Assembly: GCA_947174365.1 (NCBI GenBank)
Contig: CAMWIR010000005.1
Span: 1-44,401 of the forward strand
Reading direction: 5' to 3'
Length of the DNA: 44,401 nt
Source of the DNA: an uncultured Ruminococcus sp.
GTDB lineage: Bacteria > Bacillota > Clostridia > Oscillospirales > Ruminococcaceae
Program-made: the position numbers and the translations under genes
Notes under the pieces: model-generated
The model's database searches: none
Seen by the model: only the letters and a program-made list of their open reading frames with translations
Told to the model about the DNA's origin: nothing
In this document: positions 1 through 44,401 of the stretch, piece after piece
How positions within the stretch are numbered: the first letter of the stretch is position 1
Layout of the letters: each line of letters starts with the position of its first letter

Positions 1-99
1 ATATTGTACATTCATTTTTGATATTGAGAAATTTCCCACAAACTATTTTAACCAAATCTCCGCATTAAAACGCAGTCCCGTTTCATTATTAATTAAAAG

Positions 100-1485
100 T
101 TATTCCTCGGCATAGTACAGCAGATTTTTCCTTACCGCTGCGATCATCTGCTTGTAAAGCTCGCCCGAATCCGCTAAGGAACAGATATTTACGGGGTCGT
201 TGAGGAATGCGTTAAAAGCAATGTCCAGATCACGCTCAAGATATGCCCTTACCACAGCCTCACGGTTATAAACGTGCCGCAGGGAAAGACCCAAAATGTC
301 ACGGGGCAGCTCTCCCGCCGTTACGGGGCGGACTCCCTCGACGCTGACAAGAGCGTTGGTGCACACTATCGCCCCCTCGGGAATGCCCCTGACCTGCCCC
401 ATATTCGGCAGATTTACAGAGGCTATGAAGTTGCCGCCGCCGCACAGGGCACGGATTATCTGCGGCACCTCCGTAGGCGTTACCGACCGCTGCAGCGGCT
501 CGCCCAGCATATATTTCTTTGCTCTTGCCGCCTTATCCGACATTATCTTCTTTTTGTATCCTGCCGTCATTGGGGAAAATTTCCAGAAGGACATGATTTT
601 CGGCGAACCCGTATACCAAGGGGGGCAGAACTCGGCGGCGGTGCGGTCGTTCACCGCAGGGATAAGCCCGTACCGCAAAAACAGGTCAAACTTGACCTTG
701 TGTGCGTCGGCGTCGGGATTGGTCTTGAACTCGTTAATGCGAAACTCATAGCCCGAATCACCGTATTTTTCCGCATATTCACGGAACATTCCCATAAGGC
801 TCTCCCCGCCTGCATATATGCTGTCGAACCAGGAAAAACCGCTGATTCCCAGCAGATTTGTCTTTATATCCCTCCTGCGGATTCCCGAAACGCCTTTCGT
901 TTCGCAAAGCATTGTAGCTATAAGCTCACGGCAGGCGAATGTGCTGTTATCCGCTCCTATAAGCTTCATTTCGGGAAAAACCCTCAGCATAACGCTCATA
1001 CACTCCGCCATAGGCGTACACAGATTTATGACCCAAGCACCGGGGCAAAGGCTGCGGATAAGTCTTGCATACTCCGAGCAGACGGGCATCATCTTCAAGG
1101 CTCTGATTATCCCTGCAACGCCCGAATTTTCGCCGCTTGTCTGCATAATTCCATAGCTTTCGGGCAAGTGCAGCTCGCTTACGCTGTCCTCAAGGTCTCC
1201 CGTCTCAAAGCTGAGGATAACAAAATCCGCATCCCGCAGCGCTTCCTCGGGAGTGTCACAGGCAAGGTATACTATGTCCCCTCTGTTTTTGCCGTTATCG
1301 TGGATATTGTTGCCTATGACCTCATTGGCAAGGGCGCAGTCCTTATCCGTATCGTAGAGCTTTACCATAGCGCACAGCGCCTCGTCCGCCAAGGCAGGCA
1401 TGAGCCGCCACCCCCAGCCTCTCGAACCGCCGCCTATATAGGCAATATTTATTCTCTGCGCTGCCGCAGCGTTTTCACTGTTCAT
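100..1485 (-). CDS. Glycoside hydrolase family 4 (alpha-galactosidase / 6-phospho-glycosidase-like, NAD-dependent)
   Basis: 461 aa ORF with N-terminal Rossmann 'INIAYIGGGSRGWGWRLMPALA', 'GENSGVAGIIRALKMMPV', 'INLCTPMAE' and 'GADNS' typical of GH4; SD aaaggag upstream of the ATG. Confidence 0.85.
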   Translation of the reverse strand: MNSENAAAAQRINIAYIGGGSRGWGWRLMPALADEALCAMVKLYDTDKDCALANEVIGNNIHDNGKNRGDIVYLACDTPEEALRDADFVILSFETGDLEDSVSELHLPESYGIMQTSGENSGVAGIIRALKMMPVCSEYARLIRSLCPGAWVINLCTPMAECMSVMLRVFPEMKLIGADNSTFACRELIATMLCETKGVSGIRRRDIKTNLLGISGFSWFDSIYAGGESLMGMFREYAEKYGDSGYEFRINEFKTNPDADAHKVKFDLFLRYGLIPAVNDRTAAEFCPPWYTGSPKIMSFWKFSPMTAGYKKKIMSDKAARAKKYMLGEPLQRSVTPTEVPQIIRALCGGGNFIASVNLPNMGQVRGIPEGAIVCTNALVSVEGVRPVTAGELPRDILGLSLRHVYNREAVVRAYLERDLDIAFNAFLNDPVNICSLADSGELYKQMIAAVRKNLLYYAEE

Positions 1486-1573
1486 GATCTGTTATCTCCT
1501 TTTTGGCGTTTTATCTGCTGTCCGCCAAATTTTATTGACCGACTGTCGGCTTTTTCCAAATATACTTAATTAT

Positions 1574-1602
1574 ATTATCCTATAAATCTTCTTTTTTGTC
1601 AA
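1574..1602 (-). promoter_or_regulatory. Predicted sigma-A promoter for the GH4 gene (TTGACA-17-GATAAT)
   Basis: Reverse complement reads TTGACA (1602-1597), 17-nt spacer, GATAAT (1579-1574). Confidence 0.6.
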
Positions 1603-1947
1603 GGGGTTATTGAAAAATTAATAAATTTATTGCTGTGCGGTGTCGGATATGATTTGGCTTTGTCTCCGCTCAAACGCCGGGGAGATAGATTTTTCTTCCT
1701 CCTCACACGTCGGAAAATGGTCTTATTGTCTTTCCGTGAATGTGTTTTTGAAATGCGTTCACTTTTCGGAAGCTGTGAGTTGCCTGATAATTGGAGTAAA
1801 GCCGGTTTCCCCAACGTTTGAGGGGGAAAAGCTCCGGGGTGTTTAATCGTTAAATTTTATTGCATAGAGAAAACATACAGATTTTACAGAGATATTTGTG
1901 CAATAAAGAGAATTTAACATTTAGATAAATTTAATTGCGTAAAGCTG

Positions 1948-1976
1948 TTGACAAATAAACAATAATGTGCTAAAAT
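1948..1976 (+). promoter_or_regulatory. Predicted sigma-A promoter upstream of the ABC permease cluster (TTGACA-17-TAAAAT)
   Basis: ttgaca 1948-1953, 17-nt spacer, taaaat 1971-1976; implies a leader of about 230 nt before the ATG at 2216. Confidence 0.6.
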
Positions 1977-2215
1977 AATAACACAGCGCAAAATATAATC
2001 TCAATATAATATTATTGTTGATAATTTTTACAGTTAACAACATTTCCCGCCTTGCATTCTGTACGTAAACCCACTGTTTCGGGAGAATTTTAACTATATA
2101 AAATTACAAAACGGTTACTATTCGATTACAGTTTGCTTTTAGGGATTGATTTTTTTTGCAGTATGTTGTATGATTATAATAGAACAAAAATTCACGGAAG
2201 GAGCAGAGTCAAAGA

Positions 2216-3343
2216 ATGAACGAAAAGAAACAGAAGATCGGCTCGGCAAAGGGAAGATCAGAAAAAATAAAACCGAATGACGAATCAATTGCGCAAAGTG
2301 ATAAGCTTTTTCAAAACGGTAAAAATGTCAAGAACGCATTTGCCGAAGAATCGGCGGCGGGAGAATCGGCTTCCGAAAAAATGGCCCCCGGAATAGCGGA
2401 CAACGGTAAACCTGCTGCGCCAGGTGCAGGAAAGACGTTTGCAGGGGGAAAAAAGAAAGACGTCAAAAAGCCGTCCCGGCTTACCGACACCAACACTCCT
2501 TTTGCGTTTGCTACAATGCTGCCGAGCCTTATCGGCGTTATGATTTTTTTTATAATCCCCTTTATTATAATTATATGGTACTCGTTTCTGGACAACCCTA
2601 TAAGCCGTGATTTTGTTTTCCTGAAAAATTACGGCACACTTTTGGAAAATTATTCCTTTAAAATGGCTGCAAGGAACACACTGATACTTTCTGCGGTAGC
2701 TGTTCCGCTGGCGGTGATACTTTCACTGGGACTGGCGGGACTGCTGGATTCAAAAATTCCCTGCAAGAGCTTATTCAGGACGCTTTTTCTCTGCCCTATG
2801 ATGGTGCCTGTGGCGTCCATTGTACTTATATGGCAGGTAATGTTCCATTATCACGGAACTATCAACGACTGGCTGGGTGCATGGTTTGAGGCGCAGCCTG
2901 TGGACTGGATGAAGTCGAGCAAGTGCCTTATTGTGGTAATGCTGCTGTTTTTATGGAAGAATTTAGGATATAATATGATTCTGTTTTTATCGGCGCTGAG
3001 CAATATTCCGAAGGATCTGCTGGAGGTCGCCGAGCTGGAGGGGGCGGGGGCTTTTTACAGGCTGGTACATATCAAGCTTCGCTACCTCTCCCCTACCATT
3101 TTGTTTGTGACGATCCTTTCCCTGATAAATTCATTCAAGCTGTTCAGGGAGGTTTACCTGCTGACGGGAGATTATCCCTACGAGGATCTGTATCTTTTAC
3201 AGCATTTTATGAACAACACCTTTAAATCCCTCGATTACCAAAAGCTTTCGGCGGCTGCCATGCTTATGGCGATAATTATGGTGATAATTATCGGCGGGCT
3301 GTTCATCTTTGAAAATAAATTCGGAGAGGACGTGGAAGAATGA
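2216..3343 (+). CDS. Sugar-type ABC transporter permease (MalF/UgpA-like) with long hydrophilic N-terminal extension
   Basis: Multiple TM segments and the EAA loop 'EVAELEGAGAFYRLVHIKLRYLSP'; first ~90 residues are charged and low complexity. Confidence 0.9.
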   Translation: MNEKKQKIGSAKGRSEKIKPNDESIAQSDKLFQNGKNVKNAFAEESAAGESASEKMAPGIADNGKPAAPGAGKTFAGGKKKDVKKPSRLTDTNTPFAFATMLPSLIGVMIFFIIPFIIIIWYSFLDNPISRDFVFLKNYGTLLENYSFKMAARNTLILSAVAVPLAVILSLGLAGLLDSKIPCKSLFRTLFLCPMMVPVASIVLIWQVMFHYHGTINDWLGAWFEAQPVDWMKSSKCLIVVMLLFLWKNLGYNMILFLSALSNIPKDLLEVAELEGAGAFYRLVHIKLRYLSPTILFVTILSLINSFKLFREVYLLTGDYPYEDLYLLQHFMNNTFKSLDYQKLSAAAMLMAIIMVIIIGGLFIFENKFGEDVEE

Positions 3344-4263
3344 CGACGGTAAAAAAATCCCCCCGCAGGACAGGCGGCGGCAGGAGGCTGTTTCTGAAGA
3401 TCACTACTGTGATCATGACAATATTTGCGGCTGCGGCTGCGCTTATATTCGTAACACCGACGCTCCTCACCATAACCAACTCCTTTATGTCTCAAACGGA
3501 GATAAATGCCAATTACGGCATGGTTTTCGGGACCGGCTCAGACAGCAGGACATTTATTTCGGAAAGGATAAATCTGAAATTTATCCCCGACATTGTCACT
3601 GCACAGCAGTATATCACGGCGTTTATAAAAGCCCCGGATTATCTGCTGAAATTCTGGAATTCGGTGATACTTACGGTTCCCATTGTAATATTCCAGACGG
3701 CGGTGGCTGTGTTTGCCTCATATGGGTTTGCAAGGCTGAAAGGGCGACTTAAAGAAATAGTTTTTTTCCTGTACATAGTTCTTATGCTTATGCCCTATCA
3801 GGTAACGCTTGTACCCAACTACCTTGTTGCCGACAAGCTCGGAATACTGAACACAAGATGGTCGATCATTCTGCCGGGAATATTCTCCCCCTATGCGGTC
3901 TTTCTGCTTACAAAGGCTATGAAACGCATTCCCTCCACTTATTTTGAGGCAGCCATGCTGGACGGTGCGGGAGAGTTCAGGATTTTCACGGAAATATGCT
4001 TTCCCATGGTGCGCAGCGCTGTTTTCTCGGTGCTGATACTGGTATTTATAGATTACTGGAACATGGTCGAACAGCCGCTGATAATGCTTTCGGACGAGAG
4101 TATGCACCCGCTTTCCATATTCCTGTCAAAGATAAATTCGGGGGACACGGGGCTTGCTTTTGCGGTGGCTACGGTCTACATGGCGCCAAGTCTCCTGATG
4201 TTCCTTTACGGAGAGGAATATCTGGTGGAAGGAATAGCGTATTCGGGAGGTATCAAGGGATAG
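3340..4263 (+). CDS. Sugar-type ABC transporter permease (MalG/UgpE-like)
   Basis: EAA loop 'YFEAAMLDGAGEFRIFTEICFPMVRSA'; start overlaps the stop of the preceding permease by 4 nt. Confidence 0.9.
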   Translation: MTTVKKSPRRTGGGRRLFLKITTVIMTIFAAAAALIFVTPTLLTITNSFMSQTEINANYGMVFGTGSDSRTFISERINLKFIPDIVTAQQYITAFIKAPDYLLKFWNSVILTVPIVIFQTAVAVFASYGFARLKGRLKEIVFFLYIVLMLMPYQVTLVPNYLVADKLGILNTRWSIILPGIFSPYAVFLLTKAMKRIPSTYFEAAMLDGAGEFRIFTEICFPMVRSAVFSVLILVFIDYWNMVEQPLIMLSDESMHPLSIFLSKINSGDTGLAFAVATVYMAPSLLMFLYGEEYLVEGIAYSGGIKG

Positions 4264-4372
4264 CAGCTTCGGTGCAATACCTGTTCACCCCTGCAAGGGA
4301 ATAAGCTCCCGATCACATATAAACAAGCACTGTCAATATATGAATTTATATAACGATAAGGAGAAATAAAAA

Positions 4373-6343
4373 ATGAACAATGAAGTAAAAACTCCAAGAA
4401 AGGATATAATAAAGAATATCGCCATTGTATTTCTGGCGGTAATGCTGGTACTTACGTTTTTTTCCAACACGCTGATGAATTATTCTCTGCCTCAGGTTTC
4501 GGCCATATACACCAATCAGGGGACGATATCCGAGCAGATAAGAGGCAGCGGCACGGTGGAGCCCGCTCAGAGCTATGAGGTAAAGGTAAGCCGCAAGCGT
4601 GAGGTGGAGAGCGTTAACGTTAAGGTGAACGATATAGTGGAAAAGGGCGATCTGCTGTTTACCTACAAGGATGAGGAGGCGGAGGATTCTGAGATAACCG
4701 CTGCGGAGACTGCGCTTACAGAAGCAAAGAACACGCTGGCGACCATGGAGTTCGATTACAGAAAGGCAGTTGCTTCGGGAGCCTCGGACAGCTCCCACAG
4801 CAGCGAGCTGAAAAAAATCGAGAATGCCGAGAATGCACTGGAGGAGCTTATTGCTCAGCGGGAAGAGGTAAGGCAGGGAAAGGATCCGCTCACGATAGCA
4901 ACGGAAAATGAAAAAAAGGCAAAGGAAAAAACAGACGATCTGAACGCAGACAAGACCGATCTGAATGCCGAACTGGCGGCTGTTGATACGGAGGATATGA
5001 TAGATCTTAAAGAACCTTACTACAGCCGTATGCGCACTGCCAAGGACGGAGTTACCGACGCACAGAAGGCATATGACGACGCCAAGACAAAGTATGACAA
5101 GGCAGTCACAGACGCTGCTGCCAGCTCGGATTATGAAGAAAATGTAAAAGCAAAGCAGAAGGAGCTTAAAAGCGCCCAGGCTGAGCTGGATATTTTGTAT
5201 TCTCAGTATTACAGCCTTGCCCCGGACGCGGACACATCTTCATCTTATGCTGCCATTGCGGCAAAGCAGGTGGAGATCGAGAACATAAAGAGCGATCTTA
5301 CGGATCTTGCGGCGAAGTCCACAAAAAATTATGCTTTGCAAAATGAAGTAAACAAAACCGAAATGACCATGAACAAAAAGGAAAAGGCGCTGACTGCCGC
5401 AAAGGACACCTTGGGAGATGAGACAAGGGCTGTAAAGCTGGAGCTGAAAAAAATCATCAACGGAATCGACGAGGACATAAGGGCAGCTCAGAGAGCAGCT
5501 GACGATGCTGCTGCCGCAAAGGCGGACGCTGCGGCTGCGGGATATATGACAGAAGCCGAACTGACGGCGAAGATCAAAGACAAGGAAACGGAGATAAGCG
5601 GGCTTCGGGACGCTTACGAGGCGGCAATTTCAGATGAGGAATCCAAAAATGAGGTAACGGTGATCGACCTGGAAAAGCAGCTGTATGACATTGAGATGCA
5701 AAAGGAAAAGGTGGCAAAGGCTCAGGAAAAATATGACAAGCTTATAAAAGAGCCTGCGGAAACAGAGGTCAATGCTCAGATGGCGGGCAGGATAGCCAGC
5801 GTTTCGGTAACAGCCGGAGACACACCCGAGGCAGGCAGTACGGCGCTTATGATAGATATTTCCGACAAGGGCTATACGGTGGAATTTTCCGTTAAGACAG
5901 AGCAAGCCAAAAAGGTAAAGGCGGGAGACAAGGCAGAGATAACCAGTTGGTACTGGGGAAATGATTTTTCGGCGGTCCTGACGGACATTCAGCCCGACAC
6001 GCAAAACCCTCAGACCATGAAAAAGCTGAAATTTACCGTAAGCGGAGAGGACATTACCACAGGGCAGACCATTTCCCTTGCCATGGGCAGCAAGGGACAG
6101 AGCTACAGCGCTGTTATACCCAATTCGGCGGTACGGGAGGATTCCAACGGCAAATTCGTACTGGTCATGGAATCAAAGCCAAGTCCCTTGGGCAACAGAT
6201 ACAGCGCTGTTCGGTATGACATTGAGGTAATAGCTTCCGATGACAACAACACGGCTGTAAACGGGCTTATGGGCAGTGAATATGTTATAACCACTTCCAC
6301 AAGGCCTATCAGCGCGGGTGAACAGGTAAGGCCTGCGGACTGA
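4373..6343 (+). CDS. HlyD/MFP-like periplasmic adaptor protein with long coiled coil
   Basis: One N-terminal TM; split biotinyl/lipoyl-like halves ('GSGTVEPAQSYEVKVSRKREVESVNVKVNDIVEKGDLLFTY' and 'NAQMAGRIASVSVTAGDTPEAGSTALMI') flanking a very long E/K/A-rich heptad region, then a beta-barrel-like C-terminus. Confidence 0.8.
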   Translation: MNNEVKTPRKDIIKNIAIVFLAVMLVLTFFSNTLMNYSLPQVSAIYTNQGTISEQIRGSGTVEPAQSYEVKVSRKREVESVNVKVNDIVEKGDLLFTYKDEEAEDSEITAAETALTEAKNTLATMEFDYRKAVASGASDSSHSSELKKIENAENALEELIAQREEVRQGKDPLTIATENEKKAKEKTDDLNADKTDLNAELAAVDTEDMIDLKEPYYSRMRTAKDGVTDAQKAYDDAKTKYDKAVTDAAASSDYEENVKAKQKELKSAQAELDILYSQYYSLAPDADTSSSYAAIAAKQVEIENIKSDLTDLAAKSTKNYALQNEVNKTEMTMNKKEKALTAAKDTLGDETRAVKLELKKIINGIDEDIRAAQRAADDAAAAKADAAAAGYMTEAELTAKIKDKETEISGLRDAYEAAISDEESKNEVTVIDLEKQLYDIEMQKEKVAKAQEKYDKLIKEPAETEVNAQMAGRIASVSVTAGDTPEAGSTALMIDISDKGYTVEFSVKTEQAKKVKAGDKAEITSWYWGNDFSAVLTDIQPDTQNPQTMKKLKFTVSGEDITTGQTISLAMGSKGQSYSAVIPNSAVREDSNGKFVLVMESKPSPLGNRYSAVRYDIEVIASDDNNTAVNGLMGSEYVITTSTRPISAGEQVRPAD

Positions 6344-6356
6344 GGCGGAATATTGC

Positions 6357-6470
6357 AAAAGCTGCTGATTATAGGCTTTTTCCCCTCCTGCGGCGGGGAA
6401 AAAGCCTCGCCAAACCGCCGTTTAACGAACGGCATATTTTTAAGGAAAAGCTTTAATCGGAGCTTCCTTA
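6357..6470 (+). repeat. Dispersed intergenic repeat, copy A (imperfect terminal inverted repeats plus internal GC hairpin)
   Basis: aaaagctgctgattataggctttttcc ... ggaaaagctttaatcggagcttcctta are imperfect inverted repeats; internal hairpin ggctttttcccc..ggggaaaaagcc; nearly the reverse complement of copy D. Confidence 0.8.
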
Positions 6471-6503
6471 TCATTACTTAATTGATCGGAAAGGGGCAGC
6501 AGA

Positions 6504-7613
6504 GTGCCAATGCGGAAAAAGGGCAGAAAGATCGGGATAGCTGTAGGGGCGGTAAATGCGGTATTGCTGATCGTTTTCGGGATAATTTATCTGAATATTT
6601 ACATTCTGGGCAGGGAGAATACTGCGGAGAACGCAAAAAATGCCTGGGACGGCGGTGTGTATAAATACGGACAGGTTTCCCTGTTTTTAGCTCCGGAAAA
6701 CGGTCTTGACCTTATGGGGGCATACAATCTGAAGCAGGGTATTGAGGAAAAATTAAAGGACGCCTCCGTTTCAAAAACCGTAAAGGGCACAAACGGTGCA
6801 CCCGATCAAAAGATAGAGGGCAGACTGTGGATAGACTGCGGGTACGGTGAGGCGGAGGTAACGGTAAACGGAGTGAAAGGCTCCTGTGATGTAACTGCGG
6901 GGGGAACTTACAATGATTTCTTTATTTTTCACCCGGAAACGGTGCTGTCGGGCAGTTATTACACACCCGAGAGCATTAATGCGGACACAATAGTCATTGA
7001 CAAGCAGTGCTCCTGGCAGCTTTTCGGCGGCATTGACACGGCGGGTATGACGGTAACTATAAGCGGCAGAGAATACCGTGTGGCGGCTGTGGTGGACTGC
7101 CCTTTTGAGGGAGACGAGCTTGCCGCATACGGCAGCAAGCCCAGAATATATATGCCGTACGAAAGCTTATGCAATATAGTTCCCGGAACGCTGATGACGG
7201 CTTATGAGATCTGTATCCCCAATGTGGTAAAGGATTTCCCGAAAACGGTGATGACAGAGGTGAACAGCGCTCCCGAAAGGAAGTCTGCGGTGGTTGACCA
7301 GACGGGACGGTTCGGGATAGCAACGCTTTTCAAGGGCTTCGGGGAAATTTCCCAAAGCGCCATAATTGACACGTCGCTTGCTTACCCCTGGTATGAAAAT
7401 AAGATAAGGACGGCGGAGATCAAGGGAAAAATTTTGGCGGGATTCGGAGTTTACCTGCTGGTGATCCCGCTTATCTCCACGGTTTACGGGCTTTTCTGTC
7501 TGGTAAAAGCTTTGGGCGCGGGGGCTAAGTCCATAAAAAGCAAGGCCGAGAAAGCTTATCAGAGAAAAATCTCGGAGGCATACTATAAAAAGCGGGGGCA
7601 TACGGAAGGCTGA
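6504..7613 (+). CDS. Membrane-anchored protein with MacB-like periplasmic core domain (no FtsX 4-TM domain)
   Basis: N-terminal TM, extracytoplasmic domain with 'GSYYTPESINADTIVIDKQCSWQLFGGIDTAGMTVTISGREYRVAAVV' resembling MacB_PCD ('G..f...d......vviig......lfg....g..i.i.g..y.VvGV'), one C-terminal TM. GTG start at 6504 or ATG at 6510. Confidence 0.6.
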   Translation: MPMRKKGRKIGIAVGAVNAVLLIVFGIIYLNIYILGRENTAENAKNAWDGGVYKYGQVSLFLAPENGLDLMGAYNLKQGIEEKLKDASVSKTVKGTNGAPDQKIEGRLWIDCGYGEAEVTVNGVKGSCDVTAGGTYNDFFIFHPETVLSGSYYTPESINADTIVIDKQCSWQLFGGIDTAGMTVTISGREYRVAAVVDCPFEGDELAAYGSKPRIYMPYESLCNIVPGTLMTAYEICIPNVVKDFPKTVMTEVNSAPERKSAVVDQTGRFGIATLFKGFGEISQSAIIDTSLAYPWYENKIRTAEIKGKILAGFGVYLLVIPLISTVYGLFCLVKALGAGAKSIKSKAEKAYQRKISEAYYKKRGHTEG

Positions 7614-7726
7614 GACCGATCTCTCATTGAAGCACGGTCATGAAACCGCCGCAAAAGGTCTGATACTTATTTTTGCCCTCAAGTCTTTTGCATAAATAGC
7701 CGCAAAGAAAGCATGCCGGTCATTAT

Positions 7727-7828
7727 TAAGGAACTGCTGATTAAAGGTATTTCCCCCGCTTGCAACGGGGGGGGGAAATACCGCCGCCCATAGCCGCTTT
7801 TAAAAGCGATTTAATCGGCGCTTCCTTA
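7727..7828 (+). repeat. Dispersed intergenic repeat, copy B
   Basis: taaggaactgctgattaaagg ... ttaatcggcgcttcctta inverted termini; internal hairpin ggtatttccccc..gggggaaatacc. Confidence 0.75.
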
Positions 7829-7853
7829 ACTGTTAAGTGTGGTGTATTAAAGA

Positions 7854-8807
7854 ATGCCCGAAAATCCATTCCCCTATTCGGATACCAACAAGCGGTATCT
7901 TACTCAAAGCTATTATCTGAAAAAACGCTTCGGGCAAAAGGTTATGAAAATTTCCCTTAACTGCGGCTTTACCTGCCCAAATATTGACGGCAGCAAGGGG
8001 TACGGCGGCTGTACCTTCTGCCTGTCGGGCAGCGGCGGATTCGGAGGTGAGCGGGGCAGACCCGTGACCGAGCAGTTTTACGAAGTAAAGGAGCGAATGA
8101 ACAGGAAATGGAGTGAGGGACGGTACATTCCCTATTTTCAAGCCAATACAAACACATATGCTCCTGCATGGCGGCTGCGGGAGCTTTATGAGGAAGCGTT
8201 GGGGCTGCCGAATGTGGTGGGCTTGGCGATCTCTACCCGTCCCGACTGTGTTGACGACGAGACTCTTGACTTGTTGGAGGAGCTTTCGGGGCAAACCTAT
8301 CTGACGGTGGAACTGGGACTGCAAACCATTCACGACAAAACGGCGGAGCGGCTTAACCGCTGTCATAGCAGCGATGATTTTTTTAAGTGCACCGAGCGGC
8401 TGCACGGGAGGGGGATAAATGTCTGCGCTCATATAATAAACGGCTTGCCGGGAGAGGATCACTCCATGATGCTTCAAACTGTCCGTGCACTGGCGGGGCT
8501 GCCAATTCACCAGGTGAAAATTCACCTGCTGCACATACTGCGGGGCACAAAACTGGCGGAAGATTATTTTCACGGTGAATTTATCCTGCCTACTTTGGAA
8601 GAATATGTTGAAACGGTCTGCGCTCAATTGGAAATATTGCCGCCCGAGGTAATAATCGGCAGGATCACAGGAGACGGCGGCAGAGATGTACTGGAGGCGC
8701 CTTTGTGGAGCCTGAAAAAATTCACGGTAATGAACGAGATCGACAAAAAGCTTGCAAGGGAGAACAGATGGCAGGGGAAGCTTTACGGTAACGGTCAACG
8801 GACGTGA
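7854..8807 (+). CDS. TIGR01212-family radical SAM protein (YhcC/YtqA-like)
   Basis: 'ISLNCGFTCPNIDGSKGYGGCTFC' radical-SAM cysteine cluster, 'YFQANTNTYAP', 'GLAISTRPDCV', 'VELGLQTIHDKT'. Confidence 0.9.
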   Translation: MPENPFPYSDTNKRYLTQSYYLKKRFGQKVMKISLNCGFTCPNIDGSKGYGGCTFCLSGSGGFGGERGRPVTEQFYEVKERMNRKWSEGRYIPYFQANTNTYAPAWRLRELYEEALGLPNVVGLAISTRPDCVDDETLDLLEELSGQTYLTVELGLQTIHDKTAERLNRCHSSDDFFKCTERLHGRGINVCAHIINGLPGEDHSMMLQTVRALAGLPIHQVKIHLLHILRGTKLAEDYFHGEFILPTLEEYVETVCAQLEILPPEVIIGRITGDGGRDVLEAPLWSLKKFTVMNEIDKKLARENRWQGKLYGNGQRT

Positions 8808-9011
8808 GGTCATTCTTGAATAAGGTATAACACAAGAACTGTTGAGGATATTTGGTGCGGGCAATATCCTTTGACCGGTGAAAACAATATTATTCGGTGC
8901 GACACACATAATATTTATGATAATTTGCTAAAATTGACGAAAGGAGAGCTTCGGAAAAAGGGCGGATATTTCGGGAGTATTAACGGAAAAATCACCCGTG
9001 AAGCGTTATGT

Positions 9012-9428
9012 ATGAACAGTTACAGCGAACTGAGCGAATACGGCAGCGGCAAGAACAGCGGCGGAGGGCTTTTTAAAGCATTTATGACGGTATTTATGGC
9101 GGGCGGGGCTGCGGTATACCCAAAGGCGGCGGAATTTACGGATATTTTTGCCGCCAAGTGCGGCTACGGGGCTATCGCTTTTTTCTGCCTGCTGGCTGCC
9201 TGCGGCATTCTGCTGACGGATATGAGTACGGTTAAATTTATGCGGACGGGAACTAAGGCTTGCGGTGTGCTGCTGCCTTTATCCGCAAACGGAGGGTCGG
9301 CGGTCTGCCTTATGCTGCTCACCCGCGGTATGCGAGAAGCTGCGGCGGTTGGTGCAGGGGTTTCCTGCGTTGTTTTCGTTATTTGTGCAGGGGTAATTTT
9401 GACAAGGTACAGGAGAAATGAGCTTTAA
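9012..9428 (+). CDS. Small multi-TM membrane protein of unknown function
   Basis: ORF track starts at 8871; internal ATG at 9012 starts 'MNSYSELSEYGSG', followed by four hydrophobic segments. Confidence 0.5.
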   Translation: MNSYSELSEYGSGKNSGGGLFKAFMTVFMAGGAAVYPKAAEFTDIFAAKCGYGAIAFFCLLAACGILLTDMSTVKFMRTGTKACGVLLPLSANGGSAVCLMLLTRGMREAAAVGAGVSCVVFVICAGVILTRYRRNEL

Positions 9429-9513
9429 ATTACGGAAAATTGTATGAGTTAAAATATTTTCATGCCCTCAAGCTTTTTGCAGTCTGGCCGCTCAAAGCCG
9501 CATAAACAAAACT

Positions 9514-9543
9514 GCGGAAACCGCTGATCTTTACGGTTTCCGC
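9514..9543. terminator. Bidirectional intrinsic terminator between convergent genes
   Basis: Perfect 9-bp stem gcggaaacc/ggtttccgc followed by T-rich tracts on both strands. Confidence 0.8.
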
Positions 9544-9549
9544 TTGTTT

Positions 9550-9981
9550 TTATTCACTGCCGTTCTGTTGGTTTTTTCTGAATCCCATATAGCTTTCAAG
9601 GATTATAACCGCTGCCACGGCGTCCACTACATTTTTTCGTTTCTTGCCTCTTACGTTGGTTTCGTTAAGGTAATAGGCGGCGGAAACGGTAGTTCGGCGC
9701 TCGTCCCACATGGCCACGGGGAGGCTTGTAAGTTCCTTCAGCAGCTCGCCGAAGCGTTCGCATTTTTCGGCACGCTCGCCTATGGTATTGTTCATATTTT
9801 TGGGGTAGCCTACAACTATAAGCTCCGCTTTTTCCGATTTGGCAAGCTCGGCGGCTTTACGGACGCATTGTTGAAAATTCTTTTCGTGTATCACCGTAAA
9901 GGGGGAAGCAAGCATTTCATCCTTGTCGCAAAAGGCTATCCCTGTTCGGCTGTCGCCGAAATCCACGGACATTATCCGCAT
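9550..9981 (-). CDS. ruvX: Holliday junction resolvase-like YqgF/RuvX
   Basis: 'MRIMSVDFGDSRTGIAFCD', 'VVGYPKNMNNTIGERAEKCERFGELL', 'WDERRTTVSA', 'VDAVAAVIILESYM'. Confidence 0.92.
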   Translation of the reverse strand: MRIMSVDFGDSRTGIAFCDKDEMLASPFTVIHEKNFQQCVRKAAELAKSEKAELIVVGYPKNMNNTIGERAEKCERFGELLKELTSLPVAMWDERRTTVSAAYYLNETNVRGKKRKNVVDAVAAVIILESYMGFRKNQQNGSE

Positions 9982-9993
9982 AAAATCCCTCCC

Positions 9994-11178
9994 TTATTTC
10001 AGTTTTTTTGACAGGTACAGATTAAGCTCGTCGTCATTTGGATAGGTCTCATAGGGAATGCAGGGCTTGTCGTTGTACCACACTCCTGTGCCGTCAAAGA
10101 TATATCCCCGCTTAATATAAAGCCTTTGGGCTGAGCCGTAGCCGCTGTGAAGTCCAACTCCAAGATAGACGGTATCGGAATATTCGGCGGCGATCTTTTC
10201 GGCAGTCTCCATAAGCGCGCTTGCCACTCCCCTGCTGCGGAATTTTGATAACACCGCAAGGTCGACTATTTCGGAGTACCCTTTGCCTCCGAAAGCCCCC
10301 CACATACAATAGGGGTAAAGGCTCACATAGCCTGCGGGCTCGCCCTCATAGTCCGCTGCGAGGGCGATTGCTTTTCCGGAAACGTTATCCGCAAGGCGGG
10401 TTTGAAGCTTTTCGGGGGTGGCGTCTTTCCAGCCCTGCTTTACCTCCTCACGGGCGAAAATTTCCGGGTCGGTCATTCGCAGATTTCTCACTGTTATTTT
10501 CCCGAAATTCCCGTAGACAACGTCGTCTATTTTGCTCCATTTTGAACCCGAGAGGGTGGAAAGCTCAGGAGGGAGATGTTCGTTGCTGTTTTTGAAGATA
10601 ATTCTCGGGGTGAAATTATTGTCGTACTCGATAAGTGAAACGGCTGTGTTATCCGACCAGCCCACGTCTTTAAGGGCTGAAATGGACCTGCCCATACAAT
10701 GGCAGAGGTAGTTCCGCAATGCGCAGCCGTGGGAAACTACGGCAATGGTACGCCCCGCATTTTCACGGGCTATTTTATCCATGGTTTGCTTCATGCGGGC
10801 GAAAACCTCGGTCATTTTCTCGCCGCCCTCAATATAAAAATCCTCCATGTGATTTTTCCAGAGGTCGTATTCGACAGGGTAACGCTCGGGAAGCTCTGCC
10901 CATGGTCTGCCCTCCCACACGCCGCCGTTTATTTCGATAAGTCCCTCGTCCGTTATGATAGGGAGATCGTGATATTTATTCACTGCACGGGCGGTGGCAA
11001 GGGTGCGCTTCAGGGGGCTGGAATAGAGCCGCTCGATCTTTATGTCACGAAAACGCTCGGCAAGACAGGCAAGCTGTTTTTCGCCCTTTTCGCTAAGCTT
11101 TTCATCGGTGCGTCCCTGGAAAAATTCCAGCACGTTTCCCATTGCCTCGGCGTGGCGGATAAGATACATTCTGAGCAT
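9994..11178 (-). CDS. Histidine phosphatase (phosphoglycerate mutase-like) - GNAT acetyltransferase fusion
   Basis: N-terminus 'MYLIRHAEAMGN', 'SSPLKRTLATA', 'VVSHGCALR'; C-terminus GNAT-like 'IVDLAVLSKFRSRGVASALMETAEKIA'. Confidence 0.85.
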   Translation of the reverse strand: MLRMYLIRHAEAMGNVLEFFQGRTDEKLSEKGEKQLACLAERFRDIKIERLYSSPLKRTLATARAVNKYHDLPIITDEGLIEINGGVWEGRPWAELPERYPVEYDLWKNHMEDFYIEGGEKMTEVFARMKQTMDKIARENAGRTIAVVSHGCALRNYLCHCMGRSISALKDVGWSDNTAVSLIEYDNNFTPRIIFKNSNEHLPPELSTLSGSKWSKIDDVVYGNFGKITVRNLRMTDPEIFAREEVKQGWKDATPEKLQTRLADNVSGKAIALAADYEGEPAGYVSLYPYCMWGAFGGKGYSEIVDLAVLSKFRSRGVASALMETAEKIAAEYSDTVYLGVGLHSGYGSAQRLYIKRGYIFDGTGVWYNDKPCIPYETYPNDDELNLYLSKKLK

Positions 11179-11209
11179 GATTTTTTCCTCGTTTTTTCGG
11201 TTGATTTTA

Positions 11210-12094
11210 TTAAGTTTGAAAGATTATTTCATTGGCATTTTTCGGTTGGCGTTTTACGGTCTCAAGCCATAGGCGGCTGTTGGCGGCTTCTTCGGTGTTG
11301 TATTCGCAGCCTATTTTCTCGGCAACAACGGGAGCGAACTCATCAAACAGATCGCACATTATAAATACCGAGCGCCAGATATCCTCTGCCGTTATGCCGC
11401 CATAGGTTTCAAGAAAACGCTGCCACACAGACGGTTCAAGCCACTTGTACATATATTTTGCGGATTTGCCAACGCTGACGGAAAAATCCGTGTCAAAGCC
11501 TATTTTCCAGGATAAAATTTTAATAAGCTGCGGCCGCACCCACTCATTCAGCATATCGAGGACATAGGGAATTTCCTCCCGCCAAAGACCCTTTGCCACA
11601 TTGTTCATGCACCACCAGAACTCATTGCAGGAAGCGTGGAAATGGGCTGCATCGGGCTTTTTTATGTGATAGCAGGTGTCGGTGGATTCGGGGATAGGAG
11701 GAAAAATTCCGTCCTTGTCAAGAAGAATTTTGCAGAGCTTATCCTCAGTAACATTGCAAGATTCTATCGGCTCGACATGAAGGTCAAGACGGTTTCCGTC
11801 GGCAAACTGGATAAGCCAGCCGTAGCTTTTATCAAAGTTCACGTCCATGCCAACGGACTTGTCCAATTCATCGGGGCACTGCATATAAAGCCGCTCCCCG
11901 AAAATATCTATCCAGTTTTTATCCTCGTAAAATGGCTTCGTTTCGGTGACCGCATAGCCGATGTCATAATCCTGAAAAATGTCACGGGGGACGTTTGGGT
12001 TGGTGCGGGAGCCGTTCATGTAAACAGCTCTGATACGTTCGTCTCTTTGAGCAACGCCTATGATAAGCTCGTACATTTCCTGTTCGGTTCTCAT
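11210..12094 (-). CDS. Aminoglycoside 6-adenylyltransferase-like (ANT(6)/AadE family)
   Basis: 'YMNGSRTNPNVPRDIFQDYDIGY' nucleotidyltransferase motif, 'DGNRLDLHVEP', 'WWCMNNVAKGLWREEIPYVLDMLN'. Confidence 0.88.
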   Translation of the reverse strand: MRTEQEMYELIIGVAQRDERIRAVYMNGSRTNPNVPRDIFQDYDIGYAVTETKPFYEDKNWIDIFGERLYMQCPDELDKSVGMDVNFDKSYGWLIQFADGNRLDLHVEPIESCNVTEDKLCKILLDKDGIFPPIPESTDTCYHIKKPDAAHFHASCNEFWWCMNNVAKGLWREEIPYVLDMLNEWVRPQLIKILSWKIGFDTDFSVSVGKSAKYMYKWLEPSVWQRFLETYGGITAEDIWRSVFIMCDLFDEFAPVVAEKIGCEYNTEEAANSRLWLETVKRQPKNANEIIFQT

Positions 12095-12095
12095 T

Positions 12096-12668
12096 TTATC
12101 TGTTCCTTTCCCAAAGTGCGGTAATATCGCAGAGGAATTTGTCGGGGTCGGTGTCAGTGCCGCCCAGCGAAAGGCTTATTGCCTGATAGCCCATTTTCAT
12201 ATTTACTTCCGCAAGCTTTCTGCTAAGCCCGCTATGCCGGCTTAAATATTCCTCGGAATTTACAAGCTCCACCTCAATAAGCTTGTTGCGCTGCAAAGTG
12301 ACCATGTAGATATTTTTAACATCGCTCCAGGGGATAAACCCTGCGGGGCTTGCGCTGCTGCTGTCGGTAAAGCCCTTTTCATCGGCAATTATAAGGGGCT
12401 TCGGGTTTGTGAGCCTTTTTATAAAGAACACTGCCCCGTAAATGCAAAGCCCTGCGGCAATTGCATAGAAAATCTTTGCAATAACAACGCCCGTTTCGGT
12501 GGAAAGCAGCCGTCCCATAAGTCCCCTGCCGTCTCCGACGGTTACGTTAAGAGCAAAAACTATCATTATGAGGCAGGCAAAAATGCAGGCGGCAATATAC
12601 AGCACTGTAGCCGACTTTTTCTGCCATACAACGATTTTTTCATTTTCCACTCCAAGGTCTCCTTTCAT
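12096..12668 (-). CDS. Membrane protein of unknown function (two N-terminal TM helices, PH-like C-terminus)
   Basis: Hydrophobic helices then 'GFIPWSDVKNIYMVTLQRNKLIEVEL' resembling bacterial PH/STM3941-type proteins. Confidence 0.6.
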   Translation of the reverse strand: MKGDLGVENEKIVVWQKKSATVLYIAACIFACLIMIVFALNVTVGDGRGLMGRLLSTETGVVIAKIFYAIAAGLCIYGAVFFIKRLTNPKPLIIADEKGFTDSSSASPAGFIPWSDVKNIYMVTLQRNKLIEVELVNSEEYLSRHSGLSRKLAEVNMKMGYQAISLSLGGTDTDPDKFLCDITALWERNR

Positions 12669-12695
12669 AGCGGCTGACCGCCGCCGCAGGGCAGA

Positions 12696-13616
12696 TCACC
12701 AAGGCATTACAGTGCCCACAATATTTTTCAGGTCGGTATTTTGGCGACGGCAATAATCCTCCAGACCGTCAATTATTTTGAGCGGAGTCATGGGGTCGGT
12801 GAACAAGGCTGCGCCTACCTGAATAAGAGAAGCTCCTGCCATCATCATCTCAACAGCGTCCTCCCATGAGGAAACGCCGCCCATGCCGCAGACGGGGATA
12901 TTCACGGCGTTTGCGGTCTGCCAGACCATTCGCACTGCTACCGGGAACACCGCAGGTCCGGACAGTCCGCCCACGTTATTGTGCAGAATGGGACGGCGGG
13001 TGTTTATATCGATACGCATTCCCAAAAGGGTATTTATAAGGGAAACAGCGTCCGCCCCCTCTGCCTCGCAGGCTTTGGCAATAGAGGCAATATCGGTGAC
13101 ATTGGGAGAAAGCTTCATCATAACAGGCTTTTTAGTCGCCCTGCGGACTATCTTTGTAATAGTTCCTGCGCCCTCGCAGCTGACCCCGAATGCCGCTCCC
13201 CCTGCCTTTACGTTGGGGCAGGAAATGTTCACCTCGAGCATATCGACGTCGGTGTTGTCAAGTTTCCCCGCTATCTCCTCGTATTCCTCGGCGGTAGAGC
13301 CTGCTATATTGGCGATAATAACGGTGTTTTTGGTTTTAAGGTATGGCAGCTCCTTTTCAATAAAGCTGTCGATACCTGGATTTTGCAGTCCCACGCTGTT
13401 GAGCATTCCCGATGGAGTTTCGGCAATTCTCGGAGGAAGATTGCCGTTACGGCGTTTGCCCGTAGTGCCCTTGACAGAAATGCCGCCCAGCGTCGACAAG
13501 GGGTAAAATTCTTCATATTCACGCCCGTAGCCGAATGTGCCCGAGGCGGGGATAATGGGGTTTTTGAATTTTATGCCGCAGAAGTCTGTTTCAAGTCTAT
13601 TTTTATTTTCATTCAT
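12696..13616 (-). CDS. pyrD: Dihydroorotate dehydrogenase B, catalytic subunit
   Basis: 'NPIIPASGTFGYGREY', 'VNISCPNVKAGG', 'VMMKLSPNVTDI', 'GGLSGPAVFPVAVRMV'. Confidence 0.95.
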   Translation of the reverse strand: MNENKNRLETDFCGIKFKNPIIPASGTFGYGREYEEFYPLSTLGGISVKGTTGKRRNGNLPPRIAETPSGMLNSVGLQNPGIDSFIEKELPYLKTKNTVIIANIAGSTAEEYEEIAGKLDNTDVDMLEVNISCPNVKAGGAAFGVSCEGAGTITKIVRRATKKPVMMKLSPNVTDIASIAKACEAEGADAVSLINTLLGMRIDINTRRPILHNNVGGLSGPAVFPVAVRMVWQTANAVNIPVCGMGGVSSWEDAVEMMMAGASLIQVGAALFTDPMTPLKIIDGLEDYCRRQNTDLKNIVGTVMPW

Positions 13617-14385
13617 TGGAAAATACCTCCTTGCTGTCGAATACGGGTCCGTCCTTGCAGACGTGGGCGAAAATTCCCTCCCCGTCCTTTACGGTGCGGC
13701 AGGCGCAGACAAGGCAGCCGCCAACGCCGCAGCCCATACGTTCCTCCAGTGAAACTTCGCTTCTTATGCCCTTTTCCTTGGCAATGGCTGCAATGCCCCT
13801 GAGCATTGGCATAGGGCCGCAGGCGCAGATAATATCGGGGGTATGAGTTTGCAGCTCCCTTTTGAGAATGTCGGTAACAAAGCCCTTTTCCCCTGCTGTG
13901 CCGTCATCGGTGCAAAGGAAGGTTTTTGCGCCTGTCCCCTTGAAGTCCTCCTGCAATATTACAGCCGCCGCATTTCTGAAACCGCTGATAACAATGGCAT
14001 TTTCTCCGTAAAATTTCGCAAGCTCCAGCATGGGGGGATTGCCTATGCCGCCGCCTATTATAATTGCTTGTGCGCCCTCCTGCAAGGTAAATCCCCTGCC
14101 GCCCAAAGGGGCTACCATATCAATAAAGCCGCCGGGACTCAGCTCTGCCATTGCCTTTGTGCCCTTGCCTCTTATCTGGAAAACTATCCGAAGAGTGCCC
14201 TTTTGACGGTCAATTTCGCAAATAGATATGGGACGGCGGAGGGTAAAGCCGTCTATCCTTATATTAACGAACTGCCCGCATTTTGCAATTGCGGCAATTT
14301 CCGGGCAGAGAATGCTGAGGTCATAAACCCCTGCTGCGGGATTTTCCTTGCGGATAATGGGGTAAAGCCCCTGACAGTATTTCAT
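13609..14385 (-). CDS. pyrK: Dihydroorotate dehydrogenase B, electron transfer subunit
   Basis: 'RRPISICEID', 'GGGIGNPPMLELAK', C-terminal Fe-S cysteines 'SLEERMGCGVGGCLVCACRT'; overlaps pyrD start. Confidence 0.95.
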   Translation of the reverse strand: MKYCQGLYPIIRKENPAAGVYDLSILCPEIAAIAKCGQFVNIRIDGFTLRRPISICEIDRQKGTLRIVFQIRGKGTKAMAELSPGGFIDMVAPLGGRGFTLQEGAQAIIIGGGIGNPPMLELAKFYGENAIVISGFRNAAAVILQEDFKGTGAKTFLCTDDGTAGEKGFVTDILKRELQTHTPDIICACGPMPMLRGIAAIAKEKGIRSEVSLEERMGCGVGGCLVCACRTVKDGEGIFAHVCKDGPVFDSKEVFSNE

Positions 14386-14503
14386 AAATCTGCTCCTTTT
14401 GGGAATTTTTTTGATATGCCGATAAATTTAATTTTTCGCTGCCAAAGTTACCGGGCAGCTTAATACATAACGCCTCAATCTAACATAGCGGATGATTTAT
14501 CAG

Positions 14504-14938
14504 CTATTGGCTGTGGCGGCTCGCCACCCATTTGGACATAGCCGCTCCGCTGTGATCGTTGGGGTGGGAAGAATAGCCGAGGGACGAATAAAAGCCCTCC
14601 TTGCCCTTGGCGCTTACCAGCTGGAAATAACCGTCCCAGCCGGGCTGTAAGTGCGCTGCTATATATTCCTCGATATGGGTCATAAGCGCCCTGCCTATGC
14701 CCTGCCCCTGAAACCTTGGGGAAACGGCAAGGTCTTTGAGGAAAAATGCCATTGCCCCGTCCCCAAGAAGCCTTGCCATAGCTATTGTTTCATCTCCCGA
14801 TACAACGGAAAATACGGCATAGCTGTTTTTTATGGCAGTTTCCGCCATATCACGGGGCAGCTCTCCCCAGCCCACGGCAGCGAAAAGCCGCAAAAAATCA
14901 TCGGTGTTCAGAATATTGTCTTGTATTTTACAGTTCAT
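14504..14938 (-). CDS. GNAT family N-acetyltransferase
   Basis: 'LKDLAVSPRFQGQGIGRALMTHIEEYI' acetyl-CoA binding motif; 'KGKEGFYSSLGY'. Confidence 0.85.
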   Translation of the reverse strand: MNCKIQDNILNTDDFLRLFAAVGWGELPRDMAETAIKNSYAVFSVVSGDETIAMARLLGDGAMAFFLKDLAVSPRFQGQGIGRALMTHIEEYIAAHLQPGWDGYFQLVSAKGKEGFYSSLGYSSHPNDHSGAAMSKWVASRHSQ

Positions 14939-14949
14939 ATATTTCCTTT

Positions 14950-15837
14950 CTATAAAGGTCTGCGTCTGGGGTCGTCTATAAGCTCATCGGGAATGATCCC
15001 CTCGCCGTCGGTTTGCAGTGCGCCCATTTCTCCCACAGTCTCGCCGCCCGTTATCTCGGGTTTCGGCACAGAGTCAAAAATTACGTCAGGGACGGGAGGA
15101 ACTTCGGCAGCTGTAGTTTCCTTTTGTGTGAACCATTCGGATTTATCGGATTCGCTTACGGCTATGCCCTCCATTTGGGTTTCGCTCTCCGTCCGAACCG
15201 TTATAGGTTTTTGGGCAGGGCGCTCGGAGGGGGTGAAATAATCCATCTGCTTCTGCTTTTTAAGCCAACTGTTCCGATACTTTACATAACGGGAATACCG
15301 ACCCTTTTCCAAGTTAAAGTTAAAATCGGGATAGCCCTCCTGGGTCACAAGATAGTCCAGTTCCTTATAGGAACGCAGGGCAAAATCCTGGCTCCACATT
15401 CCAAGAAAGCCGTATATTGCCAAAAATATCATATCGGGATAGCGCATCGGCTCAAATCGGAAAAGAAAATCAGCCGCCGCAAAGAAAAGTATCAGGAAAT
15501 GCAGCAAAAACGCCAGTGCATTGCAGAGCCATTTCGGCTTACTCTCCGTCAGAAAGGTCAGCAGCACTATGAGCGGCACAAGAAAGGCAGTGACCGCAAA
15601 CCATGGAAAATAAACAGGCTCAGGCTCTTCCGCCATCATGTTAATGGCTTTTCTCATACCTGTGCCCGTCTGCATGATCCAGCCAATCAGCAGTATCCAG
15701 CTTAGCAGTGCCATGGGAATCCCTAAGTAAATATTGTATATCCTTGTTACAGTGAAGTTGCTTTTCACCGTGCGCATTCGCCGCCAATTTTCCTCGCAGA
15801 CCCGCTCACGGACTTCGTCCTCGATAATTTCATCCAT
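14950..15837 (-). CDS. Membrane protein of unknown function with acidic C-terminal tail
   Basis: 295 aa, about four TM segments, hydrophilic C-terminal tail. Confidence 0.6.
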   Translation of the reverse strand: MDEIIEDEVRERVCEENWRRMRTVKSNFTVTRIYNIYLGIPMALLSWILLIGWIMQTGTGMRKAINMMAEEPEPVYFPWFAVTAFLVPLIVLLTFLTESKPKWLCNALAFLLHFLILFFAAADFLFRFEPMRYPDMIFLAIYGFLGMWSQDFALRSYKELDYLVTQEGYPDFNFNLEKGRYSRYVKYRNSWLKKQKQMDYFTPSERPAQKPITVRTESETQMEGIAVSESDKSEWFTQKETTAAEVPPVPDVIFDSVPKPEITGGETVGEMGALQTDGEGIIPDELIDDPRRRPL

Positions 15838-15873
15838 ATGATCGCCCCCTTAAAGCAGCGGAAAATTTCAAAG

Positions 15874-16082
15874 GCAAGAGGCAAGATGTATAAGAACCTG
15901 TCTTCACAAGCGTATGCGCACGTCTTTCCGGCAAATTTTGCCGAATACTGCGTCAAACTCCCTTGCCGGGCGCAAGCCCGCCTGCGGTCGTTTTCCTTGT
16001 CTTCGTCAAAATTATGCTCGGAAATCCGCACACATATCTTGTAAAGACATGTTCTAAAATATTCTTGCTTCTTGCCTCTTGC
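15874..16082. repeat. Long imperfect inverted-repeat (MITE-like) element between carB and the 295-aa membrane protein gene
   Basis: Outer GCAAGAGGCAAGA.../...TCTTGCCTCTTGC and inner AGAACCTGTCTTCACAAG (15893-15910) / CTTGTAAAGACATGTTCT (16038-16055); inverted similarity continues inward; central cgggcgcaagcccg tetraloop hairpin. Confidence 0.75.
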
Positions 16083-16088
16083 TCGCCG

Positions 16089-19000
16089 CTATATTTTGGT
16101 TATGTCTATCATTTCCATTTCGTCAATGTCCTTGCCCATGGCAAGAATGTCCGCTACGGCGTTGGCGGTGTCAATGGCGGTAAGGCAGCAGATAGAGCGC
16201 TCAACAGTCTTGCGGCGGATCTTAACGCTGTCGTAAGCGGGGATCCTGCCCTTTGCGGAGGTGGAGATAACATAGTTTATCTTGCCGCTGTCCAGCAGGG
16301 TCATAACGTTGGGCTTTTCCTCGGAAGCCTTTCTTACGGCGTTTGCAGCAACCATGTTCTTGTTGAGAGTGGAGGCTGTGCCGAAGGTGGCGTAAATATC
16401 AAAGCCCAGGCGCTCGAATTTTTCGGCAACGTAGATGATCTCCTGCTTGTCGGTGTCACGGACGGTTATCAGCACGCCGCCGTCCTTTTTCATGTTATAG
16501 CCCGCTGCCACAAGTCCCTTGAAAAGCGCGTCCTCAAAGGTCTTTGCAATGCCAAGGGTCTCGCCTGTGGATTTCATCTCGGGCCCCAGAGCGGTGTCCA
16601 CGTCATGGAGCTTTTCAAAGCTGAAAACGGGAACTTTAACGGCGATAAAGTCCGCTTCCTTGTAAAGTCCGCCCTTGTAGCCCTGTTCTTTAAGAGAATG
16701 ACCCATCATTATCTTAGTGGCGATATCCACCATGGGAACGCCCGTTACCTTGGAAATATAGGGCACGGTACGGGAGGAGCGGGGGTTTACCTCGATAACA
16801 TAGACCTCGTTGTTGTAGACCACATACTGAATGTTCACAAGTCCCTTGACTTTAAGCTCCATAGCAAGCTTGCCTGTGTAGTCAATAATGGTCTCACGGA
16901 TTTTCTTGGTAAGAGTGAGGGCGGGATATACGGAAATGGAATCTCCCGAGTGCACGCCTGCACGCTCGATGTGCTCCATGATACCGGGGATAAGGAAATC
17001 CTCCCCGTCGCAGATAGCGTCAACCTCGACCTCCTTTCCCATCATATATTTATCAATGAGCACAGGGTTTTCCAGAGAGCCGCCGCCTGTGATTATTTCC
17101 ATATATTCCTCAATATCCTTGTCGGAGTGAGCGATTATCATATTCTGCCCGCCCAGCACGTAGGAGGGGCGCATAAGCACGGGATAACCTAAATCTCTTG
17201 CGGCAGTAAGCGCCTCTTCGGTATTCATTACCGTGTGACCTGCGGGACGGGGAATGCCGCATTTATTCAGCAGCTCGTCAAACCTCTCCATGTCCTCGGC
17301 AGCGTCAATACTGTCGGCGGAAGTGCCGAGAATGTTCACGCCAAGCTCTGCAAGGTGCTTTGTAAGCTTTATGGCAGTCTGTCCGCCGAACTGAACAACT
17401 ACGCCGTAGGGCTGCTCGGTCTCGATTATCGCCTCCACGTCCTCTATGGTAAGGGGGTCGAAATAAAGCCTGTCGCCTGTGTCAAAGTCGGTGGAAACGG
17501 TCTCGGGGTTGTTGTTGCAGATAACAGCGTCACAGCCCATTTCCTTTAGCGCCCACACGCAGTGAACGGAGCAGTAGTCGAATTCTATGCCCTGACCTAT
17601 TCTGATAGGCCCCGAGCCGAAAACTATAATGCGCTTCTTGCCCTTGTCGGTGCGATCGATAAACTGCTTTGCCTCGTTTTCCTCGTCAAAGGTGGAGTAG
17701 AAATAGGGGGTCTCCGCCTTGAATTCTCCTGCGCAGGTGTCAACCATTTTGAACACGGCCTTTGTGTGCTTGGGGCACTTTTTGCCGCTTATCTTTTCAA
17801 TGGTGCTGTCAAGATAGCCGTAACGTTTGGCGGTATCGTATTTTTCCTCCGTAAGCTCTCCTTCCGCCAGCCATTCTTCAAGGTCGCAGAGGTTTTTGAT
17901 CTTAGCTAAGAACCATTTGTCTATCATGGTTATTTTATTTATCTCATCAATGGAAACGCCCCGCTTTATTGCCTCGAAGATAACAAAGCAGCGCTCGTCG
18001 TCCACATTGTGCAGGCGTGTATGGATCTCCTCGTCGGTCATTCCTTTAAGCTTTTTCATATTAAAGGAGTCAAGTCCCAGCTCAATGGAGCGGACTGCTT
18101 TCATCATGGCGTGTTCAAAGGAAGTGCCTATTGACATGACCTCGCCCGTTGCCATCATCTGAGTGCCGAGAGTTCTCTTGGCGTAAACGAATTTATCAAA
18201 GGGCCATTTGGGGAATTTTACCACCACATAGTCAATGGCAGGCTCAAAGCAAGCGTAGGTATTGCCTGTAACGGCATTGATAATTTCATCAAGGGTATAG
18301 CCTATGGCAATTCGTGTTGCGACCTTTGCAATGGGGTAGCCCGTGGCTTTGGAGGCAAGAGCTGAGGAGCGGGAAACTCTGGGGTTTACCTCGATCACCG
18401 CATATTCAAAGGAATCGGGCTTCAAGGCAAACTGGCAGTTGCAGCCGCCCTCAACTTTAAGTTCGGAAACTATGTTGATAGCCGCTGTCCGCAGCATCTG
18501 ATATTCCTTGTCCGCAAGGGTCACGGCAGGGGCGATAACTATGGAATCTCCCGTGTGAACTCCTACGGGGTCGAAGTTTTCCATGGAGCAGACTGTTATG
18601 GCATTTCCCTTGCTGTCACGGATTACCTCGAACTCTATCTCCTTCCAGCCGCTTATACACTTTTCCACCAGTATCTGGGTAATGGGAGAAAGCCGCAGGC
18701 CGTTTGTGGCAATGTCTTCCAGTTCCTCTTTATTGTTTGCAATGCCGCCGCCTGTGCCGCCAAGAGTAAAGGCGGGACGAACGATAACGGGATAGCCTAT
18801 GACCTCGGCAAATTCCAGTGCGTCAGGCACATTTTCCACGACCTTTGAGGGAATGCAGGGCTCGCCTATTTTTTCCATAGTGTCCTTAAATGCCTGCCTG
18901 TCCTCCGCCTTGTGAATGGTGAGAGGGTCTGCGCCCAGAAGCTTTACCCCTTGTTCTTCCAGAAAGCCGCACTCCGCCAGCTGCATGGAAAGGGTAAGAC

Positions 19001-19283
19001 CTGTCTGTCCGCCCAGGGTGGAAAGAATGCTGTCGGGCTTTTCCTCGGCAATTATCTTCTTGCAAACGTCCAATGTCAGAGGCTCTATGTAGACCTTATC
19101 CGCCATTGCCTTGTCGGTCATTATGGTAGCGGGGTTGGAGTTTATGAGCACTACCTCCAGTCCCTCGGCTTTAAGAGCGCGGCAAGCCTGCGTTCCCGCA
19201 TAGTCAAACTCGGCTGCCTGTCCGATTATGATAGGTCCCGAGCCTATTACAAGAACCTTTTTAATATCCTTACGCAGTGGCAT
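16089..19283 (-). CDS. carB: Carbamoyl-phosphate synthase large subunit
   Basis: 1064 aa; '[30 protein letters not shown]', duplicated ATP-grasp halves, '[24 protein letters not shown]'. Confidence 0.98.
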   Translation of the reverse strand: [1064 protein letters not shown]

Positions 19284-19284
19284 A

Positions 19285-20397
19285 TTACTTCTCCTCCTTA
19301 TAGGACTTTATCATACTAACAAATTCATCAAACTGATATGCCGTGTCCTTGGGTCCGCAGCAAGCCTCGGGGTGGAACTGAACGGTAAAGCAGGGGAAAT
19401 TTTTATAGCGCACGCCCTCGCAAGTGCCGTCGTTGGCGTTTTTATGGGAAACCTCTCCCATTTCGGGGGTTATGCTATCGTTCACCACTGCATAGCCATG
19501 ATTCTGGCTGGTGACAAATGTCCTGCCAAGTTTAAGGTCGATAACAGGCTGATTGCCGCCTCTGTGACCGTATTTGAGCTTTTCCGTTCTGCCGCCGCAG
19601 GCAAGCGCCATAAGCTGATGCCCCAGGCATATGCCGAAAATGGGAATGCCCATTTCCTTCATTTCCCGCAGGTTTTCGATTATTTCCGTATTTTCCGCAG
19701 GGTTGCCCGGACCGTTGGAGAGCATTATGCCCTCTGCGCCCATTTCACGAAGCTCGGCGGCGGTGGTCTTTGCGGGAACTATAGTGACATTGCAGCCACG
19801 CTTTACAAGCTCACGCCTGATGTTGTCCTTTTCGCCGAAGTCCAGCAGAGCGACCTCATATTTACCGTTTTCCGCCTCAAAGCGCTCACGCTTGTCGGTG
19901 GTAACAGCGTCCACTGCGCCCTTTATGGAAAATGCGTTTATCTCCTTTAAAAGCTCTTCCTTTTTCTCGTAGACGTTTTCGGTGGTTATGACTCCGTTCA
20001 TAACGCCCTCTTCACGAATGATACGTGTAAGACAGCGTGTATCTATGGAGTGTATCCCGATAATATTGTATTTTTTCAGAAAGCTGTCAATGTCGGTCTT
20101 GCAGCGGAAATTCGAGGGCGTGCTGCACCATTCTCTTACAATATATCCGCTGACAACCGAGCCGCCCGACTCGTTGTCGTCCTCATTGACGCCGTAGTTG
20201 CCTATGAGGGGAAAGGTCTGGGTCACTATCTGCCCGTAGTAGCTGGGGTCGGTGAGGGTCTCGGTATAGCCCGTCATACCTGTGGTAAAAACTATTTCGC
20301 CTATCTTAGTGCCCTTTGCTCCGAAAGAATATCCCTCGAAGATCCTGCCGTTTGCAAGCATAACATAAGCCTTATCGCCCATATTGAATAAAGACAT
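19285..20397 (-). CDS. carA: Carbamoyl-phosphate synthase small subunit
   Basis: 'FTTGMTGYTETLTDPSYYGQIV', 'GICLGHQLMALACG', 'NHGYAV', 'VQFHPEACCGPKDT'. Confidence 0.98.
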   Translation of the reverse strand: MSLFNMGDKAYVMLANGRIFEGYSFGAKGTKIGEIVFTTGMTGYTETLTDPSYYGQIVTQTFPLIGNYGVNEDDNESGGSVVSGYIVREWCSTPSNFRCKTDIDSFLKKYNIIGIHSIDTRCLTRIIREEGVMNGVITTENVYEKKEELLKEINAFSIKGAVDAVTTDKRERFEAENGKYEVALLDFGEKDNIRRELVKRGCNVTIVPAKTTAAELREMGAEGIMLSNGPGNPAENTEIIENLREMKEMGIPIFGICLGHQLMALACGGRTEKLKYGHRGGNQPVIDLKLGRTFVTSQNHGYAVVNDSITPEMGEVSHKNANDGTCEGVRYKNFPCFTVQFHPEACCGPKDTAYQFDEFVSMIKSYKEEK

Positions 20398-20475
20398 CGT
20401 TACGTTATCCTCCTTAAAATTTATTTCGGTATCATATTACCATGGCGCTTAAATTTCAGCGCCGAACTTTTTGGC

Positions 20476-22701
20476 TTACTTTCCAAGTCTTATCACAGGC
20501 ACATAAGCCGTCAGATCGTCTCTCATACGAATGACCTCACGCCTTGCAGCCTCGGCGTATTCCCGCTCGTCGCAGCCCTCGTTCTTGTAGGCGCACATTA
20601 CCGCACGGGAGGAATTGACTATCGCTCCGAGACCGTTTTCGTCAAAGCCCTCGGCAGCCCCTGCCGCACCGCCGCCCTGCGCCCCGTAGCCGGGGATAAG
20701 GAAGAATGTGTGAGGCAGCTTCCTGCGCATTTCACGAAGCATTTCTGGGTAGGTAGCGCCTATCACAGCGCCTACAGAGGAGTAACCGTACTGTCCCATG
20801 TATTCCTCGCCCCATTTTTCGCACATATCTCCCATTGTTTCATACACGGTCTTGCCGTCGCAGAGCCGCCTGTCCTGAAGCTCTCCGGAGGACTTGTTGG
20901 AGGTTTTCACCAGGACGAATATGCCGCCGCCTGTTTTAAGGGCGGGAGTTATACCGTCTGTGCCGAGATATCCGTTTACCGTAAGAGCGTCCGCCTCAAA
21001 GGGACGCACCTGCTCGCCGTAAACCTCCGTGCCGCCGAGATATGCCGCAGAATAAGCGTCCATGGTAGCGCCTATGTCGTTGCGCTTGCCGTCCACTATT
21101 ACGAAAAGTCCCTTTGAATGAGCGTATTTAATGGTCTTTTCAAGGGTCTTGACTCCATGGTAACCGTACATTTCATAATACGCCGCCTGGGGCTTTACCG
21201 CAGGAACAATATCGCAGACAGCGTCGATTATCCCCTTGTTAAAGCGGTAGATCGCAGCCGCAGCCGCCTTTAAGCCCTCGCCGTGCTTTTCAACAGCCGC
21301 CTCCTTTATAAATTCGGGGATATACTCCAGCTTCGGGTCAAGTCCCACCACAGTGGGATTGCCTGTTTCCACGATCTTTTCGATAAGCCTGTCAAATGCT
21401 GCTCCCTTCATATTCTCGCTTCCTTTCATAATAGGGTCTTTATAGATTATCCTGCCGTCGTTAAAGGTCAGCAGCACCTTTCCTTTGAGCCGCTCGCCTT
21501 TAAAAACGCTGTTGACGGATTTAGAGTGAAGCTTTTTCGGGTCGACAACCCACTCCGCCTCCGGGTCTGCTATGATAAATTCCGCCTTTTCCCCCTCTTT
21601 GAGAATTGCCTCGGGTATCCCCGCAATTCGCCTCGGTGCTGCGGACATTAAGGTGACAAGCTTTTCAAGGGGCATTCCCATGCCGTGATGAAGAGCCGTA
21701 ACAGAGGCTGCAAAGGAAGTCTCCAGTCCCACAACGCCGTTTGGAGCGGTCTCGAAATCCGCCTTTTCCTCCGCCGTATGGGGGGCGTGGTCGGTGACAA
21801 TGCAGTCGATAGTTCCGTCAAGAACGCCCCGCAGAACCGCAAGCCTGTCCGATTCCTCCCTCAAAGGGGGATTCATGCGATAATCAGCGTCTCTTGACAA
21901 AAGCTTTAAATGAGTGAACATGAAATAATGAGGCGCAGTCTCGCAGGTAACTCTTATCCCCCGCCTTTTTGCGTCCTTGATAAGCCCCACGCTGCCTCTT
22001 GTGGAAACATGACATATGTGGATCCTTGCGCCTCCCGCCTCAGCCAGCGCCAGTTCTCTTGCGGTAACGCTGTCCTCGGAAGCCCTGTCCATGCCCTTTA
22101 CGCCGATAGTTTCCGAAACGCTGCCTCTGTGCATTATCCCGCCGTCGATTATCTTCAAATCTTCACAGTGGGAGGCCGCAAGCAAGCCCTTTTCGGAGGC
22201 TCTTTCCAAAGCCCGCCGCATAAGCTCTCCGTTTGCCACAGGCTTGCCGTCGTCGGAGATCATCTTTATCCCCTTGGCGGCGTAAAGGGAGAAGTCCGCC
22301 AGCTTTTCCCCCTCCATTCCCTCGGTAACAGCGCACACGGGATATACCTTTACCCCCGTAGGCTCTGCCTTTTTTCTTATATAGTCAATGGTTTCCTCAT
22401 TGTCGCACACGGGAGATGTGTTCGGCATACAGCAAAGGGCAGTAACTCCCCCTGCGGCAGCGGCGGCGCAGCCCGTGAGTATATCCTCCTTATGGGTCTG
22501 CCCCGGGTCACGCAGATGCACGTGTATATCGCACAGCCCGGGCATGGCTATAAGCCCCTCGCATTCGTAAATTTCGTCGCAGCCGCTGTCGGGCAAGCCT
22601 GCGCCTATGTTTTCGATTTTTCCGTCCTCCACCAGAATATCTCCCGTGGCAACGGAATTTTCACCGTAGATCTTCAAGTGCTTAAACAGTATCTTTTTCA
22701 T
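20476..22701 (-). CDS. Bifunctional dihydroorotase - orotidine 5'-phosphate decarboxylase (type 2) fusion
   Basis: 741 aa continuous ORF; N-terminal DHOase 'DIHVHLRDPG', 'CHVSTRGSV', 'CIVTDHAPHT'; C-terminal OMPDC 'NPTVVGLDPKLEYIPEF', 'FVIVDGKRNDIGATMDAY', 'VNGYLGTDGI'. Confidence 0.92.
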   Translation of the reverse strand: MKKILFKHLKIYGENSVATGDILVEDGKIENIGAGLPDSGCDEIYECEGLIAMPGLCDIHVHLRDPGQTHKEDILTGCAAAAAGGVTALCCMPNTSPVCDNEETIDYIRKKAEPTGVKVYPVCAVTEGMEGEKLADFSLYAAKGIKMISDDGKPVANGELMRRALERASEKGLLAASHCEDLKIIDGGIMHRGSVSETIGVKGMDRASEDSVTARELALAEAGGARIHICHVSTRGSVGLIKDAKRRGIRVTCETAPHYFMFTHLKLLSRDADYRMNPPLREESDRLAVLRGVLDGTIDCIVTDHAPHTAEEKADFETAPNGVVGLETSFAASVTALHHGMGMPLEKLVTLMSAAPRRIAGIPEAILKEGEKAEFIIADPEAEWVVDPKKLHSKSVNSVFKGERLKGKVLLTFNDGRIIYKDPIMKGSENMKGAAFDRLIEKIVETGNPTVVGLDPKLEYIPEFIKEAAVEKHGEGLKAAAAAIYRFNKGIIDAVCDIVPAVKPQAAYYEMYGYHGVKTLEKTIKYAHSKGLFVIVDGKRNDIGATMDAYSAAYLGGTEVYGEQVRPFEADALTVNGYLGTDGITPALKTGGGIFVLVKTSNKSSGELQDRRLCDGKTVYETMGDMCEKWGEEYMGQYGYSSVGAVIGATYPEMLREMRRKLPHTFFLIPGYGAQGGGAAGAAEGFDENGLGAIVNSSRAVMCAYKNEGCDEREYAEAARREVIRMRDDLTAYVPVIRLGK
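21409..21427 (-). promoter_or_regulatory. Internal Shine-Dalgarno plus ATG at the DHOase/OMPDC junction
   Basis: Minus strand GAAAGGAAGCGAGAATATG (21427-21409); in-frame ATG begins 'MKGAAFDRLIEKIVETGNPTVVGLDPK', a normal type 2 PyrF start. Confidence 0.6.
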
Positions 22702-22744
22702 TGTAAGTAATGCCGCCCCTTTCTTGACAATTAATAACTATTTA

Positions 22745-23266
22745 TCAACTCATGATTATGACCTTATCGCAGCCGTCAGTCTCTCTCACCATTACCTTAA
22801 CAACTTCCTCCCGGGAAGTGGGGACGTTCTTTCCCACATAATCCGGACGGATAGGCAGCTCTCTGTGGCCTCGGTCAATAAGGACCGCCAGCTGTACGGA
22901 GCGGGGTCTGCCCCTGCTCATAACGGCGTCAATAGCGGCTCTGGTGCTCCTGCCGGTAAATATGACGTCGTCCACCAATACCACGTCCTTTCCCCTTACA
23001 TCAAAAGAAACAGAGGACATATCGCTGTCGGCTGCCTTAACATCATCTCTGTAAGATGTAATGTCAAGCGTGCCTACAGGAATATCGCTGCCCTCTGTTT
23101 CGCGAAGCTTTTCGGCAATGCGCCCGGCAAGATATGCCCCCCGGGACATGATCCCCATAAGGCAAATGCCGCCCACGCCCTTATTCCGCTCGATAATTTC
23201 GCAGGAAATGCGGGACACCGCCCTGTTCATGGCGCTTTCGTCCAATATAACTGCTTTCTCTTTCAC
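22745..23266 (-). CDS. pyrR: PyrR bifunctional pyrimidine operon regulator / uracil phosphoribosyltransferase
   Basis: '[21 protein letters not shown]' PRTase motif; GTG at 23266-23264 with GGAGG SD fits 'M(V)[15 protein letters not shown]'; the ORF-track ATG at 23305 lies inside the terminator hairpin. Confidence 0.92.
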
Positions 23267-23283
23267 CGTAACACCTCCGCAAC

Positions 23284-23320
23284 ACAAAAAAACTGTCCGC
23301 CGCAACCGACAGACAGCAAC
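23284..23320 (-). terminator. Attenuator terminator in the pyr leader
   Basis: Minus strand CTGTCTGTCGGTTGCGGCGGACAGTTTTTTT immediately upstream of the pyrR SD. Confidence 0.7.
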
Positions 23321-23459
23321 TAAAGGCTATAAATAAAGCGGCAAAAGTCAACACGCCTTGCATTAATGCAAAACCGCATACGTACTCCGCACTCTTTGGG
23401 AGATCATCGGATCTCCATACCGCCGCATAAAACGCCAATAATCAAATTTAAGCTGCCTT

Positions 23460-23479
23460 GTCGATCTCACGGGATCAAC
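23460..23479 (-). promoter_or_regulatory. PyrR-binding RNA hairpin (anti-antiterminator)
   Basis: Minus-strand GUUGAUC-CCGUGA-GAUCGAC forms a 7-bp stem; GAUCCCGUGAGAUC closely matches the PyrR loop consensus ARUCCNGNGAGGYU. Confidence 0.7.
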
Positions 23480-23502
23480 TTAAAGGCTTTCGTACTTTTT
23501 TA

Positions 23503-23531
23503 ATTATACCACTTTTTTTCGCCGCTGTCAA
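23503..23531 (-). promoter_or_regulatory. Consensus sigma-A promoter of the pyr operon (TTGACA-17-TATAAT)
   Basis: Minus strand TTGACA (23531-23526), 17-nt spacer, TATAAT (23508-23503). Confidence 0.85.
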
Positions 23532-23590
23532 CACTTTCCGAAAACTTCTCGGAAATTTAACATTTAACAGATAAGCTCGTAACATTATTT

Positions 23591-23704
23591 TAGGGAAGCG
23601 CTGATTAAAGCATTCCCTAAAAATATGCTGTTCGTTAAATGGCGATTTGGCAAGCTTTTCTTCCTGCATACGGCGGGGAGAAAAGCTTTAACCGGCAATT
23701 CTCG
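23591..23704 (-). repeat. Dispersed intergenic repeat, copy C
   Basis: tagggaagcgctgattaaagcattccctaaaaatatgctgttcgttaaatggcgatttggcaagcttttc...gagaaaagctttaaccggcaattctc; same orientation as copy D. Confidence 0.75.
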
Positions 23705-23712
23705 GAAAAAGC

Positions 23713-24735
23713 TCACTCGCCCTTTGCTTCCTCGGCTTCATCGGGCGGTATGGGCATCTTCCCGTTTCTTTTACGCCTGGACAGCCTTGAACGCAGAAGA
23801 TTCAGAGCTTCCGTATATTTCCCCGCTTTCATTCGGGGGAATGCCTTGAGCAAACGTTCCGCCTCCTCGTCCCGCTCGGAAAGCAGACTTTCAAACTCCT
23901 TTTGCAGCCGCTCCAGCCTGGCGGCGTTGCTTTCGTTCATATCCTGGACTTTTTCGGCAACGTTTTCCTTAACATCCCGAGCCTTCTCGGTAACGTTTTC
24001 TTTTACGTCACGGGCCTTTTCGCTTACAGTTTCCTTAACGTCCTGCACCTTTTCGGTGACATTTTCCTTTACATCACGAGCCTTTTCCGTAACCGTTTCC
24101 ACATTGCTCTTTACCCTGAGTGTGCCCGAAGCAAGCTTCATGCCCGTTTTCACCGAGACCGCCAGCAGCAGCCTTGATATTTCGTCCAGTCTCCTTATCC
24201 GACGACTCAGGTTCACCGCCGCCGAAAAGGACGAAACCGTGTCCACCGCAATAAGCACTGCCATTATAATAACTATCCCCATTCCGATTTTCAATGGCAG
24301 CGAATGAATGGCATTCTCCAGCAAAGGCTCTACCAGCTGCACGCAGAACACGCAGCCTGCACCGAAAAAAAGGGAATTTCTAAGGCATATATAGCCCTTG
24401 AAATTGAATTTCATGTGACTGTAATCCCACCAGCGGGCATGAAAGATCTTTTCCATACCCCAGCCCATAAAAAGCTCAAAGCCTGTGCACAGCGCAGTCG
24501 AGGCAAGGAACAGCGGAATGACCATATCCTTTATCCCTCTGAAAAAAAGTATCACCATTACCATTCCAAATCCCTCAATGGGGCATATGGGCATATTTAA
24601 AAATCCTCTGTTCTGATATTCGCCCGTTTCGTAGGTCATATCCACCACTTCAACGCACCAGCCGATAAAGCTCCAGAAGCAGAAGATCAGAAAAAGCTCG
24701 TACAAGCTGTAATTTACATAAGGGAGCGCCTGCAT
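23713..24735 (-). CDS. CmpB-like putative ABC-transporter type IV membrane protein with LEA-like C-terminal repeat
   Basis: N-terminus 'FLIFCFWSFIGWCVEVVDMTYETGEYQNRGFLNMPICPIEGFG' typical of PF06541-type proteins; C-terminal 11-residue repeats. Confidence 0.8.
   Translation of the reverse strand: MQALPYVNYSLYELFLIFCFWSFIGWCVEVVDMTYETGEYQNRGFLNMPICPIEGFGMVMVILFFRGIKDMVIPLFLASTALCTGFELFMGWGMEKIFHARWWDYSHMKFNFKGYICLRNSLFFGAGCVFCVQLVEPLLENAIHSLPLKIGMGIVIIMAVLIAVDTVSSFSAAVNLSRRIRRLDEISRLLLAVSVKTGMKLASGTLRVKSNVETVTEKARDVKENVTEKVQDVKETVSEKARDVKENVTEKARDVKENVAEKVQDMNESNAARLERLQKEFESLLSERDEEAERLLKAFPRMKAGKYTEALNLLRSRLSRRKRNGKMPIPPDEAEEAKGE
23929..24093 (-). repeat. Five tandem 33-bp units encoding 11-residue LEA-like repeats
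   Basis: VTEKARDVKEN / VTEKVQDVKET / VSEKARDVKEN / VTEKARDVKEN / VAEKVQDMNES. Confidence 0.9.
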
Positions 24736-24769
24736 ATATTTTTATCAACACCTTTCCCGGCAGTTCGGT

Positions 24770-25438
24770 CTAATTGATTTCCGAACCGTTGGCTCTTATT
24801 CTGAATCTTACACCTAAAAAGTCGGCGGATTTCTTGCATAATATCATTCGCTGCATAAATATTTCAAAATATTCCATAACGGAAGAAATTCGGTTGTCAA
24901 TGGTAAGGTCAAGGATAAGTTCGGTCTTTTCCGCGTTAAAGTAAAGTTCCGACCGCTCAACGGCAAAATTCACCCTGTCGTGGATATCCTCCGCCAGATC
25001 CTCAATATTGCGCACCCTGCTGCGGCGTACGTCGGTCTTATCGGCAATAATAAGAGCGGCGGTAACAGCGTTCAGCGGTTGGGCAGTGGCCTCGTCGTGA
25101 TTGCCGATAGCGGAAATAATGTCGCAGATCTCCTCTGCGGGCATATCCAGCCTGTCAAGCAGGCGAAAAGCCATAACAGCGCCGCTCTGAGCGTGGTCGA
25201 CACGGTTTATCACATTGCCTATATCGTGCAGATATGCCGCTATCATTCCCAGTTCCACTTTGCGGGGCTCGCAGCCTATGCCCTCCAGGATCATTTTTAC
25301 CGCCTCGGCAACCTTTTCCACATGGGCAAAGGAATGCTCGGTGTAGCCCGCTGCCTTTACGGCGGCGTCGGCGTTTTTGATATATGTGTGTATATCGGGA
25401 TTTTGCTTTATATATTTATAAGTAACATTACTTGACAT
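24770..25438 (-). CDS. HD-domain phosphohydrolase
   Basis: 'HSFAHVEKVAEAV', 'YLHDIGNVINRVDHAQSGAVMAFRLLDRL', 'IGNHDEAT', 'IIADKTDVRRSRVR'. Confidence 0.88.
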   Translation of the reverse strand: MSSNVTYKYIKQNPDIHTYIKNADAAVKAAGYTEHSFAHVEKVAEAVKMILEGIGCEPRKVELGMIAAYLHDIGNVINRVDHAQSGAVMAFRLLDRLDMPAEEICDIISAIGNHDEATAQPLNAVTAALIIADKTDVRRSRVRNIEDLAEDIHDRVNFAVERSELYFNAEKTELILDLTIDNRISSVMEYFEIFMQRMILCKKSADFLGVRFRIRANGSEIN

Positions 25439-25552
25439 AAAACCTCCGTAAATCTAAAAAGCTGTCTAAGTAAACACTGTTTAAAATATTTTAATATACA
25501 TTTTTTCCGATTACAGCGAAAAAAGCCTTTGATCGGAAATGCCCTAATGAAT

Positions 25553-25580
25553 ATTATACCACAGCAGAAGAATTTGTCAA
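25553..25580 (-). promoter_or_regulatory. Predicted sigma-A promoter (TTGACA-16-TATAAT) for the HD-domain gene
   Basis: Minus-strand consensus boxes with 16-nt spacer. Confidence 0.65.
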
Positions 25581-25889
25581 GAGAAATTGAGGAAATTTAA
25601 TCCAAATTTTACAGCAAGCCGCAGCCGCCCGCTGTATTAAGGAATGCCGATCAATATGCTTTTAAAAATAAAAACAAAGGCTTTTCATGCCGCCATGGGC
25701 AATATGCCCGCAGAGAAAAGCCTTTGATAAGCTGTTTCTTAAAAGAATGAAGTTCCACTTTCCATACATTTTGTACCGATTTTTTTAAAAAAACTTTTGG
25801 GAATACCGCACAAAGGCTTTCAATATATGAAGTTTTGGGCGGCTCGGATACAACAGGTTTGAGAGCAAAAAACAAGTATCAACCTTTGT

Positions 25890-27500
25890 TCAGACATTTT
25901 CTGCGGCATTTTCTGCGGCAAATTTTGCGGCAAATTTTGCGGCAATTTCTGCCAATATGTCGCTTAAAGTAAGGCTGCGCATATCCCCCGTTTCGGCACG
26001 GGCGACCTTTTGACGGATAATATCTTCAAGCTTCTCATTTTCGGAATATTTTGACAGCTTTCCACGAAGCTTGCAGGCGGCGGGAATCGCACCGGCGGAC
26101 ATTTCCTCAATAAGCTCCAAATCGAAATTTTCAAGAGTGCCGGCAAGGTATCTGTCGGCATTTACCGAAACGATCATCCCCTCCACATTTACAAAGCTGA
26201 GAGCGGAAAACATTACCGTAAAAGCTATCACCGACAGCTTCGGCAAATTTACCTTAACCGTTATCAGCGACAGGAATATCCCAAGGAAGATCACCGCCAG
26301 CAGCAGCATGAACCACGTGGTGTACACCCGCAGGGGCGTAAGCCCGTAGACGTTTATGTACATCGCCATTTTGCTTACAGCCGTGGCAATGAGCAGCAGA
26401 GTAAAAATACTTACAATGCAGCTGATGATCTTAATGCACCCGGGGCGGCTGCCGTCGTCGTTATATTTGCAGAAAAGGTTTATGCCGATAATTATTATAA
26501 GGTTGATAACAGCCACCGTGCAGAGCTCGAAAAATCCCCTGCGGGCGTATTCCGAGTAGCTGACGGCGTCGGCGGGCAGGCGTGAGGCGAAAGCGGAGAG
26601 AAAATAGCTTGCCTGAGAAAAGAAGAATATCACATACATCACGCACACAGGCGCTGCGGAGGCTGCCCCGGCAAAGGCGGGAATTATGCGCAGGCCTCGG
26701 ATATTCCGCAATGCGTTCTCATCGGAATCTGCGTTGCTTTTTTCCATACCCTTTATGCACATTCCGAAAATATAGCACCCCACGGGCAGGCTTATTGCCG
26801 CCTGGATAAGAAACACCACTGCATTCTCCGCAATATTGTCAAAAAAGCTTTCCATTATTTCCGAAAAGCCCTCGTCGGCACTCATAAGCAGGTTGCAAAC
26901 GATAACCGTGGAGGGAATTGCAATGACCAGTCCCAGCAGGATATTCCCCAAGGTCTTGCCGCCTTTGGTTTTGCTTACCGACTGCTTTATTGCTGCGGGC
27001 TGCGCGGGCATTTCCGCAAAGGGACGAAGCAATGCGGTCATCATATCCGCAGGGAAAAGCCGTCTGCCGATATTGAATTTGCCGTCGCTGTCCGCAAGCT
27101 TGTCATAAGCAAGGGTCAGCAGCACGAAAACTATATCCAGAAACTGTATCAGCGTATTGGAATTTACAAAGACATTTACCGAAAAAGCAATGCACAAAGC
27201 AACTCTGATAGCTTTGGCAGCAGTAATTTTATTGCGCTGTGCAGTAAACAAAGTACAATAAGCCGTTGCAGCCAAAAGCGTGACCGCTGCACCCAGCCCG
27301 AACGCATTTCCCCTTGCAAGCACCGGGGCAGCCATCAGCTTGATAAACATAAACCCGAGAACCAGTCCCGCAAAGGCAAAGCAGACCTCTCTGCGGCTGT
27401 ATTCCCGCACGATCTGCGGACGATATTCGCCCGCATTATATGTGGGGGCTGCATAACCGGCATTGCTGTTTTCCATATAGTTAAAGTTGTTATTTTCCAT
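25890..27500 (-). CDS. DUF4153/DUF4173-like polytopic membrane protein
   Basis: 536 aa, about 12 TM segments; 'ARRGFFELCTVAVINLIIIIGINLFCKY', 'VYTTWFMLLLAVIFLGI' typical of DUF4173. Confidence 0.75.
   Translation of the reverse strand: MENNNFNYMENSNAGYAAPTYNAGEYRPQIVREYSRREVCFAFAGLVLGFMFIKLMAAPVLARGNAFGLGAAVTLLAATAYCTLFTAQRNKITAAKAIRVALCIAFSVNVFVNSNTLIQFLDIVFVLLTLAYDKLADSDGKFNIGRRLFPADMMTALLRPFAEMPAQPAAIKQSVSKTKGGKTLGNILLGLVIAIPSTVIVCNLLMSADEGFSEIMESFFDNIAENAVVFLIQAAISLPVGCYIFGMCIKGMEKSNADSDENALRNIRGLRIIPAFAGAASAAPVCVMYVIFFFSQASYFLSAFASRLPADAVSYSEYARRGFFELCTVAVINLIIIIGINLFCKYNDDGSRPGCIKIISCIVSIFTLLLIATAVSKMAMYINVYGLTPLRVYTTWFMLLLAVIFLGIFLSLITVKVNLPKLSVIAFTVMFSALSFVNVEGMIVSVNADRYLAGTLENFDLELIEEMSAGAIPAACKLRGKLSKYSENEKLEDIIRQKVARAETGDMRSLTLSDILAEIAAKFAAKFAAENAAENV
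25903..25950 (-). repeat. Four 12-bp tandem repeats in the 3' end of the DUF4173-like gene
   Basis: gcggcattttct gcggcaaatttt gcggcaaatttt gcggcaatttct, encoding ...AAKFAAKFAAENAAENV. Confidence 0.85.
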
Positions 27501-27514
27501 AATTTATCATCCTT

Positions 27515-27856
27515 TCAAAAAACCGTCAAAGATGTTATAAAATAGCTTATCACAAGTATCAGGCACAAGACGCTCGGAATAAAGAATAAAAATCCTTTAC
27601 TCTTTTTCTTTGGCCTTACAACAAGATAAATGAAAATATTTGCAGCCAGAAGCGGTATAAAACCAAACGTCAGCGCCATTCCTGCCCTGTCCCATTCCTG
27701 TGCGGGCAGCATTGCCTCCGGATACGGGACCAATGTGTCATGGGCAAGATACAAAGCAGCAAACCAGACCAGGCAGCCTGCCCCTATTAGATTTATTAAT
27801 ACCGCCAACAGCGGCAGCGCCTTATTTCGCTTCATATCTTCCTCCTTGCAGGTCAT
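27515..27856 (-). CDS. Small membrane protein of unknown function
   Basis: Three hydrophobic helices; likely start at internal 'MKRNKALPLLAVL'. Confidence 0.6.
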   Translation of the reverse strand: MTCKEEDMKRNKALPLLAVLINLIGAGCLVWFAALYLAHDTLVPYPEAMLPAQEWDRAGMALTFGFIPLLAANIFIYLVVRPKKKSKGFLFFIPSVLCLILVISYFITSLTVF

Positions 27857-28119
27857 ACACCGACCGATTCATTATCTTTATCATCCGGCACATACTCTAA
27901 AATATCCCCCGGCTGACAGTTAAGGCATTCGCAAAGCTTGCACAGGGTAGAAAACCGCACTGCCTTTGCCCTGCCTGTTTTAAGGATAGAGAGGTTTGCG
28001 GGAGTGATCCCCACCTTGACCGCAAGGTCTCCCGTGCCTATCTTCCGCTTTGCCATCATTACGTCAAGATTAACGACTATATATCCCATTTTCAAAGCCC
28101 TCCTATATCGTGAAATCAT
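27853..28119 (-). CDS. XRE/Cro-CI HTH regulator (YozG-like)
   Basis: 'KIGTGDLAVKVGITPANLSILKTGRAKAVRFSTLCKLCECLNCQPGDILEYV'. Confidence 0.85.
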   Translation of the reverse strand: MISRYRRALKMGYIVVNLDVMMAKRKIGTGDLAVKVGITPANLSILKTGRAKAVRFSTLCKLCECLNCQPGDILEYVPDDKDNESVGV

Positions 28120-28618
28120 TTTCTTCCCGAAGCTTTACAGCCTCAGCAAAGCAGTTCTTGATAACACGCAGGATAAGCCCGAAAAAGGCGGCGGCAAAGG
28201 TTATGATAAAACTAAGCAGGCGCAGTCTTGCAAAAAACAGCGTTATCACCGAGATCACAAAGCAGCAGTAGGACAGCAGCTTTATAAGCTTGACATTTTC
28301 CTCCACAAATACCTGCTGCTTTGCTATATTTCCTATAAGCCTGTCAAGGGCGAACAATATCACAAACCCCACAACAGCGCAGCTGTAAAAGGTGACAAGC
28401 AAGGGCACTGTCACAATATCCTGCCTGAAAGACTCCGTCTCGTAAATTTTCGCCGCATAGGGCATAATAAAAAGCGACCCGAAGCAAAGGATCATGGCAA
28501 CCTTTATAAGCGCTGCCGTTATTTTCACCGATCTGCTGTTTTTCAAATTCTCAAATCCTTTCTGTGGAAAAATTCCCGGAATTTTTCTGTAATTATATAA
28601 TATCACATTAATTTGCAT
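28103..28618 (-). CDS. DUF2975-like membrane protein
   Basis: Four TM segments; paired with a YozG-like regulator directly downstream, a common arrangement. Confidence 0.75.
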   Translation of the reverse strand: MQINVILYNYRKIPGIFPQKGFENLKNSRSVKITAALIKVAMILCFGSLFIMPYAAKIYETESFRQDIVTVPLLVTFYSCAVVGFVILFALDRLIGNIAKQQVFVEENVKLIKLLSYCCFVISVITLFFARLRLLSFIITFAAAFFGLILRVIKNCFAEAVKLREENDFTI

Positions 28619-28625
28619 TTGTCAA
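28597..28625 (-). promoter_or_regulatory. Predicted sigma-A promoter for the DUF2975/XRE genes (TTGACA-17-TATTAT)
   Basis: Minus-strand boxes with exact 17-nt spacer; overlaps the annotated ORF start, suggesting a later start codon (e.g. at the 'MKITAAL'-like region). Confidence 0.5.
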
Positions 28626-28833
28626 TAGTTTTTTATCGAAAATCAATAAATATTTTTCTTTTGTTTTTAGAAAAAGATTTTCGGAAGATTTTTATTGATT
28701 TGTTCGCAATCTATTAACATTTATATCCGGATAATGCGCTATACTTAAAAGAGGCAATATTTGGATAGCATTATAGCACAAATGCCCCCGGCGGGCAGCG
28801 TTTACATGAACGCAAAAATAAAGGAGCTAAATC

Positions 28834-29331
28834 ATGTCGAATAAAAAAGGACTTTGGCAATTTATCAAATTCGGACTTGTGGGTGTTTCCAACACTCTTG
28901 TAAGCCAGATAATATACATGATATGCACTGCTTTGGGGCTGCATTATATTTTGGCAAGCGTTATCGCCTTTGTACTCAGCGTACTCCACGCCTTTTACTG
29001 GCAGAACCGTTTTGTGTTCAAGGAAGATGAGAACGCAGAAAAGCGGATATGGTGGCAGGTGCTTATCAAGACCTACTGCGCATATGCCTTTACGGGGCTT
29101 TTCCTTAATAATGTGCTGCTTGTTGTGTGGATAGAGCTTGTTAAGATTGAGAACTTCACCCCGCCCTTGACGGAGCTTCTGAACGGCCGGGGCATAGGCA
29201 TTTCCAATCATGATCTGGCGGTGGATATTGCTCCCCTGCTCAATATTGTGATAAATGTTCCGCTGAATTTTTTGATAAACAAATTCTGGGCATACAGTCA
29301 GAAAAAAATCCCTGCTAAGGACAGTGAATAA
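28834..29331 (+). CDS. GtrA family membrane protein
   Basis: 'LWQFIKFGLVGVSNTLVSQIIYMI', 'FYWQNRFVF', 'PLNFLINKFWAY'. Confidence 0.88.
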   Translation: MSNKKGLWQFIKFGLVGVSNTLVSQIIYMICTALGLHYILASVIAFVLSVLHAFYWQNRFVFKEDENAEKRIWWQVLIKTYCAYAFTGLFLNNVLLVVWIELVKIENFTPPLTELLNGRGIGISNHDLAVDIAPLLNIVINVPLNFLINKFWAYSQKKIPAKDSE

Positions 29332-29426
29332 CAGGTATACGCTGCAATGCAATTTACCGGAGAATCATACAAATCCGATATTTGCTGTATTACGAAAATA
29401 CCGTGCCGCATAAGCACTGCCAAATA

Positions 29427-29460
29427 ATCTCCCGCCCTTGCAGCCGCAAGAGCGGGAGAT
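29427..29460. terminator. Strong hairpin between convergent genes
   Basis: atctcccgcccttgc-agcc-gcaagagcgggagat, 15-bp stem with one mismatch. Confidence 0.6.
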
Positions 29461-29467
29461 TTGCGTA

Positions 29468-30127
29468 TTAACATTCCGGCCGGTCAAGCAGCTTCAGAAG
29501 AGTATCGGGCTTGAAGGGTTTTGCAATGAAATGCTCCGCACCGAGCCTGAGCGCTTCCATGACATTTTCCTTTGTACTCTGAGCAGACAGCATTATGACC
29601 TTTATTCCGGGATATTTTCTTTTTATCTCGGCAAGCACTTCAAGGCCGTTCATTCCGGGCATACCTATATCCAATGTGCAAACGTCCGCTTTTTCCCTTT
29701 CAAGCAAGTCAAGACACTCCCTGCCGTCCGCCGCAGATAACACTCTGTAATTGCTGCGGCCCAGAATATCGCAAAGCATTGACCGCAGAAAAGAGGCGTC
29801 GTCCACCACAAGCACAGTCTTTGTATCTGCGCATTTCCGCTTTTCTTCGCAAGCTCCGAAAATGCAGTTTATCTGATCCTGACAAAGCATATCCCCGTTA
29901 TTTGCTTCCGCGGGCGCTTTACATTCGGTCTCATTGCAGCCAAGCAGCACATCTGCGGATACCCCGAGATATTTCACAAGCCTCGGTATCATTGCAATAT
30001 CCGGCAGAGAAAGTCCGTTTTCCCACCGTGAAACAGCCTGCGGAGTAACAAAAAGCGCACAAGCCATTTCCTCCTGTGTAACATTTTTCGCTAAGCGGTA
30101 TTTTTTTATCATAGCACCGAGTTCCAT
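29468..30127 (-). CDS. XRE HTH - response regulator receiver (CheY-like) fusion
   Basis: N-terminus 'MIKKYRLAKNVTQEEMACALFVTPQAVSRWENG'; C-terminus REC 'VLVVDDASFLRSMLCDIL', 'DVCTLDIGMPGMNGLEVL', 'VIMLSAQ', 'FIAKPFKPD'. Confidence 0.88.
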   Translation of the reverse strand: MELGAMIKKYRLAKNVTQEEMACALFVTPQAVSRWENGLSLPDIAMIPRLVKYLGVSADVLLGCNETECKAPAEANNGDMLCQDQINCIFGACEEKRKCADTKTVLVVDDASFLRSMLCDILGRSNYRVLSAADGRECLDLLEREKADVCTLDIGMPGMNGLEVLAEIKRKYPGIKVIMLSAQSTKENVMEALRLGAEHFIAKPFKPDTLLKLLDRPEC

Positions 30128-30251
30128 TTATCTTACCTCCTACTGTTTTCCGAAAAAGCTTTTTCTGTATAACATTATACAAGGTTCCTTTGCCGATGTC
30201 AATCAATTGTCAATTGAACCACCGCAGACAGAACGCTCACAGAGATAACCT

Positions 30252-30294
30252 AAGAGGCAGGAAGCAAGAAAAATAATCTTGCTTCCTGCCTCTT
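30252..30294. terminator. Perfect 18-bp stem hairpin downstream of the P-type ATPase gene
   Basis: aagaggcaggaagcaaga-aaaataa-tcttgcttcctgcctctt. Confidence 0.65.
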
Positions 30295-32187
30295 TCAGCC
30301 GCTGTTTCTCGCCCTCATGGCATTGAGTATCGCCAGCACCGCAACGCCCACGTCCGCAAATACCGCAGCCCACATATTAGCAGCGCCCAGTGCGCCCAGT
30401 ATCAGCACCAGAAGCTTTACGCCAATTGCAAAGAATGTATTCTGACGTGCTATAAAAAGGGTCTTGCGGGATATGGCTATGGCGTCTGCTATCTTTTTCG
30501 GGTTATCGTCCATAAGGACTATGTCCGCCGCTTCTATGGCTGCGTCCGAGCCCATGGCGCCCATGGCAATGCCTATATCGGCACGGGTGAGCACAGGGGC
30601 GTCGTTTATTCCGTCGCCCGTGAAAACGAGGGTCTCCCCCGACTGCTTTTTCGTGAGCAGTTCCTCCAGAACGTCCACCTTATCCCCCGGGAGAAGCCCG
30701 GCATGAACCTCGTCTATCCCCAGCATTCCCGCAACGCTGTCGGCTGCCGCTTTGCTGTCCCCCGTGAGCATTACCGTGTGCCGCACTCCCATTTCACGCA
30801 GCCGCTTCAAAGCCTGGGCAGCCCCGTCCTTCGGGGTATCGGCTAAAGTCAAGCACCCCGCATAAACCTTGTCAATGGCAATGTGAACAGCAGTCGAGCC
30901 GCTTTCGGTATTTTCGGGCAGGGAAATGTTCTCGGCATTCATCAGTTTCAAATTTCCCGCTAAAATTTTCCTGCCCTCTATCTCGGCGTACACTCCGAAG
31001 CCCGCACGTTCGGAAACATCATCGGGCTTTAAGCTGACGGACTGACCCGATCTTTTCTCAAACGCTTCCTTTAGTGAAAGGGCTATGGGGTGGTCGGAAT
31101 AGCTTTCCGCCAAAGCAGCCGCCTTCAAAATCTCATCCTCGGAAAATCCCTTTTGAGGGATTATTTTTGTTACCTCAAAGCTGCCCTTGGTAAGCGTACC
31201 CGTTTTGTCAAAAACCATTACTCCCGCCTTGGCAAGTGCCTCAAGATAATTGCTGCCCTTTATGAGAACGCCCTTTTTCGCCGCTCCCCCAAGTCCCGAA
31301 AAGAAGCTTAAAGGAATGGAGATGACCAGTGCGCAGGGACAGGAAATTACAAGGAATGTCATTGCCCTGTATATCCATTTCATAAAGTTCATGCTGTCAA
31401 AGAAAGGCGGTATAAGCGCCAGTGCGATCGCACCGAACACCACTGCAGGGGTGTATACCCGTGAAAATGAAGATATAAAATTCTCGCTGACGGATTTTTT
31501 TTCACGTGAATTTTCCACCAGCTCCAGAATTTTTGAGACCGTAGAGCAGCCGAAATCCTTTGTGACCTTTACCCTGATTATTCCCGTAAGATTAATGCAG
31601 CCGCTTATAACATCGTCCCCCGGGGCTATGTCACGGGGCAATGACTCGCCCGTTAAAGCGGAAGTGTCCGCCGAGGAAGTGCCGCCTATGACCGTGCCGT
31701 CCAGGGGGATTTTCTCCCCGGGCTTTACTGCAATAATATCCCCCGGGTGAACCTCCTCGGGACTTACCTTGCTAAGCTCTCCTTGCTCGTTTTCGATATT
31801 TGCATAATCGGGACGAATGTCCATAAGCTCGGAAATGGACCGCCTTGATTTGGAAACAGCGCAGGACTGAAACAGCTCTCCCACCTGATAAAAGAGCATT
31901 ACCGCCGTTCCCTCGGCATATTCTCCCGTGACAAATGCGCCGATCGTGGCAATGGTCATAAGGAAGCATTCATCGAAAAACTGCAAATGAATTACCCCTA
32001 AAAAAGCCTTGCGGAGAATATCATAGCCGATTATAAAATAGGGTATAAGATATGCGATAAGCTGCACTGCATTAAAAGCGCCTTCCCCCTCGCCGCCTGA
32101 AAAAAGACGGAAATATATCATCTCCCCCGCCAGTATCACAAAGCTGACGATTATACGAACCAGTGTTTTCTTCTGCTTGCGTGTCAT
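30295..32187 (-). CDS. Heavy-metal translocating P-type ATPase (CadA/ZntA-like, without N-terminal HMA)
   Basis: 'VISCPCALVISIPLSFFSGLGGAAKKGVLIKGSNYLEALA', 'VFDKTGTLTKG', 'LTGDSKAAADSVA', 'FTGDGINDAPVL'; likely start at internal ATG 'MTRKQKKTLV'. Confidence 0.93.
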   Translation of the reverse strand: MTRKQKKTLVRIIVSFVILAGEMIYFRLFSGGEGEGAFNAVQLIAYLIPYFIIGYDILRKAFLGVIHLQFFDECFLMTIATIGAFVTGEYAEGTAVMLFYQVGELFQSCAVSKSRRSISELMDIRPDYANIENEQGELSKVSPEEVHPGDIIAVKPGEKIPLDGTVIGGTSSADTSALTGESLPRDIAPGDDVISGCINLTGIIRVKVTKDFGCSTVSKILELVENSREKKSVSENFISSFSRVYTPAVVFGAIALALIPPFFDSMNFMKWIYRAMTFLVISCPCALVISIPLSFFSGLGGAAKKGVLIKGSNYLEALAKAGVMVFDKTGTLTKGSFEVTKIIPQKGFSEDEILKAAALAESYSDHPIALSLKEAFEKRSGQSVSLKPDDVSERAGFGVYAEIEGRKILAGNLKLMNAENISLPENTESGSTAVHIAIDKVYAGCLTLADTPKDGAAQALKRLREMGVRHTVMLTGDSKAAADSVAGMLGIDEVHAGLLPGDKVDVLEELLTKKQSGETLVFTGDGINDAPVLTRADIGIAMGAMGSDAAIEAADIVLMDDNPKKIADAIAISRKTLFIARQNTFFAIGVKLLVLILGALGAANMWAAVFADVGVAVLAILNAMRARNSG

Positions 32188-32311
32188 AAAACAACCTCCC
32201 TGAAAAGAGTGCATAAATTATACTAATGCAGTATAATTTTATGTGATAAAAAGCACCCCTGAATGTCCGATTTACGGAGCTGTCGAGAATTTGCGGCAGC
32301 TCCGCAACCTA

Positions 32312-32530
32312 TCACATAAGGATCGTACAGTCGGGCTCTACCTTTTTGCAGGCCTTGACCACCTTTTTCATAATGTCGTCAAATTTTTCATCATCGGCGT
32401 CAATGGTGAGCTTCTGGCTTATGAAGCTTACGGAAGCGGAATGTACTCCGTCGATCTTGCATATGGCGTCCTGCATTTTCTGTGCGCAGTTGGCGCAGTC
32501 CAGATCTTCAAGATTATAGTTTCTTTTCAT
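32312..32530 (-). CDS. Standalone heavy-metal-associated (HMA) domain protein
   Basis: 'MKRNYNLEDLDCANCAQKMQDAICKIDGVHSASVSFISQKLTI' CxxC HMA fold. Confidence 0.88.
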   Translation of the reverse strand: MKRNYNLEDLDCANCAQKMQDAICKIDGVHSASVSFISQKLTIDADDEKFDDIMKKVVKACKKVEPDCTILM

Positions 32531-32605
32531 AATAATCAAACTCCTAACACTTAAATTTATTTTATGAAACCTTTGTGGTTTCTTTATAGGCTTTTTCTTA
32601 AAGCG

Positions 32606-32956
32606 CTATTCCTCAACGTGCTCCATACCTGTTTTTATAATGCTGCTGACGTGGTCGTCGGAAAGGGAATAGAAAACGATCTTGCCCTCACGGCGCGCCT
32701 TGACCAGCTTGTTGTTTTTGAGCACCCTCAGCTGATGAGAGACCGCCGTCTGACTCAGCCCCAGCAGCTGCGCCATGTCATTCACACAAAGCTCCGACTC
32801 AAAAAGGGCGTACAATATGCGTATTCTCGTAGTGTCCCCGAAAACCTTGTAAAGCTCGGCAAGGTCGTAGAGAATTTCATCGGGAGGCATATTCTCCATT
32901 ACCTTTTTCACCACGTCCTCATGAGCGCAGATATATTCTTCCATATTTTCCGCCAT
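32606..32956 (-). CDS. ArsR/SmtB-family metal-responsive repressor
   Basis: 'LAELYKVFGDTTRIRILYALFESELCVNDMAQLLGLSQTAVSHQLRVLKNNKLVKARREGKIVFYSLSDDHV' with ELCV metal-site-like motif. Confidence 0.92.
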   Translation of the reverse strand: MAENMEEYICAHEDVVKKVMENMPPDEILYDLAELYKVFGDTTRIRILYALFESELCVNDMAQLLGLSQTAVSHQLRVLKNNKLVKARREGKIVFYSLSDDHVSSIIKTGMEHVEE

Positions 32957-32970
32957 TTCATATCCCTCCC

Positions 32971-33588
32971 TTATTTTGTGATAATGGCATACGCCGCAGG
33001 GACAAGCCCTTTTGCCAAGATTATCTCATAGCCCTCGCAGCCGTTTTCACCGACTATTCTTTCGATAAATGCCCTGTAGGTTTCAAAAGAATACTCACGG
33101 GAAGGGTCAAATCCGAAAATCTTTATCACACCCACGGCAATGCGAGAAACAATGTTATCCTCGCTGACGTATGTGGGCAGCAGTATCTTCCCGCCCTTTT
33201 TTGTCACACGGATAAGCTCCTTTGCCGCTTTATCGGAATCCGGAAGCAGGTGAAGAACATTTCCCGCCATTACCCTGTCAAAACAGCCGTCCCTGTCTTT
33301 AAGGGCGAATATGTCACGCAGGGCAAATTTCACATTGAACACTCCCCTGCTCCTTGCCTTTTTCTTTGCAATAATGAGCATTTCACGGGAAAGGTCGGTA
33401 CAGAGAACGCACTTCGCATTACGGGCAGCCGCAAAGGTCAGCATTCCCGTGCCGGCGGCACAGTCAAGGACTATATCCCCTTTGCGAATATTTTCTGCCG
33501 TTATCTCCTCAATCTGACGGTTGACCCTGCGGTTCACCAGTTCATACAGATCGTATATTCCTGCCATTCTATCCCAAAAGCTTTTCAT
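32971..33588 (-). CDS. Class I SAM-dependent methyltransferase
   Basis: 'VLDCAAGTGMLTFAAARNAKCVLCTDLSREML' SAM motif I; 'FDRVMAGNVLHLLPD'. Confidence 0.85.
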   Translation of the reverse strand: MKSFWDRMAGIYDLYELVNRRVNRQIEEITAENIRKGDIVLDCAAGTGMLTFAAARNAKCVLCTDLSREMLIIAKKKARSRGVFNVKFALRDIFALKDRDGCFDRVMAGNVLHLLPDSDKAAKELIRVTKKGGKILLPTYVSEDNIVSRIAVGVIKIFGFDPSREYSFETYRAFIERIVGENGCEGYEIILAKGLVPAAYAIITK

Positions 33589-33633
33589 ATTGCCACTTTC
33601 CTTTTTATATTATGATCATATCCGTATGATTTA

Positions 33634-33685
33634 TTATCATATGTTCAACTGTTCATATGATAACATATAAATTTCAATTTGTCAA
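33634..33685 (-). promoter_or_regulatory. Promoter with overlapping ArsR-type operator for the methyltransferase-arsR-HMA-P-ATPase operon
   Basis: Minus strand TTGACA (33685-33680)-17-TATCAT (33662-33657); perfect 10-bp arms TTATCATATG...CATATGATAA at 33634-33663. Confidence 0.75.
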
Positions 33686-33743
33686 GGGTTTTGGAAAATT
33701 ATTTATATATTGGAATGAGTCATATAAATTTTTACATAATTAA

Positions 33744-33786
33744 AATCTCCACAAAAATCTGAAAAAACTTCCGTGGAGATTTTTTG
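33744..33786. terminator. Intrinsic terminator-like hairpin
   Basis: aatctccac...gtggagatt stem followed by T-run (cgtggagattttttg). Confidence 0.65.
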
Positions 33787-33791
33787 AGGTG

Positions 33792-34352
33792 CTATGTAAA
33801 CGAATACTCACAATCTGCCTGTCCCCTATGATATGTACATTCAATTATTTCGGCAGGACTCATTTTTTCAATATACATCAAACAGCGAAAAGCCATTCCG
33901 TGCCCCACAAAAATAACCTTGTCATAATCTGCATACCTGTCCGCAACACGTCTCATTCTTTGCCTCATATGGCTGAGAGATTCCCACCTGAATTCCTCAC
34001 CCGGCGGATACTCACCGTTAAACCTCGTGAATTCTCTCGCAAGCGCAAAGCTTTCCTCGGATGTTTCATACATATTATCCCGATCGGGTATCCATTCATG
34101 CAGATCTAAATCGACCTCGACCCGCAGCCCTGTCTCCCGTGAAATAATCTGAGCCGTCTGCAGCGCTCTTGTATAGGGAGAAGAAACAATAACCTCCGCA
34201 CTTTTAAGACGAATATCCTTTGCCGTTATTTCAGCCTGTTCCCTTCCTTTTTCGGATAAGGGCGCAAAATCTCTGCCAAATCCCCAAAATCCGTTTTCAA
34301 GCATATTATCATAAACCGGCTCACCATGTCTTATAAGATAAAATAATGCCAA
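33792..34352 (-). CDS. Histidine phosphatase family protein
   Basis: 'LFYLIRHGEPVYD', 'VSSPYTRALQTAQIISRETGL', 'VIFVGHGMAFRCLMY'; SD ggagg followed by likely TTG start near 34352. Confidence 0.85.
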   Translation of the reverse strand: MALFYLIRHGEPVYDNMLENGFWGFGRDFAPLSEKGREQAEITAKDIRLKSAEVIVSSPYTRALQTAQIISRETGLRVEVDLDLHEWIPDRDNMYETSEESFALAREFTRFNGEYPPGEEFRWESLSHMRQRMRRVADRYADYDKVIFVGHGMAFRCLMYIEKMSPAEIIECTYHRGQADCEYSFT

Positions 34353-34435
34353 CGTTATTATACCTCCGTTTACAAAAATCACAGACCCAACGATCAACGC
34401 TCAATGACTTTTTTATGTTTAAGTTTGCTGTAAGG

Positions 34436-34954
34436 TTATACTTTTGCCAATTCTTTCTTGGAATTTTTCTCTATGTATTCTGAACAAACTTTTTCAAGCA
34501 AAAGAAAATCATTGCAACGTCTTGCCAACGGTGTATCATTACCGTTTTCTAATTTATGCTTATACAGCATAACTGCATTCTTTCGGATTTTTCCCTTATA
34601 GACTTAATATATCTGTATTCTGCCAACAACAACGCTTTATACTTGCAGTCCTGCACAGTTTCAAAATCAACATATTCACGTTCGGTTTTCGGAACCGGAA
34701 ACATATTGTTTAGATTTAACACAGCATACCTAAGTACCTTAATGAAATCCATACTTTCTTTCATTCTTTCATGCTTTGGCTTAAAAGATGACAGTGGCAC
34801 AAAATAATCCAATCCATTAACTTGCATAACGATCCCTATGTACTTCCGAGCATTTTTTTGTCCATTCTTGCTGTTGCGGAACATATGCGGCGCATATGGA
34901 ATTATTATAGTTTATATAATCTCTGTTTATCTCATAAAATTTGATATCTTCCAT
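34436..34954 (-). pseudogene. Type III toxin ToxN/AbiQ family, disrupted by two compensating frameshifts
   Basis: Conceptual protein across three frame segments: MEDIKFYEINRDYINY / IIPYAPHMFRNSKNGQKNARKYIGIVMQVNGLDYFVPLSSFKPKHERMKESMDFIKVLRYAVLNLNNMFPVP...KALLLAEYRYIKSIREKSER / NAVMLYKHKLENGNDTPLARRCNDFLLLEKVCSEYIEKNSKKELAKV*; SD ggagg upstream of ATG 34954; 519 nt, so start and stop share a frame. Confidence 0.8.
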
Positions 34955-34976
34955 TGATCCTCCGACTTTAAACAGA

Positions 34977-35001
34977 GAGGGCAGACAAATTGCCTGCCCT
35001 C
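34977..35001 (-). terminator. Hairpin between the ToxI-like repeats and toxN
   Basis: gagggcag-acaaattgc-ctgccctc, perfect 8-bp stem, no strong T-run. Confidence 0.6.
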
Positions 35002-35021
35002 CTGTTATGATCGCACTTTTG

Positions 35022-35133
35022 AGCGGCGAAACGCTCACTTGTAAACGTCTTGATTTGTGAGCCAAGAGAAGCTCTCATATAAATTTCTCATTTATGGGCT
35101 GAGATACACCCACTACGTAAGAGACAGGCTTGT
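35022..35133 (-). ncRNA. Candidate ToxI-like antitoxin RNA (about three diverged 37-38 nt tandem repeats)
   Basis: Units (minus strand) 35133-35097, 35096-35060, 35059-35022; each ends with a stem running into the next unit's CA; upstream consensus promoter and downstream hairpin before toxN. Confidence 0.6.
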
Positions 35134-35155
35134 CCACCTGTTACTTTGCACTTTT

Positions 35156-35184
35156 ATTATAACATGTCTATATTGGATTGTCAA
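35156..35184 (-). promoter_or_regulatory. Perfect consensus sigma-A promoter (TTGACA-17-TATAAT) for the ToxI-like RNA
   Basis: Minus strand TTGACA 35184-35179, 17-nt spacer, TATAAT 35161-35156. Confidence 0.85.
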
Positions 35185-35234
35185 GTGGTTTTTGGTAGTT
35201 TTTTGTCGATTTTTAGCACTTTAATAAAATTATT

Positions 35235-35738
35235 TTACTCAAAAAGCCCCTCCATTTTATGGATAAGCAGTTTTCCGCCCTCTATGTCGGTTTTTTCGAT
35301 AACATCGGGAATGGCAGGAATGAGATAAACATTATCGCCGCTTTTTATATGGTAAACATCATTCGCACCCGTGCTTGTGACCTCCGAAAGAACGCCGTAA
35401 ACCTCGCCGCTGTCAGCGTCCTCCACGGAAAGCCCTATAAGATCACGGATAAAATAAGTGCCCGCAGGCAGCTCCACATCATCACGGTTCATATAGAGAA
35501 TTTTCCCCCGCAGGGTCTCCGCTTTTTCGGGAGTGTCAACACCCTCCAGTTTCATTACCGCCACATTTTTGTGAGGACGGCTTTTTTCCACATTCACAGG
35601 GGTCTTGCCCTTGTTAAAATAAAGCTCATCAAAGCTGCAAAGGAATTCGACGCTGTCGCACCACGGCTCGACCCGCACTTCACCTTTAAGTCCCTGCACC
35701 GCCACTACCTTTCCTATTTCAAGAAACTGCTCTGTCAT
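35235..35738 (-). CDS. rimM: Ribosome maturation factor RimM
   Basis: 'FLEIGKVVAVQGLKGEVRVEPWCDS', 'YFIRDLIGLSVEDADSGEVYGVLSEV', 'LIPAIPDVIEKTDIEGGKLLIH'. Confidence 0.95.
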   Translation of the reverse strand: MTEQFLEIGKVVAVQGLKGEVRVEPWCDSVEFLCSFDELYFNKGKTPVNVEKSRPHKNVAVMKLEGVDTPEKAETLRGKILYMNRDDVELPAGTYFIRDLIGLSVEDADSGEVYGVLSEVTSTGANDVYHIKSGDNVYLIPAIPDVIEKTDIEGGKLLIHKMEGLFE

Positions 35739-36588
35739 ATTCCTGTTCTCCTTTGTTTTCCGATTCCATCTTCACCTTGAGCCACTCGATATAAGGGCGG
35801 TAAAGCAGTTCTTCGATACGCTCATACCGCTGCCTTTCCTCATAATCAAGCGTTTCCTCTTTTGCCACATATTCATCAAAATAATATCTGAATGGCAGCA
35901 TTTCCTTATTCTCCCTGTATGCCGAAGAAGCAGGGTCAGCGCCATGTGACACCAGCAGCTCCACTAAGTCCGCATTAAAGTCTTCGTCATACATGGCGGC
36001 ATAGTGAAGGGCGGGTACGAAAAGATCGGGTCGGTAATCGGGGTCTGCCCCTGCGGAAAGGAGCAGGGAAACATTTTCATTGCACTGATTTTTGCAGGCA
36101 AGATCCAAAAGGGTCATATCCTCCGCACCGTTGGGGTTTGCTCCGCTTTCAAGGAAGAGTCTGAGCATTTCGCTGTCGTCGAGCATGACCGCTCTGTAAA
36201 CGGCAGTCCTGCCGTATCTGTTGCCGCCGTCGGGAGAAGCGCCCTTTTCGATCAGATTTTGTGCTGCCTTTACATTCCCATTTTCCGCTGCCAGATAGAG
36301 AATATCCGTATCGGAAAAGCTGCCCACGTCATAGCGGATATTAAGGTAAATGTAATAAACGGCGGGCAGGCAGCAGAGTATCCCCGCAAAAATAAGCCAG
36401 CCCATTATTTTACCGAACTTCTCATTTTTTTTCATTGACGTGTTATACAAAAAAATCGGCACACCCGTCAAAGCAATGCCGACAACACCTAACACCACAA
36501 CTGCGGTAATATGAGTAAGAATTGTGAGTATCATAGCCTCATCTCCAAATAATTCCGAAATATCTTCCTTACGTTTTGCGCCCTGCAT
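35719..36588 (-). CDS. Membrane-anchored ankyrin-repeat protein
   Basis: N-terminal TM helices then ankyrin repeats 'DILYLAAENGNVKAAQNLIEKGASPDGGNRYGRTAVYRAV...LLSAGADPDYRPDLFVPALHYAA'; start may be the internal ATG 'MILTILTHITAVV'. Confidence 0.85.
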   Translation of the reverse strand: MQGAKRKEDISELFGDEAMILTILTHITAVVVLGVVGIALTGVPIFLYNTSMKKNEKFGKIMGWLIFAGILCCLPAVYYIYLNIRYDVGSFSDTDILYLAAENGNVKAAQNLIEKGASPDGGNRYGRTAVYRAVMLDDSEMLRLFLESGANPNGAEDMTLLDLACKNQCNENVSLLLSAGADPDYRPDLFVPALHYAAMYDEDFNADLVELLVSHGADPASSAYRENKEMLPFRYYFDEYVAKEETLDYEERQRYERIEELLYRPYIEWLKVKMESENKGEQEYDRAVS

Positions 36589-36792
36589 TCATGCGTCCTT
36601 TGCATTTTATGTGCATTTTATGCAACCCCTGCCTTTATACAAACCGCTGCTGCAAAATATACCGCTGAATAATCAGCATCGCCGCCCCAAAAATCATATA
36701 TGCAAATTTTCGGGGAAGCGGCTGTGCCGAATACTCAAACCGGCTATTTTGCTATAGCGGTTAGTATACACAAGAAACGCAGCCCGGGAAGA

Positions 36793-37026
36793 TTAGTCGA
36801 TCTCCACCATTATCCTCTCGTTTTTCCTGCCTGCGGCAGCACGCATGATATTTCTGATAGCCCTGGCTATTCTGCCCTGCTTGCCGATAACTCTGCCCAT
36901 ATCCTCGGGAGCTACGTGCAGGTGGTATACTACCAAGCCGTTTTCATTCGGCTCTTCCTTTTCCACTTTTATGCTGTCTGTGTCCTCAACCAGACCCGAA
37001 ACTATCGCTATAAGTGTTTCTTCCAT
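36793..37026 (-). CDS. khpA: KH-domain RNA-binding protein (KhpA/YlqC)
   Basis: 'LHVAPEDMGRVIGKQGRIARAIRNIMRAAAG' KH motif; near rpsP. Confidence 0.93.
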   Translation of the reverse strand: MEETLIAIVSGLVEDTDSIKVEKEEPNENGLVVYHLHVAPEDMGRVIGKQGRIARAIRNIMRAAAGRKNERIMVEID

Positions 37027-37236
37027 TTTGACCGTCTCCTTTCACATTTGCTTGAAATATATAAAGGCAGCATTGTCATAATATGGCAGCCATACCATGA
37101 AAATCATAATCATGTCAGCCATATCATAGCAAGCACCGTTATTTGCTTTTCGGGGCTGCCGGCAACTTTAAGACACCCCGTTTGCTGAGGTGTCCGATAA
37201 GTTCCGACAGACCGTGCTTTCCCGAGAAAATAGGTG

Positions 37237-37279
37237 ACTTCGTAACCCTGTTACTTCGTAACCCATTACTTCGTAACCC
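37237..37279 (-). repeat. Triple tandem ACTTCGTAACCC (minus: GGGTTACGAAGT) at the 3' end of rpsP
   Basis: Copies at 37237-37248, 37253-37264, 37268-37279; the last contains the rpsP terminal codons. Confidence 0.85.
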
Positions 37280-37511
37280 CTGTTTTCTCGAAAAGCTTCT
37301 TGACTGTATCGGTGGGCTGTGCGCCGTTTGCCATCCACTTCTTAGCCTTCTCAGCGTCAACCTTTACGGTGCTGGGCTCGGTGGTGGAGTCATAATAACC
37401 GATCTCCTCGATAAATCTGCCGTCCCTGGGGTATCTGGAATCGGCAACAACGATACGATAGAAAGGAGCTTTCTTTGCACCCATTCTTCTCAGTCTGATT
37501 TTTACTGCCAT
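37266..37511 (-). CDS. rpsP: 30S ribosomal protein S16
   Basis: '[41 protein letters not shown]'; true start is the internal ATG at 37511. Confidence 0.97.
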
Positions 37512-37590
37512 TTTATATTCACCTCCGAAAATACGATTCATCTATATCAATACGCCATAAGCGCAGTGACAGCATATAAAATTCCCCGCT

Positions 37591-37782
37591 TCAATCAATA
37601 CCGACAGTCGCAATAACAAGGGCAACTATAACGCAAAAAATACCGTTCACGACCCTGTTTATATCTCTGCCAAGCAAGTCGTCCCAAAAAGATCCCCCTC
37701 TGCCGTACAGAAAATACCAATCCCAATCAAAAATCGAAGCAAGCAGCCCCACAATACACATTCCAATGAAAACAACAGCCAT
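37591..37782 (-). CDS. Small membrane protein of unknown function
   Basis: 63 aa ORF between rpsP and ffh with two hydrophobic segments. Confidence 0.45.
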   Translation of the reverse strand: MAVVFIGMCIVGLLASIFDWDWYFLYGRGGSFWDDLLGRDINRVVNGIFCVIVALVIATVGID

Positions 37783-37788
37783 TCGCAG

Positions 37789-39135
37789 TTATCTCCACAT
37801 ACCCGGCATTCGCAGCTTGTTCCGCTTGCCCTTCTGGTTCCTGCCCATAACACCGAAATGCTTGAGCATTTTCTGCATCTGCTCAAACTGGCGCAGCAAC
37901 CTGTTTACATCGGCAACAGAGTTTCCGCTGCCTGCGGCTATGCGCTTTTTGCGGCTGGGGTTTATTATGGACGGCTTTGCGCGCTCTGCGGGAGTCATAG
38001 AGGTTATCAGCGCCTCTATCCGCAGGATCTGCCTGTCGTCAATGTCGATATCGTTTATTTTATCGCCCACGCCCGGGAGCATGGCGGCTATCTGCTTGAT
38101 AGGACCCATTTTCTTGATCTGCTTCATTTGCTCAAGCATATCCTCAAGGTCGAACTCCTTATCCTCCGCCAGCTTATCTGCAAGGCGCTTTGCCTCATCC
38201 TCGTCAATAGTGTTCTGCGCTCTCTCGATAAGGGTGAGCATATCGCCCATTCCAAGTATTCGGGAAGCCATTCGCTCCGGGTGGAAAAGCTCGAAATCAT
38301 CCAGCTTCTCGCCTGTGCCCACAAACTTTATGGGCTTGCCGGTAACTGCCAGCACCGAAAGCGCTGCGCCGCCTCTTGTATCCGAATCCAGCTTTGACAT
38401 AAGCACGCCAGTAATTCCAAGAGCGTCATCAAATGCTTTTGCCACATTGACAGCGTCCTGACCCGTCATGGCGTCCACCACGAGCATTATCTCATGAGGA
38501 GCTGTTTCCTCTTTGATATTTTTAAGCTCGTTCATAAGCTCTTCATCTATATGAAGTCTGCCCGCCGTGTCCAGGATAACGACCTCGTTGCCGTGCTCTT
38601 TAGCGTGCTTGACAGCCTCCTTGGCTATTACTATCGGGCTTATCTGCCCCATTTCAAAGACCTTTACTCCTGCCTTTTCTCCCACTACCGTAAGCTGATT
38701 TATAGCTGCGGGACGGTAAACGTCGCAGGCTACAAGCAATGGGCGCTTGCCCTGTTCCTTGAAATATTTCGCAAGCTTTGCTGCATGGGTAGTTTTACCC
38801 GAACCCTGCAAGCCCACCATCATAATTACGCAGGGAGGCATGGAGGGGTAATTTATCCGTGCGTTCTCGCTGCCCATGAGGGCGACAAGCTCTTCATTAA
38901 CTATCTTAATGACCTGCTGACCCGGAGTAAGGCTTGACAGAACATCTGTGCCCACAGCTCTTTCGGTAACTTTGGCTATAAAATCCTTGACCACCTTATA
39001 GCTTACGTCGGCTTCCAGGAGCGCCATTTTGACCTCCCGCATAGCTTCCTTAACGTCAGCTTCGGAAAGGATACCTCTGCCCTTGAGACGCTTGAACACT
39101 GCATTCAGTTTTTCGGAAAGTCCTTCAAATGCCAT
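37789..39135 (-). CDS. ffh: Signal recognition particle protein Ffh
   Basis: 'GLQGSGKTTHAAKLAKYFK', 'DTAGRLHIDEELMNEL', 'SKLDSDTRGGAALS', methionine-rich M domain. Confidence 0.97.
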   Translation of the reverse strand: MAFEGLSEKLNAVFKRLKGRGILSEADVKEAMREVKMALLEADVSYKVVKDFIAKVTERAVGTDVLSSLTPGQQVIKIVNEELVALMGSENARINYPSMPPCVIMMVGLQGSGKTTHAAKLAKYFKEQGKRPLLVACDVYRPAAINQLTVVGEKAGVKVFEMGQISPIVIAKEAVKHAKEHGNEVVILDTAGRLHIDEELMNELKNIKEETAPHEIMLVVDAMTGQDAVNVAKAFDDALGITGVLMSKLDSDTRGGAALSVLAVTGKPIKFVGTGEKLDDFELFHPERMASRILGMGDMLTLIERAQNTIDEDEAKRLADKLAEDKEFDLEDMLEQMKQIKKMGPIKQIAAMLPGVGDKINDIDIDDRQILRIEALITSMTPAERAKPSIINPSRKKRIAAGSGNSVADVNRLLRQFEQMQKMLKHFGVMGRNQKGKRNKLRMPGMWR

Positions 39136-39224
39136 TGCAGAAACCCCTTTCTTGGAGGCAGGAGATTTGGAGGCAAGAGGCAGGTATCTGCCGACCCTCC
39201 GCAGCCCTTACAGCCTCGGTTCAT

Positions 39225-39572
39225 TTATTCTTCAAGTATTTTTCTTATATCAGCTGCCGCTTTGAGCATTGTTTTACCTGCGGCAGTGTTGGCGGCCTCT
39301 GCCAAGTCGGCTGCGGTTTCAAGGACTGCTGCCACCTTTAACAGCTTTGCGGATCTGGCGGCAAATTTAAGGATATTCTCATACTCGGCAAGAGCTTGCT
39401 CGCCCCTTTTGATACTGTCCCTTACGCCCTGCCGCGTAATATTTTCCTGTTCGGCTATTTCACCGAGAGATAAGTCCTCGTTATAGTAAAGATCTACCAA
39501 ATCCCGCTGCTTCTGCGTGAGCAGCCCGCCGTAATAGTCCAGCAGCAAAGCGATATGCAAATTCTTTTCCAC
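39225..39572 (-). CDS. ylxM: YlxM/UPF0122-family DNA-binding protein
   Basis: 'LLLDYYGGLLTQKQRDLVDLYYNEDLSLGEIAEQENITRQGVRDSIKRGEQAL' upstream of ffh. Confidence 0.93.
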   Translation of the reverse strand: MEKNLHIALLLDYYGGLLTQKQRDLVDLYYNEDLSLGEIAEQENITRQGVRDSIKRGEQALAEYENILKFAARSAKLLKVAAVLETAADLAEAANTAAGKTMLKAAADIRKILEE

Positions 39573-39661
39573 GTTAACTCTTTGCCGCCTCCCTGTAACT
39601 CCGAACGGTGCTATGCCCGCCTGTAAAGCCGTAAACCTTTATAAAGCTTAACGCCTTTACA

Positions 39662-39689
39662 ATTATACCATATCAATAAAATTTGTCAA
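39662..39689 (-). promoter_or_regulatory. Predicted sigma-A promoter for ylxM-ffh (TTGACA-16-TATAAT)
   Basis: Minus-strand consensus boxes, 16-nt spacer. Confidence 0.7.
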
Positions 39690-39905
39690 GGTTTTTTGGG
39701 GGATTTTATTTGTAAATTTTCTGTGAACCGAATATATTATCCTGCTGTTATAAAAATACACAGCTCAGCGCACCGCCGAACCTGTCCGCAGATAATATTG
39801 AGAGGTCATAAAGCCCTGCGGCACGTTTACTTTAAAAATTTCAGGCCTCGGTAAACGGACTATATTTGGCAATGTGGGTATATTTTCACCGCAACAGCCC
39901 GTTGC

Positions 39906-39934
39906 TTTACTTTTTCGGGTTTATGCGGTATAAT
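39906..39934 (+). promoter_or_regulatory. Predicted promoter (TTTACT-17-TATAAT)
   Basis: Upstream of the XRE gene at 39961. Confidence 0.55.
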
Positions 39935-39960
39935 ATTAAAAAAGAACGGAGGAATTTTTT

Positions 39961-40422
39961 ATGACAGCCTTTATCACCAAAACAGCCGATTCGATTAAAG
40001 CATTAAGGCTTGAAAAGGGATTTACCCAAGAGGAATTGGCAGAGAAGATATTTGTATCCAGGCAGGCGGTCTCACGGTGGGAAAACAGCGAGACTATGCC
40101 GGGGGTGGACAGCTTAAAGGAGCTTTCCAAAGTATTCGGAGTCACGATAAACAGACTGCTGGGGGATCCTGTGAAGCTTGTTTGCCAGTGCTGCGGAATG
40201 GAACTGGACGAAAACTCTGTAAGCTGCGAACCGGACGGCGGAGCAAATCCCGATTACTGCAAATGGTGCTATGAGGGCGGAGAATTTGCGTATAAATCCC
40301 TGCCGGAACTGGTGGAATATCTGGTAACCCATGTGCCCTTGGGAGAGTTTACCCGTGAACAGGCAGAGGAGTTCTTTTCGGCTCGACTAAAGGAACTGAA
40401 CTACTGGAAAGAGGCAGAATGA
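39961..40422 (+). CDS. XRE HTH regulator with C-terminal zinc-ribbon domain
   Basis: 'IKALRLEKGFTQEELAEKIFVSRQAVSRWENSETMPGVDSL'; 'CQCCGMELDENS...NPDYCKWCYEGGEF' zinc ribbon. Confidence 0.9.
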   Translation: MTAFITKTADSIKALRLEKGFTQEELAEKIFVSRQAVSRWENSETMPGVDSLKELSKVFGVTINRLLGDPVKLVCQCCGMELDENSVSCEPDGGANPDYCKWCYEGGEFAYKSLPELVEYLVTHVPLGEFTREQAEEFFSARLKELNYWKEAE

Positions 40423-40500
40423 CTTTTATATGCTTTTAAAAATCAGCTGCGCTTCTTCCCGATAATTTCGGGGAGAGGCTTTTTTTATGCTCATTATTAT

Positions 40501-40612
40501 GTAAGCACTTATTAAAGCTTTTCCTTAAAAATTTGCTGTTTGTTAAACGGCGATTTGGCGAGGCTTTTTCCCCGTCTGCGGCGGGGAAAAGCCTTTAATC
40601 GACAGTTCCTTA
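40501..40612 (-). repeat. Dispersed intergenic repeat, copy D
   Basis: ttattaaagcttttccttaaaaatttgctgtttgttaaacggcgatttggcgaggctttttccccgtctgcggcggggaaaagcctttaatcgacagttcctta; close to the reverse complement of copy A. Confidence 0.8.
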
Positions 40613-40665
40613 TTTACAGAAAAAATATATTTTGAGATAAAATCCGTCAACTTTGTCAATTCCTC

Positions 40666-40694
40666 TTGCAAATTCCCGGAAAAAGTGTTACAAT
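40666..40694 (+). promoter_or_regulatory. Predicted promoter for trkH (TTGCAA-17-TACAAT)
   Basis: Located upstream of the SD acggagg and ATG 40720. Confidence 0.55.
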
Positions 40695-40719
40695 AAAAAT
40701 TGCAACGGAGGAAAAACAA

Positions 40720-42108
40720 ATGAAAAAAAATTCGGATAAAAAAAGTGTAAAGGAGCTTTGGAGGGAACTGACGGAAAAGATAAAAAAAATATCCTCGGCG
40801 AAAATTATTGCTTTAGGATACCTGGCAGTCATTCTTACGGGCACACTTTTACTGAAGCTCCCCATTGCGTCAAGAGGCAAACCTTTGGGCTGGCTCGATA
40901 CTCTGTTTACGGCGGTTTCCGCCTCCTGTGTTACGGGGCTGGCGGCAGCGGACACTTACACGCAGTGGTCGCTGTTCGGGCAGATCGTTATAATATTCCT
41001 TATTCAGATAGGCGGACTGGGGTTTATGACGGTGGTCTCCCTGGCGGGACTGCTTACGGGTCGGAGGATCGGACTCAAGGAGCGCAGCGTATTGCAGGAC
41101 AGCGTGAACAATATGCAGGTAGGGGGAATTGTAAAGCTTATGCGTCGGATAGCTCTCGGCACGTTTATTATTGAGGGGATCGGGGCGGCGCTGCTTGCGG
41201 TGAGGCTTATCCCGAAAATGGGAATTCTGTCGGGGATCGGAAACAGTCTGTTTTTATCTGTCTCCGCTTTTTGCAACGGCGGATTCGACCTGAACGGAAA
41301 ATACGGGCAGTATTGTTCTCTTACACCCTTTGCGGATGATGTTCTCATTAACCTTGTTATCTGTATGCTGATACTTACGGGGGGTATCGGTTTTACGGTG
41401 TGGGAGGATATTTTAAAGCACAAATTCAGGTTTTCCGCCTATAAGCTCCACAGCAAAATAGCTCTTACGGTGACCCTTTGGCTGACCCTTATAGGCACAG
41501 GACTTTTTCTGCTTTTTGAGCAGGAATACACCTTTAAGGGAATGCCCTTTTGGGAGCAGCTGACGGCGGCTCTGTTTTCCTCGGTAACGCCTCGGACGGC
41601 GGGTTTCAACACGGTGGACACCGCTGCCCTCAGCCCTGCTTCAAAGGCGCTGACTGTTTTATATATGTTTATCGGCGGCAGCCCCGGATCGACGGCAGGA
41701 GGCATAAAGACAGTGACATTTGCGGTGCTGATACTTACGGCGATCGCAAGTATGCGGGGAAATGACGATGTGAATATATTCGGGCGGCGGCTGGAGGCGG
41801 ACGCTGCAAGACGGGCGGTAACGGTGGTTACGGTCAATCTGGCTCTCGCGGTCACGGCGATCCTGGGAATATCGGCAGCCCAGCCGGGGCTGCCTCTTCC
41901 GGATGTGGTGATAGAAACATTTTCGGCGGTGAACACGGTGGGCATGACCACGGGGATAACAAGGGAACTTCTGCCCTTTTCCAAGCTGCTGCTGATAATG
42001 CTTATGTACAGCGGCAGAGTGGGGAGCGTTTCCTTTGCGCTGATATTTACGGGGAAAACTCGGTTTACGGGAGTGCAAAATCCCGAAGAGCCTATAAGTA
42101 TAGGCTGA
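40720..42108 (+). CDS. TrkH/KtrB family potassium uptake protein
   Basis: 'AVSASCVTGLAAADTYTQWSLFGQIVIIFLIQIGGLGFMT', 'SVSAFCNGGFDL', 'SVTPRTAGFNTVD', 'FIGGSPGSTAGGIKTVTFAV'; ATG at 40720 with good SD. Confidence 0.93.
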   Translation: MKKNSDKKSVKELWRELTEKIKKISSAKIIALGYLAVILTGTLLLKLPIASRGKPLGWLDTLFTAVSASCVTGLAAADTYTQWSLFGQIVIIFLIQIGGLGFMTVVSLAGLLTGRRIGLKERSVLQDSVNNMQVGGIVKLMRRIALGTFIIEGIGAALLAVRLIPKMGILSGIGNSLFLSVSAFCNGGFDLNGKYGQYCSLTPFADDVLINLVICMLILTGGIGFTVWEDILKHKFRFSAYKLHSKIALTVTLWLTLIGTGLFLLFEQEYTFKGMPFWEQLTAALFSSVTPRTAGFNTVDTAALSPASKALTVLYMFIGGSPGSTAGGIKTVTFAVLILTAIASMRGNDDVNIFGRRLEADAARRAVTVVTVNLALAVTAILGISAAQPGLPLPDVVIETFSAVNTVGMTTGITRELLPFSKLLLIMLMYSGRVGSVSFALIFTGKTRFTGVQNPEEPISIG

Positions 42109-42156
42109 CAGGGGTGCGAACGCAAACCGGATTTTTAATAAAGCGAGGATAAGAAA

Positions 42157-42918
42157 ATGAAAAGGATAAAGTCATTGATAAAGGATACCGTTTCATATAC
42201 TCAAGACGGCAATACGGTTCGTTTTATTATTGATGAGAACGAACGTCCTTATTGGTCAAGAATGCTTGAACGCAGCTTTGCAAAAGATAAAACGGGGCTT
42301 AAAATGTCCGAAAAATATAAAAGTGGGAAAGACATTGCGGCAAGGGATGACAAGCTGAAAAAATTTTTTGACTTTATTTCTGAGGGGAATGGAGTAAAGG
42401 TTGATTTAGCAAGCGGTCCGTCCGGGTATTTTTCTCCTGTGTTGGATACGCTTGATGAGTCGGATATTTTTATTGCGACAGACGCTTGTCCCTCCATTAT
42501 TGCAGCGCATTCGGAAGCCTGTAACAAGGAAAATTTTTTTGTATTTGATATTGATCTTGATAAGAAACTTCCGTTTTATGATGAATGCATTGATGTTTTC
42601 AGCGGAAAGCTGCTGAACAACGTAAATAACTATGATGTACTGATCGGAGAGGCTTACAGATGCCTGAAATACGGAGGGCGTTTTGCCGTTATAGAAATGT
42701 TTTTTGAACACGGCTGCAAGACCTTTGAATATTTGAATTCACAGGGCGCTGTCTGGTCATCCTTTGAGACCTTTGTCAGATTTTGTGAAAATACAGGCTT
42801 TAAACATATCGGAAGCGATATTCTGCAAAGCAGAAAAGGAAAGATCGACAGCGGCGACCTTTACCCATTGTATGAAAACGACTGTTGGACAGAAAGAACG
42901 GTTTATTTTGTAAAATGA
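42157..42918 (+). CDS. Class I SAM-dependent methyltransferase
   Basis: 'VKVDLASGPSGYFSPVLDTL', 'FIATDACPSII', 'GEAYRCLKYGGRFAVIEMFFEHG'. Confidence 0.75.
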   Translation: MKRIKSLIKDTVSYTQDGNTVRFIIDENERPYWSRMLERSFAKDKTGLKMSEKYKSGKDIAARDDKLKKFFDFISEGNGVKVDLASGPSGYFSPVLDTLDESDIFIATDACPSIIAAHSEACNKENFFVFDIDLDKKLPFYDECIDVFSGKLLNNVNNYDVLIGEAYRCLKYGGRFAVIEMFFEHGCKTFEYLNSQGAVWSSFETFVRFCENTGFKHIGSDILQSRKGKIDSGDLYPLYENDCWTERTVYFVK

Positions 42919-42945
42919 AAAAATTGAAAAATATTTTTGTAAATA

Positions 42946-42974
42946 TTGATTTTTTCGGTGAAATACTGTAAAAT
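42946..42974 (+). promoter_or_regulatory. Predicted promoter (TTGATT-17-TAAAAT) for the acetylesterase gene
   Basis: Upstream of SD aaggag and ATG 43023. Confidence 0.55.
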
Positions 42975-43022
42975 AATATTATGTATATTTTGCGGGAGTT
43001 ACCCGATAAGGAGTGTTAAATT

Positions 43023-44401
43023 ATGGGCGCTTTAAAGGCGGCGGCGGTTTTTTCGGAGCATATGGTTTTACAAATGGGAAAGCCCATTAACATCTGGGGG
43101 CATGATTACAGCGGCAGGACGGTTAAGGCAGAGCTTTGCGGCGCCACGAGTGGCAATTGTGCCGAGTGTATTTGCAGGGAGAATGAATGGCGGATAACGC
43201 TTCCCCCGGTGAACGCATACGGAGGACCTTACGAGCTGAAAATTTCAGACGGTGATGAAACGGTCGTTTTCGGAGATGTTATGATAGGGGAAGTCTGGAT
43301 AGCGGGGGGACAGTCCAATATGGAGCTGGAACTGCAAAGCGAGGTTCACGGCAGTGAAGAGCTGAAAAAATGCGCTTCGTCAAATGTGCGGTTCTATTAC
43401 ACAAAGAAAAATCCTTACATAGATGAGTTTTTTTACATTGACGAGAGGAACGGCGGCTGGGCGTGCGCTTCGGAGGAGGCTTCACGGTGCTGGTCGGCGG
43501 TGGGGTATTATTTCGGGAAAAAGCTTGCGGCTGACCTTAATGTTACCGTGGGGATAATCGGCTGCAACTGGGGCGGCACTTCCGCTTCAAACTGGATAGA
43601 CAGGGAGACGCTTAGCAAGGATTCTGACCTTAAAAGCTATGTCGATGAATATGACAAGGCAATGGAGGGGAAAAGTTTTGAGGAATATCTGGAGGAACTG
43701 CGGGATTACCGTGAATGGGAGGCTGAGTGGAATCCGAAGATAAATGAATTTTACAGCAAGAATCCCGAGGGAAGCTGGGAGGACGCACAGGCATATGCGG
43801 GAAGTCTTTCGAGATATCCCGAGCCGCTTGGCCCTAAATCGCCGTTCAGGGCGGGGGGGCTTTATGAGGCCATGCTGAAGCGCATTTGCCCATACAGTGC
43901 AAAGGGTTTTATATATTATCAGGGAGAGTCGGACGATCACAAGCCAGAAATATACGAAAAGCTGCTTAAAACCCTTATACAGCGCTGGCGAATCGACTGG
44001 GGGGATCTGCATATGCCCTTTATCATGGTGCAGCTGCCTATGTTTCTCAACCGTGGGGATATTGACAGGAAGAACTGGTGTCTTATCCGTGAGGCGCAGA
44101 TGAACACTCATCTGACAGTGGCAAACACAGGTATTGCGGTGATCCTTGACTGCGGCGAATACGGAAATATTCACCCTGTGGATAAAATTCCCGTTGGGGA
44201 GCGTTTGGAATTGCAGGCGCTTTATCACGTTTACAAGCGTATTTCCGAGAGTGAGGCTTACGGGCCTGTTTACAGAAATTGTTACCCGGAAAACGGGGGG
44301 CTTATTGTGGAATTCGATCATGCGGAAAACGGCTTTGCAGTTAAAAATGCAGAGACGATCGAGGGGTTTGAGATCAAGGGAGATGAGGGCGAGTTTGTGC
44401 C
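43023..44401 (+). CDS. Sialate O-acetylesterase (SASA/DUF303 family), truncated by window end
   Basis: Absent from the ORF track because no stop is reached; 'MGALKAAAVFSEHMVLQMGKPINIWG', 'GEVWIAGGQSNMELEL', 'VGIIGCNWGGTSASNWID', 'GFIYYQGESDD'. Confidence 0.92.
   Translation, partial: MGALKAAAVFSEHMVLQMGKPINIWGHDYSGRTVKAELCGATSGNCAECICRENEWRITLPPVNAYGGPYELKISDGDETVVFGDVMIGEVWIAGGQSNMELELQSEVHGSEELKKCASSNVRFYYTKKNPYIDEFFYIDERNGGWACASEEASRCWSAVGYYFGKKLAADLNVTVGIIGCNWGGTSASNWIDRETLSKDSDLKSYVDEYDKAMEGKSFEEYLEELRDYREWEAEWNPKINEFYSKNPEGSWEDAQAYAGSLSRYPEPLGPKSPFRAGGLYEAMLKRICPYSAKGFIYYQGESDDHKPEIYEKLLKTLIQRWRIDWGDLHMPFIMVQLPMFLNRGDIDRKNWCLIREAQMNTHLTVANTGIAVILDCGEYGNIHPVDKIPVGERLELQALYHVYKRISESEAYGPVYRNCYPENGGLIVEFDHAENGFAVKNAETIEGFEIKGDEGEFV

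What the first reader, a model, noticed from the sequence alone, without database searches (positions are those of the whole stretch)
34436..34954. Hidden type III toxin toxN split by two compensating frameshifts
The ORF track reports only a 111-aa middle fragment and an unrelated-looking upstream ORF. Reading the three frames in order yields a near-complete ToxN/AbiQ-like protein: MEDIKFYEINRDYINY, then ...IPYAPHMFRNSKNGQKNARKYIGIV...YFVPLSSFKPKHERMKESMDFIKV...LNLNNMFPVP...ALLLAEYRYIKSIREKSER, then NAVMLYKHKLENGNDTPLARRCNDFLLLEKVCSEYIEKNSKKELAKV-stop. The first shift is near TATAATAAT (about 34900), the second near GAAAGAATGC (about 34590). Start and stop are in the same frame over 519 nt. 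The pattern fits a disarmed toxin whose SD, promoter and RNA partner remain intact, or less likely phase variation or assembly errors.
Basis: partly seen in the sequence, partly recalled or inferred. Interest (0 to 1): 0.7.

Follow-up and report, generated by a model that had tools for sequence, protein, structure and literature searches.

The report
Disarmed ToxN toxin, antitoxin RNA kept
A Clostridia bacterium carries a small self-poisoning (toxin-antitoxin) defence module whose RNA-cutting toxin gene is broken in two places while its protective RNA, built from three different knot-shaped units instead of identical repeats, is still there; a sister species has lost the toxin altogether but kept part of the RNA.

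Summary
On the minus strand at 34436-34954, three reading frames read in order give a full-length ToxN (Pfam PF13958, positions 2-159 of 159, E 1.8e-41). Eight or more intact homologues (52-64% identical over the middle piece) carry the same gene in one frame. The two frame changes cancel in length only: from the start codon ribosomes make 45 residues and stop, so this is a null allele. The rest of the module stands: a perfect promoter, a Shine-Dalgarno and an antitoxin RNA that keeps 26 of 27 base pairs. Sequencing error is unlikely but not excluded: 22,986 nt of other window genes show no frame change against the sister species. There, toxN is absent and an orphan antitoxin remnant sits behind the neighbouring phosphatase gene.

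Beyond the finding, this clade's antitoxin is not a tandem repeat. It is three different H-type pseudoknots in fixed order, supported by strong covariation, in Clostridia and Treponema. Tandem Repeats Finder sees none of them, but sees arrays in 15 of about 24 other ToxN loci. The locus is a decaying ToxIN module of a variant subtype. The broken toxin is ordinary; the antitoxin architecture is more interesting.

The parts
34436..34954 (-). toxN pseudogene (ToxN/AbiQ-family endoribonuclease toxin), frame broken twice
   Evidence: PF13958 full length when read through the three frames; intact relatives
34817..34954 (-). what the start codon actually gives: 45 residues (first ~16 of ToxN, then out of frame) and a stop
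   Evidence: translation
34549..34884 (-). middle ORF, 111 aa, ToxN core with the conserved RKYIG and PLSSFKPKH motifs (last ~12 residues are out of frame)
   Evidence: PF13958 1e-28; alignment to relatives
34436..34590 (-). C-terminal piece of ToxN (RKNAVMLYKHK...RCNDF...), in the frame of the start codon
   Evidence: PF13958 positions 130-159 at 0.001; whole-genome profile search
34959..34963 (-). Shine-Dalgarno GGAGG of toxN
   Evidence: sequence
34977..35001 (-). terminator-like hairpin between antitoxin and toxin; T-tract weak (CTCTGTTTAAAG)
   Evidence: 12-nt arms, 92% complementary; not reported as a terminator by the scan
35004..35040 (-). antitoxin unit C, H-type pseudoknot (loop stem UCGC/GCGA)
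   Evidence: aligned in 16 loci, covariation
35041..35078 (-). antitoxin unit B, H-type pseudoknot (loop stem UCUUG/CAAGA)
35079..35114 (-). antitoxin unit A, H-type pseudoknot (loop stem UCUCA/UGAGA)
35115..35155 (-). 5' leader of the antitoxin RNA, with an extra small hairpin (ACAGG/CCTGT) not seen in the sister species
   Evidence: sequence comparison
35156..35184 (-). promoter TTGACA-17-TATAAT (12 of 12) with extended -10

Best explanation
The locus is a decaying type III toxin-antitoxin module of the ToxIN kind. Its ancestor made an RNA antitoxin of three pseudoknots from a strong promoter. By read-through of a leaky terminator hairpin it also made a small amount of ToxN, an endoribonuclease that cuts the precursor into units, is held inactive by them and is released on phage infection. 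In this genome two frame-changing indels have silenced ToxN, so no toxin is made while the antitoxin RNA is probably still transcribed. The toxin died first because losing the antitoxin first would kill the cell. The sister species shows a later stage: toxN gone and the RNA reduced to units A and C. Shown here: homology, the broken frame, the promoter, the pseudoknot covariation and the sister's loss. Inferred: transcription, lack of toxicity, order of events, phage defence as the ancestral role.
For: ToxN homology of all three pieces and of the whole. Intact relatives in one frame with the same promoter-antitoxin-hairpin-toxin order. The core keeps the RKYIG and PLSSFKxKH motifs and 40 of 46 columns invariant in nine relatives (one search gives 40 of 49; three of those lie past the second shift), and no nonsense codon was found in the family frame, so the break is recent. 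Antitoxin: 97% of cells paired, 15 pairs with changes on both sides against 7.4 in shuffles (0 of 500), and every slid control far lower. Sister species G005: rimM joined to the phosphatase without toxIN, orphan units A and C with promoter and hairpin elsewhere, no toxN of this clade found in its genome. No frame change in 22,986 nt of the window's other genes against that species; two by chance in toxN alone about 5e-4.
Against: No reads are available, and one frame change lies at a short A run, a place where errors occur. The neighbouring genes are not a perfect control for error rate. The toxin core is otherwise nearly perfect, which is also what an assembly error would leave.
Confidence: 0.82

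Rival explanations
1. Assembly or sequencing error: toxN is intact in the organism and the module is an ordinary working ToxIN.
For: Otherwise well-preserved toxin core, antitoxin, promoter and Shine-Dalgarno; opposite-sign indels; one at a short A run.
Against: No frame change in 22,986 nt of other genes compared with the sister species; both indels in one 519-nt gene (chance about 5e-4); the sister has lost toxN altogether; the T-tract of the terminator is weak.
Confidence: 0.14
2. Phase variation or programmed recoding: ribosomes or slippage restore a little full-length toxin.
For: Start and stop are in one frame and the toxin core is preserved.
Against: Two separate recoding events of opposite sign would be needed; no homopolymer longer than about 5 and no canonical slippery heptamer at the second site (inspection); no relative uses this layout except an unrelated single break in Treponema berlinense.
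Confidence: 0.03
3. The orphan or disarmed antitoxin RNA is kept by selection, as an anti-addiction RNA that protects against ToxIN carried by incoming prophages. (This is an addition to the best explanation rather than an alternative to the broken toxin.)
For: Antitoxin structure kept after toxin loss in two sister species; close relatives of the system sit beside phage genes (tape-measure-like, terminase-like) or on viral contigs.
Against: The sister's RNA has lost unit B and is rearranged; too few sequences to tell constraint from lag; plain decay explains the same facts.
Confidence: 0.12

Closest known systems
ToxIN / AbiQ type III toxin-antitoxin family (Pfam PF13958; structures 4ato, 7d8o, 2xd0, 4glk)
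   Same: Toxin homology over the full profile; order promoter, RNA antitoxin of ~36-38-nt H-type pseudoknots, hairpin, toxin.
   Different: Toxin gene broken here; antitoxin units are three different pseudoknots in fixed order rather than near-identical repeats (P. atrosepticum ToxI is 36 nt x 5.5, B. thuringiensis 34 x 2.9, AbiQ 35 x 2.8 according to PMC5086642); no tandem array found by TRF.
CptIN family (Eubacterium rectale, PMC4627078)
   Same: Type III logic, H-type pseudoknot RNA, Firmicutes host.
   Different: CptI unit is 45 nt and the complex a heterotetramer; no CptN (4RMO) hit among solved structures at E up to 1.
Second ToxIN of the same genome (contig C1, 77276-77764)
   Same: Same Pfam family, intact frame.
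   Different: About 30% identical to the middle piece; its antitoxin is a classical 33-nt x 3.3 tandem array.
Orphan antitoxins (described for other toxin-antitoxin types, e.g. papers listed)
   Same: Antitoxin kept without a toxin.
   Different: Here the orphan is a type III RNA; no report of such a case was found in the papers held.

Membership tests
ToxIN (type III, ToxN/AbiQ) | Toxin belongs to ToxN_toxin PF13958 | tested here: met
   1e-28 for the middle piece alone, 1.8e-41 read through
ToxIN (type III, ToxN/AbiQ) | Open reading frame for the toxin | tested here: not met
   Two frame changes; 45-aa product. Intact in relatives
ToxIN (type III, ToxN/AbiQ) | Tandem array of near-identical repeats upstream | tested here: not met
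   TRF finds none here or in the 18 clade loci with upstream sequence
ToxIN (type III, ToxN/AbiQ) | Several ~36-nt H-type pseudoknot units in the antitoxin | tested here: met
   Three units, 27 pairs, strong covariation
ToxIN (type III, ToxN/AbiQ) | Promoter before the antitoxin | tested here: met
   12 of 12 sigma-70 match; consensus only, transcription not tested
ToxIN (type III, ToxN/AbiQ) | Terminator hairpin between antitoxin and toxin | tested here: inconclusive
   Hairpin present, T-tract weak, not found by the scan
ToxIN (type III, ToxN/AbiQ) | Endoribonuclease activity, neutralised by the RNA; 3:3 ring complex | not testable with these tools
   needs bench work
CptIN | Toxin closer to CptN than to ToxN | tested here: not met
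   Only ToxN/AbiQ chains matched among solved structures

The most novel reading that the evidence does not exclude
This ToxN clade uses an antitoxin of three non-interchangeable pseudoknots with distinct loop stems, perhaps one for each corner of the 3:3 ring, which also prevents mispairing and slippage between units. After toxin loss the RNA is retained as a free-standing protector against prophage-borne ToxIN of the same clade.
Probability: 0.12. Interest if true: 0.65.

Novelty: new variant of a known kind. Interest (0 to 1): 0.4.

Why it matters
It catches a type III module in the act of decay, with two sister species at successive stages, consistent with toxin loss before antitoxin loss. 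It also shows that searches for type III systems that require a tandem repeat array (the published criterion, PMC8860590, PMC5086642) would miss a clade spread over Clostridia and Treponema whose antitoxin units differ from each other, so such systems are probably under-counted. Three distinct natural units in one RNA make it testable whether ring positions are equivalent.

Tried and rejected
Rfam at E up to 10 gave only a chance sRNA match near the phosphatase end, no antitoxin family. NCBIfam did not name the 111-aa piece. Four candidate frame changes there all involved open frames antisense to the called genes and were rejected. Phage and plasmid records gave only distant ToxN, under 60% identical. 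A programmed frameshift, phase variation and a functional split protein were considered and rejected: two opposite events are needed, there are no long simple tracts, and the middle ORF lacks the N-terminal ~23 residues and the C-terminal ~50. The 27th base pair (last pair of unit C) is absent here but also in most relatives (9 of 16 including this one), so it is not decay.

Full report
Observation. The minus strand at 34436-34954 starts with ATG and ends with TAA in one frame over 519 nt, but that frame stops after 45 residues. The 111-aa middle ORF is a clear ToxN (PF13958, 1e-28; PADLOC AbiQ 1e-22; PDB chains 4ato, 7d8o, 2xd0, 4glk), and the C-terminal piece matches the last 30 positions of the same profile. 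Read in order with X at the joins, the pieces cover 2-159 of 159 positions at E 1.8e-41, close to intact relatives. This is far beyond chance.

Relatives. Close relatives (52-64% identity over the middle piece) were found in Clostridia metagenome assemblies, in Treponema, and on viral contigs. All but one read ToxN in a single frame. Against them the window's frame departs after about codon 16 and returns at about codon 122; the two changes are of opposite sign, so start and stop agree. Within the correctly framed middle part, 40 of 46 positions that are invariant in nine relatives are kept and the changes are mostly conservative (40 of 49, three of them past the second shift). So the protein was recently functional.

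Error or mutation? In 22,986 nt of the window's other genes that could be compared with the sister species G005 (79-99% protein identity for nearly all), no frame change was found; four flagged cases were open frames antisense to genes. Two indels falling in toxN by chance would have a probability of about 5e-4. Reads are needed to close the question.

Sister species. In G005 the same neighbourhood (methyltransferase, phosphatase, rimM) is present at 83-95% protein identity. There rimM is followed directly by the phosphatase, with no toxIN between. Behind the phosphatase lies a copied tail of rimM followed by a promoter, antitoxin units A and C, and the hairpin, but no toxN. No toxN of this clade was found elsewhere in that genome, which is about 83% complete. 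A tandem duplication followed by deletions is the simplest inference. In most other species of the genus rimM is followed by trmD, or by an aldo-keto reductase-like gene and then trmD (by sequence inspection), so this neighbourhood was probably rearranged in the ancestor of the two species.

Antitoxin. Upstream of toxN, intact relatives and the window share three units of about 36-38 nt. Each is an H-type pseudoknot with its own loop stem: UCUCA/UGAGA (A), UCUUG/CAAGA (B) and UCGC/GCGA (C). On 16 loci the 27 pairs are formed in 97.0% of cells. Fifteen pairs have changes on both sides against 7.4 +/- 1.8 in shuffles, and the covariation score is 0.383 against 0.183 (0 of 500 shuffles); sliding the partners by 1-3 columns drops pairing to 36-53%. 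The structure was drawn from these sequences, so the pairing percentage leans to it, but the double changes, above all between Treponema and Clostridia, do not follow from that. The window keeps 26 of 27 pairs; the missing one is absent in most relatives too.

Units differ within a locus (55-60% identity in the core) more than the same unit differs between non-Treponema loci (81-91%). In two loci (L017, L020) the B unit is A-like, and L067 and G005 lack B. Tandem Repeats Finder reports no array in any of the 18 clade loci with upstream sequence, but reports one in 15 of about 24 other ToxN loci (Fisher p 1.4e-5; related loci are not independent). On a protein tree the window falls in the clade with 97/96 support.

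Mechanism. By homology with studied ToxIN systems (PMC5086642, PMC8860590), ToxN cuts its precursor RNA into units and is held in a ring by them; phage infection frees it. In this genome the toxin half is dead; the RNA half should still be made from a consensus promoter (not tested). The weak T-tract after the hairpin may be early decay, since its task of limiting toxin read-through is gone; one intact relative (L085) is weak there too. Toxin-first loss is expected because antitoxin-first loss is lethal (inference from how toxin-antitoxin modules work).

Novelty. A broken toxin gene is ordinary. The non-repetitive, three-pseudoknot antitoxin was not found described in the papers held, but the original classification paper is not held, so this may be known. 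The locus is best called a remnant of a variant ToxIN subtype.

Noticed in passing
L015:3931-4432 (Treponema berlinense ATCC BAA-909): A second, independent frame break near the same N-terminal stretch of toxN; the antitoxin unit A also lost one base pair that its near relative L016 keeps.
   Followed up: partly
G000 contig C1:77276-77764 (L001): A second, intact ToxIN with a 33-nt x 3.3 antitoxin array close to the contig end; the sister species has the same system (L008).
   Followed up: partly
L014:307-3705; L085:346-1953: Intact relatives lie next to large genes that look like a phage tape-measure protein and a terminase large subunit (by sequence inspection, not scanned), so the clade appears to travel with prophages, unlike the window copy among housekeeping genes.
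   Followed up: partly
L028:780-870: The sister species holds a displaced copy of the 3' end of rimM fused to the orphan antitoxin, behind the phosphatase gene.
   Followed up: partly
window 33792-35738: trmD, the usual neighbour of rimM in this genus, is missing after rimM in this species and its sister; a histidine-phosphatase gene stands there instead.
   Followed up: partly
L073 (G133 contig C22:22549-23013): Another Clostridia toxN with one internal stop codon, beside a 38-nt repeat array.
   Followed up: no
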